Shown: positions 1-64,000 of the stretch, one piece after another | How the letters are laid out: each line of letters starts with the position of its first letter | Numbering within the stretch: the stretch's first letter is position 1 | Assembly (NCBI RefSeq): GCF_005503625.1 | Contig: NZ_SCMX01000036.1 | Location: 1-64,000 of the forward strand | DNA: 64,000 nucleotides | Direction: 5' to 3' | Origin: Cupriavidus sp. 2SB | Lineage (GTDB): Bacteria > Pseudomonadota > Gammaproteobacteria > Burkholderiales > Burkholderiaceae | Made by a program: the position numbers and the translations under genes | The notes under the pieces: generated by a model | The model's database searches: none | What the model was told of the DNA's origin: nothing | What the model saw: the letters and a program-made list of their open reading frames with translations, nothing else

Positions 1-62
1 AGTGACACTTCCTTCCACGGCATGGCAGGTCTCCCAAAAGACACTGCCAGCCAGTCTAGATG

Positions 63-103
63 TGTTACCCATGTCTCCGAACAGGTGTTACCTATGTGTC
101 CGG
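63..103. repeat. Two direct 18-bp repeats resembling an insertion-sequence end
   Basis: Two copies of a TGTTACCyATGTsTCCGr motif lie 23 bp apart (63-80 and 86-103) and match at 15 of 18 positions. Paired motifs of this kind are familiar to me from the terminal regions of transposable elements in Burkholderiales. No transposase is visible because the window begins here, so the link to an IS is an inference. The remaining bases of 1-147 hold no gene; they lie downstream of the LysR gene. Confidence 0.4.
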
Positions 104-147
104 GCTATACAAGTGGGAGAGGGGAGCAAACCACGGCAGATACAGCC

Positions 148-1053
148 TCAAAACGGCGCCCGATCCCCGCACAAATGCGTAATCAACAACCTGGCCGACA
201 CCGTCAGCCCCGCCGGGTCGCGCATGCCAATCAGTAGCGATCGTCGCGCCCACGCGTCCTGCAGCCCCACCAGCGCCAGGCCCATCGACTTGACGTGCGG
301 TTCCGCCGCGATTCTTGGCAGCACGCCAACGCCCAGTCCGGCCATGACCATGCGGCACATGGCGTCAAAGCTGCGCACCTGGATGCGCAACCGGAACTGG
401 CGCTCCAGCCGGCTACTCTCTTCGAGCAGGCGTGCCGCCAGCGATGTCACCTGCGGCAGGCTGACGAAATCGTATTCGAGCGCATCGGCATAGTGGACGG
501 CGCCCTGCTGAGCCAGCGGATGGCCCGGCGGCGTGATGATGACCAGTTCGTCCTGCCGGTACTCCACCGTCACCAGCCCCGTGCAGGGTGTGCGATCGGC
601 AAAGATACCGACATCGGCACGATTCTCCATCAGCGCGGCCACGATGTCGCTGCTGTTGTGTTCCTCGAGTTCGATGCGGATGGTGGGATGCTGGCGCATG
701 AACTGCGCCAGATCGTCGGGCAGGAACTGCGTGATCGCCGAGGTATTGGCGCAGACGCGCACCTGTCCGCGCACGCCTGACGCATAGTCCGACATCACGC
801 CGGCCATGCGTTCCACGTCCTGCAGGATGGTCAGCGCATGGTGAAAGCACGCCTGGCCGGCCTCGGTCAGTTGCACGCCGGCAGCATGTCGAAAGAACAG
901 CGGTGCGCCAACCGCGGTCTCCAGATCCGAGATCCGCTTGCTGGCAGCCGCCACGGCCAGGTGCGATTGCCGCGCTCCGGCCGAGATACTGCCCTGCCGG
1001 GCCACGGCCACGAACAGACCGAGCGTGACGAGATCGAAGCGCGCGAGATTCAT
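148..1053 (-). CDS. LysR-family transcriptional regulator
   Basis: This 301-residue protein has the usual LysR layout. A winged helix-turn-helix fills roughly residues 5-65 (LGLFVAVARQGSISAGARQ onwards), and a two-lobed effector-binding domain follows from about residue 90. The length is typical of the family. It starts only 4 bp after the recR stop on the same strand, so it is probably cotranscribed with dnaX-ybaB-recR instead of being divergent from a target operon as most LysR genes are. The target and effector cannot be read from the sequence. The DNA-binding family is clear; the physiological role is unknown. Confidence 0.85.
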   Translation of the reverse strand: MNLARFDLVTLGLFVAVARQGSISAGARQSHLAVAAASKRISDLETAVGAPLFFRHAAGVQLTEAGQACFHHALTILQDVERMAGVMSDYASGVRGQVRVCANTSAITQFLPDDLAQFMRQHPTIRIELEEHNSSDIVAALMENRADVGIFADRTPCTGLVTVEYRQDELVIITPPGHPLAQQGAVHYADALEYDFVSLPQVTSLAARLLEESSRLERQFRLRIQVRSFDAMCRMVMAGLGVGVLPRIAAEPHVKSMGLALVGLQDAWARRSLLIGMRDPAGLTVSARLLITHLCGDRAPF

Positions 1054-1057
1054 GCCG

Positions 1058-1672
1058 TTACAGCGTGCGCCGGTCCATCACGGCGCGGGCGATGGTGCCC
1101 GCATCCACGTATTCGAGTTCGCCGCCCACGGGCACGCCACGGGCCAACCGCGACACCTTGAGGCCACGCGCCTTCAGCATCTCGCCGATGTAGTGCGCAG
1201 TGGCCTCGCCCTCGCTCGTGAAATTGGTGGCCACGATCACCTCGGTGGCCGGCCCGCCAAACTCGGGGTCCGTGGCCCGCGCCAGCAAGCGGTCAAGGTG
1301 GATTTCCTTCGGGCCAATACCATCGAGCGGCGACAACCGCCCCATCAGCACGAAGTACTGGCCCCGGTATGTCAGCGTCTGCTCGATCATGATCTGATCG
1401 GCTGGTGTCTCCACCACGCACAGCAGCGACGCGTCGCGCTCCGCATCGCGGCAGGTCTCGCAGATGTCCTGCTCGGTGAACGTATTGCAGCGCTCGCAAT
1501 GGCGAATGCCGTCGGCCGCACCGCGCAAGGCGTCACCGAGCTTGCGCGCGCCGTCGCGGTCGTGCTGGAGCAGGTGATACGCCATGCGCTGGGCCGATTT
1601 CGGCCCCACGCCGGGTAGCACTTTCAGGGCCTCGACCAGCGCCTGCAGCGAGGTGGGCGGAGCCGCTTTCAT
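1058..1672 (-). CDS. recR: Recombination mediator protein RecR
   Basis: RecR works with RecO and RecF to load RecA on gapped or SSB-coated DNA. The 204 residues match the normal family size. An N-terminal helix-hairpin-helix ([13 protein letters not shown], about 19-31) is followed by a four-cysteine zinc finger (Cys59, Cys62, Cys71, Cys74), and then by a Toprim domain (about 80-175) beginning [10 protein letters not shown]. It follows ybaB on the same strand, and the dnaX-ybaB-recR order is conserved in many proteobacteria. The identification is secure. Confidence 0.97.
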
Positions 1673-1712
1673 CGCGGCGCCGCCTGCGGAAATACTGGCA
1701 TCGATATATCGA

Positions 1713-2039
1713 TCAGAACGGCAGCTTGAAGCCCGGGGGCAGCGGCAGGCCCGACGTCATCGAGCCCATCTTTTCCTGCGTGGTGGCCTCGGCCTTGCGC
1801 ACGGCGTCGTTGAACGCGGCAGCCACGAGGTCTTCGAGCAGGTCCTTGTCATCAGCCAGCAGGCTCGGATCGATGGTGACGCGCTTCACGTCGTTCTTGC
1901 AGGTCATCAGCACTTTGACGAGACCGGCGCCGGACTGGCCCTCGACCTCGATCTGTGCCAACTGGTCCTGCATCTTCTTCATGTTTTCCTGCATCTGCTG
2001 GGCTTGCTTCATCAGCCCCGCCAGTTGACCTTTCATCAT
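1713..2039 (-). CDS. YbaB/EbfC family nucleoid-associated protein
   Basis: This is a 108-residue DNA-binding protein of the YbaB/EbfC family, which forms dimers that bind DNA and is nearly always encoded between dnaX and recR. The N-terminal half is a long charged helix ([20 protein letters not shown]), the middle carries the [18 protein letters not shown] strand region, and the C-terminus is proline-rich. The start at MMKG is preferred over a longer in-frame extension because an AAGGAG ribosome-binding site lies 8 bp upstream of it and the extension lacks family similarity. Confidence 0.93.
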
Positions 2040-2121
2040 GGGATCACTCCTTGGAAATATGCGAAATAGGTAGTTATATACGGGCGGCGCTCCCTGGCTC
2101 CAGGCGGCCGCCTCTGGAATA

Positions 2122-4494
2122 TCAGGCGGCGCGCGGCTGCACCGAGCCCGGCACGATCTGTCCGCCAAACTCGCGCAGCAAACCCTGCACAAACGGATCG
2201 CGGTCGATCTCGGCCTCGGCTTCGCGCTGCCGTTCGGCGCGCGCAGCGGCATCCACCGCCGCTGCGGTGTGCGTGACCGCGCCAACCTCGCATTGCAGCC
2301 GCACTTCCACGCCGAATTCTTCGCTCAGGGCGGCCTGAAGGCGTTCGGCAACATTCGCTTCCGCCAGCGCCGCCACGGGGACGCGCAGATGCAGCGCGCG
2401 GCCCACCACACGGTGCATCTCGCTCTGCAACGCCAGTTGCTGTGCCAGACCCTTGAGCGGCAGACGAGCGGCAAGTTCCGGCCAGTCGCTGGTGAGCACG
2501 GGCGGCGTGCCATCGTCGGCAGCACTTGGGGCCACCGGCGGCACGGCCGGTGCCAGCGCCACAGCGGGTTCCGGCTCGGGTGCCGGCTTGCTGGCCTGCA
2601 TCGGCGGGGCGGATGGGGAGGTCGGGGCACGATGGCCGCGCGGCGCGCGGTCTACGGTTTCCGCTTCGAAACCGTTGTCGAAACCGCCGAAGTTCGGATC
2701 GAAGCCCGGATCGTAATCCTGCGACACACCGGGGTCAGCGTCGTACGGGCCGATCATCGGCAAGTCGGGCGGCATCTCTTCCCACGGCGGCACGTCGCTG
2801 GTCCGCGCAGCGGGTGCCGCCGGGGCGGGCCGTGCAGCGGATTCAGGCATTACTGCAGGACGCACAGCCGGTGCAACGGAAGGCGCTGGCGCGACGGGCG
2901 CGTCAGGCGCCGCCGTAGCAGCGGTGGCCGGACGCGAAGCCGAAGGCGGACGCAGCGGCTGGGCGGACTGGCGCTGCGCGGCGGCGGCCGTCGCACCCGC
3001 CATCGGCGGTGCGCCCATCCCTGCCGGACGCGCACCACCCTTGCCTGCCGATGCCTGACGCGCCGCGTCGAGTGCTGCACGGGCCGGAGACATCGGCGCG
3101 CGGCTGGCGGATGGCGCAGCAGGCGCGGATGCCGTGTTCGGGGCGGCAGGGGCTGGCGGGACAGCAGCAGCCGGTGCCGCCACCGGCCGGGCTTCCTGCA
3201 CCATCGGCTGCGGTGGCACGGCTCGCACCGGGGCAGCTTCGATCTTCGGCGGGGCCGATGGCATTGGCGCTGCCACTGCAGCAACCGGCGCCACCGCCAT
3301 CGCACGCGGCGCAGCACCGCCCGGCGCGCTGGCCGGACGCGGACGCGCCACCTGCTGGCCGCCGCCCTGCCCGCCTGCCGGCGTGGCCGGCGCAGCCGAG
3401 GGACGGAATGCCAGCATGCGCAACAGCGTCATCGTGAAGCCGGCGTATTCGTCCGGCGCCAGCGCAAGCTCGCTTCGGCCCAGGTTGGCAATCTGATAGA
3501 AAAGCTGGATTTCCTGTGAGTCGAACTGACCAGCCAGCCGACGCACGTCCTCGGCCTCGGGCCATTCGTCCTGTACCGATGCCGGCACCGCCTGCGCCAG
3601 CGCGATCTTGTGCAGCAGCGAACCCAGGTCCTGCAGCGCGCCGGCAAACGACAGACTGCGATCCGCCATCGCATCGGCAATTCCGATCATCGCGGCGCCA
3701 TCCTCTGCGGCCAGCGCATCGAGCAGTTGCACGAGGTAGCTCTGGTCGATGGCGCCGAGCATGCCACGCACGGCATCCTCGGATACCTGGCCGGCACTGT
3801 AGGCGATGGCCTGATCGGTCAGCGACAATGCATCGCGCATCGAACCATGGGCAGCCTGCGCCAGCAGCCGCAGTGCGCTGCCATCGTGCTGGATGCCTTC
3901 CTGCCCCAGGATGTGGTCGAGGTGCGAGACGATATGCCCTGGCGGCATCTGCTTGAGGTTGAACTGCAGGCAGCGCGACAGAACGGTAACCGGGATCTTC
4001 TGCGGATCGGTCGTGGCCAGGATGAACTTGACGTGTCCGGGCGGCTCTTCCAGCGTCTTCAGCATGGCGTTGAAGGCGTGGTTGGTCAGCATGTGGACTT
4101 CGTCGATCATGTAGACCTTGAAACGGCCGACCGACGGCGCATAGACCGCCTTGTCCAGCAGTTGCGCCATTTCATCGACGCCGCGGTTCGAAGCCGCGTC
4201 CATCTCGATGTAATCGACGAACCGCCCGCTGTCGATTTCCGTACACGCCTGGCACTGGCCGCACGGCTGGGCGGTGATGCCGCCGTTGCCGTCAGGGCCG
4301 GTACAGTTGAGCGCCTTGGCCAGAATCCGGGACAAAGTGGTCTTGCCCACCCCGCGCGTACCGGTAAACAGGTAGGCGTGATGCAGCCGTTGCTGTTCCA
4401 GCGCGTGCGTGAGCGCGCGGACCACGTGCTCCTGGCCGACCAGCGTGGTGAAATCCCGTGGGCGCCATTTGCGCGCTAGAACTTGATAACTCAT
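2122..4494 (-). CDS. dnaX: DNA polymerase III subunit tau/gamma (clamp loader)
   Basis: DnaX is the ATPase that forms the replicative clamp loader and, as tau, ties polymerase cores to the helicase. The product is 790 residues when started at [12 protein letters not shown], the conserved N-terminus; an upstream in-frame stretch is non-homologous. A Walker A motif (GTRGVGKTT) sits near residue 45, a four-cysteine zinc module (CTGP...CGQCQAC) near 65-80, and the Walker B/sensor region ([10 protein letters not shown]) near 120-130. Residues from about 370 to 640 form an Ala/Pro-rich linker. The C-terminal 150 residues match the tau alpha-binding region. I saw no clear A-rich slippery heptamer of the kind that yields gamma in E. 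coli. Confidence 0.96.
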
Positions 4495-4544
4495 GGCGGC
4501 GATTGTAGCAAAACGCAGACCCGGGCGACCGGGCGCGCCCCAAC

Positions 4545-4571
4545 GAAAAAGCCCCGCCATACGGGCGGGGC
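4545..4571 (-). terminator. Rho-independent terminator after lctP
   Basis: An 8-bp GC stem (4551-4558 with 4564-4571) has a 5-nt loop and is followed, on the minus strand, by TTTTT. It lies between the lctP stop and the dnaX start, so it should end the lctP transcript before dnaX. Confidence 0.85.
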
Positions 4572-4597
4572 TTCAGGCTGCTGCAGCGATCCGGCGA

Positions 4598-6274
4598 TCA
4601 GTGGATCACCATCAGCGTGAACGGATACACATACGCCTGCAGCGTCACGAACAGGCCCACCATGATCGCCAGCACAACCGAGTGGAAGAACACGTAGCGC
4701 AGGATCTCGCCCTCGTGCCCGTACCACTTGGTCGCGGTGGATGCCACCACGATGGACTGCGCATCGATCATCTTGCCCATCACGCCACCCGAACTGTTGG
4801 CCGCTGCCATCAGCGTGGGAGACAGGCCCAATTGCTCGGCTGTGGTCTTCTGCAATCCGCCGAACAGCACGTTCGACGCCGTGTCGGAACCTGTCAGCGC
4901 CACACCCAGCCAGCCCAGCATCGTACCGAATAGCGGATAGAACACGCCGGTCTGTGCAAACGCCAGCCCCAACGTGGCGTCCAGGCCCGAATAGCGGGTC
5001 AGGTAGCCGATACCGAACATCGCGCAGATCGTCAGCAGCGAGTAACGCACCAGCTTGATGGTCTCCCAATACTCCTTGAACAGGCGAGGGATGGAATAGC
5101 CCATCAGCAGCCCGCCAACCACCGCCGACACCAGAATGCCGGTGCCAGCCATCGACAGCACATTGAAGTTGAAGACCGCACCTTCGGCGATTTCCTTCGG
5201 CACCACGGGCGGGCCCTTGAGAATGGCCTTGTCCAGACCCGGAATCGGATACTTCCAGAGCCAGATCCCATCCATCAGCTTCTTGAATTCCGGCACGCCC
5301 CAGACAAACACGAAGACCGTCAGAATTACCCACGGCACCCATGCCTTGACCACCGAGATGCTGGCCGATGCCGCGTTGGCCTTGGCGTCCGCTTCGAGCG
5401 CTTCGGGATGGTCGATCTTGGAGTCGTCATGGCGACCCAGGATCCGCGTCGAGGTCCAGATTTCCTTCGGGCGCCATACCTTCAGGAACATCGTCAGGCA
5501 GCCCATCGAGATCAGCGCCGAGATGACGTCCACCAGCCACGGGCCGTGGAAGTTCGACACCAGGAACTGCGGCACTGCGAAGCTGACGCCCGCCACGAGA
5601 ATCGCGGGCCAGATCGCGAGCATGCCGCGGAAGCCCGCGAACGCCCAGATCAGCCAGAACGGCACCAGCACGGAGAAGAACGGCAGTTGGCGACCGATCA
5701 TTGCGGACAACTGCACCTGATCGATACCGGTCACCGACGACAGCCCGATGATCGGCGCACCCAGCGCGCCAAAGGCCACGGGCGCCGTATTGGCGATCAG
5801 CGCCAGACCCGACGCCGCCAGCGGCGAGAAGCCGAGGCCGATCAGGATGGCACCGGTCACGGCCACCGGCGTACCGAAGCCCGCCGCGCCCTCGAAGAAC
5901 GCGCCGAAGCTGAACGCCACCAGCAGCAGTTGCAGGCGGCGATCCTCGGTCACACCGGAGATCGAGTTCTGCAAGACCTTGAATGACCCGTTCAACGTGG
6001 TCAGCCGGTGCAGGAAAATAATATTGAGAACGATCCAACCGATGGGGAACAGACCGGACACGATGCCGAACCCGGCCGCCTTGCCCGCCATCGCGGCCGG
6101 CATGCCGAACACGAACGACGCGACCACGACGCCGACCACCAGCGCCAGCCCGGCCGCCAGGTGCGCCTGCATATGGAAAAACGCCAGCGCTGCAAGCAAC
6201 ACAGCAACCGGCACACCCGCGGCAATAGTGGACAGCGCCATACTGCCGAGCGGGTCGTAGACTTGACTCCACAC
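4598..6274 (-). CDS. lctP: L-lactate permease (LctP family)
   Basis: This is an inner-membrane proton symporter for lactate (and often glycolate), 558 residues when read from a GTG codon giving VWSQVYDPLGS. That N-terminus matches the LctP family, and GAGGAG stands 7 bp upstream of the GTG; the longer open frame has no such support. The protein is hydrophobic throughout, with about a dozen predicted membrane segments, and carries family stretches such as EGAAGFGTPVAVTGAIL and LTGSDTASNVLFGGLQ. A terminator separates it from dnaX, so it forms its own transcription unit. No lactate dehydrogenase gene is adjacent. Confidence 0.93.
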   Translation of the reverse strand: MWSQVYDPLGSMALSTIAAGVPVAVLLAALAFFHMQAHLAAGLALVVGVVVASFVFGMPAAMAGKAAGFGIVSGLFPIGWIVLNIIFLHRLTTLNGSFKVLQNSISGVTEDRRLQLLLVAFSFGAFFEGAAGFGTPVAVTGAILIGLGFSPLAASGLALIANTAPVAFGALGAPIIGLSSVTGIDQVQLSAMIGRQLPFFSVLVPFWLIWAFAGFRGMLAIWPAILVAGVSFAVPQFLVSNFHGPWLVDVISALISMGCLTMFLKVWRPKEIWTSTRILGRHDDSKIDHPEALEADAKANAASASISVVKAWVPWVILTVFVFVWGVPEFKKLMDGIWLWKYPIPGLDKAILKGPPVVPKEIAEGAVFNFNVLSMAGTGILVSAVVGGLLMGYSIPRLFKEYWETIKLVRYSLLTICAMFGIGYLTRYSGLDATLGLAFAQTGVFYPLFGTMLGWLGVALTGSDTASNVLFGGLQKTTAEQLGLSPTLMAAANSSGGVMGKMIDAQSIVVASTATKWYGHEGEILRYVFFHSVVLAIMVGLFVTLQAYVYPFTLMVIH

Positions 6275-6610
6275 GATTGAATCCTCCTCTGGTTGAAACG
6301 GCCATACGCCTCTGACGGGCTTGGCGGCCGATACTGCCCTGCAGGCGACGCAAACGCCGCACGCAGACAACAGAAAGGAGATTGTAAGTACGAGGTTCCC
6401 GGCAACGATCCCTAAATTCAGTCACCAAAGTGATGAATCGGATTCAGGGATCAGGGTTTTTGCTGGGAGCAGGCTTAAGTACCTCCTTACAACCATCGCG
6501 GGAGGGTACTCCTTCAAACGGGTGTTCGAGGCGCGGAAGGATGCTGCTTGCTCCCCTCTTCCGCGAGCGGGAGAGGGGAGAAAAGCGACGGCGAAGTTAC
6601 GCGGCTCCGC
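6275..6610. promoter_or_regulatory. lctP upstream region with a 13-bp palindrome and candidate -10
   Basis: This gene-free stretch separates lctP from nrdJ. On the minus strand a TACAAT hexamer (6386-6381) could be the lctP -10 box, leaving a leader of about 100 nt; no matching -35 is obvious. The perfect palindrome TGAATC-G-GATTCA (6434-6446) and an adjacent TCAC-N4-GTGA (6422-6433) lie about 50-70 bp upstream of that position, where an activator or repressor could bind. The remainder includes an imperfect inverted repeat (6477-6514) and a palindromic repeat listed separately. Confidence 0.4.
6551..6580. repeat. REP-like palindrome (copy 1)
   Basis: This is a 14-bp stem with one G-T pair, built on CTCCCCTCTtCCGC and its complement, about 30 bp 3' of the nrdJ stop. 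The same GCGGGAGAGGGGAG core recurs near 9.5 kb, and a shortened variant lies near 23.5 kb. It may also act as the nrdJ transcription end. Confidence 0.65.
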
Positions 6611-9097
6611 TTACCCACACTCCCCCACATACCCACAATTCGCGCACTTCGCGCAGCCATCCACCTTGTGCAATGCATGCGCACCACACTCCGGGCAACG
6701 CTTGCCGGTACCCAGTCCCGTAGCGGATGTGGCGGGAGATGATTGCGTTGGCCGCGCCAAGGTCACGGCAGTCTCCCCACCGTCACGCCGCGCCAGCCTT
6801 GCGGCCAGCGCCTGAGCCGGCACCTGACCGCCTTCATCGTCCAGGAATCCACGCTTGATCAGGATGCGCTGCAGCGCGTAGCTCAAGGCAGCCACTTCGG
6901 AATCGTGGAAGCGCGGCACCTCGGTGCCGTCCTGGCGCACAAGCGACCCGTAGCGAACCGTGCCCTTGTCCCACACCACGTTTCGCATATCGGCCAATGC
7001 CTTGGCAATCGGGCCACCCGAACGGGCTACCATCGAGAGCAGGCGCATCGTCGAGGTAATCCACTGCTGGCCTTCGGACCGCTGTCCCGCCGGCATGAAG
7101 AACTCGATCGGCCGCTCGATCGTCACGGCCTGTCCATCGACGATGCCCGCGACGCGCATGAAGTTCACAGTCAGATAGACGGTCTTGTGCCCTTCGTATG
7201 TGAGGTATTCGACCTTGGATGTCACGCCTTCAAGGTCACCCAGCGGACGACTGCCGAACGGCCGCAACAGCGGGTCATCGTCCGTGGCCGGAGCGGCTGG
7301 CGTGACCGGCGCAACGGGCGTCACCGAGAGCACGGCACCCAGCACCTGGTTCGGCCGGTACGTGGCCAGCCCCTTGAGACCTGCCTTCCATGCTTCGAGG
7401 TACAGATTGCGGAAAGCCTCGTAGGGATAGTCTTCCGGCACGTTCACCGTCTTGCTGATACTCGTATCGATATAAGGCTGCACGGCCTCCAGCATACGCA
7501 TATGATCGAGTGCCGACATCTGCAGCGCTGTGACGAAGCTCTCCGGCAGTTGCTCGACATCGCCGCCCATGTGCCGATACAGCCGCCATGCGTGATCGGC
7601 CACTTCGAACGTCCGGAAGCTGTCATCGGGCATGCGCTTGCGGCGGTTGTAGGTCCACGAAAACGCCGGTTCGATGCCATTCGACGCGTTGTCCGCGAAC
7701 GCCAGCGTGATCGTGCCCGTCGGCGCAATCGACAACAGATGCGAGTTGCGCAACCCGTGTTCACCGATGGCATCGCGCACCGCTTCGGGCAACCGGCTGA
7801 CGAAGCCTCCGCGCAGGTACTGGTTTGCATCGAACAGGGGGAATCGCCCCTTCTCGTCGGCCAGTTCCGCCGAGGCAAGGTAGGCGTTGTCGCGCATCGT
7901 CTCCGAGATCCGCCCTGCCATGTCGCGCGCGGCATTGGTGTCGTAGCGCAGGCCCAGCATGACCAGGGCGCTGCCCAGCCCCAGGAAACCGAGCCCGATG
8001 CGGCGTTTGGCCTGCGCCTCCGCCTCTTGCTCGGCCAACGGCCAGTACGTGATGTCGAGCACGTTGTCGAGCATGCGCGTCGATACCCGCACCACCTCGG
8101 CAAACGCCTCGAAATCGAAATGTGCTTCGCCCGTGAGCGGCTGGCGAACGAAGCGCGTCAGATTGATCGATCCCAGACAGCAGCAGCCATACGACGGCAG
8201 CGGCTGTTCGGCGCACGGATTGGTGGCCTCGATCTGTTCGCAGTAATAGAGGTTGTTGTCGGCATTGATGCGCGACAGAAACAAGATGCCCGGCTCGGCA
8301 TGATCGTAGGTGGCCTGCATGACCTGATCCCACAGCCGGCGGGCCGGCACGCGACGATACACCCACATGCCATCGTCGCGCCGGTATGCGCCGGCGTCGA
8401 TGGCGTCCATGCCTGGTTCGGCTTCATGCACGAGCTCCACTTCCGCGTCGGCTTCCACCGCCTGCATGAATGCGTCCGTCACACCAATCGAGATATTGAA
8501 GTTGCTCAGGTCCCCACGGTCCTTGGCATGGATGAAGCTCTCGATGTCCGGGTGGTCGCAGCGCAGCACGCCCATCTGTGCACCGCGCCGCGCGCCGGCG
8601 GACTCCACCGTGGCGCAAGACGCGTCAAAGACTTTCATGAACGAGACCGGACCCGATGCACGCGAATGCGTGGCACGCACCAGCGCGCCACCCGGCCGGA
8701 TCGAGGAGAAGTCATAACCGACACCGCCTCCGCGTCGCATTGTCTCGGCCGCCTGGGCCACGGCCGTATAGATGCTGGGCTTGCCGCCCCTGGATTCGGA
8801 AACCGAATCGCCCACGGGCTGTACAAAGCAGTTGATCAGCGTGGCCTGAATGCCGGTGCCGGCCGCCGAGTTGATTCGCCCCGCAGGTACGAAGCCGTTG
8901 TCTTGCGCCCAAAGGAATCGCGCTGCCCACGCTTCGCGGCGATCGGCAGGTTCCACCTCGGCCAGCGCCCGCGCCACGCGTCGACGGACATCGTCGATCG
9001 TCCGCTCCTCGCCCTTGGCGTACTTTTCCTGCAGCACTTCGATGGAGATTTCTTGCGGCACGAGTGCGCCGCGGAGGATCTGGTCGTTTGCGTTCAT
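6611..9097 (-). CDS. nrdJ: Adenosylcobalamin-dependent (class II) ribonucleotide reductase
   Basis: NrdJ reduces ribonucleotides to deoxyribonucleotides using a cobalamin radical and does not need oxygen. The product is 828 residues when started at [10 protein letters not shown]; an upstream extension is unrelated to the family. The catalytic [12 protein letters not shown] motif lies near residue 310, and [21 protein letters not shown] is the family glycine-rich phosphate-binding region. The C-terminal 30 residues hold a cysteine cluster (CPEC...CAKCANC) typical of this subfamily and probably act in active-site re-reduction. No other reductase subunit is nearby. I see no cobalamin riboswitch in the short upstream region. 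Confidence 0.94.
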
Positions 9098-9247
9098 GCC
9101 CAACCTGTGTCGATGAGAATGTACCGGCTGAAATTCGCCGTCCGCCATGCTGCCAGCATGGCCACACACCACCCCGGTGTCAGATCAAAAGCCGCTCAAG
9201 AAAACATCGCATAACAACGAAATTCAGACCGCCGCTTCAGATTGAGT

Positions 9248-9253
9248 TAGAAT
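9248..9253 (+). promoter_or_regulatory. -10 box of the signal recognition particle RNA gene
   Basis: TAGAAT lies 7 bp before the predicted 5' end of the ffs RNA. The best -35 candidate, TTCAGA at 9223-9228, is weak and 19 bp away. Confidence 0.5.
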
Positions 9254-9260
9254 GCCGGTC

Positions 9261-9358
9261 GGACGGGCCTCCTCGCATGGTGGCGCGGTCAACCTGGTCA
9301 GGTCGGGAACGAAGCAGCCACAGCCGTTTTCCACCAGTGCCGAGGGTCAGGCTCGTCC
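9261..9358 (+). ncRNA. ffs: Bacterial signal recognition particle RNA (4.5S)
   Basis: The 98-nt sequence has the invariant SRP domain IV: GGTCAGGTCGGGAACGAAGCAGCC holds the tetraloop and symmetric internal loop that bind Ffh. The two ends (GACGGGCCT and AGGCTCGTC) pair to close the hairpin. A T-rich tract after the 3' end (from 9361) is consistent with termination. It lies between the divergent nrdJ promoter region and the addA 3' end. Confidence 0.93.
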
Positions 9359-9474
9359 CCCTTCTTGTTTTTCTTGTTGTTCTTGCGGACTTCTCCGCGC
9401 CTTCCTGCTCATTCAGAATCTTCGCGCCATCGCATTGATGAAGCGCGAGCCCTTCTTTTCTCCCGCTGTTTGCT

Positions 9475-9597
9475 CCCCTCTCCCACTACGTGGGAGAGGG
9501 GTCGGGGGAGAGGGCAATGCGGTTCTGCTTGCCAACTTGTCGCAATTTGAACTGCTGGCCCTCTCCCCCAGCCCCTCTCCCGCTCGCGGGAGAGGGG
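9475..9597. repeat. Pair of REP-like palindromes in inverted arrangement (copies 2 and 3)
   Basis: Two 12-bp perfect stems (9475-9501, loop TAC; 9572-9597, loop TC) share the CCCCTCTCCC core. They are flanked on their inner sides by complementary tracts (GGGGGAGAGGG at 9504-9514 and CCCTCTCCCCC at 9559-9569), so the whole 123 bp can fold as one large cruciform. The layout resembles the paired REP units called BIMEs. It lies 3' of addA and nothing else is coded in 9359-9645. Confidence 0.7.
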
Positions 9598-9645
9598 AGA
9601 AAACCAGCAGCAGGACAGTTGAACCTATTCTGCGCCCAATCCCCC

Positions 9646-12600
9646 TCAGAACAAACTCCCTTGCTGCGACGTGGAAATCGGGGCCGGAGAACGCGGTGCC
9701 ATGCGTAGTTGCCCGGCATCGATCCACTCGCCGGCAGCGGTTGCCACGCCTGCCTCGATCCGCCTGTCCGGGAACATTGGCTGCACAGCGGCCACGTAGC
9801 GGGCCAACTGGGCGCCGTAGGCAGCGTGCTCCTGGGGCAAGAGCCGCAGCTTGTAGTCGATGATCACTACGCGGTCGTTGAATTCCACGAGCCGGTCGAT
9901 ACGCAGCAAGCGGCCACGGCCGTCGTACAGCTCCACTTCGTTGCGCGCCGACACCGCGTCACTCGGGAACAGCAACGGCCGCAAGCCCGGCGCCGCCAGC
10001 ATCGTGCGCAGGTCCGCCAGCGCCGCCTCTGCCTGTTGCTGCCAGCGCTCGCGCGCCTTCGGCGCACCGGCACCGGCCAGCGGGAACCAGCGCATGATCG
10101 TTTCTACATCAGGCACTGCCGCGTGGGCGTCCGGATAGCGCGTCAGGCGCTCCAGCAAAGCGTGGACGAGTTCGCCATGCGCTGCGGCAGCGGCATCGAA
10201 TACGGTCTCTTCGGCATCCTCCTCGAGGGCATCGTCGAGAACCTCCTCTCCCGCACCGCGATACCGCAGCCGGAAGTCCGCATAGCGAATGCGTTCGCTG
10301 ACCGGGGCGAGTGTATCCACGGCAGCGATATCGGCCTCGGGCCAGGCGCCCACCTCAGCGCCCACCCCTGCCGCCGCGAGCCGCACATACCAACTGCCCG
10401 CGATTTCGGCGCCCGCCTCCTCCTGTGCAGCCTTGCTCACGCGCCCTTTCACGCCGCTGACCAGCAGCCCCTGTTGCGCGCGAGTCATCGCCACGTAGAG
10501 CAAATTCCAGTTCTCGCGCTCGGCCAATGCGGCTTCCGCTTCGAACATCGGCGCGCGCGCCAGCCCGCGTTCGCTGCGCTTGCCGTAGGCCGAAAAATGC
10601 TGGGGCACGGCCGAGGCTGGCGGCCAGTCGACGAGGATGCCGCCCCGATCCGCGGCCGGATTACTGTGATTGGCGTCGAGCAGCACCACGAACGGCGCTT
10701 CGAGCCCCTTGGCCGCGTGGACGGTGAGGATATGCACGGCATCGAGCTGGCTGTCCCCGCTATCGTCGGGTTCGGCGTCGGTGTCTTCGGTGCCTTCGCC
10801 CATCCCGCCCTCGTCGGGGCTCTCGTCTTCCTCTCCCCGGCGAATTTCCTGCAATTCGTCGATGAACTTCGGCAGGCTCGGATATCGGCCGCCGTCGAGG
10901 TCGAGCGACAGCTTCAGGAACGCGTCGAGATTGGCCAGCACCTGCTCGCGGATGGCCGACGGCGCGGCTTCCGCATAGCGGCGGCGCACCTCGCCCTGGT
11001 GATAGATCCGGTCGATCAGGTCATGGACCGGCTTGTGCGGCGCCAGCGCTAGCCAGGCGCGCAACCGCTCTACCCCATCGCGCAGTGCATCCGACACCAA
11101 CGCGGGCAGCCCCAGCGCCTCGATGCGCGCCCACCAGCCGCCCTCGCCTTCCTGCGCGGCCAGCATCATCAGGTCGTCGTCGGTAGCGCCGACAATCGGA
11201 CTCTTGAGCACGTGAGCGAGATCGAGATCTGACTCCGGCGTCATCAGGAATGCCAGCAAGGCCGAGATGTCGAGCGCTTCCAGCGTGGTCAGCAGCCCGC
11301 CGCGCCGAGGGCTCAGGCACGGGATGCCGGCCTCGCGCAGCGCCCTTTCATAGTCGGGCAGATAGGTCTTGCGGCGCACCAGCAGATGCATGTCACACCA
11401 GCCGGCGCGACGCTCCTTGTCGCCCTCGCGCACGGGCACTTGATCACGCAGGTAATGCAGCCACGCAGCCACGCGGCGGCCTTCCTCCAGACGCAGCGAA
11501 TCCCCCTGCTGGCGACGCGGCTGCGTCAGCGTATCGCGATGGCCGTCTTCGGCAGCATCTTCCTTGTCAGCATCGTCTTCCGCAGCGTCACCAGCCTCGA
11601 CCAATGGCAACAGCCACACCGGTCCGCCCGGCTGCGTCAGCGCCGTGGTCTGCGTCTCGTAGAGCGGATAGCGGCCCTCGTTGCGGGCGTGGTCGAACAC
11701 GGCGTTGACCCAATCCAGCACCTCGGGCCGATTGCGGCGCGTACGGTTCGTGCGCAGCACGCCCGCGTGAAACTCCGCTTGCAGCATGTCGCGCGCCGCG
11801 TCGAACAGGCGCGCGTCGGCACGACGGAAGCGATAGATCGACTGCTTGGGATCGCCGACGAGAAACACGGTCGGCTTGTCGCCCAGTCCCTGATAGCCCA
11901 CCAGCCACCCCTGCAGGATGCGCCACTGCAGCGGATTGGTGTCCTGGAATTCGTCGAGCAACAGGTGCCGATAGCGCGCATCGAGCCGCACCTGCAGATA
12001 GGTGGCGGTTTCCTCGCTGGCCATCAGCTTTGCGGCCAGCCATTCGAGGTCCGCGAAATCCATCGCCCGCTGCTCGCCCTTATAGCGCTGGTAGCGATCC
12101 AGCAGCGCGTCGCCAAGCCGGTACAACGCGAGGTTGATGGCGAGCACTGCCGCCTCGCAGCGTCGCGCCGCGATCTCCTCGAGCCGCTCGCAGTGCACCG
12201 TCATGCAGGCCACCAGTTCATCGGCGCTGCCCTCGCTGCCGCACGCCTTGACCAGCGCACTCGTACGTTTCATCGAACGCGGCTTGCCGGCATCGGTGAA
12301 AAAGGCGCTGCGCAGCACGTTGAAGGCTTGCGTGGCCGCGTCACCGGCTCCGGCGCCTGCCTCGCGCCACGCGCGGATGGCTGCAATGCCCTCCGCGAGC
12401 CGGCCGGCATGGCCCTGCTCGGTTTTGCCGCCCCGCCCCAGCGTCTGCGCCAACTGCGCACATTCGTCGAGCCATTCGTCGTCGGCCAATGCCTCGACCA
12501 GGACATCGGACGTGGCATCCTCACCCAGATCGTCCGCCAGAAGCCGTGCGGGATCGCCAGCCTCGCGGAACGCCATCCACTCGTTGCGGGCGTGGAACAT

Positions 12601-13224
12601 GCGGTCGAGCAGCCCACGCGCCTGGAAATCGCCGATGGCATCGACCAGTTGCTCGTACGCTTCGCGCAGTTCGGCATGCTGCGGATGCGCCAGCGCGCGC
12701 CAGAACGGCGCCCACGCCTCGCGCTTCATGCGCAGCGCATCCTCGCGCAGCGACGCTCCGGGCACGATGCCCGACGAGAGCGGCGCGCCACGCAGCAGCG
12801 TGCCAAACCATCCGTGGAACGTGTCAATGGCCATGCGGCCCGGCGATGCCAGCACCTGCGCATGCAGTTGACGCGCGCGTGGCAAGGCAGCACGCGCGGC
12901 GTCGGCGGTCAGTCCCCGCATTTCAAGTTGGCCCAGCACAGCCTCGTCGGTGCCGCTGGCGAGTTGCGACAGCACCTCCAGCAGACGCTCACGCATTTCC
13001 TCGGCAGCCTTGCGCGTGAACGTGATCGCCAGGATCTCGTGCGGCGCGGCGCCGGCCAGCAGCAGGCGCACGAGTCGCGCCACCAGCAGCCAGGTCTTGC
13101 CGCTGCCCGCGCAGGCTTCGACCACGACGGATCGCGCCGGATCGCAGGCCGCGCGCGTGAAATCGGCCTCGCCAACGGGTTCACCGTCGCGCAGATAGGC
13201 ATGGATCGATGGGCTGGCGGTCAT
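9646..13224 (-). CDS. addA: AddA-type UvrD helicase/exonuclease
   Basis: This 1192-residue protein combines a UvrD/Rep superfamily 1 helicase with a C-terminal RecB-like nuclease and processes double-strand DNA ends for recombination. Walker A (CAGSGKTWL) lies near residue 38, the Walker B box LLLDEFQDTNPLQW near 390, motif V/VI (YVAMTRAQQGLLVSG) near 920. The nuclease signature (RIDRLVEFNDRVVIIDYKLR) is near 1120. Its ATG overlaps the addB stop as ATGA, which fixes the start and shows translational coupling. Pairing with a second nuclease-bearing subunit marks it as AddAB and not RecBCD. Confidence 0.9.
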   Translation of the reverse strand: MTASPSIHAYLRDGEPVGEADFTRAACDPARSVVVEACAGSGKTWLLVARLVRLLLAGAAPHEILAITFTRKAAEEMRERLLEVLSQLASGTDEAVLGQLEMRGLTADAARAALPRARQLHAQVLASPGRMAIDTFHGWFGTLLRGAPLSSGIVPGASLREDALRMKREAWAPFWRALAHPQHAELREAYEQLVDAIGDFQARGLLDRMFHARNEWMAFREAGDPARLLADDLGEDATSDVLVEALADDEWLDECAQLAQTLGRGGKTEQGHAGRLAEGIAAIRAWREAGAGAGDAATQAFNVLRSAFFTDAGKPRSMKRTSALVKACGSEGSADELVACMTVHCERLEEIAARRCEAAVLAINLALYRLGDALLDRYQRYKGEQRAMDFADLEWLAAKLMASEETATYLQVRLDARYRHLLLDEFQDTNPLQWRILQGWLVGYQGLGDKPTVFLVGDPKQSIYRFRRADARLFDAARDMLQAEFHAGVLRTNRTRRNRPEVLDWVNAVFDHARNEGRYPLYETQTTALTQPGGPVWLLPLVEAGDAAEDDADKEDAAEDGHRDTLTQPRRQQGDSLRLEEGRRVAAWLHYLRDQVPVREGDKERRAGWCDMHLLVRRKTYLPDYERALREAGIPCLSPRRGGLLTTLEALDISALLAFLMTPESDLDLAHVLKSPIVGATDDDLMMLAAQEGEGGWWARIEALGLPALVSDALRDGVERLRAWLALAPHKPVHDLIDRIYHQGEVRRRYAEAAPSAIREQVLANLDAFLKLSLDLDGGRYPSLPKFIDELQEIRRGEEDESPDEGGMGEGTEDTDAEPDDSGDSQLDAVHILTVHAAKGLEAPFVVLLDANHSNPAADRGGILVDWPPASAVPQHFSAYGKRSERGLARAPMFEAEAALAERENWNLLYVAMTRAQQGLLVSGVKGRVSKAAQEEAGAEIAGSWYVRLAAAGVGAEVGAWPEADIAAVDTLAPVSERIRYADFRLRYRGAGEEVLDDALEEDAEETVFDAAAAAHGELVHALLERLTRYPDAHAAVPDVETIMRWFPLAGAGAPKARERWQQQAEAALADLRTMLAAPGLRPLLFPSDAVSARNEVELYDGRGRLLRIDRLVEFNDRVVIIDYKLRLLPQEHAAYGAQLARYVAAVQPMFPDRRIEAGVATAAGEWIDAGQLRMAPRSPAPISTSQQGSLF

Positions 13225-16175
13225 GACTGCAGGTCCGGCAAGGCGGTGGATTCCCAGAAGCCCTTGCGGCACAGGCCGCGGGCTTCGCAATGCGTACAGG
13301 CGGCGGCATCGCCGAAGGCGGGTAGTTTGGCGCCCTGCCGCAGACGGCCCACGTCCTGCCGCAACTGGCGTTCGAGCCAGGTCACGGCGGCCTGGAACTC
13401 GGGCAGGTCGATTTCGCGTTGCGCGCCCGGCGTGCTATCCCTACCGCCCTGCTTCACGCCTTCGAGCGACACCCAACTGCCGGCCACGGCATCCGCACGC
13501 AACAGCCCATAGAACGCGAGCTGGCAGTCTTCCTCGGCATCGCCCACCTTGCGCCGCAGGCGGCTGGCCGGCTGTGTCTTGTAGTCGAGCACGGCATGGG
13601 CGCCGTCCGGCCCCTTGTCCACACGGTCGATCCGTCCGCCGAGCCGCAGCGGCATGCCATCGGGCATCGCCATGTCCACGCCGGCATCGAGTTCGCCAGC
13701 GCGCCAGTACCAGCCCATTTCCTCGCGAGCAGACTGCCACGCGACATAGGAAGGCAGCACCTCGCACCAGCGACGGTAATAGCTGATGGCGTTGCCGTCC
13801 TCGGCCATTTGCTTGCCGAACACGGTATCCGAGATCTCGCGCAACCGCGTCAGCCGGCGCGCATCGTCGCGTTCACCGCTGGCGTGGACTTCCTCGTGGT
13901 ACTGCAGCAGCACGCGGTGCAACAGGTTGCCGATGTCGCGCTTCTCAAGATCATCATTGAGCGTGTCCAGCCCAGCCAGCCCCAGCATGCGGCCGGCGAA
14001 GAACTGGTACGGACAGCGCCGCAGCATGTTGTACGCGGCCGCGCTCCAGCGTGCAGGCACGCGCTCGGGGGCCGATGGCGCTGGCATGTAGCCCGGCTGC
14101 GCGAAGGTGTCGAGCCACTGCGGCACGGCACTGGCTTCGATCGGCGCCCCGGCCCGCGCACAGCAGGCCGACAACCGCTCGATCCAGCCCGAAACGTGGT
14201 GCGGCTCGCCCCGGCCGCCGAAACGCTGCCACGTCAGCACCACGTCATCGTTGTTGAGCAGCACCTCGGCCAGATCCCGCGCCTGCTGCGCGAAGCGCGC
14301 CTCGCGGTCTTCCAGGCCGAGTTCGCGACGCATCTGGTTCGAAAAGAACATCAGCTCGGCGGCACGCGAGGGCAGTTGCGCATCGTCGCAGCCCACCACT
14401 ACCACGCCCTCGAAGCGCCGCATACGTGCGCCGTTCAGCGGCAGGATCGTGATGCGCGCCTGGCTCTGCGCGCCGGGCTCCTTGTAGGCCACCGATTCGA
14501 GCAGCGCCGACAGCATCGCGCGGAACTCCTGCTGGTTCAGGGTAGCGTGGCCGCTGGTCTCGTCCTCTCCCAGTTCACCGAGCCGGGCCAGCGCGTCGAG
14601 CAACTGCTGCCCCGCATCATCGGCGGACAAGGCCGCACGCATGCCGAGCGTGTCGAGCATCGCATCGAGCCGTTCCAGCCAGACCGACAACGGCTGCTGG
14701 GCGTGGCCGCTCGGCCACTGCGAGGCTTCGTCCGCCAGCGTGGCGATCAGCGCTCTGGCGGCGGCGCGAATGTCGAGCATGGCGTCGCTGGCCTCCATGG
14801 TCTCGATATCGACAACGGTCTGGGAACCGGACTCCTCGGTGCGCTGGCGCTCCGCAAACAGATGCCGCAGACGTGACCAGCCGCCAGTGATCACATCCCG
14901 GCGAATCTGGCGCTCCAGCAGCGCGATAGCGGCGCCACGGTGGGCAGCATCCGGCAGGCAAAACGGGCTTTTGAGCAGATCGAGCAGCGCGGCCGTGTCG
15001 CCATCGCGTACAAGCACGTCGAACCAGCGCATCAGCGCAGCCGCCGCACGCGTGGTCGAGAGTTTCCAGCCGGTCTCGTCGCGCACAGGCGCGCCGGCAC
15101 GCGTCAGCAGCGCGCGCGTGCGCCGCGCCACGACCCGGTCGTGCGCCACCAGCGCCACGTGCTTGCGGCCTTCGTTGAGCCATTGAACGAGCTGGTCGGC
15201 CGCCGCCGCCGCCTCGTCCTCGAACCGTGCGCTGCCGATGACGCGCACGCGCGGTCGCTTCGCAGGCAGGCTTTGCGGCAAGACGGGGGGCGGCGCGGCG
15301 CTGGCCTCCTCGTCGGCCTCCCTATCCTCGTGGGAATCAAGCGTGCGGCATGCCTCGGGCCACAGCGCCAGCAGCGTGCGATACCAGGCCCCATCGTCTT
15401 CGCTATCCGGGTCGTCGACCTCAGTCGCCGCACCGGTCCAGTCATAGCCGATCTCGATGGTCGGCACGAGTTCGCCCGCCTGACGCAGGAACGCGGCTTC
15501 GATAGGCTCCGGTGGCGTCGGACCGATCCACAGTACCGGCCCGGGCACCATCATCGCAAGACGCTGCAGCGCGCGACGGCGTGCAGGCAGTGGATCCTCC
15601 GGACCGGACAGCATCTGCCAGAACGCCAGCACGATCTGTGCTTCCTGGCCGAGAAACCGCTCGGTCAGGTGCGCGTAGGTACGTTGCAGCGCGCCTTGCA
15701 GCAGAGCTGCACGGTCATCGCCGTCGATATCGTCATCCTCGCGAATCGCGGCGTCCTCCAGCCAGCGTGCGCTCAATTCGTCGCTGATCGACAGCAGCGT
15801 CTGCGCCAACCCCCAGGCCGCACCCTCGGTCTGCGCGCCGAACGCTTCGCGCAACCAATCTTGCGCGCGGATGGCCTGCTGCACGGCCAGCAGCCTGGCT
15901 GCGTGGCTGCGTGCCGGCACCGGTTCGCTTTCGAGATCGGGAGGCAGGTCGAGGAGCCAATGGCCAAGCGTCAGCACGCGCGGTAGCAGCCGGGGCTGCC
16001 CGGCGGCGCGCGCGGCGGCGTCCAGGGCCTGGCGCACGCCGGGAATCTGGGCGGCGGTGGGTACGACCACGTGCCCATCCGCCGCGGACGGCCCGCAGCG
16101 GTCAAGGAAATACCACGCAGCCGTGGCGGCCTGTTCCAGGAACGAAGGGCCGGGGGGAAACGAAAGCCGGGTCAT
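13221..16175 (-). CDS. addB: AddB-type PD-(D/E)XK nuclease/inactive helicase subunit
   Basis: This is the 984-residue partner of AddA. The N-terminal two thirds keep a degenerate helicase fold without a usable Walker A. The C-terminal region holds a RecB-family nuclease motif (GGRIDRVDKG then AVLDYKTQ). Four cysteines frame that domain (RRCPYQFFAG upstream, CTHCEARGLCRKG at the end), the arrangement that holds an iron-sulfur cluster in AddB proteins. It is the first gene of the addB-addA pair. The family assignment is firm; the precise subunit name follows from gene order and domain content. Confidence 0.87.
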   Translation of the reverse strand: MTRLSFPPGPSFLEQAATAAWYFLDRCGPSAADGHVVVPTAAQIPGVRQALDAAARAAGQPRLLPRVLTLGHWLLDLPPDLESEPVPARSHAARLLAVQQAIRAQDWLREAFGAQTEGAAWGLAQTLLSISDELSARWLEDAAIREDDDIDGDDRAALLQGALQRTYAHLTERFLGQEAQIVLAFWQMLSGPEDPLPARRRALQRLAMMVPGPVLWIGPTPPEPIEAAFLRQAGELVPTIEIGYDWTGAATEVDDPDSEDDGAWYRTLLALWPEACRTLDSHEDREADEEASAAPPPVLPQSLPAKRPRVRVIGSARFEDEAAAAADQLVQWLNEGRKHVALVAHDRVVARRTRALLTRAGAPVRDETGWKLSTTRAAAALMRWFDVLVRDGDTAALLDLLKSPFCLPDAAHRGAAIALLERQIRRDVITGGWSRLRHLFAERQRTEESGSQTVVDIETMEASDAMLDIRAAARALIATLADEASQWPSGHAQQPLSVWLERLDAMLDTLGMRAALSADDAGQQLLDALARLGELGEDETSGHATLNQQEFRAMLSALLESVAYKEPGAQSQARITILPLNGARMRRFEGVVVVGCDDAQLPSRAAELMFFSNQMRRELGLEDREARFAQQARDLAEVLLNNDDVVLTWQRFGGRGEPHHVSGWIERLSACCARAGAPIEASAVPQWLDTFAQPGYMPAPSAPERVPARWSAAAYNMLRRCPYQFFAGRMLGLAGLDTLNDDLEKRDIGNLLHRVLLQYHEEVHASGERDDARRLTRLREISDTVFGKQMAEDGNAISYYRRWCEVLPSYVAWQSAREEMGWYWRAGELDAGVDMAMPDGMPLRLGGRIDRVDKGPDGAHAVLDYKTQPASRLRRKVGDAEEDCQLAFYGLLRADAVAGSWVSLEGVKQGGRDSTPGAQREIDLPEFQAAVTWLERQLRQDVGRLRQGAKLPAFGDAAACTHCEARGLCRKGFWESTALPDLQS

Positions 16176-16240
16176 GGATGAAGGGGGCGCGGCTGCGCGA
16201 CCGCGGGGCGACCCGGCGCCCCACGGCCATGCAGCGAATA

Positions 16241-16531
16241 TTAGTTGTCGTCTCCGCCGTGCTCCAGGCGGGCACGGAGCTCGCGAGCGGTCTCCAACAA
16301 CCCCTCGTAGCCCGAGCGGGCATGTTCGGGCAGGTCGGGGTCGCCGATCAGCGTGCCGAGCGTTTCCATTACGCTGTAGACCAGCCCCTTGGCGGCGCCG
16401 GTGGCGATGCTGTCGGATTCGACGGCGGTGGAAAGATGCGCCAGCGCGTCGCTCAACTGATCAGCGTCCGGAGCCTGCTGCGGGCTGGCCTGGGTGTCTG
16501 GTGTTTCGGGCTTGCTGGGTTCGGGCGTCAT
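16241..16531 (-). CDS. Small hypothetical protein
   Basis: The 96-residue product begins with a Pro/Glu-rich segment (MTPEPSKPETPDTQ) and continues as acidic amphipathic helices (LSDALAHLSTAVESDSIATG and HARSGYEGLLETARELRARL). There is no signal peptide or membrane segment. A start at 16531 is preferred because AAGG lies about 9 bp upstream; an ATG at 16576 lacks a ribosome-binding site. It lies upstream of addB on the same strand with about 65 bp between. I do not recognise a family. Confidence 0.65.
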   Translation of the reverse strand: MTPEPSKPETPDTQASPQQAPDADQLSDALAHLSTAVESDSIATGAAKGLVYSVMETLGTLIGDPDLPEHARSGYEGLLETARELRARLEHGGDDN

Positions 16532-16898
16532 GATGATGGCCTTGGTCGGAGTGTGTGGAAAGTCCGCGTCAGTCATTCTACGCGTGCCGGAATGCCCCCT
16601 GAGGTGCATTCTAGATCATGCCAGCGAACCCGCCCTGCTGCTGCGCAGCACACAATAACTCCAATAGGGGATGCCGATAGCGTGCATCTCTCGGGCCCAT
16701 TGAAACTATTATCGGCAGGGAGCGCTGCAGTGCGCTTGAATTCCGGCAAGCTGGTAACATATCGGCGCCAAGGGCCGCGTGCATGCACGCCGAGCCTCAC
16801 CGGCGGAGCAGTCCGATGTCGTGTAAGGTAGCGGTCAGGTCTTGCGCAATTCCGCCATCACCAATACAGCGTAAAAGCAAACCCAGAGGTTTCCCGCC
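16532..16898. other. Divergent intergenic region before trxA
   Basis: This stretch separates the minus-strand small protein from trxA. It must hold the trxA promoter, but I could not pick a convincing -35/-10 pair. The palindromic pieces near 16634-16650 (CTGCTGCGCAGCA-like) and 16722-16736 are short and unexplained. No coding frame with family similarity is seen. Confidence 0.5.
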
Positions 16899-17225
16899 AT
16901 GAGCGATCAAATCAAGTATGTGAGCGACGCATCGTTCGAAGACGACGTTCTCAAGTCCGACAAGCCCGTCCTGCTCGACTTCTGGGCGGAATGGTGCGGC
17001 CCCTGCAAGATGATTGCCCCGATCCTGGACGAAGTCGCCCGCGACTACGCCGGCAAGGTCCAGATCGCCAAGATCAATGTCGATGAAAACCAGCAGGTGC
17101 CGGCCAAGTTCGGCATCCGCGGCATCCCGACGCTGATCCTGTTCAAGAACGGCGAAGTGGCCGCCCAGAAGGTTGGCGCACTGTCGAAGTCGCAACTGAC
17201 CGCGTTCCTGGACGCACAGGTCTAA
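16899..17225 (+). CDS. trxA: Thioredoxin 1
   Basis: This is a 108-residue cytoplasmic disulfide reductase. The redox motif WCGPC occupies residues 32-36, the buried aspartate-containing strand DFWAEW precedes it, and the cis-proline loop [11 protein letters not shown] is present. An AGAGG ribosome-binding site lies upstream of the ATG. The gene is followed 189 bp later by rho on the same strand, a linkage seen in many proteobacteria. Confidence 0.97.
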
Positions 17226-17414
17226 TCCACAAACCGGCCGGGGCGTCCGCGCCCTCGCCATGCATGATCCGGCTTCGCGTGCGCCTGCCCTGGCGCGCCG
17301 GCCGGATTGTGCTAAGATGCCACCCAACAACTTCCCCGAGCGTTCGCTCATTCCTCCCCCTTCTCCAAGGTCTTGCCCGTTCGGGCCCTTCTGTACCCCC
17401 TGTACCCTTTGTCT

Positions 17415-18677
17415 ATGCACCTGACAGAACTCAAATCGCTTCACGTGTCTGCGCTTCTCGAAATGGCGGCTACGCTCGAGATCGACAACGCACAACGGAT
17501 GCGCAAACAAGAACTGATGTTTGCGATCCTCAAGAAGCGCGCCAAGATGGGCGAAACCATCTACGGAGACGGCACGCTGGAAGTACTGCCCGATGGCTTC
17601 GGTTTCCTGCGCTCGCCGGAAACCTCGTACCTCGCGAGCACGGACGATATCTACATCAGTCCCTCCCAGATCCGCCGCTTCAACCTGCATACCGGCGATT
17701 CGATCGAAGGCGAAGTGCGCACGCCCAAGGACGGCGAGCGATATTTCGCGCTGGTCAAGGTGGACAAGGTCAACGGGCAGCCGCCCGAAGCGGTGAAAAA
17801 CCGCATCATGTTCGAGAACCTGACGCCGCTGCATCCGAACCGGCCGCTCCAGCTCGAACGCGATATCCGCGCCGAAGAAAACATCACCGGCCGTATCGTC
17901 GACATGATCGCCCCGATCGGCCGTGGTCAGCGCGCCCTGCTGGTGGCATCGCCGAAATCCGGCAAGACCGTGATGCTGCAGCACATTGCCCACGCGATCG
18001 CGAACAACCATCCCGAAGCGGATCTGTTCGTGCTGCTGATCGACGAGCGTCCGGAAGAAGTGACCGAGATGATGCGCTCGGTGCGCGGCGAAGTCGTGGC
18101 GTCGACCTTCGACGAACCTGCCATCCGCCACGTACAGGTGGCAGAAATGGTCATCGAGAAAGCCAAGCGTCTGGTGGAACTGAAGCGCGACGTGGTGATC
18201 CTGCTGGACTCGATCACGCGTCTGGCCCGCGCCTACAACACCGTGGTCCCGGCATCGGGCAAGGTGCTGACGGGTGGTGTGGACGCCAACGCGCTGCAAC
18301 GTCCGAAGCGTTTCTTCGGTGCCGCGCGTAACCTGGAAGAAGGCGGTTCGCTGACGATCATCGCCACGGCGCTGATCGAAACCGGCAGCCGCATGGACGA
18401 CGTGATCTACGAAGAGTTCAAGGGCACGGGCAACATGGAAGTGCACCTGGAACGCCGTCTGGCGGAAAAGCGTGTCTATCCGGCCATCAACCTGAACAAG
18501 TCGGGCACGCGCCGCGAGGAACTGCTGATCAAGCCGGAAATCCTCCAGAAGATCTGGATCCTGCGCAAGTTCATTTCGGACATGGACGAAGTCCAGGCCA
18601 TGGAATTCATCCTCGACAAGATGAAGCCGACGAAGAACAACGCAGAGTTCTTCGACATGATGCGTCGTGGCGGCTGA
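17415..18677 (+). CDS. rho: Transcription termination factor Rho
   Basis: Rho is the hexameric RNA-dependent ATPase that ends transcription of unstructured RNAs. The product is 420 residues, the normal length, when started at [11 protein letters not shown]; an upstream in-frame ATG adds 14 non-homologous residues. An N-terminal helical domain is followed by the cold-shock-like RNA-binding fold ([18 protein letters not shown], about 50-67), Walker A ([11 protein letters not shown], near 178) and Walker B ([16 protein letters not shown], near 260). A strong hairpin terminator follows. Confidence 0.98.
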
Positions 18678-18719
18678 TTGCGGCTGATGCCGTAGCTGTC
18701 CCTTGCGATGCATGCGGAA

Positions 18720-18746
18720 AGGCGTACCCTTCGGGTGCGCCTTTTT
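18720..18746 (+). terminator. Rho-independent terminator after rho
   Basis: A 10-bp stem (18720-18729 with 18733-18742, one G-T pair, loop TTC) is followed directly by a T run. It sits 42 bp after the rho stop and inside a longer open frame leading into the next gene, which is one reason to place that gene's start downstream. Confidence 0.9.
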
Positions 18747-18780
18747 CATTTTCGGCGCTCGCCAACCCTTCCGGAAAACG

Positions 18781-19638
18781 ATGCTCGGCAAACTGTCCAG
18801 CTTTCTGCGGACCCGCTCCCGCGAACGCAAGCTCGCCCACTATGCCATCCCCGACGAACTTTGGGCGCAGACAGTGGCGGCGCTACCGTTCGTGCAACGC
18901 TATGTGGCAGAGGATCTGACCGCGCTGCGCGAGCTGGCCACGCTGTTCATCGCCAGCAAGGAATACTCGACGACGCACGAACTCGAACTGACCGACGAGA
19001 TGGTGGTCAGCGTGGCCGTGCAAGCCTGCGTGCCCATCCTCAAGCTGGGTATCGAGTGGTATCGCGGCTGGCACGGGATCGTGCTGTATCCAGGGGAATT
19101 CCTGATCCGCAAGACCGTGGAGGACGACATCGGCCTCGTGCATGGGGTGGAGGAAGAAGCGAGCGGCGAGGCCTGGGAGCATGGCCCGGTCATCCTGTCA
19201 TGGCCCGATGTCCATTCGCCGGGCGCCGGACTCGACGGCGACCACGCGCTACCTGCCGACACCTACAACGTGGTCATCCACGAGTTCGCCCACAAACTCG
19301 ACATGCTGGACGGCGAACCCGACGGGGTGCCGCCCTTTTCGCGCGTGCTTCACCCCGGCATCGACGCCGAAGCGTGGGCGGAATCGCTACTCGCCGAGTA
19401 CGATCGCTTTGCGGATGCCTGCGAACAGGTGCCCGACGCCGACTGGGACCACCCCGAACGCCTCCCACCAGCACTCCTCGTCATCGACCCCTACGGATGC
19501 GAGGCTGCCAGCGAGTTTTTCGCGGTGGCGTCAGAGACATTTTTTGTCGAGCCAGGCGGATTGCAGAAGCATTGGCCAGTCCTTTACGACACGCTGGCAA
19601 GGTTCTATCGACAAGATCCCGCAAAATATGCGGCTTGA
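18781..19638 (+). CDS. mtfA: MtfA-type zinc metallopeptidase
   Basis: The 285-residue cytoplasmic protein belongs to the MtfA/DUF980 family. In E. coli the member binds the repressor Mlc and thereby affects glucose phosphotransferase expression. The metal-binding HEFAHKLD motif gives His167, Glu168 and His171, and the third-ligand segment ASEFFAVASETFF lies near 240-250. The start at MLGKLSSFLRTR is chosen because the longer frame would run through the rho terminator. Family assignment is strong; whether it acts on an Mlc homologue in this organism is unknown. Confidence 0.87.
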   Translation: MLGKLSSFLRTRSRERKLAHYAIPDELWAQTVAALPFVQRYVAEDLTALRELATLFIASKEYSTTHELELTDEMVVSVAVQACVPILKLGIEWYRGWHGIVLYPGEFLIRKTVEDDIGLVHGVEEEASGEAWEHGPVILSWPDVHSPGAGLDGDHALPADTYNVVIHEFAHKLDMLDGEPDGVPPFSRVLHPGIDAEAWAESLLAEYDRFADACEQVPDADWDHPERLPPALLVIDPYGCEAASEFFAVASETFFVEPGGLQKHWPVLYDTLARFYRQDPAKYAA

Positions 19639-19686
19639 GGCGCTTTAGCACCGACCCCATAGTCGTGTTGCCAATGTCCAAGGAGA

Positions 19687-19716
19687 TTGCCCAAGTGCTT
19701 GTTTTTCTGCCATAAT
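19687..19716 (+). promoter_or_regulatory. Promoter of the L31 type B gene
   Basis: TTGCCC (19687-19692), an 18-bp spacer and CATAAT (19711-19716) preceded by TGC form a sigma-70 promoter with an extended -10. The start of transcription would leave a leader of about 90 nt before the coding sequence. Confidence 0.65.
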
Positions 19717-19812
19717 CCCGGTTTGCCCGTTACAGGCAAGTGGTTCGCTCGCGCAACCCAACAGGTTGTGCATCGTAGAGCGGGCTGGCTACCCAACCAG
19801 AAAGGAAGCACC

Positions 19813-20070
19813 ATGAAAGAAGGCATTCACCCGAATTATCGCGAAGTCGTGTTCCAGGACATGTCCTGCGACTTCAAGTTCGTGACCCGTTCGACGATCC
19901 AGACCAAGGACACGATCGAGTTCGAAGGCAAGACCTACCCGCTGGCCAAGATCGAAGTGTCGTCGGAATCGCATCCGTTCTACACCGGTCAACAGAAGAT
20001 CATGGACACGGCTGGCCGCGTCGAGAAGTTCCGCCAGAAGTTCGGTTCGAAGCTGGCCGCCAAGAAGTAA
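19813..20070 (+). CDS. rpmE2: 50S ribosomal protein L31 type B
   Basis: The 85-residue protein ([19 protein letters not shown] start) matches the type B form of L31. The zinc-binding CxxC pairs of the type A form are absent, as expected for the zinc-independent paralogue often induced under zinc limitation. AAAGGAAG provides the ribosome-binding site. No Zur-like palindrome was recognised in the promoter, and a type A copy, if any, lies outside this window. Confidence 0.94.
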
Positions 20071-20136
20071 GCGCGCCGCTCTACCGAGCGAATGCCGCGC
20101 CTGCCGGGACAGATGCTCCTGCAGCGCGCGACCTGA

Positions 20137-20168
20137 CAAAGAGGCAGCATCAGCTGCCTCTTTGCATT
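20137..20168 (+). terminator. Terminator after rpmE2
   Basis: A perfect 12-bp inverted repeat (20137-20148 and 20153-20164, loop ATCA) ends in CTCTTTG. It lies 66 bp after the rpmE2 stop. Confidence 0.8.
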
Positions 20169-20226
20169 TGTGGCCCACAATAGCGGCTTGTGCATAGCTG
20201 TGGGTAGCCGCCACGAACCTCTGCCG

Positions 20227-22008
20227 ATGTCTCAAGCCAAGACCACTCCCGTCCATCTGACCGCCGCCGCCACAGGGGCCCTGCCGCGCTACCTGCTGCT
20301 GGCGATCTGCATCATCTATGGATTGACCGGCCTGTTCGGTCGCGATCCATGGAAGAACGAGGACGCAGCTGGCTTCGGCGTGATGTGGCAACTGGGCACG
20401 GGCGGCCTGCAGGACTGGCTGATGCCGAACATCGTCGGGCGTCCCTACAGTGAGGATGGCCCGCTGGTGTTCTGGATCGGCGGCCTGATGATCCGGCTGT
20501 TCGGCGGCTGGCTTGGTGCGCCCGATGCCGCGCGCCTGTCCACGGCGCTGTTCTATTTCGGCACCTGCGCTTTCATCTGGTATTCCACCTATCTACTGGG
20601 CCGGCGCGACGAAGTGCAGCCGTTCGCGTTCGCGTTCGGTGGCCAGCCCGATGCCCGCTCTTACGGCCGGGCGCTGGCCGACGGTGCGTTGCTGATCTTC
20701 CTGGCCTGCGTGGGCCTGGCCATGCGCGGCCATGAAACCACGGCGCAGGTCGGTCAGGTCTGCTTTATCGCGTTCATGCTGTATGGCATGGTGCGCAGCC
20801 TCGACATGCCGATCCAGGGCAGCCTTTGGTTCGGCGTGGGCCTGGGCGCGCTCTGCCTGGCCAGCGGACCGTTGCTGGCGACTTCGCTGCTGGCGGCCAC
20901 AATCATTGCGGGCGTGGTGTGTCAGCCGTTGCCGCTGCGACGTCTGCTGCCTATCGGCGTGGGCATAGCGCTGGCGATGGTGCTGGCGTGGATGGCCGCG
21001 ACCTATTTCGGCGCCACGGTCACCGATGACGCCGTAACCTTTATCCGCGAATGGGCACGCTACGACCGCCGTACATACGGCGCGCCCAGTTGGCAAACCG
21101 GCGGCTTTATCGCCCGGAATTTCTTCCTCTACACCTGGCCGGTCTGGCCGATCACGGCCTTCGCGTGGCTGTCATGGCGCGGCATGCGCCGGGCCGCTCA
21201 CGTGGCGCTACCGCTGACGGTACTGGCGATGCTGTTCCTGCTGCTCGTGCTGCAGCGCAGCCCCGGCGACGTACAGTTCATTCTTCTGCTGCCGCCCATG
21301 GCCATCCTGGCGGCGTTCGCACTGCCCACGTTACCGCGCGCGGCAATCAATGCGATCGACTGGTTCGCCCTGCTCTTCTTCACGATCTTCGGCGGCACCG
21401 TCTGGTTCATGTGGATCGCCAAGACCACTGGCTGGCCACCCAAGATTGCGGCCAACGTGTTCCGCCAGATTCCCGGTTTCCAGCACACGTTCACGGCCAC
21501 GGCCGTGGTTATCGCGTTGATTGTCACGCTCGCGTGGGTATTGGTCGTGCGCTGGCGCCTGTCGCGCGCACCCAAGCAGATCTGGCGCCCCGTGGTCATT
21601 TCGGCCGCTGGCACCACGCTGATGTGGGTGATCGCCATGACGCTGTGGCTCCCTTCGATCAACTACGGCAAGACGTATCGGGATGTGGCCCAGGCCGCTT
21701 CCCTGGCGCTGCCGTCGACCTACCGCTGCGTGCAGCCGATCCGGATGGGCAATGCGCAACTGGCCTCGTTCGCCTACTTCGGGCATATCCGCTTCGGCGG
21801 TCCCGAGGACGGTTGTGACATCCTGTTGCGGCACGATGCCGTCGACTATGGCGCCCCGGGCAACCTCTCGCATTTTGAATGGCGCCTGATCTGGGAAGGC
21901 CGACGCCCCGCCGACCGCGATGAGCGGTTCCGCATGTATCGACTGGTCGATCTGTCGACCGTCAAGCCGGCCCGCCCCTCGTCGCAGCGACGCCTCCCAC
22001 CGCAGTAA
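20227..22008 (+). CDS. Integral membrane glycosyltransferase, ArnT/PMT-like
   Basis: The 593-residue protein has about 12 predicted membrane segments and a periplasmic C-terminal domain. The first loop (FGRDPWKNEDAAGFGVMWQ) has the acidic pattern at which GT-C glycosyltransferases of the ArnT/PMT superfamily bind polyprenyl-phosphate sugars. These enzymes move sugars from lipid carriers to lipid A, proteins or glycans outside the cytoplasmic membrane. The acceptor here is unknown. The start at MSQAKTT follows the previous terminator. It is encoded just ahead of a MATE exporter with a 96-bp gap. Confidence 0.75.
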   Translation: MSQAKTTPVHLTAAATGALPRYLLLAICIIYGLTGLFGRDPWKNEDAAGFGVMWQLGTGGLQDWLMPNIVGRPYSEDGPLVFWIGGLMIRLFGGWLGAPDAARLSTALFYFGTCAFIWYSTYLLGRRDEVQPFAFAFGGQPDARSYGRALADGALLIFLACVGLAMRGHETTAQVGQVCFIAFMLYGMVRSLDMPIQGSLWFGVGLGALCLASGPLLATSLLAATIIAGVVCQPLPLRRLLPIGVGIALAMVLAWMAATYFGATVTDDAVTFIREWARYDRRTYGAPSWQTGGFIARNFFLYTWPVWPITAFAWLSWRGMRRAAHVALPLTVLAMLFLLLVLQRSPGDVQFILLLPPMAILAAFALPTLPRAAINAIDWFALLFFTIFGGTVWFMWIAKTTGWPPKIAANVFRQIPGFQHTFTATAVVIALIVTLAWVLVVRWRLSRAPKQIWRPVVISAAGTTLMWVIAMTLWLPSINYGKTYRDVAQAASLALPSTYRCVQPIRMGNAQLASFAYFGHIRFGGPEDGCDILLRHDAVDYGAPGNLSHFEWRLIWEGRRPADRDERFRMYRLVDLSTVKPARPSSQRRLPPQ

Positions 22009-22104
22009 TGCGGTAGGCGGCAGTTCGGCGCCCCTGACGCAACCTGCATGGTCTTCCTGGCCGTGCAGGCATCACGCGTTGACATCCTCCAATCGACAAT
22101 AACA

Positions 22105-23454
22105 ATGAGCAGCGCGCTGCAGGACCTTCGTCGCATCATCCATCTGGCCGCGCCGGTACTGGTCGGCCAGCTCGCCGTGATCGCTTTCGGTGTCATCGAT
22201 ACCATCATGGCCGGTCGCGCTTCCGCGGCCGACCTCGCAGCCGTTGGCCTGGGTGGCTCGATCTATGTCACCGTCTATATCAGCCTGATGGGCGTATTGC
22301 AGGCCCTCTCGCCGATTGCCGGGCAGCTCTACGGCGCGGGACGCACTGCAGAAATCGGCGTCGAAGTCCGACAAGCGGCATGGCTCGGCGTGGCCCTGGC
22401 CGTTCCGGGCATGCTGGTGCTGCTGTTTCCGGAGCCGCTACTGGCCTTCGCCAAGGCACCCCCCGAACTTGTCGACAAGGCGGCACGATACCTCCACATC
22501 GTTGCTTTCGGGCTGCCGGCTGCACTGGGCTTTCGTATCTACATGGCGCTCAACAATGCGCTGTCCCGGCCGATCATGGTCACCGTGCTGCAGATCGGCG
22601 GGCTGGTTCTGAAAGTGCCTCTCAACGCGTGGTTCATCCACGGCGGCTATGGCATCGAGGCCATGGGCGGCCCGGGCTGCGCCCTGGCATCGACGATCAT
22701 CAGCTGGGTCTGGTGCATCGTGGGCCTGTGCATCCTGCGGCTCGGCAGCGCCTACCATCCGCTGGGTATTTTCACACGATGGGAATGGCCACGTCGGGAC
22801 CGGATCATGCCGCTTTTACGGCTGGGCGTGCCAATGGGCCTGACCTATCTGATAGAGATTACGTCGTTCACGCTGATGTCGATCTTCATCACGCGGCTTG
22901 GTACCGAGACGCTGGCCGGTCACCAGATCATCGCCAATCTTGGCGCCGTGGCGTACATGATGCCGCTGTCGCTATCGATTGCCACTTCCACGTTGGTGGC
23001 TCAGCTCATCGGCGCTCGCGACATGGCCGGTGCGCGTCGCCTGGGCTGGCGAGGCATCCGCTTTGGCGCAGGCATGGCCGTTGTCGTCGGGGTTCTGCTC
23101 TGGCTGCTGCGCGAACCACTGCTACACGCTTACGTGAAAGACCCTGCCGTGATTGCGAAGGCTCTGCCGCTGGTGCTGTTCGTGGCGTTCTACCAGGCGT
23201 TCGATGCCGTGCAGGTCATGACCGGCTTCATCCTGCGTGCCTACAAGATTGCGTTGATTCCCACGCTGATCTACGCCGGCTCACTATGGGGCGTCGGTCT
23301 CGGCGGCGGCTACGTCCTGGGATTCGGTCTGATCGACTGGATGCCAGCCTTCACGCGCGGCGCGTCCGGATTCTGGATTGCCAACAGCGTGAGCCTGGCA
23401 ATCGCAGGAACGTTGTTGGTGAGGTATTTCATGAGGGTGAGTCGAGTGGGTTGA
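22105..23454 (+). CDS. norM: MATE family multidrug efflux transporter (NorM-like)
   Basis: The 449-residue membrane protein has 12 predicted helices in two homologous halves. The first helix region (AAPVLVGQLAVIAFGVIDTIMAGRAS) is the classic MATE signature, and repeated LAAVGLGGSIY / LAGHQIIANLGAV segments mark the two halves. Members exchange sodium or protons for cationic drugs. The chosen start, MSSALQDLRR, aligns with family N-termini; an upstream frame is non-homologous. It may be cotranscribed with the preceding glycosyltransferase gene. Confidence 0.9.
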   Translation: MSSALQDLRRIIHLAAPVLVGQLAVIAFGVIDTIMAGRASAADLAAVGLGGSIYVTVYISLMGVLQALSPIAGQLYGAGRTAEIGVEVRQAAWLGVALAVPGMLVLLFPEPLLAFAKAPPELVDKAARYLHIVAFGLPAALGFRIYMALNNALSRPIMVTVLQIGGLVLKVPLNAWFIHGGYGIEAMGGPGCALASTIISWVWCIVGLCILRLGSAYHPLGIFTRWEWPRRDRIMPLLRLGVPMGLTYLIEITSFTLMSIFITRLGTETLAGHQIIANLGAVAYMMPLSLSIATSTLVAQLIGARDMAGARRLGWRGIRFGAGMAVVVGVLLWLLREPLLHAYVKDPAVIAKALPLVLFVAFYQAFDAVQVMTGFILRAYKIALIPTLIYAGSLWGVGLGGGYVLGFGLIDWMPAFTRGASGFWIANSVSLAIAGTLLVRYFMRVSRVG

Positions 23455-23475
23455 GGGACCCCTACCGTTTCAGTT

Positions 23476-23508
23476 CCCCTCTCCCCCGCCCCTCTCCCGG
23501 AGAGGGGC
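23476..23508. repeat. REP-like palindrome (copy 4)
   Basis: GCCCCTCT pairs with AGAGGGGC (23488-23495 and 23501-23508) after a direct copy of CCCCTCTCCCCC (23476-23487). It is the same core as the repeats near 6.5 and 9.5 kb and again lies just 3' of a gene, here norM. Confidence 0.6.
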
Positions 23509-23545
23509 GCAGACCGTCGGGGCTTGCTTGTATTTCCTACAGACG

Positions 23546-23576
23546 AAAAAAAAGCCTGCTTGCGCAGGCTTTTTTA
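23546..23576. terminator. Bidirectional terminator between norM and the tRNA cluster
   Basis: AGCCTGC pairs with GCAGGCT (23553-23559, 23564-23570), bordered by an A run on the left and a T run on the right. It can end norM on the plus strand and the tRNA transcript on the minus strand. Confidence 0.88.
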
Positions 23577-23581
23577 AAAGT

Positions 23582-23658
23582 TGGCGGAGCGGACGGGGCT
23601 CGAACCCGCGACCCCCGGCGTGACAGGCCGGTATTCTAACCAACTGAACTACCGCTCC
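23582..23658 (-). tRNA. tRNA-Asp(GTC), copy 1
   Basis: The 77-nt gene folds into a standard cloverleaf with anticodon GTC and an encoded 3' CCA. It is the last gene of the first tRNA trio on the minus strand and is identical to the second Asp copy. Confidence 0.97.
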
Positions 23659-23724
23659 GTTGTTGGTTGCTATCTGGAGCTTCGCTCCGGACAGCCAACT
23701 GGACGAATGATTACGTCCAATGTT

Positions 23725-23800
23725 TGGCGTCCCCTAGGGGATTCGAACCCCTGTACTCACCGTGAAAGGGTGATGTCCTAGGCCTCTAGACGAAGGGGAC
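23725..23800 (-). tRNA. tRNA-Glu(TTC), copy 1
   Basis: The 76-nt gene has acceptor stem GTCCCCT/AGGGGAC, anticodon TTC and encoded CCA. The 66-bp spacer to tRNA-Asp holds a GGAGC-TTC-GCTCC hairpin and differs from the second copy at one base. Confidence 0.97.
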
Positions 23801-23848
23801 AGAAATCGATTGCAAGCAACGTTTCCGTCTACTGCTGCGAAGTCCGCT

Positions 23849-23879
23849 ATTCTAGCAGAACTTTCACAATTTCAGGCAA
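23849..23879 (-). promoter_or_regulatory. Candidate promoter inside the first tRNA trio
   Basis: On the minus strand TAGAAT (23854-23849) is preceded by TGC, an extended -10, with TTGCCT 19 bp further upstream. It lies in the 111-bp gap between tRNA-Ala and tRNA-Glu, so Glu and Asp of copy 1 may be transcribed separately from Ala. Confidence 0.45.
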
Positions 23880-23911
23880 CTTTTTTTACTACTTCAGCGC
23901 CTGTTTAATCC

Positions 23912-23987
<76 letters not shown>

Positions 23988-24002
23988 ATATACTGCTGGA
24001 AT

Positions 24003-24039
24003 ACATAATCACGATTTCTTGCGAACGTCATGATTATGT
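24003..24039. repeat. AT-rich inverted repeat between the tRNA trios
   Basis: ACATAATCACGA and its near complement (11 of 12 bases) flank a 13-nt spacer. The element lies in an AT-rich 166-bp gap between the two tRNA trios, upstream of tRNA-Ala copy 1, and could be an operator or a structured remnant. Confidence 0.4.
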
Positions 24040-24117
24040 TTTTGATTTTTCAGGACTTCAAAACCAGTCCAGGGTAAATCGAAAAGTGATTATCAAATAC
24101 TCACTTCTCACCCAAAT

Positions 24118-24146
24118 AAAAACCCGCTTGGTTTCACCCAAGCGGG
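24118..24146 (-). terminator. Terminator of the upstream tRNA trio
   Basis: A 9-bp stem CCCGCTTGG/CCAAGCGGG with a 6-nt loop is followed on the minus strand by TTTTTA. It ends the second (promoter-proximal) trio, so the first trio needs its own promoter. Confidence 0.85.
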
Positions 24147-24153
24147 CTCAGTC

Positions 24154-24230
24154 TGGCGGAGCGGACGGGGCTCGAACCCGCGACCCCCGGCGTGACAGGC
24201 CGGTATTCTAACCAACTGAACTACCGCTCC
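24154..24230 (-). tRNA. tRNA-Asp(GTC), copy 2
   Basis: This 77-nt gene has anticodon GTC and an encoded CCA, and is identical in sequence to the copy 572 bp away. Confidence 0.97.
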
Positions 24231-24296
24231 GTTGTTGGTTGCTATCTGGAGCTTCGCTCCGGACAGCCAACTGGACGAGTGATTACGTCCAATGTT

Positions 24297-24372
24297 TGGC
24301 GTCCCCTAGGGGATTCGAACCCCTGTACTCACCGTGAAAGGGTGATGTCCTAGGCCTCTAGACGAAGGGGAC
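24297..24372 (-). tRNA. tRNA-Glu(TTC), copy 2
   Basis: This 76-nt gene has anticodon TTC and an encoded CCA. It is separated from tRNA-Ala copy 2 by 8 bp, so the two are surely processed from one transcript. Confidence 0.97.
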
Positions 24373-24380
24373 AGAAACTT

Positions 24381-24456
<76 letters not shown>

Positions 24457-24529
24457 AATAGTTACTGCCTTGCTACTGCTTGCCGCCGACCGCTTTGTTA
24501 CTTACTAACTGCGTTTCAGCGAAGCGGCG

Positions 24530-24557
24530 ATTATAAATCAGTCACCGCATTTTGCAA
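24530..24557 (-). promoter_or_regulatory. Strong promoter of the tRNA operon
   Basis: On the minus strand TTGCAA (24557-24552), a 16-bp spacer and a perfect TATAAT (24535-24530) precede tRNA-Ala copy 2. The trio can thus be expressed independently of gltX, which ends 118 bp upstream on the same strand. Confidence 0.8.
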
Positions 24558-24675
24558 GTCCCTTTTTCCTGTTTTTCAACCGGGCTGCTTGACTTGCGCC
24601 GTGCAGCAGGGAGAACGAGATTATGCTGAAGTCCCGGCCTGAGCGCAAGCCCCCGCCGAGACTTTTCCGCACTTT

Positions 24676-26073
24676 TTATCCAGCGGCCAGCCGGCGCAGC
24701 ACCGTATCGCGACCGATCAGTTCCAGCACAGCATCAATGGCCGGGGTCTGCAACTGCCCCACCACCAGCAGACGCACAGGCATTGCAAGCTTGGGCATCT
24801 TGAGACCGAACTCCGCGAGTACGGCCTTGAACGTGGCGCTGATGGCCTCGCGCTTCCACTCGGTCAGCGCACCCAACTGCGTCGCCAGTGCCTGCACCGC
24901 GGGCCGGATCTCGTCTGCGAGGTGCTCGGCCTTAAGAGCGGCGTCGGGTTGGGGCTCGCCACGATAGAACAGCATCGCGGCCTGAGCCACCTCCTTGAGC
25001 GTATTGGCGCGGTCCTTGACCAGTGCGATCACACCGACCAGATCGGCGCCTTCCACCTTGCCACCCTCGGCCTCGATAAACGGGCGCGTCAGGTCCGCCA
25101 GACGCGCGTTGTCGCCCGTCTTGATGTAGTGGTTGTTCAACCAGGCGAGCTTTTCCGGGTTGTACTGCGCTGGCGACTTGCCGAGATGCTCCAGGTCGAA
25201 CCACTCGACGAATTGCTCGCGCGAGAAAATCTCGGCATCGCCGTGTGCCCAGCCCAAGCGTGCCAGGTAGTTCAGCACGGCCTCGGGCAAAAACCCTTCA
25301 TCACGGTAACCGGTCACCGGCATCGCGCCATGACGCTTGCTCATCTTCTCGCCCTGCTCGTTCAGCACCGTAGGCAGGTGGGCATAGACGGGCACCTCGC
25401 CGCCGAGCGCACGGATGATGTTGATCTGGCGCGGCGTGTTATTGACGTGGTCGTCGCCCCGGATCACGTGCGTGATCTTCATATCGAGGTCATCGACGAC
25501 GACACAGAAGTTGTAGGTGGGCGTGCCATCCGGGCGCGCGATCACCAGGTCATCGAGTTCGTCGTTCGAAATCTCGATGCGGCCCTTCACGGCGTCGTCC
25601 CACACCACGCTGCCACCGATCGGGTTCTTGAAGCGGATCACGGGCTGCACGCCGGCGGGCGGCTCGGGCAGCGTCTTGCCTGGTTCCGGACGCCAGAAAC
25701 CGTTGTAGCGCGGCTTCTCGCCCGCGGCACGCTGGGCTTCGCGCAGGGCGTCGAGTTCCTCGGTACTCATGTAGCAGCGGTAGGCCATGTCGCTGTCCAC
25801 CATCTGCTGCACGACGGCGCGGTACCGATCCATGCGCTGCATCTGGTAGAACGGGCCTTCATCGATATCGAGGTCGAGCCAGGCCATGCCTTCCAGGATC
25901 ACGTCAACCGCTTCCTCGGAGGAGCGCTCCACATCGGTGTCTTCGATGCGCAGGATGAAGTCGCCTTTCATGCGGCGGGCGAAAGCCCACGGATAGAGCG
26001 CGGAGCGGATATTGCCGAGGTGGATGAAGCCGGTCGGGCTCGGCGCAAAGCGGGTGCGGACGCGTTGTGTCAT
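24676..26073 (-). CDS. gltX: Glutamate--tRNA ligase
   Basis: This is a 465-residue class I synthetase that charges tRNA-Glu. The HIGH-type motif is [11 protein letters not shown] (residues 10-20), and the KMSKRHGA motif near 245-252 binds ATP. The start at [15 protein letters not shown] is preferred because upstream residues do not fit the family. The tRNA-Glu genes it serves lie just downstream on the same strand. A terminator-like hairpin precedes the start codon and is listed separately. Confidence 0.97.
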
Positions 26074-26087
26074 GGTCGGGGAGAAAC

Positions 26088-26118
26088 AAAAAGGCCCGCG
26101 CACGGGTGCGCGCAGGCC
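26088..26118 (-). promoter_or_regulatory. Terminator-like hairpin in the gltX leader
   Basis: On the minus strand GGCC-TG-CGCGCA pairs with TGCGCG-GGCC (a 2-nt bulge, 4-nt loop) and is followed by TTTTTG, only 14 bp before the gltX ATG. No minus-strand gene lies upstream because the neighbour is divergent, so a transcript reaching this hairpin should belong to gltX itself. That fits attenuation of gltX, as an inference. Confidence 0.45.
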
Positions 26119-26273
26119 GGATTTCGCTGGATGCCGCATTATACGCCTCCCCTACCGCCATCCGCGCGCAGCGCACCCACCCATCGGCCCTGGAATCATT
26201 TATCCTGCCACCGGTCTCAGACTCGTCGGCATCCGCAATGCCCGACGCGTCACTTCCCAGCCTCCCATTCCAG

Positions 26274-27212
26274 ATGCAACGACGAAACTTCCTGGGCGCC
26301 TCGGCGGCCTTGCTACTGGCGGCCTGCTCGTTCGGCCCCAAACCCGCACCGACGGTCCCGCCTATCGCAACAGTACCGCCCGTCGCCCCGCCGCGCCCGA
26401 TTCGCATCGGCCTGGCACTGGGCGGCGGCGCCGCGCGCGGCTTTGCCCATATCGGTGTCATCAAGGCGCTGGAGGCCCAGGGCATCCATCCCGAGATCGT
26501 CACGGGCACGAGTGCCGGGTCCGTGGTCGCCGCCCTGTATGCCACGGGCATGAATGGCTTCGAACTCAACAAGCTGGCGCTGACGATGGACGAGGCGGCG
26601 ATTGCCGACTGGGCGCTGCCGTTTGGCACCAAGTTCGGCGGCTGGCTCAAGGGAGAGGCGCTGCAGAACTACGTCAACCGGCTGGTCAAGAATCGGCCGA
26701 TCGAGTCGATGAAGTTGCCGCTGGGCATCGTGGCAACCAACCTCAAGACCGGCGAGCGCATCCTGTTCCGGCGCGGCAATACCGGGCAGGCCGTGCGCGC
26801 ATCGAGCAGCGTCCCCGGTGTATTCCAGCCGGTTTCCATTGGTGGTCAGGACTATGTCGATGGCGGCCTGGTGGAGCCCGTGCCGGTAGATTCGGCCCGC
26901 GAGATGGGCGCTGACTTCATTATCGCCGTCAACATCTCGGCCGATCCGTCGAGCCAGAAGAACAATGGTCAGAGCGGCGTGCTGCTGCAGACCACCGCCA
27001 TCATGGGCAACTCGATCAACAAGATGTCTTTGGCACGCGCTGACGTGGTGATCCGCCCCGACCTGCCCGATATGGGTGGCAGCGACTTTGCATCGCGCAA
27101 CCGGGCGATCCTTGCTGGCGAACAGGCCACGGCAGCAGTGCTGGCCACGCTGAAAGACAAGCTCGCACAGGCGCGCAACCGCCCCGTGGCGACAATCGGC
27201 GCCGCCCCCTGA
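26274..27212 (+). CDS. Patatin-like phospholipase, putative lipoprotein
   Basis: The 312-residue protein starts with a lipoprotein signal (RRNFLGASAALLLAACS; lipobox cysteine at residue 18), then a Pro-rich spacer. The patatin domain follows: oxyanion loop GGGAARGFAH (about 50-59), nucleophile motif GTSAGS with Ser80, and the DGG motif of the catalytic aspartate (YVDGGLVEPVPV). It resembles the RssA group and probably acts on membrane lipids from the outer-membrane side. A start 36 bp upstream is possible but would bury the signal peptide. Confidence 0.88.
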   Translation: MQRRNFLGASAALLLAACSFGPKPAPTVPPIATVPPVAPPRPIRIGLALGGGAARGFAHIGVIKALEAQGIHPEIVTGTSAGSVVAALYATGMNGFELNKLALTMDEAAIADWALPFGTKFGGWLKGEALQNYVNRLVKNRPIESMKLPLGIVATNLKTGERILFRRGNTGQAVRASSSVPGVFQPVSIGGQDYVDGGLVEPVPVDSAREMGADFIIAVNISADPSSQKNNGQSGVLLQTTAIMGNSINKMSLARADVVIRPDLPDMGGSDFASRNRAILAGEQATAAVLATLKDKLAQARNRPVATIGAAP

Positions 27213-27333
27213 CTGCCTGGGACGTCTCGCGATTGTTGTCACCTCGACCACAACGCCGACAAAAAGCGTCAACCGAGCCGACAGCCAGTGTCACCCTCCT
27301 GACGGTAGCGGCGGGCAGCAGTTAGCGCGACAA

Positions 27334-27365
27334 ACAAAAAGGACTGCCAAGGCAGTCCTTTTTGT
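27334..27365. terminator. Bidirectional terminator between the patatin and NlpC/P60 genes
   Basis: A 13-bp perfect stem (AAAAAGGACTGCC with its complement, 2-nt centre) has an A run on the left arm and a T run on the right. It separates two convergent genes. Confidence 0.92.
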
Positions 27366-27387
27366 TGGAACCAGATCGGGGATCCGG

Positions 27388-28068
27388 TCAGCCACCCACA
27401 AGCATCGAGCGGCCCTGGGCATTTGGATCGAAACGTTTGAGCGTCTCGATCATGCTGCCCGTGTTGTCCACCGAGCCACGTGCCGAATCGTCGATGCGGC
27501 GGGCGCCGTTGTAACGCGTCACCCAGTACGAGGCCCGCATGTCATCCACGCGGATCTTGCTGCCGGTGGACGGCGCATGCACGAACTTGTTGTCGCCAAT
27601 ATAGATGCCGACGTGCGAGAAGGTGTGGCGCATCGTGTTGAAGAACACGAGATCGCCCGGACGCAGTTCGTTGGCCACCACGGTGGTGCCCACCTGGCTC
27701 ATTTCAACGGATCGGCGCGGCAACATGAAGCCGAAGGTGTCGTTGAACACGTAGCGGACGAAGCCGCTGCAATCCAGGCCCGATTCGGGGCTGTTGCCGC
27801 CGAAGCGGTAACGCACACCAATCAGGCCCAGCGCGTTCACAACCAGGTCGCCAGCCTTGCTGGCAACGTTGCTGGTGGAATTCATGACCGACGACAACAA
27901 GCCACGCTTGTGTTCCGGATGATCGGCGGCCTGGTCGGCACGCGCTTCGATCCGGGAGTCGGGGTCCTTGAAGACCGTATCCGCCAGCACTCCATTCGAC
28001 ACAGTCGCGCCGCAGGCAATGGCAATTCCGATAGCGGCACGCGCCAGCGAATGAAGTACCGTTTGCAT
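27388..28068 (-). CDS. NlpC/P60 family peptidoglycan endopeptidase
   Basis: This 226-residue exported cysteine peptidase should cleave peptide stems in peptidoglycan. The first 29 residues form a signal peptide ending GVLA. The catalytic cysteine lies in LDCSGFVRYVF, the first histidine in HTFSHVGIYIG and the third polar residue in KFVHAPSTG. The start at MQTVLHSLA has AGGAGA 8 bp upstream; the longer open frame lacks a signal peptide. It is transcribed from a consensus promoter with a leader of about 180 nt. Confidence 0.92.
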   Translation of the reverse strand: MQTVLHSLARAAIGIAIACGATVSNGVLADTVFKDPDSRIEARADQAADHPEHKRGLLSSVMNSTSNVASKAGDLVVNALGLIGVRYRFGGNSPESGLDCSGFVRYVFNDTFGFMLPRRSVEMSQVGTTVVANELRPGDLVFFNTMRHTFSHVGIYIGDNKFVHAPSTGSKIRVDDMRASYWVTRYNGARRIDDSARGSVDNTGSMIETLKRFDPNAQGRSMLVGG

Positions 28069-28092
28069 TGGCTCTCCTGATGATCGGACAAA

Positions 28093-28110
28093 TCTGACCG
28101 GCTTGTCAGA
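28093..28110 (-). other. Small hairpin in the NlpC/P60 leader
   Basis: TCTGAC and GTCAGA flank a 6-nt loop about 25 nt before the start codon in a leader of about 180 nt. It may influence translation or RNA stability. Confidence 0.3.
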
Positions 28111-28252
28111 CATAGCCGGACAGCGTGAAAACATCAGGGCGGAACGTACGCAAGAAGTACGCCAACTGGACTGCACCAGCCGCGTGCAACTCCGGCCTTC
28201 CCCAAGGCCTGCATGCGGCGGACGAACCACCCCCGACAAAACTTATCGCAGG

Positions 28253-28281
28253 ATACTAAAGTACCCACCTTGACGTGTCAA
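28253..28281 (-). promoter_or_regulatory. Consensus sigma-70 promoter for the NlpC/P60 gene
   Basis: On the minus strand a perfect TTGACA (28281-28276) is followed by a 17-bp spacer and TAGTAT (28258-28253). The rest of the gene-free stretch 28069-28409 holds the leader, and further upstream the 3' end of the yej operon without a clear T-run terminator. Confidence 0.82.
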
Positions 28282-28409
28282 AGTTGGTTACAAATTCCCC
28301 GCAAAAGACTAGCAAATCAACGAACTAGCGCAAAAAAGTCATCTTGTTTCTCGGATTCGCTATAAAGAATCCATGTGACACGACCGTTAAACAAGACCCT
28401 GCGATCACA

Positions 28410-30061
<1,652 letters not shown>

Positions 30062-30065
<4 letters not shown>

Positions 30066-31195
30066 GGCGTGGCCTCCGCAGCGGGACTGCCGGCCGGCAC
30101 CTTGGGATCCACGCGACCCCGCAATTGCGCCAGGCCCAGGCGGGTGTCGAACGCATCGCGCAGGGCATCTCCCATGAAGGTCAGCAGCAGCAGCGTCACG
30201 ACCAGCACTGCGAAGGTCGACAGCGAGATCCACCACGCATCGAGATTGGCCTTGCCCTGCGCCAGGAGTTCGCCCAGGCTCGGCGTGGTTGGCGGCACGC
30301 CCAGGCCGAGGAAGTCGAGACTGGTCAGCGCCAGGATGGCCGCGCTCATGCGGAACGGCAGGAACGTGATCACGGGCGTCAGGCTGTTGGGCAGGATATG
30401 GCGCCACATGATCTGTACGTTGGAGAGTCCCAGCGCGCGGGCCGCCTTGACGTAGTCCAGCGAGCGGTTGCGGTAGAACTCGGCACGCACGTAATCCGAC
30501 AGGCCCATCCATCCGAACAGCGAAAGCAGGATGACCAGCAGCGCCAGGCTTGGTTCGAAAATCGAGGCGAAGATGATCAGCAGGTAGAGCTCCGGCATGG
30601 AGCTCCAGATCTCGATGGCACGCTGGGAAACCAGGTCGAAGCGGCCCCCGAAGAAACCCATCAAGGCGCCCGTGAGCGTGCCGACCAGCACGCCGATGAC
30701 CGTCAATGCCAGCCCGAACAGTACCGAGACGCGGAAGCCATACAGCAGCCGGGCCAGCACGTCCCGGCCCCGGTCGTCGGTGCCGAGCCAGTTCTCTGCC
30801 GACGGGGGCGCCGGGTTTGGCTCCTTGGCGAAGTAGTTCAGCGAGTCGTAGGAATACCGGTTCGGCGGGAAGATCGCGAAGTTGCCGTTGCTCGTGATCC
30901 GGTCGCGGATGAACGGATCGAGGTAGTCGGCGGGCGTGGGAAAGTCACCGTCGAACGTGGTTTCGGAGTAGACCTTGACGATCGGAAAGTAGTACTCGCC
31001 CTTGTAGCGAACCATCAGCGGACGATCGCTCGACAGCAGTTCGGCGCCCATGCTCAGAACGAACAGGATCACGAATAGCACCAAACTCCAGTACCCCAGC
31101 CGGTTACGGCGAAACCGCTGCCAGGCGCGCTGGCGTGGCGAGAGCGAGTGCGGCAGGTTCGGGACACCTGCCGCGGCTTTGGCGCGGAATCTCAT
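30062..31195 (-). CDS. yejE: Peptide ABC transporter permease (YejE-type)
   Basis: The 377-residue inner-membrane protein has an N-terminal membrane segment after a basic stretch (RQRAWQRFRRNRLGYWSLV), a long periplasmic loop, and five more segments. The coupling motif RAARALGLSNVQIMWRHILPN (as AARALGLSN...) contacts the ATPase. The enlarged periplasmic loop containing YFPIVKVYSETTFDGDFPTP is characteristic of YejE over DppC or OppC. It overlaps both neighbours by 4 bp, so the operon is translationally coupled. Confidence 0.92.
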
Positions 31196-32241
31196 CGGTG
31201 CATCCCCTCGAAATGAATGCGGGGGTCCACCATCACGTAGCAGACATCGGAAATCAGGCGCGTCACCAGGCCGATCAGCGTGAACAGGTACAACGTGCCG
31301 AGTACCACCGGATAATCGCGGCGCAGCACGGCTTCATAGGAGAGCAGGCCCAGGCCATCGAGCGAGAACAGCGTCTCGATCAGCAGCGAACCCGTGAAAA
31401 AGGCGCCAATGAACGCCGCAGGAAATCCGGTGACCAGCGGAATCAGTGCATTGCGGAACACGTGCTTCCACAGTACGCGCCGTTCGGACAGGCCCTTGGC
31501 CCGTGCCGTCAGCACGTACTGCTTGCGGATTTCCTCGAGAAACGCGTTCTTGGTCAGCATCGTCACCACCGCGAAGCTGCCGACCACCGACGCCGTGATC
31601 GGCATGACCAGGTGCCACAGGTAGTCCATGACCTTGCCCATCAGCGAAAGCTGTTCCCAGTTGTCCGAGGTCAGGCCGCGCAACGGGAACCATTGCAGGA
31701 ACGTGCCGCCACCGAACAGCACCAGCAGCAGCACACCCAGCACGAAGCCGGGAATCGCGTAGCCCACCAGCACGATCATCGTACTGATGACATCGAAGCG
31801 CGTGCCCGCCCGGATCGCTTTCGAGATGCCGAGCGGCACCGATATCAGGTAGGTCAGGAAAAAAGTCCACAGCCCCAGGCTGATGGATACCGGCATTTTC
31901 GACTTCACCAGTTCCCAGACGCTGCGGTGCTGGAAATAGCTCTGGCCCAGGTCGAACTGGGCAAAGCGCTTGAGCATCATGAAATAACGTTCGAGCGGCG
32001 GCTTGTCGAAGCCGTAGAGCGCCTGGATTTCCTTGATCTTCTCGGGGTCCACGCCACGCCGGCCGCGGTACTCCGCCCCGCCGCCGCTGGCTTCCGCGGC
32101 GCCGCCACGGCCCTTCATCTCCATCATCATCTGTTCGACCGGACCGCCCGGCACGAACTGGATCACGATGAACGTCAGCGTGATGACCCCTACCAGCGTG
32201 GGGATCATCAGCAGGATTCGCTTCAGCAGATAGGCAAGCAT
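31192..32241 (-). CDS. yejB: Peptide ABC transporter permease (YejB-type)
   Basis: The 349-residue permease has six predicted membrane segments. The N-terminus MLAYLLKRILLMIPTLVGV is typical of OppB/DppB-type subunits, and the coupling motif TARAKGLSERRVLWKHVFRN is present. A glycine-rich insertion (KGRGGAAEASGGGAEYRGRRG, near residues 43-63) follows the first segment and matches the YejB subgroup. It follows yejA by 15 bp and overlaps yejE. Confidence 0.92.
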   Translation of the reverse strand: MLAYLLKRILLMIPTLVGVITLTFIVIQFVPGGPVEQMMMEMKGRGGAAEASGGGAEYRGRRGVDPEKIKEIQALYGFDKPPLERYFMMLKRFAQFDLGQSYFQHRSVWELVKSKMPVSISLGLWTFFLTYLISVPLGISKAIRAGTRFDVISTMIVLVGYAIPGFVLGVLLLVLFGGGTFLQWFPLRGLTSDNWEQLSLMGKVMDYLWHLVMPITASVVGSFAVVTMLTKNAFLEEIRKQYVLTARAKGLSERRVLWKHVFRNALIPLVTGFPAAFIGAFFTGSLLIETLFSLDGLGLLSYEAVLRRDYPVVLGTLYLFTLIGLVTRLISDVCYVMVDPRIHFEGMHR

Positions 32242-32256
32242 TGGCCTTCGGTATCC

Positions 32257-34140
32257 TTACTGCGTCTTGGGCGCGAGGTCGCTGCGCCACCAGTTGGAGA
32301 GAATCCAGCCCTCCGCGGTGTAGAAATACGGCAGGCGCGTCGGGTACGACAGCTCCTTGCGGTACGACACACGGTGGGACGCACTGTACCAGTTCGGCAC
32401 GATGTAGTACCCATGCATCAGCACACGGTCGAGTGCCCGGCCCGCCACGATCAGGTCATCGCGCGATTCGGCGTGCAGCACGGCGTCCACCAGCTTGTCC
32501 ACCGCCGGGGACTTGAGCCCGAACAGGTTGTCCGAGCCCGGCGTGCCGGCCGCCTCGGCCGTAAAGCGGTCGCGCAGTTCGTTGCCCGGGCTTTGGGAGT
32601 CCGGGAAGCGAATCGACACCATGTCGAAATCGAAATCTTCCAGCCGCTTCTGGTACAGCGCGAAGTCCGTGGTGCGCTGATGCACCTGGATGCCGAGCTT
32701 TTCCAGGTTCCGCACGTAGGCGGTAATCACGCGGCTCATCGCGCCGCCATCGTCAAGGAATTCGAAGACGAGTGGTTCGCCCTTGGCGTTGCGCAGCGCG
32801 CCGTCGGCGTAGGTCCAGCCGGCCTGCGCCAGCAGACGCCGGGCGTCGCGAAGGTTGTCACGCAACGAGCGTGGCGGGTTGGTGGTGGGCTGCACCACAT
32901 CCACGCCAAACACTTCCGGCGGCAGTTCGTGACGCAGTGGTTCCAGCAGCTTCAGCTCGCCGGGGCCCGGCTTGCCGTCGAACGTGATGCTCGCGGCCAG
33001 GTCGCTGTTGGAGAACCAGCTGTCGAGCCGCCGATAGGCGCCATAGAACAACTGGCGGTTCAGCCATTCGAAGTCGAGCGCGAGGATCAGCGCCCGGCGT
33101 ACGTTCACGTCCTGGAAAATCGGCTTGCGCATATTCATGACGAAGCCCTGCATCCCGGCGCCGTTCCGGTGCGGAAACTCGGTCTTGATCAGGCTGCCGT
33201 CACGGAACCGCTTGCCGACATAGCTCTTGGCCCAGTTCTTGGAGCGATATTCGACGATCGCATCGAACTCGCCGGCCTTGAATGCCTCGAGCCGGGCGGT
33301 CTCGTCCTTGTAGAGCCGGTAGACCACGCGATTGAAGTTGAACGTGCCTTTGCGCACGGCCAGCTTTGCGCCCCAATAGGCCGGATTGCGCTGGAAAATG
33401 ATGCCGCGCCCGGCGTCGAATCGCTCGATCCGGTACGGGCCGCTGGCCACAGGCTCTTCGAACGTGACCTTCTCGAACGGTACCTTGGCCGTCCATTTCT
33501 TCGAGAAGATCGGCAATTGCCCCACGATCAGCGGCAACTCGGCATTCCGCTGCTTGAAGTCAAACCGTACGGAACGCTCGCCGGTTACCACCACGGCTTT
33601 CACGTCCGAGCACATGCTGCGGTAGCCCGGGCTGGCGGACTTGCTCATCAGCATGTCGTAGGAATACTTGACGTCGGCGGCCAGCACGGGATCGCCATTA
33701 TTGAAGCGCGCCTCGGGACGGATCTGGAACGTGACCGAAAGCTGGTCTGGCGCCACCGTCACGTCGTTGGCCAGCAGGCCATAGGCGCTGGCCGATTCAT
33801 CCGCGCTGCTGATCAGCAGCGTTTCGAACATCAGCGAGGTCAGGCCCGGCGCGGCAGTGCCCTTGAGTGTAAACGGGTTGAACTTGTCGAAACTGGTGCG
33901 GCGGTCCGGATTGGCAAGCGTCAGCGTGCCGCCCTGGGGCGCCGTCGGGTTGACGTAGTCGAAATGCGAGAAATCGGCTTGATACTTGAGGTCGCCATGC
34001 AGCGCGAAGCCATGACCGGCATGAACCGATACGGGAAAACCCGTAGCCATGATCGAAAGCGCCAGACCCCACTGCATCGCCGCGCGTCGACGGAAGCACC
34101 GCCCTGCCGCCCAACGCGGCCAACGTGCATGAATCAGCAT
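32257..34140 (-). CDS. yejA: Peptide ABC transporter substrate-binding protein (YejA-type)
   Basis: This 627-residue periplasmic protein of the SBP_bac_5 family has an N-terminal export signal whose hydrophobic core is [20 protein letters not shown]. The mature start [27 protein letters not shown] is typical of YejA. In E. coli the YejABEF system imports peptides including microcin C. The start at MLIHARW is supported by GGAGG about 11 bp upstream; an internal ATG at residue 22 would give a cleaner signal. The gene is divergent from fabI. Confidence 0.9.
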
Positions 34141-34355
34141 CCGGTTGCAGACCTCCACAGTGCCCGAGACAGCCCGACGGCTTGTGGCCGGGCGAAGTTG
34201 TGCGACAATTTTACATGCGTTCGGTTGGCGACCAGCCATCCGGACATTCCCTCTACGCGGCGCAACAAAATGCGGGCAATGATTCCCGCCGATGCACCAG
34301 GCCACGGCCCGGTGCACAAAACATGCCCGTCCACACAACCAATCATGGAGTTTCT
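34141..34355. promoter_or_regulatory. Divergent yejA/fabI promoter region
   Basis: On the plus strand TTGTGG (34182-34187) followed after 16-17 bp by GACAAT/ACAATT is a plausible fabI promoter. On the minus strand TAAAAT near 34215-34210 could serve yejA. Neither is strong, and no operator was recognised. Confidence 0.35.
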
Positions 34356-35138
34356 ATGGGATTTCTGGCAGGTAAGCGGATCCTGATCACGGGCTTGCTT
34401 TCCAACCGTTCGATTGCCTACGGCATCGCCTCGGCATGCAAGCGCGAAGGCGCCGAACTGGCCTTCACGTACGTGGGCGAACGGTTCAAGGACCGCATCA
34501 CGGACTTCGCCAAGGAATTCGGTTCCGACATGATCTATGACTGCGACGTCGGCAGCGACGAGCAGATCGCCGCCACGTTCGCCGCATTGGGGCAACGCTG
34601 GGATAAATTCGACGGTTTGGTGCATTCGATCGGCTTCGCGCCGCGCGAAGCCATCGCCGGCGACTTCCTCGACGGCCTGTCGCGCGAAGGCTTCCGCATC
34701 GCCCATGACATCTCGGCCTACAGCTTCCCGGCCATGGCCAAGGCCGCCATGCCGCTGCTGAACGACAAGGCATCGCTGCTCACGCTGACGTACCTCGGCG
34801 CCGAGCGCGTGGTTCCCAACTACAACACGATGGGCCTGGCCAAGGCATCGCTGGAAGCCAGCGTCCGCTACCTGGCATCGGCCGTGGGTCCCAAGGGCAT
34901 GCGCGCCAACGGCATCTCGGCCGGCCCGATCAAGACGCTGGCCGCCTCGGGCATCAAGGATTTCGGCAAGCTGCTGAAGCACTTCGAAGACGTGGCCCCG
35001 ATGCGCCGTAACGTCACGATCGAGGAAGTCGGCAACGTGGCCGCCTTCCTGCTGTCGGACCTGGCCAGCGGCGTGACCGGCGAGATCACGTATGTCGATG
35101 GCGGCTACAACATCGTCGGTACGGCGGTGGAAGAGTAA
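34356..35138 (+). CDS. fabI: Enoyl-[acyl-carrier-protein] reductase [NADH]
   Basis: This is the last enzyme of the fatty-acid elongation cycle, 260 residues. The catalytic residues align exactly with E. coli numbering: Tyr146, Tyr156 and Lys163. Gly93, whose change gives triclosan resistance in E. coli, is present. The cofactor loop [15 protein letters not shown] is intact. GGAG lies before the ATG; an upstream open frame overlapping the yejA promoter is not homologous. A strong hairpin follows the stop. Confidence 0.97.
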
Positions 35139-35161
35139 GCGGTTTGGTAGTTTGTTTGCCG

Positions 35162-35196
35162 AATGAAGAAGCGCCCCGTTTGGGCGCTTCTTCATT
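35162..35196 (+). terminator. Terminator after fabI
   Basis: A 15-bp perfect stem (35162-35176 and 35182-35196, loop CGTTT) ends in a T-rich arm 24 bp after the fabI stop. Confidence 0.85.
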
Positions 35197-35377
35197 TGGC
35201 AGGATGTGTATTCGACAAACTATTGGACTTGTCCCGGCGATCCAATTCATCCAATTCTGCGAACACGTCCTGAATTTCGGAAAACTGGCGCCGATTGATC
35301 TGCAGTTGTCCAAGGGCGAGAATCCTCAGCAATGAGGACGTTTGCCAGTCGCTGTCAGGGTCTAGCTCTGCGGGCAC
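35192..35377 (-). CDS. Small protein, possible antitoxin-like C-terminal module
   Basis: A GTG-initiated 61-residue frame is preceded by GGAG at 6 bp and closed upstream by a stop, so it is an independent small gene if real. The core SSLLRILALGQLQINRRQF is a plausible amphipathic helix. It reminds me of the C-terminal segment of Phd-type (prevent-host-death) antitoxins, but the N-terminal DNA-binding part is missing. Its 3' end runs into the fabI terminator. It may be a remnant or a real small protein. Confidence 0.4.
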   Translation of the reverse strand: MPAELDPDSDWQTSSLLRILALGQLQINRRQFSEIQDVFAELDELDRRDKSNSLSNTHPAK

Positions 35378-35433
35378 AATCGGCTCCGGTTAGTAGTTGA
35401 CCCCGAATATAGATTGGGAACTCGTCAACCCGT

Positions 35434-36342
35434 TCACTGCGAAACACCATCCCCCGCCACCTCCAAAATCACCCCCACCGCCCTTTCCGCCGCTGGCGAC
35501 AGCGTCCGCTGGGTCAGCCAGACGACAGCGAACTGCATCGGGATGTCACGGAGTTCGGCAATATCGAGCGGCACGAGGCGCCCTGCCTCCAGTTCTTCAC
35601 GTACCGCGCGGGCGGGGGCGAGCAGCAGCGCGTCGGCATCGCGCACGAGGTGGGTCAGCGCGCGGAAGTCGTTGCTTTCCACCTGGAACGGGAGGTCTTC
35701 GCCGGGCTTGCAGCGCAGTAGCTTGCGCAGGCGTTCATGGGTTTCCGGCGGAAAGACGACGGAGACGAGCGCCGAGGCGCGTACCGTCGCAAGATCCACA
35801 GGCGCGCTGGCCAGCGGATGGCCGGCGCGGACGAAGACGCCGCCGGGGCCGGCTGGCAGGCGCACCACTTCCAGCTCGGCGGCGGTCGGGATCGTGCTGT
35901 GCTCGATCACGACGAAATCGACCTGCTCCGCGTAGAGCGCATCCAGCAACGCACGCGGGTGGCTGACCTCGGTGGCGATACGCAGTTTCGGCCATTGCCG
36001 ATGCAGGGCACCGAGCAGTTCGGGCAACAGAATGGCGGCTGGGAAGGCGCCCAGGCCGATTTGCACGCTGCCGATCTCGTGCTGGCGCACCAAAGCAAGG
36101 TCACGGGCCAGGCAGCCCGATTCAAACAGGATGCGCCGCGCGCGTTCGGTCACCATACGTCCCACCGTGGTCAGCGTGACCCCGCGCGCGCCGCGGTCGA
36201 GCAGCACGGCGCCAGCCTCCTCCTCCAGTGCCTGGATGCTGCGGGTGAGCGCCGGCTGGCTCAGATGCACGCGCCGCGCTGCCGCCGCGAGTGAGCCCTC
36301 CTCGGCCACCGCCACCAGATGTTCGAGCCTCTTCAGATTCAC
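35434..36342 (-). CDS. LysR-family regulator, divergent from the alkylsulfatase gene
   Basis: The 302-residue protein has the LysR helix-turn-helix at the N-terminus (LVAVAEEGSLAAAARRVHLSQPALTRS) and an effector domain beyond residue 90. The GTG start (VNLKRLEHL) is chosen because GGAG stands 8 bp before it; the longer frame runs across the divergent promoter. The intergenic gap of 100 bp to the alkylsulfatase gene holds TGCAAT direct repeats (36363-36368, 36377-36382), possible binding sites. It likely controls that operon. Confidence 0.85.
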   Translation of the reverse strand: MNLKRLEHLVAVAEEGSLAAAARRVHLSQPALTRSIQALEEEAGAVLLDRGARGVTLTTVGRMVTERARRILFESGCLARDLALVRQHEIGSVQIGLGAFPAAILLPELLGALHRQWPKLRIATEVSHPRALLDALYAEQVDFVVIEHSTIPTAAELEVVRLPAGPGGVFVRAGHPLASAPVDLATVRASALVSVVFPPETHERLRKLLRCKPGEDLPFQVESNDFRALTHLVRDADALLLAPARAVREELEAGRLVPLDIAELRDIPMQFAVVWLTQRTLSPAAERAVGVILEVAGDGVSQ

Positions 36343-36442
36343 GTATGCACTCCATGCATCACTGCAATACAAACTTTGCAATTGAATTATAGGTGTGACA
36401 CGCTTCCAATAGACGCTTCGTCCAATCCGAGACTGATTTTCC

Positions 36443-38416
36443 ATGCGCTTCGCTCGCCCCGCCCTGCTGGTTACCGCCTTGCTTACCGCGATGAGTGTCT
36501 CCGCCGCGCCCAAGCCGGCCACTCCCCTGACCGCACAGTCGAATGCCGAATGGCTGCGCAAGCTGCCGTTCTCGGACCGGGCCGACTATGAAGATGCCAG
36601 GCGCGGGCTGGTGGCGCGCTTTCCCGAACGCACGATCAAGGCCGCAGATGGCAGCGTCGCATGGGATTTCGACGCCTATGCCTTCGAGTCCGCCGCCGAT
36701 GCACCAGACACGGTCAATCCCAGCCTCTGGCGACTGGCACAACTGAACAATGAAGCGGGCCTGTTCAAAGTCACCGATCGCGTTTATCAGATCCGTGGCA
36801 ACGACCTGGCCAACATGAACATCATCGAAGGCGACACGGGACTGATCGTCATCGACACGCTGCTGACCGCCGAGACGGCCCGCGCCGCGCTTGATCTCTA
36901 CTATGCGCACCGCCCGCGCAAGCCCATCGTCGCGGTGATCTACACCCACAGCCACGCCGATCACTTCGGCGGCGTGCGCGGCATCGTCAGCGATGCCGAT
37001 GTCAAATCTGGCAAGGTTGCGATCATTGCGCCGCACGGCTTCATGGATGAAGCGGTCAGCGAGAACGTGCTGGCCGGTACGGCCATGAGCCGCCGCGCGC
37101 AGTACATGTACGGCACCAACCTGCCAAAGCGTGCCACCGGCCAGGTGGATACCGGTCTGGGGAAGGCGCTGGCGCGCGGCACCATGACGCTGCTGGCGCC
37201 CACGTCGCTGGTGGAGAAACCGATCGAGACGCGCCGCATCGACGGCGTGGACATCGAGTTTCAGCTGACACCGGGCACCGAGGCGCCGGCAGAGATGAAC
37301 ATCTACCTGCCGCAGTTCCGCACCCTGTGCATCGCCGAGAACGCCGTGCGCACCCAGCACAACCTGCTGACGCTGCGTGGCGCACAGGTGCGCGACGCCA
37401 AGGGCTGGTCGTACTTCCTGGCGCAGTCGCTGCTGCGCTACGGCGACCGCACCGATGTGCTGATCGGCCAGCACCATTGGCCAACCTGGGGCCGTGCAAA
37501 TATCGTCGAGTTGCTGTCCGACCAGCGCGACATGTACGCGTATCTGAACGATCAGACATTGCGGTTGATGAATCTCGGCTACTCGCCCCTTGAGATCGCG
37601 GATCAACTGAAGACCCTGCCGCAGCCGCTCGCCAGCAAGTGGTATGCGCGGGACTACTACGGCTCGGTGAGCCACAACGTCCGCGCCGTGTACCAGCGCT
37701 ACCTGGGCTTCTACGATGGCAACCCGGCGCACCTGAACCCGCTGCCGCCCGAATCCGCCGCGAAGAAGACCATCGAGTGGATGGGCGGTGCCGATGCCGT
37801 GCTGGGCAAGCTGCGCGATGCCTTCGCGCGCGGCGAGTACCGCTGGGTGGCGCAGATCGGCAACGAACTTGTGTTTGCCGATCCATCGAACGAGGCCGCG
37901 CGCGCGCTGCAGGCCGATGCGCTCGAACAGCTCGGCTACCAGAGCGAGAACGCCACGTGGCGCAACATCTATCTGAGCGGCGCGCAGGAACTGCGCGACG
38001 GCGTGCGCAAGTCCACGCAAGGTGCCACAAGTTCGTCCGATCTGGTGCGCGCACTGACGGTGCAGAACTTCTTCGATTTCCTCGCCGTCCGGCTCAATGC
38101 AGACAAGGCCCCCGGCAAGACGATGACGCTGAACTGGCAATTCACGGATCTGGGCCAGCGCTATGCGATGACGCTGCGCAACAGCGCCCTGACCTATGTG
38201 TCCGAAGCCCAGCACACGCAGCCTACCGCCACGGTCACGCTCACCAAGGTCACGCTCGATCAGATCAGCCTGAAGCAACTGACGCTGCCGCAGGCCATCC
38301 AGTCGGGCGCAATCCGGATCGACGGCAACCCGCAGGCCGTGGCAGGCTTGTTCGGCATGCTCGACACGTTCGACAGCAGCTTCAACCTGGTGACGCCGCA
38401 CGGCTATCAGAAATAA
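36443..38416 (+). CDS. Exported alkyl sulfatase, metallo-beta-lactamase fold (SdsA1/BDS1 family)
   Basis: This is a 657-residue periplasmic enzyme with an N-terminal signal peptide ending VSAAP. The metallo-beta-lactamase zinc motif THSHADHFGG lies near residue 170, and EMN/ENAVRTQHNLLTLRG supplies further ligands. A dimerisation domain follows (about 370-510), and then a C-terminal SCP2-like lipid-binding domain (about 530-657). Members hydrolyse sodium dodecyl sulfate and similar alkyl sulfates to alcohol and sulfate. The next gene is a GMC oxidoreductase that could oxidise the released alcohol. Confidence 0.9.
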   Translation: MRFARPALLVTALLTAMSVSAAPKPATPLTAQSNAEWLRKLPFSDRADYEDARRGLVARFPERTIKAADGSVAWDFDAYAFESAADAPDTVNPSLWRLAQLNNEAGLFKVTDRVYQIRGNDLANMNIIEGDTGLIVIDTLLTAETARAALDLYYAHRPRKPIVAVIYTHSHADHFGGVRGIVSDADVKSGKVAIIAPHGFMDEAVSENVLAGTAMSRRAQYMYGTNLPKRATGQVDTGLGKALARGTMTLLAPTSLVEKPIETRRIDGVDIEFQLTPGTEAPAEMNIYLPQFRTLCIAENAVRTQHNLLTLRGAQVRDAKGWSYFLAQSLLRYGDRTDVLIGQHHWPTWGRANIVELLSDQRDMYAYLNDQTLRLMNLGYSPLEIADQLKTLPQPLASKWYARDYYGSVSHNVRAVYQRYLGFYDGNPAHLNPLPPESAAKKTIEWMGGADAVLGKLRDAFARGEYRWVAQIGNELVFADPSNEAARALQADALEQLGYQSENATWRNIYLSGAQELRDGVRKSTQGATSSSDLVRALTVQNFFDFLAVRLNADKAPGKTMTLNWQFTDLGQRYAMTLRNSALTYVSEAQHTQPTATVTLTKVTLDQISLKQLTLPQAIQSGAIRIDGNPQAVAGLFGMLDTFDSSFNLVTPHGYQK

Positions 38417-38440
38417 GAACAGCGGGAGGAGACAGAACTC

Positions 38441-40099
38441 ATGCGCGAGACAACGTTCGACTACATCGTCATCGGCGCCGGTTCGGCGGGCTGCGCGCTG
38501 GCGGGCCGGTTGGCTGACCAACCCGGCCAGACCGTGGCCTTGCTCGAAACCGGGCCGCACGATCATCATCCCAGTGTCTGGACGCCGCTGGCCATTGCCC
38601 GCACCGTTCCCAATGCCGGACCGCGCAACTATGGCCTGCGCACCGTGCCGCAGGCGGGACTCAACGGCCGGCCTTCGTACCAGCCGCGCGGGCGCGGGCT
38701 GGGCGGTAGTTCCTCGATCAACGCGATGCTCTACGTGCGTGGGCATCGCAGCGACTACGACCGCTGGGCCGAACTGGGGGCGGAAGGCTGGGGCTATGAC
38801 GCAGTGCTGCCCTACTTCCGCCGCAGCGAATGCAACCAGCGCAACGCGGGGCGCGACGATGCCTGGCACGGCGGCAGCGGACCGCTGCACGTGAGCGACT
38901 TGCGCACGCCGAATCCATTTTCGCGCCGCTTCGTGCAGGCTGCCGCGCAGGCCGGGCTGCCGCTCAACAACGATTTCAATGGCGCCGAACAGGAAGGCGT
39001 GGGGCTGTATCAGGCCACGCAATACAACGGCGAGCGATGGAATGCGGCGCGCGCCTATCTGCATCGTGGCAATCGTGCCGACGCCGGCTACAACGCGGGG
39101 CGCGCGAATCTCGACGTGATGGTGGATACCCAGGCGCTGCGCATCGTGTTCGAGGGCAAGCGCGCGGTGGGCGTGGAGATCGTGCGTGACGGCCTGCGGC
39201 AGACGCTGCGGGCGCGGCGCGAGGTCATCGTGAGCGCCGGTGCGTTCCATTCGCCGCAGTTGCTGATGGCCTCGGGCATCGGGCCGGGAGATCACCTACG
39301 CAGCCTCGGCATCGACGTGGTGCACGACCTGCCCGGCGTGGGCGAGAACCTGCAGGACCACCTCGATGTGATCATCGGAAAACCCGTGGCGTCGTGGCAC
39401 CTGTACGGCTATTCGCTGCGCGGCGTGGCGCGCATGGCGGGAGAGGTGATGCGCTACCGCTGGCGCCGCACGGGCATGCTGGCCTCGCCGGTGGCAGAGG
39501 CTGGCGCGTTCGTCAAGACGCGTCCGGAGCTTGCCGCGCCCGACCTGCAGCTTCACTTCGCGCCAGCGCTGCTCGGCAATTCGGAAGTCTTCCGTAACGG
39601 CAAGGGCAATGGCCGGCCGGGTCACGGCTACTCGTGCCATGCCTGCGTGCTGCGCCCCGAGAGCCGGGGCACGGTGCGGCTGCAATCGGCGGACATGCGC
39701 GAGACCCCGCTGATCGATCCGCGATTCCTCTCCGCGCCATCGGACCTCGACGGCATGGTGGCGGGCGTGAAGCTGATGCGGCGCATCTTTGCGCAGGCCG
39801 CGCTGGGGGATCGATCAGGCGCCGATCCGCTTGACGCAGTGCTCGGCCCCGGAGAAGGCGACGACCAGGCGATTCGCGATTTCGTGCGCGGGAATGCCGA
39901 CACGATCTATCACCCGGTGGGCACCTGCAAGATGGGGGTCGATGCGATGGCAGTGGTCGATCCGCAACTACGCGTGCACGGCGTGGCGGGACTGCGTGTG
40001 GTGGATGCATCGGTGATGCCCACGCTGATCGGCGGCAACACCAATGCGCCGACCATCATGATCGCGGAGCGGGCTGCCGACCTGCTGCGGCAGGGGTAA
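38441..40099 (+). CDS. GMC-family FAD alcohol/choline dehydrogenase
   Basis: The 552-residue flavoprotein starts with an FAD-binding GxGxxG segment (IVIGAGSAGCALAGRLAD). It has the GMC signatures RGRGLGGSSSINAMLYVRG and SAGAFHSPQLLMASGIG, and the C-terminal HPVGTCKMG and NTNAPTIMIAERAADLL with the active-site His and Asn. The GGAGGAG ribosome-binding site and 25-bp gap show cotranscription with the alkylsulfatase gene. Substrate is inferred as a primary alcohol, perhaps the product of that sulfatase. Confidence 0.88.
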   Translation: MRETTFDYIVIGAGSAGCALAGRLADQPGQTVALLETGPHDHHPSVWTPLAIARTVPNAGPRNYGLRTVPQAGLNGRPSYQPRGRGLGGSSSINAMLYVRGHRSDYDRWAELGAEGWGYDAVLPYFRRSECNQRNAGRDDAWHGGSGPLHVSDLRTPNPFSRRFVQAAAQAGLPLNNDFNGAEQEGVGLYQATQYNGERWNAARAYLHRGNRADAGYNAGRANLDVMVDTQALRIVFEGKRAVGVEIVRDGLRQTLRARREVIVSAGAFHSPQLLMASGIGPGDHLRSLGIDVVHDLPGVGENLQDHLDVIIGKPVASWHLYGYSLRGVARMAGEVMRYRWRRTGMLASPVAEAGAFVKTRPELAAPDLQLHFAPALLGNSEVFRNGKGNGRPGHGYSCHACVLRPESRGTVRLQSADMRETPLIDPRFLSAPSDLDGMVAGVKLMRRIFAQAALGDRSGADPLDAVLGPGEGDDQAIRDFVRGNADTIYHPVGTCKMGVDAMAVVDPQLRVHGVAGLRVVDASVMPTLIGGNTNAPTIMIAERAADLLRQG

Positions 40100-40119
40100 G
40101 CGTCAGCCGCCCGGCCAGA

Positions 40120-40791
40120 TCAGCCCATGTAGATCTGTGCCAGCCCTTCCTTGAGCGCAGCGGAGATTTCGTCATAGCGCCGGCTGATATGGCGCGTGAG
40201 GATCGGGATGCAGCGCTCGGGGTCGCGAGCCTTGAGACCGAGCAGGATGTCGCGGTGGTCGTTCTGGCTCACGCGCCGGTCGCAGCGTTCCATGTCGATC
40301 CAACGCACGAAGCGGATGCGAGCGTTGATATTCTTGAGCACCCGGAGCATCTCCTGGTTGCCTGACATCGCCATCAGCCCCTCGTGGAAGGTCTCGTCGA
40401 GCCTGACGAGTTCTTCCACGCTGCGATCCCCCGGCTCCGGGCCGGTGCTTTCAAGGAAGGCCAGCAGCGCATCGATTTCCTCGTCCTTTGCACGCTCGAT
40501 GGCCAGCCGGAGCGCCTCGGTCTCCACGATCTTGCGCATCTCGTAGAGCGAGAACACTTCCTGCGCGTCGAGGTCGCGGCAGAAGAACCCCTTGCCGGGC
40601 GAGAACCGCAGCAGTCCTTCCATGGTCAGGCGGGTCAGCGCCTCGCGCAGCGGCGTGCGGCTGACGCCCAGGGCACTGGCCAGCACGCCTTCGTTGAGGC
40701 GCTCGCCGGGCTTGAACTCATAGCCCACGCTCATCAGCTTGAGCTTGTCATACACCTGCTCGACGATGCTGTCGGTTGCCACGGTTGCCAC
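40120..40791 (-). CDS. GntR-family regulator, FadR/FCD subgroup
   Basis: The 223-residue protein has a winged helix-turn-helix (LNEGVLASALGVSRTPLREALTRLTMEG) and an all-helical FCD ligand domain with the metal-binding histidines (DETFHEGLM, HRDILLGLKARD, RHISRRYDEI). The GTG start is preferred because AGGA lies 9 bp upstream. It should control the neighbouring Bug, dehydrogenase, RidA and aldolase genes through CCTGTAT-type sites. Confidence 0.85.
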   Translation of the reverse strand: MATVATDSIVEQVYDKLKLMSVGYEFKPGERLNEGVLASALGVSRTPLREALTRLTMEGLLRFSPGKGFFCRDLDAQEVFSLYEMRKIVETEALRLAIERAKDEEIDALLAFLESTGPEPGDRSVEELVRLDETFHEGLMAMSGNQEMLRVLKNINARIRFVRWIDMERCDRRVSQNDHRDILLGLKARDPERCIPILTRHISRRYDEISAALKEGLAQIYMG

Positions 40792-40932
40792 GTTATCGAT
40801 TCCTGTATCTGGTTTTCCAGCGCTCCGGCGCCCGTCGGGCGGCCGGAGAAAGGCTGGAATATACCTGAATCCCGCCCCTGCATCCGCAGCTGTGCACCGG
40901 CCTGAATACAAATCGTGCCGGTGCAACAACCA
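40792..40932. promoter_or_regulatory. GntR upstream region with CCTGTAT-like half-sites
   Basis: CCTGTAT (40802-40808) and CCTGAATACA (40901-40910) resemble the TGTATACA core of FCD regulators. Both lie between the Bug stop and the GntR start, consistent with autoregulation. Confidence 0.35.
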
Positions 40933-41961
40933 TTAATCGACATGGGCGCCGGAATCCTTGACGATGCGGGCCCACGATTTCATATCGGCCACCTGCACGC
41001 GCTTGAAATTGACGGGGCCGCCGTCCGCAATCGGCTGGATTGCCTGGCTGACCAGCCATTGCCGGAAGCTATCCTCGTTGATGATCCGCAACACGGACTT
41101 GGACATGCGGCTCTGGATATCGGCAGGCAGTTTGGCCGGCCCCAGCAGCCCGTACCACGTGGTGCTCTCGAAGCCCGGCAGGTTGCAGGCTTCCGCCACA
41201 GTCGGCACATTCGGCAGCACGCTGACGCGCTGGGCCGACGTCACCGCCAGCGCCCGGACCTTGCCCGACTGGATCGCGCCCAGGCTGGGCGAACTCTGGT
41301 TGAAGAAGAAATCGACCTCGCCGGACAGCAGCGCTGTCATCGCCGGCCCCTGCCCCTTGTACGGAATGTGCATGTAGCTGGTCTTGGAGGCTGTGGCGAA
41401 CTGGGTGCCGGCCAGATGGCCCGAAGCGCCGTTGCCGGTAGACGCGTAGTTCAGCTTGCCCGGCTCCTTGCGCGCCGCATTGAGCAGATCCTGGCAGGTC
41501 TTGATCTCGGGATGCTTTTCCGGATTCACCAACAGGATATTGGGCAGCGTTCCCAATAATGCAATCCGCGAAAAATCATTCACCACATCGAATTGCAACT
41601 TCGAATATAGGGCTGGATTAATGGCGTGCGTGCCGGCCGTTCCCAACAGGAAGGTATAACCATCCGGCTTTGCTTGCGCGACCAGGCTGGAGGCGATATT
41701 CCCTCCGGCACCCGGTCGATTATCCGAAATCACCGGCACGTTGTACTCCCGGGTCAGTTCGGCACCCAGCTTGCGCGCGTAGATGTCTGTGGCGGCACCG
41801 CCAGGGAAGCCGCTGACGATGGCGATGGTGCTCTGCGGCCACGCAGCGGTGTCTTGCGCGGAAGCAGCGGCAGACCCGAGCATCAGTGGCAATCCGAGCG
41901 GAAAAATGAGCGGGAAAGCAAGCAGGGAGGCGGGAATCGAGGCAAGTCGGTGCAACGTCAT
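40933..41961 (-). CDS. Bug/TctC-family periplasmic substrate-binding protein (1)
   Basis: The 342-residue exported protein has an N-terminal signal peptide (ending AAASAQ) and the Bug fold, with the two pyrroles-like loops VSGFPGGAATDIYAR and NRPGAGGNIASSLVAQA that grip a carboxylate ligand. Family members bind dicarboxylates, amino acids or hydroxy acids. No TctA/TctB membrane subunits are nearby, so the protein is an orphan, as many are in this order. GGAG precedes the chosen ATG by 8 bp. Confidence 0.88.
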   Translation of the reverse strand: MTLHRLASIPASLLAFPLIFPLGLPLMLGSAAASAQDTAAWPQSTIAIVSGFPGGAATDIYARKLGAELTREYNVPVISDNRPGAGGNIASSLVAQAKPDGYTFLLGTAGTHAINPALYSKLQFDVVNDFSRIALLGTLPNILLVNPEKHPEIKTCQDLLNAARKEPGKLNYASTGNGASGHLAGTQFATASKTSYMHIPYKGQGPAMTALLSGEVDFFFNQSSPSLGAIQSGKVRALAVTSAQRVSVLPNVPTVAEACNLPGFESTTWYGLLGPAKLPADIQSRMSKSVLRIINEDSFRQWLVSQAIQPIADGGPVNFKRVQVADMKSWARIVKDSGAHVD

Positions 41962-42033
41962 GGTAACGCTCCAAGGCAGGTGGTGGGGGGCACGGTGGAG
42001 ACCGGGGCAATCGCTCCGGCCCTGCACTCCGTC

Positions 42034-42043
42034 CTGTATACAG
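42034..42043. promoter_or_regulatory. Candidate GntR operator CTGTATACAG
   Basis: A perfect 10-bp palindrome lies in the 251-bp divergent region between the Bug and dehydrogenase genes, with an imperfect second copy CTGTATTCTGTA at 42059-42070. The TGTATACA core matches operators of FCD-type GntR proteins, and the GntR gene lies just beyond the Bug gene. Confidence 0.5.
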
Positions 42044-42212
42044 ACTTTAATTATTGATCTGTATTCTGTAAAGCGTTATGCTGCGCTTCACCGTTGCACC
42101 GAGAATGAATCCCTGTTCTGGGTCATCGGCACCGAATCAGCGCAAAAATCGCACACCCCGGGTACACCCGGATATCGCCGCCCTGCCAACCATTCATTGC
42201 CGAGCAGAAACA

Positions 42213-43199
42213 ATGACTTCCACCCTTTCCGCCGTCGCTTCCCGCACTGTTTCCGAAAATCCCTCGACCGATACTGGTGCATGGCGCGCCGTATTCGTCG
42301 ACGCCAATCCCACACTGGCGGAAGTGTCTTCACGCCTGCACCGGGCCGATGATCTGCCGCTGACCATCAACCGCCAGCCCAACATCACCCCTGCCGAGCT
42401 GCCCGCAGCGCTGGCCGGCGCGCCCATCGCCATCGTCGATCACACGCACCTGCCCACCGACATTGCCCGGCAGTGCGAGGGACTGAAGCACGTGGTGTTC
42501 CTGGGCACCGGCCCGCGCAGCTACATGAACCCCGAGGAGCTCGCGGACATCGGCATCACCGTGCATACGATCAAGGGCTATGGCGACACGGCCGTGGCCG
42601 AGTGCGCGTTCGGGCTGATGTGGGCTGCGGCGCGAAATTTCGGGCGCATGGATCGCGAGATGCGCGCCGGCAACTGGTTGCGCTCGGACGCCCTGCAACT
42701 GACGGGCAAGACGCTGGGTCTGGTGGGCTTCGGGGGTATCGCGCAGGAACTGGCGCGGCTGGCGCGCGGCATCGGCATGCGTGTCATCGCATGGAACCGC
42801 ACGCCGAAGACCCACGACGGCGTGGAGTTTGTCGAGCTGGATTCCCTGCTGGCGCAGAGCGATGTGGTCTCGCTGCACCTGCTGCTGACGGACGAAACGC
42901 GTGGCCTGATCACCGCGGAGCGGATCGCGTCGATGCGCGATGGCGCCATCCTCGTCAACACGGCGCGCGGTGCGCTGGTGGATGAGGCCGCCATGATCGC
43001 GGCGCTGGAAAGCGGCAAGCTTGCCCATGCCGGGCTCGACGTCTTCACGGTGGAACCGATGCCCGCCGGCCACGTCCTGACCACCCTGCCCAATGTCACG
43101 CTGTCCGCCCATTCGGCATTCCGGACGCCCGAAGCCAACAACAACCTGATCGGCGCCGCGCTGGACCACTGCCGCCGCATCGTCAAGACGCAAGCCTGA
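42213..43199 (+). CDS. D-isomer-specific 2-hydroxyacid dehydrogenase
   Basis: The 328-residue NAD(P)-dependent enzyme has an N-terminal catalytic subdomain and a Rossmann domain with GFGGIAQELARLARG (about 164-178). The catalytic arginine lies in NTARGALVDE, the glutamate in DVFTVEPMP, and the histidine in LSAHSAFRTPEA. The order Arg-Glu-His is the family triad. The start at MTSTLS is assumed; a longer frame crosses the divergent promoter. It is the first gene of the dehydrogenase-RidA-aldolase operon. Confidence 0.9.
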   Translation: MTSTLSAVASRTVSENPSTDTGAWRAVFVDANPTLAEVSSRLHRADDLPLTINRQPNITPAELPAALAGAPIAIVDHTHLPTDIARQCEGLKHVVFLGTGPRSYMNPEELADIGITVHTIKGYGDTAVAECAFGLMWAAARNFGRMDREMRAGNWLRSDALQLTGKTLGLVGFGGIAQELARLARGIGMRVIAWNRTPKTHDGVEFVELDSLLAQSDVVSLHLLLTDETRGLITAERIASMRDGAILVNTARGALVDEAAMIAALESGKLAHAGLDVFTVEPMPAGHVLTTLPNVTLSAHSAFRTPEANNNLIGAALDHCRRIVKTQA

Positions 43200-43206
43200 A
43201 CCCGCC

Positions 43207-43581
43207 ATGACCCATACTTCCGCATCGACCGCACCCATCACGCGCCTGGACCAGAACCATCGCCGCAGCCGCGCCGTGATCGCCAACGGCATGGTCTTCC
43301 TGGCCGGTCAGGTAGCCGACGACAAGACTGGCGACATCGCCGTGCAGGCGCGCCAGGCGCTGGCCAAGGTGGACGCCCTGCTGGCCGAGGCAGGTACGGC
43401 CAAACGCCACGCGCTGACTGCGCAGATCTGGCTGGCCGACATGGCCGATTTCGACGGATTCAATGCGGTCTGGGACGCCTGGGTGGCTCCTGGCGAAACG
43501 CCCACGCGCTGCTGCGGCAAGGTGGAACTGGCCGACCCCGCCTACCGCGTCGAGATCGTCATCACTGCCCTGCTGGCATAA
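43207..43581 (+). CDS. RidA family enamine/imine deaminase
   Basis: The 124-residue cytoplasmic protein has the RidA/YjgF fold, with FLAGQVADDKTGDIAVQARQAL in the middle and ending in a YRVEIVITALLA strand. The conserved arginine of true RidA enzymes is not clearly placed (TPTRCCGKVELADPAYRVEI), so it may be a divergent paralogue. It starts 7 bp after the dehydrogenase gene, so it belongs to the same operon and may remove a reactive imine or enamine intermediate. Confidence 0.85.
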   Translation: MTHTSASTAPITRLDQNHRRSRAVIANGMVFLAGQVADDKTGDIAVQARQALAKVDALLAEAGTAKRHALTAQIWLADMADFDGFNAVWDAWVAPGETPTRCCGKVELADPAYRVEIVITALLA

Positions 43582-43597
43582 CGAAGGGACCCAAATC

Positions 43598-44380
43598 ATG
43601 ATTTCCACGACCGATCCGCATCGCAACCGCAAGCCGCTCAATATCGGCGACGAGGAATGGGCGGTACGCGTGCAACTGGCCGCCGCGTACCGGCTGGCCG
43701 CCAAGTTCAAGTTGACGGACCTGATCTACACGCACATCTCGGTGCGCGTGCCGGGCACGACCGACCAGTTCCTGATCAACCCCCACGGCTGGTTCTTCGA
43801 CGAGATCACGGCCTCGGCCCTGGTCAAGATCGACACGGAAGGCCGGCCCATCGGCGACAACCGCTTCGAGGTCAACGCCGCGGGCTTCACGATCCATAGC
43901 GCCCTGCACCAGAGCCGTCACGATGTGGAGTGCGTGGTCCACCTGCACACCGATGCGGGCATGGCCGTTGCCGCGCTGGAATGCGGACTGCTGCCGCTGA
44001 ACCAGATCAGCATGCAGTTCTACAACCGCGTGAACTATCACGATTACGAGGGGATTTCACTGGATCTCGACGAGCGCTCGCGCATCGTGGCGTCGATGCG
44101 CGATGCCAACTACCTGATCCTGCGCAACCATGGCCTGCTGACCACGGGACGCTCGGTAGCCGAGGCGTTCACGCGCATGTTCTACCTGAACCGTGCCTGC
44201 GAGATCCAGGTGCAGACGCTGTCCATGGGCCAGAAGGTCACGATCCCTTCACCCGAAGTCTGCGAGCACGCGGCAAAGCAGCACGATGACTACGCCTATC
44301 TCGACACGGTCCACCTGGACCGCGAATGGACAGCGTTGCTGCGGCTGCTGGACCGGGATGGCGGCGACTATCGCTGCTGA
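43598..44380 (+). CDS. Class II aldolase/adducin family protein
   Basis: The 260-residue protein belongs to the family that includes fuculose-1-phosphate aldolase and related decarboxylases or aldolases. Metal ligands are seen in VVHLHTDAGMAVA and LILRNHGLLTTGRS, and the phosphate- or carboxylate-binding region in THISVRVPGT. It follows RidA by 16 bp with AGGG as ribosome-binding site. The reaction is unknown; the operon suggests a hydroxy acid or keto acid as substrate. Confidence 0.86.
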   Translation: MISTTDPHRNRKPLNIGDEEWAVRVQLAAAYRLAAKFKLTDLIYTHISVRVPGTTDQFLINPHGWFFDEITASALVKIDTEGRPIGDNRFEVNAAGFTIHSALHQSRHDVECVVHLHTDAGMAVAALECGLLPLNQISMQFYNRVNYHDYEGISLDLDERSRIVASMRDANYLILRNHGLLTTGRSVAEAFTRMFYLNRACEIQVQTLSMGQKVTIPSPEVCEHAAKQHDDYAYLDTVHLDREWTALLRLLDRDGGDYRC

Positions 44381-44398
44381 TCCGGCGTGGCGACGGCA

Positions 44399-44437
44399 AG
44401 GGCGGCCCCGGCACGATGCACGTGTCGGGGCCGCCCT
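44399..44437. terminator. Long hairpin between convergent aldolase and OsmC genes
   Basis: A 17-bp stem with one G-T pair and a 5-nt loop lies between two convergent stop codons. It lacks a T run but is placed to stop or protect both transcripts. Confidence 0.65.
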
Positions 44438-44454
44438 GCGGCAGGCTACGAACG

Positions 44455-44922
44455 TCAGGCCGTCTCGATGGTCGGCTCGCAGTCGACCGGGAAGTTGAAC
44501 GAATTGGCGATGTAGCACTTGTCGTGCGCATCATGATGCAGGCGCGTCGCCAGTGCCACGTCGTCGCCTGCACGGATCACCACGCGCGGGTGAAGCACGA
44601 TGCCGGTGAACGCGCCGCGTTCGCCTTCGCGCATGGTGCCGTGCGCCTCGTCCTCGTAGGACAGCACGACGATGCCGGCTTCCGCGCAGAGATGCAGATA
44701 CCAGAGCTTGTGGCAGGCCGATGCGGAGGCCACCAGCAGGTCTTCGGGGTTCCAGCGCGCGGGATCGCCAAGGAAAGCGGGATCGGACGAACCGTCGATC
44801 GGCGGCTTGGCACCAGCCCGGATCACATAGTCACGACGATAGCTGCGGTATGAAGAGGTGCCCGAGCCGGTGTTGCCGGTCCACTGCACGTTGACACGGT
44901 AGTGATGTTCGCGGTTTGCCAC
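44455..44922 (-). CDS. OsmC family protein
   Basis: The 155-residue protein has the OsmC/Ohr fold and both redox cysteines (SACHKLWYLHL and HDKCYIANS), so a thiol peroxidase activity toward organic hydroperoxides is plausible. The N-terminal strand (HHYRVNVQWTGNTGSGTSSY) is typical of the YhfA-like or OsmC group. It lies 36 bp after the next small gene on the same strand. Confidence 0.85.
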   Translation of the reverse strand: MANREHHYRVNVQWTGNTGSGTSSYRSYRRDYVIRAGAKPPIDGSSDPAFLGDPARWNPEDLLVASASACHKLWYLHLCAEAGIVVLSYEDEAHGTMREGERGAFTGIVLHPRVVIRAGDDVALATRLHHDAHDKCYIANSFNFPVDCEPTIETA

Positions 44923-44958
44923 GATGGTTTCCTGGTCGGCCTGGGTGGGAGACCGCCA

Positions 44959-45171
44959 TCATAGCCGGGCGAGAATGCCTCCGGACATCGCATCGATGGC
45001 GCGCGACGCCACGTCCTGAACCATATTGCCAGGCAGCACATCGCCGAGCGGCGTGGCAAGCATCAGGGCGCCGGTCAAGGCACCGCCGATGGTGCCGGCA
45101 ATCGCGCCGGTCAGCAGATAGCGGCGGCTGGTTTCCAGGAATGTGGACTTGGTCGTTGCGCAGAGACTCAT
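44959..45171 (-). CDS. Small glycine-rich membrane protein
   Basis: The 70-residue product has one hydrophobic segment rich in glycine and alanine (TGAIAGTIGGALTGALMLATP). AGGAG lies 5 bp before the ATG. It shares a direction and short gap with the OsmC gene, so the two are probably cotranscribed. The family is unknown; the segment resembles small glycine-zipper proteins. Confidence 0.6.
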   Translation of the reverse strand: MSLCATTKSTFLETSRRYLLTGAIAGTIGGALTGALMLATPLGDVLPGNMVQDVASRAIDAMSGGILARL

Positions 45172-45322
45172 GCCTGCTCCTCACGAGGAATCGATGGACG
45201 TTTCAGTCGGGCTTGAAACCGCCCGAAGACGGCCCCGACAACAGGGAAACATCGTATCCGCCGCGCCGCTTCCTGACTGCTGTACATGAGGAAGAGCCAC
45301 CCCAACCGCCTGCGTATCCACC

Positions 45323-45383
45323 CCTATCCTTTCGGATAGGGTGGGCTTACCAAGAGGCGTGCCCCGCACAAGTTCTGTGCGGG
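45323..45383. repeat. Two hairpins 3' of the nitroreductase gene
   Basis: CCCTATCC-TTTC-GGATAGGG (45323-45342) and CCCGCACA-N5-TGTGCGGG (45363-45383) are consecutive 8-bp stems in the gap 45172-45403. They lie within 80 bp of the nitroreductase stop and could form its terminator, though neither has a T run. Confidence 0.55.
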
Positions 45384-45403
45384 AAGCGTCTTTGGCTGGC
45401 GCC

Positions 45404-46057
45404 TCAGATATGCGTGAAGACCGCTTCCTTCGGCAGGCGCGATTTCGGCAGTCCGGCGTTGAAGTCCTTCTCGCTGCGATAGCCCAGCGAGACCAGCACC
45501 ACGCTGGTGAGGCCGCGTTCGCGCAGCTTCAGCGACTCGTCGAGCGCGGCAGCATCGAAGCCTTCCATCGGCGTGGCATCGATGCCGAGCATGCCCGCGC
45601 CCAGCAGCAACCCGCCCAGTGCAAGGTAGACCTGCTTCTCCATCCACTGCGGTACGTCGCGCAGCGCGTAGCGGTGCAGGTCCACATAGCCGCGGCGGCT
45701 CTTGTCCTGGCCGGCACGCGCGGCGTCGTCCTTGAAGCGGCCATCAGCGGCCTCTTGCGCCAGTACCGCATTCAGGTGCGCTTCATCGAGGTCGGCACGC
45801 ATGCACAGCGCAATCACGTGCGAGGCATCGGTGACCTTCGGATGGTTGTAGGCAAAGCCACCCGTCGTGGCCTTCGCGATCTGCTCGCGGCCTTCCGGCG
45901 TCGATGCCACCACGAAATGCCACGGCTGCGAATTCACCGAGGACGGGCTGAAATGCAGCCAGTTCAGCAGTTTGTCCACCTGCTCCTGCGGCAGGCTGCG
46001 GCCACCTTCGTAAGCCTTGACGGTATGGCGGGAAAGTACGGCGTCGTTGAAGTCCAT
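45404..46057 (-). CDS. NAD(P)H-dependent nitroreductase (NfsB family)
   Basis: The 217-residue flavoprotein has the FMN-binding N-terminal pattern SRHTVKAYEGGRSLPQEQV and SPSSVNSQPWHFVVAST, with the C-terminal LVSLGYRSEKDFN and the basic KSRLPKEAVFTHI tail of NfsB. It should reduce nitroaromatics or quinones in the cytoplasm. The next gene upstream, an MDR dehydrogenase, is in the same direction 60 bp away, so a shared transcript is likely. Confidence 0.9.
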   Translation of the reverse strand: MDFNDAVLSRHTVKAYEGGRSLPQEQVDKLLNWLHFSPSSVNSQPWHFVVASTPEGREQIAKATTGGFAYNHPKVTDASHVIALCMRADLDEAHLNAVLAQEAADGRFKDDAARAGQDKSRRGYVDLHRYALRDVPQWMEKQVYLALGGLLLGAGMLGIDATPMEGFDAAALDESLKLRERGLTSVVLVSLGYRSEKDFNAGLPKSRLPKEAVFTHI

Positions 46058-46117
46058 GGATCGTCCTGTCTGGATGGAAACTAAAAAAGCGGGAGATTAC
46101 CGGATTGGCGCGGCGGC

Positions 46118-47125
46118 TCAGAAGCCTTCGAGCACGATCTTGCCGCGAGCGCGGCTGCTTTCGATCAACGCATGGGCGCGTCGCAGGTTCTCGGCGTTGA
46201 TCGTGCCGAAGTGCTCGCCGATGGTGGTGCGCAGCACGCCCTCGTCCACCAGCGCAGCCACGCGATTCAGGATCTCGTGCTGGCGCACCATGTCGGGCGT
46301 CTCGAACAGCGAGCGCGTGAACATCAGTTCCCAATGCAGCGAGGCGGCCTTGCGCTTGAGCGGCACCACATCGAGCGTCTTCGGGTCATCGATCACGCCA
46401 AGCCGGCCTTGCGGCGCCAGCGCCTCGACGATCTGGGGATAGTGGTCGTCGGTATGGGTCAGGCTGGCCACGTATTCCACTTGCGGCGCGCCCATTGCAC
46501 GCAGCCCTTCGAGCAATGGCCGGGTGTGGTCGATCACGTCATGCGCGCCGAGTTCGCGGATCCATGCTTCGGTCTCCGGACGCGAGGCCGTGCCGATCAC
46601 GCGCAACTTGGTCAGCTTGCGCGCAAGCTGCGTCAGGATCGATCCCACGCCACCGGCCGCACCGACGATCAGCAGCGAAGCCCCCTCGCCGCCGCCTTCC
46701 GGCACGCCGAGGCGATCGAACAACAGCTCCCAGGCGGTAAGCGATGTCAGCGGCAGCGCGGCGGCATCGGCATCCGACAGCGTCGTCGGTTTACGTCCGG
46801 CGATCCGCTCATCGACCAGCCCATACTCGGCATAGGCTCCGGGGCGCGTGATCGAACCGGCGTAGTAGACGGTGTCGCCGGGCTGGAACAGTGTGACATC
46901 CGGACCGATGGCTTCCACGATACCCACGGCATCCCAGCCGAGGATGCGCGGGGTATCGGTGGGAGAACCGGCACGAACCTTGGTGTCCACCGGGTTCACG
47001 GAAATGGCCTGGATCTTCACGAGCAAGTCGCGCAAACCGGGCTCGGGCCGGGCAATCTCGGCTTCGTAAAGCGATTTGGGATCTGCAATGGGCAGGCCGT
47101 GCTGGCTGTAGACAATGGCTTTCAT
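46118..47125 (-). CDS. Zinc-type alcohol dehydrogenase-like / quinone reductase family protein
   Basis: This 335-residue member of the medium-chain dehydrogenase family lacks the structural and catalytic zinc cysteines of true alcohol dehydrogenases. It shows an NPVDTKVRAG substrate loop, PGDTVYYAGS, and the cofactor loop GAAGGVGSILTQLARK. These traits fit NADPH-dependent quinone or enone reductases of the zinc-binding alcohol dehydrogenase-like subgroup. It is divergent from a LysR gene 107 bp away that probably controls it. Confidence 0.87.
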   Translation of the reverse strand: MKAIVYSQHGLPIADPKSLYEAEIARPEPGLRDLLVKIQAISVNPVDTKVRAGSPTDTPRILGWDAVGIVEAIGPDVTLFQPGDTVYYAGSITRPGAYAEYGLVDERIAGRKPTTLSDADAAALPLTSLTAWELLFDRLGVPEGGGEGASLLIVGAAGGVGSILTQLARKLTKLRVIGTASRPETEAWIRELGAHDVIDHTRPLLEGLRAMGAPQVEYVASLTHTDDHYPQIVEALAPQGRLGVIDDPKTLDVVPLKRKAASLHWELMFTRSLFETPDMVRQHEILNRVAALVDEGVLRTTIGEHFGTINAENLRRAHALIESSRARGKIVLEGF

Positions 47126-47232
47126 TGAAATTCTCCGGGCCGGGTAGATGGGATGCGAGGCATGGACAGCATCTTCGCCACTGCGGAGTTATTTAAAAAC
47201 TGGGAGAATCGGGCAGGACTTTCTCTTCTGGC

Positions 47233-48171
47233 GTGAAAATGATCCGACTCGAAGACTTGCAGCTTTTCGTGCGCACCGCCGCGCTGGGCAGTTTTTCCAA
47301 TGCGGCGCGCGAGGCTGATCTGCTGCCTGGGCAGGTCAGTGCAGCCATCCAGCGGCTGGAGAAGGAACTCGATATCCGGCTGTTCGCGCGCTCCACGCGC
47401 AGCCTGCGGCTGACTGCCGAGGGCGAGCAGTACCTGCCTTATGCCGATGAAGTGCTATCCACGCTGAGAGAAGGCCGCGACCGCCTGCATGGCGAGCAGA
47501 AGGCGCTGCAGGGCACGCTCAAGATCGCCGCGCCCTCTGACCTTGGCCGCAATGTCCTGTTGCCGATGCTCACGGCGTTCCGCGAGGCGCATCCTAAGCT
47601 GGTGCTGCGGTTGTCGGTCTCCGACCAGGTGACCGACGTGTTCCGCGATCCCGTGGACATCGCCATCCGCTACGGCGTGAACGAGGGAGCGACCTATGTG
47701 GCCCTGCCGCTGGCCGAGCACAACCGGCGCGTGCTGGTGGCCTCGCCCGACTACCTGCAGCGGCATGGCCGGCCGGCCGCGCTGGACGACTTGCTGATGC
47801 ACCAGTGCCTGCCATTCGTGCTGGGTGGCCGCGTCTACGACCGATGGACGTTTCCGGCCGCCGGCATGCGCCGGCAGATCACGGTCAAAGGTGTGCTGCT
47901 ATGCGACGACGCGGAAATTGCGCGCCGCTGGGCCATCGATGGACGGGGCGTCGCCTACAAATCGTGGATCGATGTCTGCGACGACGTGGAACAGGGCCGG
48001 CTGGAACTCCTGCTGCCGGACCAGCCCGGAGAGCCGGTGCCGCTAAACCTGATCTGCCCGCACCGGCGGCAGTTCTCGCCCGCCGTGCGCTACCTGCACG
48101 CGGCGCTGCGCGAGCGGTTGCAGGCCATCAGCAACCGGCTCGCGGTGCATACGCGTTATCAAGGCGTCTGA
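47233..48171 (+). CDS. LysR-family regulator, divergent from the dehydrogenase and nitroreductase genes
   Basis: The 312-residue protein has the LysR helix-turn-helix (LFVRTAALGSFSNAAREADLLPGQVS) and an effector domain with a typical crp-like tail. A GTG start (or ATG two codons later) is assumed; no strong ribosome-binding site helps decide. Its position back to back with the reductase-type genes suggests that it senses an electrophile or aromatic substrate, as an inference. Confidence 0.85.
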   Translation: MKMIRLEDLQLFVRTAALGSFSNAAREADLLPGQVSAAIQRLEKELDIRLFARSTRSLRLTAEGEQYLPYADEVLSTLREGRDRLHGEQKALQGTLKIAAPSDLGRNVLLPMLTAFREAHPKLVLRLSVSDQVTDVFRDPVDIAIRYGVNEGATYVALPLAEHNRRVLVASPDYLQRHGRPAALDDLLMHQCLPFVLGGRVYDRWTFPAAGMRRQITVKGVLLCDDAEIARRWAIDGRGVAYKSWIDVCDDVEQGRLELLLPDQPGEPVPLNLICPHRRQFSPAVRYLHAALRERLQAISNRLAVHTRYQGV

Positions 48172-48174
48172 ACA

Positions 48175-48690
48175 TTACTGACCGACCTTCTCCCAGCCCA
48201 CGACCTGCCACTTGAACCGCGACGATTCGCCGATTTCCGAGGTATAGGTCATCTGCATCTTGCCGCCCTTCGCATAGATATCGAGGCGCGGCGCGTTCGG
48301 CAGGTCCAGCCACAGCGAATCGTTGTGGAACGACCACGTGCCGCACCACACGCAACGGTCCCCTGTCTGGTCTCCGGGCTGATGGAAGTTGAAACGGCCA
48401 TCCGCGTCGATCTCCAGGTAGTCGAAGGCCCGATAGAAACTCAATAGCATCCGCTGCCCGGTGTACGCGGCGGCCGTCTGCTCCGGCGTGGCGGGAGCAC
48501 CGAGATCGGATGGCGGACGCACCGTTGCGCCGTAGATTTTCCACTTGCCGATGAAATCGGCCTTGGCGGGCAGATACTCCGCTGCTGCGGCTGTGGCCGG
48601 GTTGGCCTGCGCCGGTGCGGCATTGCCGAACGTGGCTGCCACGGCGAATGTGGCGGCAATGAGAGGAAGCGTGAAGGTCTTGATTGGCAT
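48175..48690 (-). CDS. Exported hypothetical protein
   Basis: The 171-residue product has a signal peptide (MPIKTFTLPLIAATFAVAAT, then AAPAQA) and a mature part with EYLPAKADFIGKWKIYGATV and a C-terminal beta-rich half. The pair RCVWCGTW could form a disulfide or metal site. It is convergent with the LysR gene, with a 3-bp gap. No function is recognised; the fold looks like a small beta-barrel with lipocalin-type features. Confidence 0.7.
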   Translation of the reverse strand: MPIKTFTLPLIAATFAVAATFGNAAPAQANPATAAAAEYLPAKADFIGKWKIYGATVRPPSDLGAPATPEQTAAAYTGQRMLLSFYRAFDYLEIDADGRFNFHQPGDQTGDRCVWCGTWSFHNDSLWLDLPNAPRLDIYAKGGKMQMTYTSEIGESSRFKWQVVGWEKVGQ

Positions 48691-48794
48691 AACGGAGGAG
48701 ACGGCCTGGCGCCCGAGCGAATCGCCCCGGCCCACGGAAAGCCCCGCAGCCTAACGCTGATTCGCCAAAACCAAAGCGCCGAAGAGCCGTGATA

Positions 48795-48816
48795 AATATG
48801 GCGTTTTCGCCATATT
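48795..48816. promoter_or_regulatory. Palindromic operator-like site between two secreted-protein genes
   Basis: AATATGGCG and its exact complement flank TTTT (9+4+9 bp) in the 268-bp divergent region between the genes starting at 48690 and 48959. It is the only strong symmetry there and could control both. Confidence 0.5.
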
Positions 48817-48958
48817 GTAGCGTAGACGTGGCGCATAAAGATAACTATGATGCACACGCATGGTGCGTTGCCAGCCAATGCGTGACGCCCTGCCCGGACG
48901 GCCCGCCGTCCGCTCGTAGCAAAGGCGTCACAAGGCGCCATCACATCAGGAAGCAGCA

Positions 48959-49633
48959 ATGAAAGCGAAGTCCCTCCGCACCCTCGCCGTGGCCGCGCTG
49001 GCCGTGGCCAGCACCGCGCACGCCGCCACCAAGCCCACGCCCGAGGCCGTCACGGACCTGTTCCTCCGAACCCTGGTTCTTTCGGACACGGCAGCCATGC
49101 AGTCGCTTAACGACTACACGCGCCCGGTGCGCAAGGCCAACAAGGCCGATGGCGACTTCATCAACATCCCGGACACGGTGCAGGCCGACAAGGACTACGC
49201 CAAGGATCTGGCGCCGGTGATGCTGGAGCAGGTGAAGCTCTCCGACAAAGACAAGGCTGCGCTCGTGCCGGCAGTGGAAAAGCTGATGCAAAGCGTGCGC
49301 GATGCGCAGAAGCGTTCGGTATGCACGGTCGGCAAGTCCGAGCCGATCACCCAAGACGTACCGAAGAACATGCTGGCCGTCAGCGTGGCGTTCGACTGCA
49401 AGGTGGTAAGCCCGCCGGAGAAGATCTCGGGTTTCCTGCAGCGCGCCTCGAAGAGCAGCTGGAACACCGCGCAATACCGCGAAGCCATCGACAAGCTGCG
49501 CGTGGGCTATGAGAACGCCCCGTTGACGCAAGCGTGGCAAGGCGCCCTGCCGCTGACCGCCGAAAAGAAGAACGGCGTGTGGCAGAACATCTTCCCGCGT
49601 GAGTCGATCGACGTCGCCGAAGTGCTGTTCTGA
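48959..49633 (+). CDS. Exported hypothetical protein
   Basis: The 224-residue product has a signal peptide (MKAKSLRTLAVAALAVASTAHA) and a helical mature region. Only two cysteines are visible in the mature part (VCTVGKS and AFDCKVV), which could pair in the periplasm. It is divergent from another exported hypothetical gene. I do not recognise a family; a stress or envelope role is possible but unsupported. Confidence 0.72.
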   Translation: MKAKSLRTLAVAALAVASTAHAATKPTPEAVTDLFLRTLVLSDTAAMQSLNDYTRPVRKANKADGDFINIPDTVQADKDYAKDLAPVMLEQVKLSDKDKAALVPAVEKLMQSVRDAQKRSVCTVGKSEPITQDVPKNMLAVSVAFDCKVVSPPEKISGFLQRASKSSWNTAQYREAIDKLRVGYENAPLTQAWQGALPLTAEKKNGVWQNIFPRESIDVAEVLF

Positions 49634-49746
49634 TTTGCCAGTGGCCGCCGGGGGCCATGCGGCAACGTGCCGCGCCCCGGCGAGATCATGCGCGACACCG
49701 ATCGTGCGGAACAGCCATCACCAGACACGCAAGTTTCCGGTCCTGC

Positions 49747-49896
49747 GCGTGGCATCACGCGGCGCATAGCTGGGATTTCGTCTCGCTGACGCAGCACCGT
49801 CCGGCATGGGACATCGTGGTGTGGCTGCTGTCGATCGTGGGCCTTGTGATGTCGGTCAGCGGTGTCGTGGTGGGCTGGCGCAGACTGCGCCGCTGA
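49747..49896 (+). pseudogene. Remnant of the C-terminus of a PepSY-associated membrane protein
   Basis: The in-frame end HSWDFVSLTQHRPAWDIVVW followed by LLSIVGLVMSVSGVVVGWRRLRR matches in pattern the last membrane helix and arginine-rich tail of PepSY transmembrane proteins, which commonly sit beside TonB-dependent siderophore receptors. No N-terminal part can be found upstream, where the frame is unrelated. It lies 133 bp before such a receptor gene. Confidence 0.55.
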
Positions 49897-50029
49897 AAGA
49901 CCATGCGCGGCGCGCCGCGTTCCACAGTGCGGCGTCGTGTCACATAGGCCGCCTGTCAGCGCATTCATACAATGCCTGCTCTCTCATGAACGTGCCCGCA
50001 CCACGCGCGGCACGCAATGCCGCAGGCCA

Positions 50030-52162
50030 ATGATCGTTATCCGAAAAACTGCTATCGCCGCCGCCGTGGCGATGCTCGGCGTTCCCGCTTTCAGTCCCGC
50101 CTATGCTCAAGGCACGGAAGCCCCGGTGCATGAGCTGACGCCCGTCACGGTGACCGCCGCCACAGCGCCCACCGTGCTGCAGGAACCTGCCTCGGTCGGC
50201 TCCAACCTCGGTCTCACGCCGATGCAGACGCCGGCCAGCGTGGATGTCATCACGCGCGAACAGATCGAGGAGCGCGGGGACGCATCGGTGGTCGATGCTG
50301 TCAGCCGCGCGCCCGGCCTGTCGAACCTCGGCCACCCGGGCAACGGCGGCTCCGCGCTCTCGGCGCGCGGCTTCACCGATGCGTCGTCGGTGATGCGCCT
50401 GTACGACGGCACGCGCCAGTACGGCGGCATCGGCGTGACCTTTCCGTTCGATACCTGGTCCGTGGAACGCATTGAAGTGCTACGCGGCCCGGCCTCGGTC
50501 ATCTATGGCGAAGGCGCCATCGGCGGCGTGGTCAACGTGGTGCCGAAGAAGCCTACGCGCGGCCCCATCGAGAACGAGATCCAGGCGACGGTGGGCAGCA
50601 ACAACACGCAGCGGCTGGGCATCGGCAGCGGCGGCGCGATCAACGAAAAATGGTCGTACCGGCTGGACGTCAGCGGCAACCGCTCGGACGGCTGGGTCGA
50701 TTTCGGCAACTCGCGCGACCTCACGCTCTCGGGCGCGCTGCAATGGGATCCCACGCCCGAGCTGAGCCTGAAACTCAGTTACGCCAAGGGATGGCAGGAA
50801 CCCGAGCGGTACTTCGGCGTGCCGCTCGTCAACGGCCAGCAGGACGACAGCCTGCGTCGCAAGAACTACAACGTGGCCGACAGCCAGATCAAGTTCGACG
50901 ACCAGTGGACGGAGCTCGCGGCCAAGTGGACGCCCAGCGCCAACCTCACCGTGCAGTCGCGGCTCTACTACATCGACAGCAAACGACACTGGCGCAACGC
51001 CGAGTACTACAACTACCTGCCCGCCAGCGGATTGATCGAGCGCTCCAGCTATACCGAAATCCTGCACGACCAGTGGCAGGTGGGCAACACCACCAGCGCC
51101 ACGTACCGCCACGACGTGGGCGGCATGAAGAACACGATCTCGGCCGGCTTCGACGTCAACCGCGCATCGTTCCGCCACACCAACAACTCGCCCTACTCGG
51201 GCACGTCCACGGTAGACCCCTATGCGTTCGACCGCGGCACGTTCATCAACGTGGCGGGCACGGCGCCGAAGTACAACAACGAGGCCACGCAATATGCGTT
51301 CTTCGCCGAAGACCGGCTGGAGATCACGCCGAAATGGTCGGTGCTGGCCGGCCTGCGCTACGACCATGCCGATATCCGGCGCCATGACCTGGTGACGAAC
51401 CAGCAGGCATACGACAAGAGCTTCTCCAACGTAGGCTGGCGTGCTGGCACGGTCTACAACCTGACGCGCAACCTCGCGATCTATGCACAGTATTCCGAAG
51501 CGGCCGATCCGGTCAGCGCACTGCTGATGCTCTCGCCGGCCAACAGCAACTTCGGGCTGGCCACGGGCCGGCAGGTCGAGGCCGGGGTCAAGCAGAACTT
51601 CCTCGACAACAAGGGCGAGTGGACGTTCGCCGCGTACCACATCGTCAAGAAGAACCTGGTCACGCGCGACGTGCTGAACCCCTCGCTCAGCGTGCAGGTG
51701 GGCGAGCAGTCCACCAAGGGCATCGAGGCCACGGTGGGCGTGGAATTCCTGCCGGGCTGGCGTGTCGATGCCAACGCGGCGCTGCTGCAGGCGCGCTATG
51801 ACGACTTCACGGAATCGGTGGGCGGCACCCCCGTCTCGCGCGCGGGCAACGTGCCTACCGACGTGCCGGAACGCCTGGCCAATGTCTGGCTGACCTGGCG
51901 CTTCCTGCCGGGCTGGACGGCCGGCACCGGTATCCGCTACGTGGGCCGCCGCTTCGCGGATCGCGCCAACACGCTGGAGATGCCGGGCTACACCACCACC
52001 GACGTGCTGCTGCAATGGCGCCCCCGCCGCGACACCACGCTGTCACTGCGCGGCTTCAACATCTTCGACCGCCAGTACGCCACCACGGCTTACTACAACC
52101 CAACGCAATGGCTGCAAGGCACGGGCCGGCGCTTCGAGGTGTCGGTGAACTACAAGTTCTAG
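50030..52162 (+). CDS. TonB-dependent siderophore receptor
   Basis: This 710-residue outer-membrane protein has a signal peptide (ending PAYAQ), a TonB box region (ELTPVTVTAATAP), a plug domain (TPASVDVITREQIEERGDASV, then RIEVLRGPASVIYGEGAIGG) and a 22-strand barrel ending in FEVSVNYKF, the terminal phenylalanine needed for assembly. It should import ferric siderophores with TonB-ExbBD energy. No Fur-box match was recognised. A PepSY remnant lies upstream and an AraC gene downstream. Confidence 0.92.
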   Translation: MIVIRKTAIAAAVAMLGVPAFSPAYAQGTEAPVHELTPVTVTAATAPTVLQEPASVGSNLGLTPMQTPASVDVITREQIEERGDASVVDAVSRAPGLSNLGHPGNGGSALSARGFTDASSVMRLYDGTRQYGGIGVTFPFDTWSVERIEVLRGPASVIYGEGAIGGVVNVVPKKPTRGPIENEIQATVGSNNTQRLGIGSGGAINEKWSYRLDVSGNRSDGWVDFGNSRDLTLSGALQWDPTPELSLKLSYAKGWQEPERYFGVPLVNGQQDDSLRRKNYNVADSQIKFDDQWTELAAKWTPSANLTVQSRLYYIDSKRHWRNAEYYNYLPASGLIERSSYTEILHDQWQVGNTTSATYRHDVGGMKNTISAGFDVNRASFRHTNNSPYSGTSTVDPYAFDRGTFINVAGTAPKYNNEATQYAFFAEDRLEITPKWSVLAGLRYDHADIRRHDLVTNQQAYDKSFSNVGWRAGTVYNLTRNLAIYAQYSEAADPVSALLMLSPANSNFGLATGRQVEAGVKQNFLDNKGEWTFAAYHIVKKNLVTRDVLNPSLSVQVGEQSTKGIEATVGVEFLPGWRVDANAALLQARYDDFTESVGGTPVSRAGNVPTDVPERLANVWLTWRFLPGWTAGTGIRYVGRRFADRANTLEMPGYTTTDVLLQWRPRRDTTLSLRGFNIFDRQYATTAYYNPTQWLQGTGRRFEVSVNYKF

Positions 52163-52304
52163 GGCTTTGGGCGTACCAGCTACACGTCGGGTTGCCGCCC
52201 GGGCAAACCGGCGTTTACTATCTCTTCGCGGGTCAGATCCGGCTCCTGCCAACAACGTTGATACCTCAACCACGAGGTGATTACCCATCACAGGAAACCA
52301 GGCG

Positions 52305-52535
52305 ATGAGAAAGGCCACCAAGAAGAAGTACCTGAAAGCACTGAACCAGAGCCTGCGCGAGGAAGCTGGCAAGGAGTTCGGCGCGACTTTCGTGTTTCAT
52401 CCCGTTGGCGCCAAGCCGAAGGACGCCACCGGCGTGACGGCGAGCGGTGAGGCAGACGCGGCGATGCTGGAAGTCATGGACCGCGTCCAGGCCCGCGTGT
52501 CGGCGGCGTTCGACAAACCGTCCACATCGGCGTGA
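52305..52535 (+). CDS. Small hypothetical protein upstream of the AraC gene
   Basis: The 76-residue product is basic at the N-terminus (MRKATKKKYLKALNQSLREE) and then acidic and helical. The stop overlaps the GTG start of the AraC gene by 4 bp, showing translational coupling. No family is recognised. Confidence 0.6.
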   Translation: MRKATKKKYLKALNQSLREEAGKEFGATFVFHPVGAKPKDATGVTASGEADAAMLEVMDRVQARVSAAFDKPSTSA

Positions 52536-53473
52536 CAGCGGGGCAACGACGCCCGTCCGTCGAGCCGCTGCTTCCGGCGGGCACCAAACCCTCCAGCCCC
52601 ACCGGCGAGTTTCCCACCTTCGAGACCTCCGATTTCGCGGGCGACGGATCGTTCTATTTCGATCTCGTGAAACTGGAGGATCGGGACGATATTCCGCGCG
52701 GCTTCCTGCACCGGCACAACTACTACCACCTGCTCTGGATGACCCGGGCCAGCGGTACGCACATGCTGGACTTCGCGCATTTTGATGTGCGCGACCACTC
52801 GGTCTTCTTTCTGTCCCCGGGGCAGGTCCATGCGTGGATGTCATCGGTAAAGCCTTACGGCTACGTGCTGAACTTCAGCACGGACTTCTTCGCCCGCATG
52901 TTCCCGCGTGCCGACGACGTGGCCCGCTTTCCGTTCTTCCATCCCACGCGCGGCAATAGCGCCCTGTATCTCTCGCAGGCCGAGCATGACAGCATGTTGC
53001 CACTGCTCGACGAGATGGACCGCGAGGCGCGCGATCGGCACGCTGGCTTTACCGATGTGGTGCAGGCCTGCCTGCTGATTCTGCTCACACGCCTGCGCCG
53101 CCTGATTCCCGACGACGATCACGCCACCGATATCGGACCGCACCAGGCATTGACGCGGCGCTTCACCGTGCTGGTGGAAACGCACTACCTGCGCTTCGAT
53201 ACCATCGGCCAGTACGCCGAGGCGCTCAGCGTGAGCGAGCGCCAATTGAACGATGCGGTCAAGCGAACCGTGGCGCGCACGGCCAGCCAGGTGGTGCAGG
53301 AGCGCGTGGTGCTGGAAGCCAAGCGCTGGCTCAGCAATACCGAAACGGGCATCGCCGAGATTGCCTTCCGCCTGAATATCGAGGACCCCGCCTATTTCGC
53401 CCGCTTCTTCAAGAAGCAGACCGGCCTGACACCGGGCGATTTCCGCAAGAAATATTGCCGCCCGCTGGAGTGA
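52532..53473 (+). CDS. AraC-family regulator
   Basis: This 313-residue regulator has an N-terminal cupin-like sensor with FLHRHNYYHLLWMTRAS and FLSPGQVHAW, and a C-terminal double helix-turn-helix (LSVSERQLNDAVKRTVARTA; TGIAEIAFRLNIEDPAYFAR). The GTG start overlaps the previous stop. The neighbouring siderophore receptor is a candidate target, but the following Bug gene is equally close; the sequence does not decide. Confidence 0.85.
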   Translation: MTAGQRRPSVEPLLPAGTKPSSPTGEFPTFETSDFAGDGSFYFDLVKLEDRDDIPRGFLHRHNYYHLLWMTRASGTHMLDFAHFDVRDHSVFFLSPGQVHAWMSSVKPYGYVLNFSTDFFARMFPRADDVARFPFFHPTRGNSALYLSQAEHDSMLPLLDEMDREARDRHAGFTDVVQACLLILLTRLRRLIPDDDHATDIGPHQALTRRFTVLVETHYLRFDTIGQYAEALSVSERQLNDAVKRTVARTASQVVQERVVLEAKRWLSNTETGIAEIAFRLNIEDPAYFARFFKKQTGLTPGDFRKKYCRPLE

Positions 53474-53631
53474 TCTGGACTGACGCGCAAAAAAGTCCAA
53501 TACAACGTCTGATCCGTCCTAACGCCGCTGCCACGCGATTGCGTACAGTCTGTGCTCATGGTGCAGCCGAACGCCGGGGATCACTCCCGCATCGGCATGT
53601 CATAAGAAAACCAGAGGCACAGGAGACAGAC

Positions 53632-54606
53632 ATGTTCAAAGCAACCGCCCGGTTGCGGGGCCTTGCCGTGGCCGCCGCATTGGCGATCACGACCTTCAAC
53701 GCCATGGCGGACTATCCGGATCGCCCCTTGCGCATCATCGTGCCGTTCGCCGCTGGCGGCGCCACCGATGTGATCGCGCGCACCGTGGCACAGGCCATGT
53801 CCGCCCGGCTCGGCCAGTCAGTCGTGGTGGAAAACAAGGCCGGCGCCAACGGTAATATCGGCGCCGTTGCGGCTGCGCGTTCGGATGCCGATGGCTATAC
53901 GCTGCTGATGGCCACGTCGAGCCACGCCATCAACGCCTCGCTCTATCAAAAGCTCAACTACAGTCTCACGAAGGACTTCGTGGGCCTGTCCAACCTGGCC
54001 TCGGTCCCGCTGCTGCTGGTGGTCAACCCCTCGGTACCGGTCAAGTCCGCCAGCGAACTCGCCGCCTATGCGAAGAAGAATGCAGGCAGCGTCAACTATG
54101 CATCGGGCGGCACCGGCACCGCATCCCACCTGGCCGGCGAGCAGTTCAGCACGCTGGCGGGCGCCAAGATGACACACGTCGCCTACAAGGGCGGCTCGCA
54201 GGCGCTCAATGACGTGATGGGCGGTCAGGTCCAGGTCATGTTCGCCAACCTGCCCGAGGTGCTCTCGCAGGTGCAGGGCGGCAAGCTCAAGGCACTGGCC
54301 GTGACCGGCAACAAGCGCCACGCCGCGCTGCCGGACGTACCAGCCTTCTCGGAGACGCCGTTCCCCAACATGACCGCGCGCTCGTGGTTCGGCCTGTTCG
54401 CACCGGCTGGCACGCCACCGGCGGCCGTGGAGAAACTCTCCCACGCCATCGTCCAGAGCGTGGCGGACCCCGCCGTCAAGGATCGACTCAAAGGTCTTGG
54501 CGCCGACCCCGTGGGCGACGACCAGGCAGCATTCCAGAAGTACGTGAACCAGGAAGTGACGCGCTGGGCCGTGCTTGTCAAACAGTCCGGCGCCACCGTC
54601 GACTGA
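53632..54606 (+). CDS. Bug/TctC-family periplasmic substrate-binding protein (2)
   Basis: The 324-residue exported protein has a signal peptide ending NAMA and the Bug signature loops VPFAAGGATDVIART and VENKAGANGNIGAVAAA. AGGAG precedes the ATG by 7 bp. It is followed 33 bp later by a NIPSNAP gene, so the two are probably cotranscribed. The ligand is unknown and no membrane subunits are near. Confidence 0.88.
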   Translation: MFKATARLRGLAVAAALAITTFNAMADYPDRPLRIIVPFAAGGATDVIARTVAQAMSARLGQSVVVENKAGANGNIGAVAAARSDADGYTLLMATSSHAINASLYQKLNYSLTKDFVGLSNLASVPLLLVVNPSVPVKSASELAAYAKKNAGSVNYASGGTGTASHLAGEQFSTLAGAKMTHVAYKGGSQALNDVMGGQVQVMFANLPEVLSQVQGGKLKALAVTGNKRHAALPDVPAFSETPFPNMTARSWFGLFAPAGTPPAAVEKLSHAIVQSVADPAVKDRLKGLGADPVGDDQAAFQKYVNQEVTRWAVLVKQSGATVD

Positions 54607-54639
54607 ATTTACTGAATGACTTTTAATCCGAGGTAACCC

Positions 54640-54957
54640 ATGCTGTTCGACGTCCGCACCTACACCTGCCATCCCGGCACGATCAAGAAACACCTGGCGC
54701 TGTACGCCGAACATGGGTTCGCGGTCCAGAGCCAGCACCTTGGCAAGCCGCTGGCTTACCTGCAGACCGAGACCGGCAACGTCAACAGCTACATGCACAT
54801 CTGGGTCTATGACAGCGCCGCCGATCGCGAAGCCAAGCGCCAGGCGCTGCAGAAGGACCCGGCCTGGGCAACTTACCTGAAGATGAGCGCCGAAGCGGGC
54901 TACCTGATCAGCCAGGAGAACAAGTTGATGACGCCGGTGTCGTTCTTCCAGCCGTAA
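54640..54957 (+). CDS. NIPSNAP family protein
   Basis: The 105-residue protein has the NIPSNAP alpha/beta fold (MLFDVRTYTCHPGTIKKHL at the start, MHIWVYDSAADREAKRQAL in the middle). Such proteins are small dimeric ferredoxin-like barrels; a few bind ligands or act in degradation pathways. It is paired with the upstream Bug gene and ends before a terminator. Confidence 0.85.
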   Translation: MLFDVRTYTCHPGTIKKHLALYAEHGFAVQSQHLGKPLAYLQTETGNVNSYMHIWVYDSAADREAKRQALQKDPAWATYLKMSAEAGYLISQENKLMTPVSFFQP

Positions 54958-54993
54958 ATACCGGCATTCACCCGCATCACCTGTAGTCCTGAA

Positions 54994-55022
54994 GGGGAGA
55001 GCATCGCGCTCCCCCCTTTTTT
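54994..55022 (+). terminator. Terminator after the Bug-NIPSNAP pair
   Basis: A 9-bp stem with one mismatch (54994-55002 and 55006-55014, loop ATC) is followed by TTTTTT. It isolates the upstream pair from the DUF3348 operon. Confidence 0.75.
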
Positions 55023-55081
55023 CATTGCTGTGCCCCGCGTCCGCGACCGTGTAAACTCCCCCCTTTTTTCATCCTGCCGAC

Positions 55082-55783
55082 ATGACGCAAGTGCCACAGC
55101 GCACGGGTTTCAGCGGCCCGAAACTGCTCCGCCTGCTGGCGCGCCTGACCGACGCCGGAACCTCCGGCGCCGCGCCATCGCTGTCCGCCGTGATGAGCCG
55201 GTGGCTGGGCTGGACCGACGCCATTGCGCTGTCAACCGCCCTGTCGACCCCGCCGGGCAGCCATTCGGCCGATGTGCCGTCCCGCGCACCGGTGCGCGGA
55301 AATGCCAGCGTGAACCTGGACGCCGCCGGCACACACGTGCGCAACATGCTGACCGTGGCGATTACCGGACAAGGCGCCTCGTCAGACAGCCGTCGCCGCA
55401 TGCCGGCGCGTCAGATTGCGCCCGATCCGGTCGACGTGGATTTCGCCGTCCATCGCCAGCGCTACGTCACGCTGCAAATGCAGATGGAGCGCGAGATTGC
55501 TGGCCTGCGCGCGCGACTGCGCACGGCGCTGGCATCGAAATCGCCGCAGGCTGCAAGGCTGGCGATGCTGGATTCGGTCATGGAACAGGTGCTCGGCGCA
55601 CGCGAACAGGCCGTGCTGGCCGCCGTGCCCGGCATGTTGGAACCGCATTTCACCAGGCTGCGCGGCGCGGAAGGCGCGTGGCTGAACGTGTTTCGCACGG
55701 ATATGCAGAGCGTGCTGCTGGCCGAGCTGGAGATCCGCTTCCAGCCCGTGGATGCACTGCTCGCTGCCTTGCGCGAGAACTGA
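55082..55783 (+). CDS. DUF3348 family protein, first gene of a putative motor cassette
   Basis: The 233-residue cytoplasmic protein has no signal or membrane segment. The N-terminal part is Ala/Ser-rich (GPKLLRLLARLTDAG), and the C-terminal half is helical with a conserved-looking DVDFAVHRQRYVTLQMQMER and LEIRFQPVDALLAAL. It matches the DUF3348 family by pattern; function is unknown. It is the first of four genes with short gaps or overlaps, so it likely assists the MotA/MotB-like pair downstream. Confidence 0.75.
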   Translation: MTQVPQRTGFSGPKLLRLLARLTDAGTSGAAPSLSAVMSRWLGWTDAIALSTALSTPPGSHSADVPSRAPVRGNASVNLDAAGTHVRNMLTVAITGQGASSDSRRRMPARQIAPDPVDVDFAVHRQRYVTLQMQMEREIAGLRARLRTALASKSPQAARLAMLDSVMEQVLGAREQAVLAAVPGMLEPHFTRLRGAEGAWLNVFRTDMQSVLLAELEIRFQPVDALLAALREN

Positions 55784-55804
55784 TCGATTGACGATTGGAA
55801 AGAT

Positions 55805-57973
55805 ATGAACAGACAACTCACACCACTCGTCGCACCCGTAGTCTTTCTGGCAGGCCTGGCCGTCGTGGGTTGGGTCGGCTTCGGTTATGCCGGGACGAAT
55901 GCGCTGGCGCTGGCCGTCACGCTGTTGATCGGCGGCTTCTACGTCGGCGGCGCGCTGGAACTGCACCGCTATCGGAAGGCCACGCCCACGCTGACCGCTG
56001 CACTGGCCGATCTCACTACGCCACCGGCCAACCTTGGCGCGTGGCTGGATCGTCTGCATCCGAGCCTGCGCAATGCCGTGCGTCTGCGCGTGGAAGGCGA
56101 GCGCGTTGCGCTGCCCGGGCCGTCGATGACGCCCTATATCGTAGGGCTGCTGGTGCTGCTGGGCATGCTCGGCACCTTCCTGGGCATGGTGGGCACGCTG
56201 CGCACCACCGGCGTGGCGCTGGAGAGTGCCGCCGACCTGCAGGCCATCCGCGCCTCGCTGGCGGCACCGGTAAAGAGCCTTGGCTTTGCGTTCGGCACAT
56301 CGGTGGCAGGCGTGGCCACCTCGGCCATGCTGGGCTTGCTCTCGACACTTGCCCGCCGCGAACGCATGCAGGCAGCCCAGCGGCTGGACGCGCGCATCGC
56401 CACCACGCTGCGCGTGCATTCCCGCCATCACCAGAACGAGACGGTCTTCGCGCTGCTGCAACGACAGGCCGAACTGATGCCCGCACTTGTGGATCGGCTC
56501 GATACCATGGCCGCGACGATGACCCGACAGAGCGAAGCACTCGGCGAGCGCCTGTCGGCCAGCCAGGACGCCTTCCATGCGCGTACCGACATCGCCTATG
56601 CGCAGCTCGCCGATACCGTGGGGCAATCGTTGAAGGAAGGCATTGCCGACAGTGCCCGTGCGGCCAGCGCAGCGATCCAGCCAGCCGTGGACACGACGAT
56701 GGCGGGCCTTGCGCGCGAAGCCACCGCACTGCGCGACACCGTGCGCGATACGCTGCATGAGTCGATTCAGGTGACGTTGATGCAAACCGTTCAGCAGCAT
56801 CTCGACGGTGTCTCCACGCGTTTCGACACCACCACAACCACCGTTGCCGAGACCTTGCGCAGCGCACTAGCCGATCAACAGCAAGCGAACATTGCGCTGA
56901 CCTCCGACCTGCGCACGTCGCTCGACGGCTACACCGAGACCTTCGCGCAGCGCTCGGCAGCACTGGTCGATGGCATCGGCACACGTCTTGATGCGGCAAC
57001 CACACGTGCAGCGCAGACGTGGGACACCGCCCTGTCGCGCCTCGAACAGACGGGCGAAGCACTCGCCAGCGCCAACCGCGAGGCCATGACCGAAGCCTCC
57101 ACGGTCTTCGCGCAACACACGGCAGGTATCGCCGATACGGTCAGCCAAGGGCACGCGAATCTGCAATCGCAACTGGCCGCGCAGGAAACTGCACGCCAGA
57201 CGGCCCTCGCCACGCGCGACGAACAACGCCTCACCGCCTGGCACGAAACGCTCGCTGCCATGGCCGCCACGATGCGCGAGCAATGGCAGCAGGCCAGCAC
57301 GCAATCGGCCGATCACCAGCGCGAGATCCGCGACGCCCTCACCCAGACCGCCGCCGATATTGCCACGCACACGCAGCAGCAAGCCAGCGGCACCATTGCC
57401 GAGGTCGCGCGTCTTGCGCAGATTGCCACCGAGGCGCCGAAGGCCGCCGCCGATGTCATCGCCGAACTGCGCCAGAAACTCACTGACGGCATGGCGCGTG
57501 ACAACGTCATGCTGGAGGAACGTGGTCGCCTGCTGGAGACTCTCGGCACCCTGCTCGACGCCGTGAACCACGCTTCCACCGAACAACGCACCGTTGTTGA
57601 CGGACTCGTCACCACCACCGCCGACCTGCTGGAACGCGTGGGCACGCGCTTCACCGAACAGGTGGCGCAGGAGACGGGCAAGCTCGATGACATCGCCGCG
57701 CAGGTCACCGGCAGTGCGGTAGAGGTGGCGAGCCTGGGCGAGGCATTCGGCGCAGCCGTGCAACAGTTCAGCGCATCGAACGACAAACTCGCGGAGCACC
57801 TGATCCGTATCGAAGGCGCGCTCGACAAGTCGATGGCGCGTAGCGACGAACAACTGGCTTACTACGTGGCGCAAGCGCGTGAAGTGGTGGATCTCAGCAT
57901 GCTGTCGCAGAAGCAGATCCTGGAGAACCTGCAGCAATTCTCCGCGCAGCAGGCGGGCGCCGAGGCAGCATGA
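55805..57973 (+). CDS. DUF802 membrane protein, MotA/ExbB/TolQ-like with a long coiled-coil tail
   Basis: The 722-residue inner-membrane protein has four predicted segments (about 8-28, 31-52, 110-133, 156-183). The third, PYIVGLLVLLGMLGTFLGMV, matches the motif of ion-channel subunits of MotA, TolQ, ExbB and ZorA. The fourth, with FAFGTSVAGVATSAMLGLL, matches their channel-lining helix. A cytoplasmic tail from about residue 190 to 722 is Ala/Gln/Thr-rich, repetitive and predicted coiled coil, and contains the DUF802 repeats. Its stop overlaps the next start as ATGA. Motor function is inferred. Confidence 0.82.
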   Translation: MNRQLTPLVAPVVFLAGLAVVGWVGFGYAGTNALALAVTLLIGGFYVGGALELHRYRKATPTLTAALADLTTPPANLGAWLDRLHPSLRNAVRLRVEGERVALPGPSMTPYIVGLLVLLGMLGTFLGMVGTLRTTGVALESAADLQAIRASLAAPVKSLGFAFGTSVAGVATSAMLGLLSTLARRERMQAAQRLDARIATTLRVHSRHHQNETVFALLQRQAELMPALVDRLDTMAATMTRQSEALGERLSASQDAFHARTDIAYAQLADTVGQSLKEGIADSARAASAAIQPAVDTTMAGLAREATALRDTVRDTLHESIQVTLMQTVQQHLDGVSTRFDTTTTTVAETLRSALADQQQANIALTSDLRTSLDGYTETFAQRSAALVDGIGTRLDAATTRAAQTWDTALSRLEQTGEALASANREAMTEASTVFAQHTAGIADTVSQGHANLQSQLAAQETARQTALATRDEQRLTAWHETLAAMAATMREQWQQASTQSADHQREIRDALTQTAADIATHTQQQASGTIAEVARLAQIATEAPKAAADVIAELRQKLTDGMARDNVMLEERGRLLETLGTLLDAVNHASTEQRTVVDGLVTTTADLLERVGTRFTEQVAQETGKLDDIAAQVTGSAVEVASLGEAFGAAVQQFSASNDKLAEHLIRIEGALDKSMARSDEQLAYYVAQAREVVDLSMLSQKQILENLQQFSAQQAGAEAA

Positions 57974-58614
57974 CGGACGATTTCGATGCTGGCGTAGAGC
58001 CGACCGTTCCGGTCTGGGCTGTGTTCGGTGACCTGATGTCGGTCATGCTGGGCGCCTTCGTTCTGGTGCTGCTGGGTGTCATCGGCGTGCAGATGGAGCT
58101 GTCAGCGCGCCTGGAAAACGAGGTCAAGCATCGGCAGGAAGAACTGAAACGGCGCCAGACGCTGGAAGAGGCGCTTGCCGGACCGCTGTCGGCTGGCCGC
58201 GTCACGCTCAAGGATGGGCGTATCGGCATCAGCGGCAATGTGCTGTTCGCGCTGAACTCGGACCAGTTGCAGCCGGAAGGCCGCACCCTGCTCAAGAGCC
58301 TGGCCGAGCCGCTATCGGCCTATCTTGGCGCACGCGATGAAATCCTGATGGTGAGCGGCTTCACCGACGATCAGCAGGTGCGCGAAGGCAACCGTCGCTT
58401 TGCCGATAACCTCGAGCTGTCGGCCCAGCGCGCACTCACCGTGACCCGTGCGCTGATCGATGCAGGCGTGCCCGCTGCCTCGATCTTCTCGGCGGCATTT
58501 GGCGCGCAGCAGCCGGTGGCATCGAACGCCACCGAAGAGAGCCGCGCGAAGAATCGTCGCGTGGAAATCGCGCCGGTGCCGAGAGTGTCGGGTGATGCAA
58601 AACCGCATGCATAG
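57970..58614 (+). CDS. OmpA-family peptidoglycan-binding protein, MotB/ZorB-like
   Basis: The 214-residue protein has one N-terminal membrane segment (about 15-41) in which VWAVFGDLMSVMLGAFVLVL places Asp21 where MotB and ZorB keep their proton-carrying aspartate. A short periplasmic linker is followed by an OmpA C-terminal domain (VLFALNSDQLQPEGRTLLKS; NLELSAQRALTVTRALI; RAKNRRVEI). It would anchor the complex to the cell wall. It is coupled to the DUF802 gene by an ATGA overlap. Confidence 0.87.
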   Translation: MTDDFDAGVEPTVPVWAVFGDLMSVMLGAFVLVLLGVIGVQMELSARLENEVKHRQEELKRRQTLEEALAGPLSAGRVTLKDGRIGISGNVLFALNSDQLQPEGRTLLKSLAEPLSAYLGARDEILMVSGFTDDQQVREGNRRFADNLELSAQRALTVTRALIDAGVPAASIFSAAFGAQQPVASNATEESRAKNRRVEIAPVPRVSGDAKPHA

Positions 58615-59236
58615 CGAAGCCGCAAGCGATCACGACACCCTGCTCGACGACTGGCGCGACAGCGGCGCCGATCGTTTGGACCCGGTACGCTTTCGCCTGA
58701 TCGAAGCAATGGCGAGACGTGCACGCGACCACAACGGCGAAACGGGACGGCTGCTGCAATCGCGTATCGCGCAATTGGTTGCCGAGTATCGTGAAGCATT
58801 GACGCGCGCCTCGACCGAGACATCACCAACCGAATCCTCCACGCCATCATCCCCCGCACTCGCCGACCTCGCAGCACTCACGAGACGACTCGGTGCGCGC
58901 ACGCATCCGATGGCAGCACCTGCCGCCAACGCACCGCATCGCCTCCACGCCGCAGAACCGGCGCTGGCCGACTACTTCCGCGACACACTCGCGCGCGTCA
59001 GTGTCGACCGCCAGTTGCGCGAATCACAGGCCGTCGTACCGGAAAACGCAGGACCGCTGAACACGAACCAACTCGTGCATCGCGCGCTCTCGCTGATGCA
59101 GGAAGTCTCGCCCGGCTATCTCGAACAGTTCCTGTCGTACGTGGATGCCCTGGCATGGCTGGAAGGTATGCACACGATCTCGCTCGTGCCTGAGAAGAGG
59201 ACGCGTGCGAAGGCGGGCAAGGCGCCGAGCGCGTAG
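58595..59236 (+). CDS. DUF2894 family protein
   Basis: The 213-residue cytoplasmic protein begins MQNRMHSEAASDHDT and overlaps the OmpA-type gene by 20 bp. Two helical blocks (DPVRFRLIEAMARRARDHNG; LVHRALSLMQEVSPGYLEQF) flank a Ser/Thr/Pro-rich linker. The C-terminus is basic. The family is known only as DUF2894, found next to DUF3348, DUF802 and OmpA genes; no function is established. An alternative start at 58607 is possible. Confidence 0.75.
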   Translation: MQNRMHSEAASDHDTLLDDWRDSGADRLDPVRFRLIEAMARRARDHNGETGRLLQSRIAQLVAEYREALTRASTETSPTESSTPSSPALADLAALTRRLGARTHPMAAPAANAPHRLHAAEPALADYFRDTLARVSVDRQLRESQAVVPENAGPLNTNQLVHRALSLMQEVSPGYLEQFLSYVDALAWLEGMHTISLVPEKRTRAKAGKAPSA

Positions 59237-59363
59237 GAAACTGCGCGCGGTGGATGAAGGCCGTGGACGGCGTTGGCGTACACATAGCGACGCGTCGCGC
59301 ATACAAAGCGAAACGCCCGTAGTAATATGCTCGGCATTGCATCCTGTGTCCTTCCCCGCCCAC

Positions 59364-60065
59364 ATGCCAGAAGAAAAGAAGAGCCTGTCCGAAACCATCC
59401 GCACCGCCATCGAGCAGGACATTCTCTCGGGCAAGCTGCCCAGCGGCAGTCAGCTGGAAGAACAACAGCTTCTGGCACGTTTCAATGTCTCGCGCACGCC
59501 CGTGCGCGAGGCGCTGATCCAGTTGGAGTCTGCTGGGCTGGTCGATCTGGTGCCGCGCCAGGGCGCAATCGTCAAGTCGATCTCGTTGCGCGAGTACGTT
59601 GCCATGAGCGAGATCCTCGTGCAACTCGAAGCCCTCGCGGCGAGGCTCGCTGCGCGGCGTATGTCTGCGGCGCAGCGTCAACAGATGCAGGATGCCTACG
59701 AAGCCTGCAAGCGCGCGGCGGAAACTGCGGATTCGGATGCCTATCGCACCGCAAACGACCTGTTTCATCGCGTGATCTACGAAGCCAGTTGCAACGACAT
59801 CCTGTCGCGCCAGATCCGCACGATGCGCGCACGCATGCGCGGCATGCGCGATCTGCGTTTCCAGAAGCCTGCGCGTATCCTGGCATCGCTTGAGGAACAC
59901 GGACACGTGATGCGCGCCATTCTCGAAGGCAGCGAGGATGCAGCAGGCGACGCGATGATCCGGCACATCGCCACGGGCGGCGACGTCTATGCGGACATGA
60001 TCGCCTCGATGCCCGCCGAGGCCGACACGCGCAAGCGCACGCGCGGCCTATCCGACATCGAATAG
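59364..60065 (+). CDS. GntR-family regulator, FCD subgroup
   Basis: The 233-residue protein has the winged helix (LEEQQLLARFNVSRTPVREALIQLESAG) and the FCD domain with metal-binding His residues (NDLFHRVIY, EEHGHVMRAI, IRHIATGG). It is convergent with the Bug gene, 1 bp apart, and probably controls the CoA-transferase, Bug, quinone reductase and GST genes through GTATAC-type sites. The start at MPEEKKSLSE is chosen by homology. Confidence 0.86.
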   Translation: MPEEKKSLSETIRTAIEQDILSGKLPSGSQLEEQQLLARFNVSRTPVREALIQLESAGLVDLVPRQGAIVKSISLREYVAMSEILVQLEALAARLAARRMSAAQRQQMQDAYEACKRAAETADSDAYRTANDLFHRVIYEASCNDILSRQIRTMRARMRGMRDLRFQKPARILASLEEHGHVMRAILEGSEDAAGDAMIRHIATGGDVYADMIASMPAEADTRKRTRGLSDIE

Positions 60066-60066
60066 C

Positions 60067-61053
60067 TCAGTTGAGCTTCACGCCAGCCTGAACGATCCGC
60101 TCCAGCGCGTTCTTGCCATCGGCGGCGGCCCATTTGCCGAACTCTGCCGGCGACGGGGACAACGACACCTCGCTACCATTGCCAGCCAGCTTCGCGCGGA
60201 TCTGCGGATCGGCCATCACCTTCGTCGTCGCGGCAAAGATCCGGTCCCGGATCGCCGGAGGCAAACCCGCCGGGCCATAGAGCCCGAACCAGAACGTGAA
60301 GTTGAAACCGGGCAAGCCTGACTCCGCCAGCGACGGCAATCCGGGCGCTACCTCCGACGGCTTGGGCGTGGTCACGCCAATCATCTTGATCATGCCTTGC
60401 GTGCCCATCGGCAGGACCGAGGCCGCAGTGCCAAACGACAACTGAACCTCTCCTGCAGCAACCGCTTGCAGCGCCGGCGCGCCGCCCTTGTATGGCACGT
60501 GTGTCATCGGCACGCCGGTGGCTTTCTCGAACTGCAAGCCTGCCACATGGGGAGATCCACCGATGCCCGACGACGAATAGTTGAACGCGCCGGGCTTGGT
60601 GCGCGCCTTGGCAATGAGTCCCTTCAGGTCCGAGACGCCAAGATTCCGATTGACCGCGAGGATTAGCGGCGAAACCGTCAGCCGGGTGATGGGCGTGAAG
60701 GCATCGCTCTTGTAGCGAGCATTGAAGAGATGCTGGTCGATGCCATACAGCGTGGCAGTCGCCAGGCCAAGCGTATAGCCGTCCGGCGCGGCGCTTGCCA
60801 GCGCAACGGAGGCCAGCGTACTGCTGGCGCCCGGCTTGTTCTCGACGACAATGGGCTGGCCCAGTTCCTTCGACAGCGCCTCGCCCAGCACGCGTGCCAC
60901 AACATCCGCCGCGCCTGCGGGCGTATAGCCGACCAGCAACCGGATCGGCCGGTTCGGGTAGTCATCGGCACGCGCGGCAAGCGGCGCCATCCCTGCGGCG
61001 ATGCTGGCCGATACCACCAGCGCAGCGCGCATCTTCAACAGTCTTCTTGTCAT
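60067..61053 (-). CDS. Bug/TctC-family periplasmic substrate-binding protein (3)
   Basis: The 328-residue exported protein has a signal peptide (ending AARADD) and the Bug loops VGYTPAGAADVVARV and VENKPGASSTLASVALA. It is encoded 36 bp downstream of a CoA-transferase gene on the same strand. The ligand is probably an organic acid handled by that enzyme. Confidence 0.87.
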   Translation of the reverse strand: MTRRLLKMRAALVVSASIAAGMAPLAARADDYPNRPIRLLVGYTPAGAADVVARVLGEALSKELGQPIVVENKPGASSTLASVALASAAPDGYTLGLATATLYGIDQHLFNARYKSDAFTPITRLTVSPLILAVNRNLGVSDLKGLIAKARTKPGAFNYSSSGIGGSPHVAGLQFEKATGVPMTHVPYKGGAPALQAVAAGEVQLSFGTAASVLPMGTQGMIKMIGVTTPKPSEVAPGLPSLAESGLPGFNFTFWFGLYGPAGLPPAIRDRIFAATTKVMADPQIRAKLAGNGSEVSLSPSPAEFGKWAAADGKNALERIVQAGVKLN

Positions 61054-61089
61054 GTGTTGTTGCCTCCTCGGTTCGCGGATCGGTCCGCG

Positions 61090-62280
61090 TCAGACCGCGA
61101 CGTTGCTCTCGCGCAGCCGTTCGATGGTCGTGTCGTCCAAACCCAGCGATCGCAATATGTCGTGCGTGTGCTGGCCAGGATCCGGCGCGGCACTGTCGAA
61201 CTGCTCGGGATGCGGCGCTGCCGACAGGTTGATCGGAGAACGCAGCAAGGACAGCGATCCCAATAACGGATGCTCTGCAGGGCGCGTCATGCCCAGATGC
61301 CGCACCTGCGGATCTTCGAATGCCTCACCGATATCCAGCACCGGCCCGCACGGCACACCGGCCGCATTCAACCGCGTGGTGAGTTCGTTCACGGAGAACC
61401 CGGCGATGCATCGCTCGATGCCCGCCTCCACGCGCTCCCGATGTTCGATGCGCCCCGTCGCCGTATGCAGCGCGGTATCGGCAAGCAGCCAGTCGGCATT
61501 CAGCGCCTCACAGAAGTTGCTCCACATCCGATCCGTGCTGGCCGCGATGTTCACCACGCCATCCTGGCAACGATAAGTGCCCATGGGGACAAGCGTGGGA
61601 TGCGCGTTGCCCTGCTGCGTCGGGACCACGCCCTCCACCGTATAGCGCGCACCCTGGAAATCCAGCTTGTTCAGCATGGCTTCGATCAGCGAGGTATGCA
61701 CCCATTGCCCGCGTCCGGTACGCTCGCGATGCAGCAGCGCCAGCAGGATGCCCTGCCCCAGAAACATGCCCGCCGTGGTATCCGATATCGCAATCCCCAC
61801 GCGCACCGGTCCCTGCCCCGGCATGCCCGTGACCGAACTCAGTCCACACATGCCCTGGACGATCTGATCCAGTCCGGGCCGTTCGCAATACGGGCCGTCC
61901 TGCCCGAACCCCGAGATGCTCGCCAGGATGATGCGCGGATTGATCGCGCTGAGCGCCTCGTACGTCAGCCCCAGCCGCTCCTTCACCACGGCGCGGAAGT
62001 TCTCCACCACGATGTCGGCCTTCGCCACGAGCGACTGGAAGATCTCGCGCCCTTCCGGCGTCTTGAGGTCCAGGCAGAGGCTGCGCTTGTTGCGGTGAAG
62101 GTTCTGCTCATCCGACCCGCGCCTGCGTCCAGTCACCGAACCGCGATCGCGCAGCGGCGGCGGTTCGATACGTATGACATCGGCGCCCCAATCCGCCAGC
62201 AGACGGACGGCGACCGGACCGGCTCGGGCGATGGAAAGGTCGAGGACCGTGGTGCCGGCTAATGGAAGTTCTGTGCGCAT
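61090..62280 (-). CDS. CaiB/BaiF family (class III) CoA-transferase
   Basis: The 396-residue cytoplasmic enzyme has the family N-terminus (LAGTTVLDLSIARAGPVAVRLLADWGAD), the ADIVVENFR segment and the catalytic region RPGLDQIVQGMCGLSSVTG with its aspartate. These enzymes move CoA between carboxylic acids. The next gene on the strand is a Bug protein, so the acid may be imported and then activated. The gene is divergent from a quinone reductase gene. Confidence 0.9.
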   Translation of the reverse strand: MRTELPLAGTTVLDLSIARAGPVAVRLLADWGADVIRIEPPPLRDRGSVTGRRRGSDEQNLHRNKRSLCLDLKTPEGREIFQSLVAKADIVVENFRAVVKERLGLTYEALSAINPRIILASISGFGQDGPYCERPGLDQIVQGMCGLSSVTGMPGQGPVRVGIAISDTTAGMFLGQGILLALLHRERTGRGQWVHTSLIEAMLNKLDFQGARYTVEGVVPTQQGNAHPTLVPMGTYRCQDGVVNIAASTDRMWSNFCEALNADWLLADTALHTATGRIEHRERVEAGIERCIAGFSVNELTTRLNAAGVPCGPVLDIGEAFEDPQVRHLGMTRPAEHPLLGSLSLLRSPINLSAAPHPEQFDSAAPDPGQHTHDILRSLGLDDTTIERLRESNVAV

Positions 62281-62482
62281 CGGTGGAACTCATCCTGTGA
62301 CAATCGACGCAAAAGTATACGGATAACACTCATATGAATACGTATACGGACTTACCATGATGCGAATTCGCCGCCTTTGCTCTACGATGGCAGCGCTTTC
62401 CCGGTTCCATGCATCGATATATCCGCACCGTTCCGCATGTTTCCGGCCGCCCCAAGAACAAGTCCAAGCATGGATTCTCCGT
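62281..62482. promoter_or_regulatory. Divergent region with two GTATACGGA repeats
   Basis: GTATACGGA occurs at 62315-62323 and 62342-62350, 27 bp apart as direct repeats, each containing the GTATAC palindrome typical of FCD-type GntR operators. The region separates the CoA-transferase and quinone reductase genes, and the cluster's GntR gene lies at 59364-60065. Confidence 0.55.
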
Positions 62483-63463
62483 ATGCAGACACTGGCATTC
62501 CGTATAGCGAAACACGGCGAACCTGACGTACTGGAACGCTGCACGGTCACCGTCGATGCCCCTGGCCCCGGTGAAATCCAGATCGCGCAGGCCGCTATCG
62601 GCCTGAATTTCGCCGATATCTATCAGCGCCGGGGCGCGCACGGGCCGCACAGCGCCACGCCTTTTCCGGTCACGCTGGGTTCGGTTGGCGCGGGAACGGT
62701 CACGGCAATCGGGTCAGGGGTTGACGGATTTCAGGTGGGGCAGCGCGTGGCCTACATGTATCCCGGCGCGTATCAGGTCGTCCGCAATGTGCCGGCGGAT
62801 CGTGTCGTCGCACTGCCTGACGATATTCCGCTCGACGTAGCGGGTGCCACGCTGCTGCGCGGCCTCACCGCCGAATACCTGCTGCGGCGGCTCTACGTGG
62901 TGAAGCCCGGCGATGTCGTGCTGGTGCATGCCGCAGCCGGTGGCATGGGTGTTCTGCTCTCGCAATGGGCGCGCTCGTTGGGCGCCACGGTGATCGGCAC
63001 GGTGGGCAGCGAGGCCAAACGCCAGGTCGCCTTGGATCACGGCTGCCATCACGTGATCGACTACCGGAATACGGACTTCGCCAGTGAAGTGCTGAAGCTG
63101 ACCGATGGCAAGGGCGTGGCGGTGGTCTACGACGCTGTGGGCAAGGACGTCTTCCTGCCCTCGCTCCAGTGTCTGCAGCCATGCGGCATGGCCATCAACT
63201 ACGGCACCGCGTCGGGCGATGTCGAGGCATTCGATCTGCAACGCCTGCATGCCAGGTCGCTGATCGTGGCGCGGCCCACGCTGCGAACCTTTATTGCGGA
63301 TGCGGCATCGCTCAGGCGCGCGGCACAGGTGCTGTTCGATGCGGTGACCGCCGGGGCGCTACGGCTTGAAGTGGGCCAACGATTCGCATTCGACGATGTG
63401 CGGATTGCACACGAGATGCTGGAGAGCCGCCGCACCATCGGCTCGACCGTACTGATTCCTTGA
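62483..63463 (+). CDS. NADPH:quinone oxidoreductase (Qor family)
   Basis: The 326-residue medium-chain dehydrogenase lacks zinc ligands. It has the NFADIYQRRG motif and the cofactor loop VHAAAGGMGVLLSQWARSLG of quinone reductases; YDAVGKDVF is also typical. The start at MQTLAFRIAKHGEPDVL is chosen by family match; the upstream frame includes the operator repeats. It is followed 19 bp later by a GST gene. Confidence 0.92.
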   Translation: MQTLAFRIAKHGEPDVLERCTVTVDAPGPGEIQIAQAAIGLNFADIYQRRGAHGPHSATPFPVTLGSVGAGTVTAIGSGVDGFQVGQRVAYMYPGAYQVVRNVPADRVVALPDDIPLDVAGATLLRGLTAEYLLRRLYVVKPGDVVLVHAAAGGMGVLLSQWARSLGATVIGTVGSEAKRQVALDHGCHHVIDYRNTDFASEVLKLTDGKGVAVVYDAVGKDVFLPSLQCLQPCGMAINYGTASGDVEAFDLQRLHARSLIVARPTLRTFIADAASLRRAAQVLFDAVTAGALRLEVGQRFAFDDVRIAHEMLESRRTIGSTVLIP

Positions 63464-63482
63464 TCACGACAGGACGCCACAT

Positions 63483-64000
63483 ATGAAGCTATTCCATGGA
63501 TGGCTGTCCAGTGCCTCGCGTCGCGTACGGTTGTGTCTCGCAGAAAAGGGCATCGCCTATGAGAGCGTGCCGGTGGATCTCGCCGCGCAGGAACACCACT
63601 CTCCCGCGTTTCTCGCCATGAATCCGAATGGCGTGGTGCCCGCGCTGGTCCTCGACGATGGCCGCTTTCTCTACGAGAGTTCCACCATCTGCGAATACCT
63701 CGACGAGACGTTCCCGACGCCCTCGCTACGTCCCGCAGACGCTTATGTCCGCGCGCAGATGCGCAACTTCGTGCGCTGGACCGACGACCACGCACTGCCC
63801 CACCTGTTGATCCTCAACTGGAGCCTGGCGCTGCAACCGGTGGCCTCGCAATGGAGCGACGATGCGCTGGCCACGCGGCTGGCGAGAATCCCGACGGCAT
63901 CGCGGCGCGAAGCCTGGCTGCGCATCGCCCGCAAGCCCTACACCGACGACGAGAAGCGCCAGGCACTGGAAAGCCTTCTCGCATTGATCCCAAAGATGGA
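63483..64000 (+). CDS. Glutathione S-transferase family protein (3' end outside the window)
   Basis: At least 172 residues are seen. The N-terminal thioredoxin-like domain starts MKLFHGWLSSASRRVRLCLA, with the glutathione-site motif FLYESSTICEYLDETF near 60-75 and the cis-proline segment NPNGVVPALV before it. The C-terminal helical domain begins near residue 85 and continues past the edge. It is probably cotranscribed with the quinone reductase gene in an aromatic or electrophile-handling cluster. Confidence 0.88.
   Translation, partial: MKLFHGWLSSASRRVRLCLAEKGIAYESVPVDLAAQEHHSPAFLAMNPNGVVPALVLDDGRFLYESSTICEYLDETFPTPSLRPADAYVRAQMRNFVRWTDDHALPHLLILNWSLALQPVASQWSDDALATRLARIPTASRREAWLRIARKPYTDDEKRQALESLLALIPKM

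What the first reader, a model, noticed from the sequence alone, without database searches (positions are those of the whole stretch)
55082..59236. MotAB/ZorAB-like motor cassette with DUF3348 and DUF2894 partners
Four tightly spaced genes encode a cytoplasmic DUF3348 protein, a four-helix DUF802 membrane protein with a MotA/TolQ/ExbB-type motif and a tail of about 530 residues, an OmpA-type protein with a MotB-like Asp21, and a DUF2894 protein. Family knowledge: ion-driven motors pair a MotA-like channel with a MotB-like peptidoglycan binder, and the Zorya defence motor ZorAB has the same long tail and similar sizes. ZorC/ZorD-type effectors are absent. Inference: this is a separate, little-described tail-driven motor with its own two partners, possibly in envelope or defence function.
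Basis: partly seen in the sequence, partly recalled or inferred. Interest (0 to 1): 0.78.

Follow-up and report, generated by a model that had tools for sequence, protein, structure and literature searches.

The report
Zorya III motor with step-length tail
The four genes are a Zorya type III anti-phage motor, a defence system already named and tested by others; new here is that its long tail varies among species in exact repeated modules that keep the coiled-coil phase.

Summary
Window 55082-59236 (Cupriavidus) carries four collinear genes that match the ZorG3/DUF3348, ZorA3, ZorB3 and ZorF3/DUF2894 models of PADLOC-DB. This is Zorya type III, named in 2021 and shown to protect E. coli from phages (PMC8565338). 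Asp21 is invariant in 16 of 16 homologues and its motif present in 18 of 18 distant ones. DUF802, DUF3348 and DUF2894 occur together in 51 of 60 congeneric genomes and are absent together from 9; the motor tracks rpoB (r=0.80).

New, as far as my searches show: ZorA3 tail length is quantised. The commonest unrepeated length is 467 residues; 73 of 98 repeat-bearing tails equal 467+n·u exactly for their own tandem unit u (about 1.3 expected). Near-identical motors differ by whole modules. Units are near-whole multiples of 3.634 residues: coiled-coil phase is kept while length doubles. The window's own tail is short, unrepeated and off this phase. DUF3348 and DUF2894 are predicted all-helical, without a fold match; the effector is unknown.

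The parts
55082..55783 (+). DUF3348 protein, 233 aa (ZorG3 in PADLOC-DB labels; 'ZorF' in the text of Payne 2021)
   Evidence: PF11828 E=5.8e-78; PDLC00658 ZorG3 255.5 bits; AF2 model all-helical, pLDDT 77, pTM 0.70
55805..57973 (+). ZorA3 (DUF802 protein), 722 aa: MotA/TolQ/ExbB-type motor (about residues 1-200) plus long tail
   Evidence: PDLC00650 ZorA3 1113 bits; NF033915 ZorA_2 30 bits over 113-248, below its cut-off of 100
56405..57970 (+). ZorA3 tail (522 residues), single-copy, no internal tandem module; hydrophobic period 3.62
   Evidence: anchor-to-anchor length 490, self-repeat score 5.0 (30 shuffled tails reached at most 6.8)
56810..57124 (+). two DUF802 stretches in the tail (56810-56968, 56978-57124)
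   Evidence: 67.5 and 42.9 bits
57206..57448 (+). approximate stretch (about 80 residues) that is tandemly repeated in related species but single here; bounds read by eye from the tail sequences
   Evidence: unit 80 in 8 tails of the same rpoB clade
57470..57970 (+). distal tail (about residues 556-722) that lies beyond the repeats in 97 of 98 repeat-bearing relatives; part of a conserved C-terminal stretch (residues 496-718)
   Evidence: repeats end at least 135 residues before the C-terminal anchor in 97 of 98, 74 in L089; 380 bits, residues 496-718; 78 of 225 columns at least 95% conserved in 115 proteins
57970..58614 (+). ZorB3: N-terminal hydrophobic helix plus OmpA peptidoglycan-binding domain, 214 aa; overlaps ZorA3 by 4 nt
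   Evidence: PDLC00651 ZorB3 376 bits; NF006547 381 bits; OmpA 92-196
58030..58032 (+). Asp21 codon of ZorB3, expected ion-binding residue
   Evidence: invariant 16 of 16, motif 18 of 18; same position number as ZorB-II D21 in PMC11890865, not aligned to it here
58607..59236 (+). DUF2894 protein, 209 aa from the start at 58607 (213 aa if 58595) (ZorF3 in PADLOC-DB labels; 'ZorG' in Payne 2021)
   Evidence: PF11445 E=4.7e-57; PDLC00652 ZorF3 227 bits; AF2 all-helical, pLDDT 72, pTM 0.40

Best explanation
It is a Zorya type III system. Inferred by homology: five ZorA3 and two ZorB3 form an inner-membrane ion motor; ZorB3 anchors in peptidoglycan and carries the ion-binding Asp21; on envelope disturbance by an injecting phage, ion flow turns the ZorA3 ring and its cytoplasmic tail. 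Inferred from this work: the tail is a continuous, phase-kept coiled-coil shaft that carries rotation or strain to a conserved distal end, where the helical DUF3348 and DUF2894 proteins act as adaptors or regulators, not enzymes. Shaft length can change by whole modules (398-998 residues, about 60 to 150 nm at 0.15 nm per helical residue); what is kept is register and the distal end. The killing step (a recruited host enzyme, or ion leak through the motor) is unknown. Shown: identity, gene linkage, Asp21 conservation, tail quantisation and phase. Not shown: assembly, rotation, docking, defence by this copy.
For: Dedicated PADLOC models match all four, ZorA3 at 1113 bits. Gene order G-A-B-F in 74 of 80 loci; 5 of the other 6 start near a contig end. 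ZorA/ZorB overlap by 4 nt in 127 of 132 complete loci, some genomes counted twice. Type III protects E. coli from phages. In types I/II ion flow, peptidoglycan binding and the ZorA tail matter for defence (PMC11890865). Tail: 96 of 115 distinct tails have a strong internal repeat (score >30; 30 shuffled tails reached at most 6.8); 73 of 98 fit 467+n·u exactly versus 1.3 expected; ten unit sizes share phase at 3.634 residues, R=0.96, 0 of 10,000 in each of two simulations; sequences not used to fit that period agree, p=0.003 for 14 lengths and p=0.001 for 6 units (those 18 proteins are at most 64% identical to the first set); hydrophobic period measured separately peaks at 3.65. C-terminal stretch mean majority 0.81 versus motor 0.84. 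Partner models have no fold match at E<=0.001.
Against: No test of defence for any Cupriavidus copy was found. Near-core, mostly vertical inheritance and metabolic neighbours are unusual for a defence system. In B. cenocepacia only the first one or two genes of the Zorya III operon changed during infection. The window's own tail is 23 residues off the 467 base (6.33 turns) and 12 off the 478 of its clade-mate G046 (3.30 turns), so it breaks the phase rule. 25 of 98 repeat tails miss the exact 467 rule; 13 of these fit another base (+11 or +7), 12 are unexplained. Unit sizes are not all independent (29x3=87, 62+87=149, 51+80=131, 51+62=113). Two of 9 ZorA1 proteins also have tail repeats, so the trait is not strictly type III. 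DUF2894 model has low pTM (0.40), so 'no enzyme fold' is weak there.
Confidence: 0.6

Rival explanations
1. Ion-leak device: on infection the ZorAB3 motor opens, the tail and partners only gate it, and loss of membrane potential stops the infected cell; no nuclease is needed.
For: No enzyme-like fold match for either partner. Payne 2021 cites a proton-channel/abortive model and proposes that the type III partners regulate ZorAB.
Against: In type II the effector is the soluble nickase ZorE, and type I carries a predicted helicase, ZorD. A pure leak would not need a tail of 398-998 residues whose distal stretch is about as conserved as the motor.
Confidence: 0.2
2. Resident envelope or housekeeping motor that was later filed under defence because of ZorAB similarity; phage protection in E. 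coli is a by-product of over-expression.
For: Present in 51 of 60 congeneric genomes (47 of 54 good ones), one locus each; distances track rpoB, r=0.80, 0 of 2000 Mantel permutations; metabolic neighbours, no defence match among 10 flanking proteins; no full-length ZorB3 match in 50,697 phage records.
Against: Patchy in wider samples (24 of 399 in the order, 8 of 369 in the class, own genome included in both); scattered absences inside the genus, among them the window's two nearest relatives; direct phage protection by a Stenotrophomonas copy.
Confidence: 0.15
3. The tail ladder is neutral: unequal crossing-over between similar coiled-coil repeats makes in-phase duplications, and length or phase has no functional meaning. 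(This rival concerns the tail only and can hold together with the others.)
For: Units differ between clades and copy number changes between near-identical motors. DUF802 matches are themselves paired at 55 residues, so the tail is repetitive at base.
Against: Phase kept at one period over many unit sizes and in sequences not used to fit it; the same 467-equivalent base is found in another family of the class (L277, L278); within the few same-species sets length was the same (3 of 3, 2 of 2, 2 of 2). None of these separates mutation bias from selection.
Confidence: 0.4
4. A separate motor unrelated to Zorya.
For: No ZorC, ZorD or ZorE match nearby.
Against: All four proteins match dedicated Zorya III models; ZorA3 also weakly matches ZorA_1/ZorA_2 models.
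Confidence: 0.02

Closest known systems
Zorya type III (Payne et al. 2021; PADLOC-DB)
   Same: Same four families in one operon; all four proteins match its models.
   Different: Species; tail shorter than in most relatives and without internal module. Payne's text calls DUF3348 'ZorF' and DUF2894 'ZorG'; the PADLOC-DB 2.0.0 models label them the other way round.
Zorya types I and II (ZorABCD; ZorABE)
   Same: MotA/MotB-like ZorAB, ZorB Asp (D24/D21), peptidoglycan-binding domain, long ZorA tail.
   Different: No ZorC/ZorD/ZorE; no recognisable nuclease or helicase. Of 9 ZorA1 proteins checked 7 had no internal repeat, against 96 of 115 ZorA3 tails with one. PMC11890865 says that component size is well conserved within each of families I and II; ZorA3 tails span 398-998.
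Flagellar stator MotAB, ExbBD, TolQR
   Same: Ion-motor logic (recalled): MotA-like channel, single-TM partner with Asp, periplasmic domain.
   Different: Long cytoplasmic tail; in the PDB search of ZorB, matches to MotB-type chains lie mainly in the OmpA-type domain, and two ZorB chains (8qyd, 8vvn) are matched over the N-terminus.
Tandem-repeat coiled-coil rulers such as phage tape-measure proteins (recalled, not tested)
   Same: Length set by repeated helical units.
   Different: Membrane motor tail, not a virion ruler.

Membership tests
Zorya type III | ZorA with MotA/TolQ/ExbB motor and long tail | tested here: met
   by sequence profile: PDLC00650 1113 bits
Zorya type III | ZorB: N-terminal helix with Asp plus OmpA-type domain | tested here: met
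Zorya type III | flanking DUF3348 and DUF2894 genes in one operon | tested here: met
   with DUF802 in 51 of 60 genomes and joint absence in 9; operon inferred from spacing, no transcript data
Zorya type III | anti-phage activity | not testable with these tools
   shown by others for a Stenotrophomonas system; not for this locus
Zorya type III | ZorA5B2 assembly (shown by others for types I and II) | not testable with these tools
   only single chains can be predicted here
Zorya type I | ZorC and ZorD genes | tested here: not met
   no PADLOC match in 10 flanking proteins; none of the four operon proteins matches ZorC/ZorD
Zorya type II | ZorE HNH nickase gene | tested here: not met
   partners have no nuclease match
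Flagellar MotAB stator | MotB/MotA at equivalog level | tested here: not met
   ZorB scores far below MotB equivalog cut-offs (63 of 301 and 55 of 300 bits) and above that of NF006547 (381 of 194); ZorA has no MotA match at E<=1

The most novel reading that the evidence does not exclude
Zorya III motors drive a phase-locked, modular shaft: evolution changes its length freely, up to about twofold, by duplicating whole-turn coiled-coil modules, while helical register and the distal end are held fixed. The tail would then be a mechanical transmission (torque or twist) from envelope to cytoplasm, not a length ruler, and DUF3348/DUF2894 a new kind of non-enzymatic output stage.
Probability: 0.45. 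Interest if true: 0.72.

Novelty: new member of a known kind. Interest (0 to 1): 0.5.

Why it matters
How a Zorya motor in the envelope signals to an effector inside the cell is open, and type III has no recognised effector. A natural series of tails that differ by whole modules, on motors up to about 99% identical, is a ready experiment: it separates 'length matters' from 'phase matters' and points to the distal tail as the docking site. Near-core, mostly vertical inheritance in Cupriavidus also suggests that a defence system can be a resident trait and not only island cargo.

Tried and rejected
Hidden enzyme in the partners: AF2 models of DUF3348 (46 sequences) and DUF2894 (49 sequences) searched with Foldseek against PDB gave 0 matches at E<=0.001 each; profiles against PDB sequences gave nothing convincing (best E 0.14 and 0.052).

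Conserved fifth gene: the commonest neighbour (17 of the 58 loci that entered the flank clustering, opposite strand) is an amidohydrolase; other tested neighbour groups are TctC, GntR/UTRA and alcohol dehydrogenase (6 proteins): metabolic. ORF picking in that flank scan was crude (antisense ORFs in GC-rich DNA), so synteny is under-counted.

Phage or mobile origin: no full ZorB3 in the phage collection (1 match, OmpA domain only); 27 of 72,556 plasmid records, all at least 366 kb long.

ZorA1 control through plasmids failed (no match); the control rests on 9 proteins, all with a ZorA1 model as best PADLOC match. A tenth locus, L177, gave a wrong frame and was dropped. A first pass had taken wrong frames for some loci; one search replaces it. 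No ZorA2 control was run.

First rpoB tree had a strand error in some sequences; one search replaces it. Rows dropped before counts: ZorA frames of 600 aa or less, exact duplicates, and one of 116 without anchors; three of 60 genomes do not enter the rpoB tree (G045 and G047 without a match, G051 with a fragment). Modulo tests of tail lengths on 7, 11, 18, 22, 33, 44 and 55 residues showed no single unit. The test on all 41 positive length increments was weaker than that on units (R=0.50, simulated p=0.0004).

One search scanned an arbitrary 33-residue stretch and has no bearing.
Full report
WHAT IS THERE. Four genes run in one direction: DUF3348 protein (55082-55783), DUF802 protein (55805-57973), OmpA-type protein (57970-58614) and DUF2894 protein (58607-59236). 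The last start is my correction: the mechanical ORF begins at 58460, but many relatives start 7-8 nt before the ZorB end and the window has ATGCATAG there. No sigma-70-like promoter or terminator match was found in 54900-59500, which says little for this organism.

WHAT IT IS. PADLOC-DB has dedicated models that match each of the four: ZorG3 (255 bits), ZorA3 (1113), ZorB3 (376), ZorF3 (227). Three further papers mention Zorya in related contexts (passages only): B. cenocepacia, C. necator H16, subtype not stated in the passage, and environmental soil isolates screened with a plasmid.

DISTRIBUTION. In 60 genomes of the genus, DUF802, DUF3348 and DUF2894 each occur in 51, and the same 9 lack all three; in genomes at least 90% complete and at most 5% contaminated, 47 of 54. 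Each carrier has one locus (G017 has an extra weak DUF2894 match; G043 a split DUF3348; G059 the operon on two contigs). In the order 24 of 399 genomes have DUF3348 (23 over the cut-off), in the class 8 of 369; both samples include the own genome. In 18 more distant loci from the order and class, G, motor, C-terminal stretch, ZorB and F were all found in 18 of 18; these loci had been chosen for having DUF3348.

INHERITANCE. On an rpoB tree of 57 congeneric genomes, ZorA-motor+ZorB distances correlate with rpoB distances (48 genomes, r=0.80, 0 of 2000 Mantel permutations as high; one search was wrong through a strand error). Seven absences fall at several places on that tree, which fits losses. 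Against a simple story for the window's own copy: its two nearest relatives by rpoB (G031, G001) lack the system, and its neighbours are not shared with the other loci, so re-acquisition from within the clade is not excluded. Neighbours are metabolic: in the window TonB receptor, AraC, LysR and GntR regulators, two TctC proteins, CoA-transferase, dehydrogenase and a NIPSNAP protein; none of 10 flanking proteins matches PADLOC. Annotated plasmid records show sugar transporters, transketolases and the like, with one IS5 transposase next to one copy. Not every copy has the same neighbours. I conclude: in this genus a resident, mostly vertically inherited system.

ASP21 AND MOTOR. Asp21 is invariant in 16 of 16 ZorB homologues, and W..F.D is present in 18 of 18 distant ones. 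The motor stretch of ZorA (197 columns) has 93 columns at least 95% conserved in 115 proteins. ZorA3 matches the ZorA_2, ZorA_1 and ZorA_4 models weakly, below their cut-offs and mainly over the motor. The ZorAB complex could not be modelled with these tools.

THE TAIL. I measured ZorA tail length between a fixed motor anchor and a fixed C-terminal anchor in 115 distinct proteins (116 frames over 600 aa, one without anchors). Lengths run from 398 to 998 and pile up at 467, 554, 641, 728 and 815, with single tails at 902 and 989: a step of 87. The cause is tandem duplication: 96 of 115 tails have an internal repeat scoring above 30, while 30 shuffled tails reached at most 6.8. The unit differs by lineage: 87, 131, 80, 51, 29, 62, 149, 69, 113, 33 and a few more. 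For tails with a repeat score above 20, 73 of 98 equal 467 + n·u exactly, u being the unit found in that same protein; 1.3 are expected by chance. The base 467 was chosen after seeing the data; the 10 tails of that length have no repeat, and 7 more tails without a repeat have other lengths, the window's among them. Of the 25 misses, 6 fit base 478 (unit 80, the window's clade) and 7 fit base 474 (unit 131, mainly Achromobacter); 12 are unexplained: L037, L071, L044, L045, L108, L115, L148, L154, L156, L160, L089, L092. Base-length tails also occur in another family of the class (L277, L278: 497 motor-end to tip-end, the same as 467 on this scale), so 467 may be ancestral.

Motors at most 2.5% different can differ by 87, 80, 62, 58, 102 or 174 residues, i.e. 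whole units; the very closest pairs differ by 4 residues (732 against 728). Unit type largely follows the rpoB clades: within the genus 80 is found only in the window's clade, 149 and 62 in one clade each, 87 in more than one. In the few same-species sets available length was the same: P. caribensis 3 of 3, C. metallidurans 2 of 2, P. largidicola 2 of 2.

PHASE. Ten unit sizes line up at a period of 3.634 residues (resultant 0.96); none of 10,000 jittered and 10,000 uniform random sets scanned over 3.4-4.0 did as well. The hydrophobic pattern of the tails, measured separately, peaks at 3.65 on average (own tail 3.62). With the period fixed, 14 length differences among the 18 distant loci gave p=0.003 and 6 units not used in the fit (four from ZorA3, one of them from the first set; 138 from ZorA1; 44 seen in both) gave p=0.001; the 18 proteins are at most 64% identical to the first set. 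So modules are near-whole numbers of coiled-coil turns. Caveats: the ten units are not all independent (29x3=87; 62+87=149; 51+80=131; 51+62=113); the test on all 41 positive increments is weaker (R=0.50, p=0.0004); the window's own tail breaks the rule (+23 from base, 6.33 turns; +12 from its clade-mate G046). Mutation bias (crossing-over between similar coiled-coil repeats) would also give in-phase units: that phase is kept is shown, the reason is not.

As a control, 7 of 9 ZorA1 proteins showed no internal repeat and 2 did (units 44 and 138, also near whole turns); all nine have a ZorA1 model as best PADLOC match. The control is small, and no ZorA2 set was checked.

The last 225 residues are about as conserved as the motor (mean majority 0.81 against 0.84; 78 columns at least 95%). 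In 97 of 98 repeat-bearing tails the repeats end at least 135 residues before the C-terminal anchor (74 in L089), so roughly the last 165 residues stay single. I read this as a docking end; that is inference.

PARTNERS. DUF3348 (pLDDT 77, pTM 0.70) and DUF2894 (pLDDT 72, pTM 0.40) are predicted all-helical with no PDB match at E<=0.001. Invariant residues in DUF3348 look mainly structural (W41, W44, R143, R147, E175 and others). No sign of a nuclease. With the low pTM of DUF2894, absence of a match is weak evidence there.

MECHANISM. Most likely: ZorA5B2 ion motor anchored in peptidoglycan, a phase-kept shaft, a conserved distal end, helical adaptors, unknown final effector (overall 0.6; identity alone about 0.97). 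Rivals: ion leak, housekeeping motor, neutral ladder.

NOVELTY. The cassette is known. My searches listed no open-access paper that I could recognise as describing ZorA3 tail repeats; most listed papers were seen as listings only. The Nature 2025 structure paper (Hu et al., known from reference lists) is not held and was not read.

Noticed in passing
window 55082-55783 and 58607-59236: Naming clash: Payne 2021 text calls DUF3348 ZorF and DUF2894 ZorG; the PADLOC-DB 2.0.0 models call DUF3348 ZorG3 and DUF2894 ZorF3.
   Followed up: yes
L178:1231-3261 and L181:1198-3531: Two of nine ZorA1 proteins also have tandem tail repeats (units 44 and 138), near whole turns of 3.634, so modular tails may reach beyond type III.
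   Followed up: partly
control genomes: The DUF2894 family gives a match over its cut-off in Corynebacterium glutamicum, which has no DUF802 or DUF3348 match in the same controls.
   Followed up: no
L116: A contig labelled as a Rudaea MAG carries ZorB3 77% identical to the window's, which suggests transfer between orders or a mis-binned contig.
   Followed up: no
L208:7319-9364: A gene annotated as elongation factor G (fusA_3) lies convergent and next to Zorya III in a Paraburkholderia plasmid.
   Followed up: no
L293, L294, L089: Some ZorA3 tails have short repeats of 22 or 44 residues (two or four hendecads), possibly the elementary building block.
   Followed up: no
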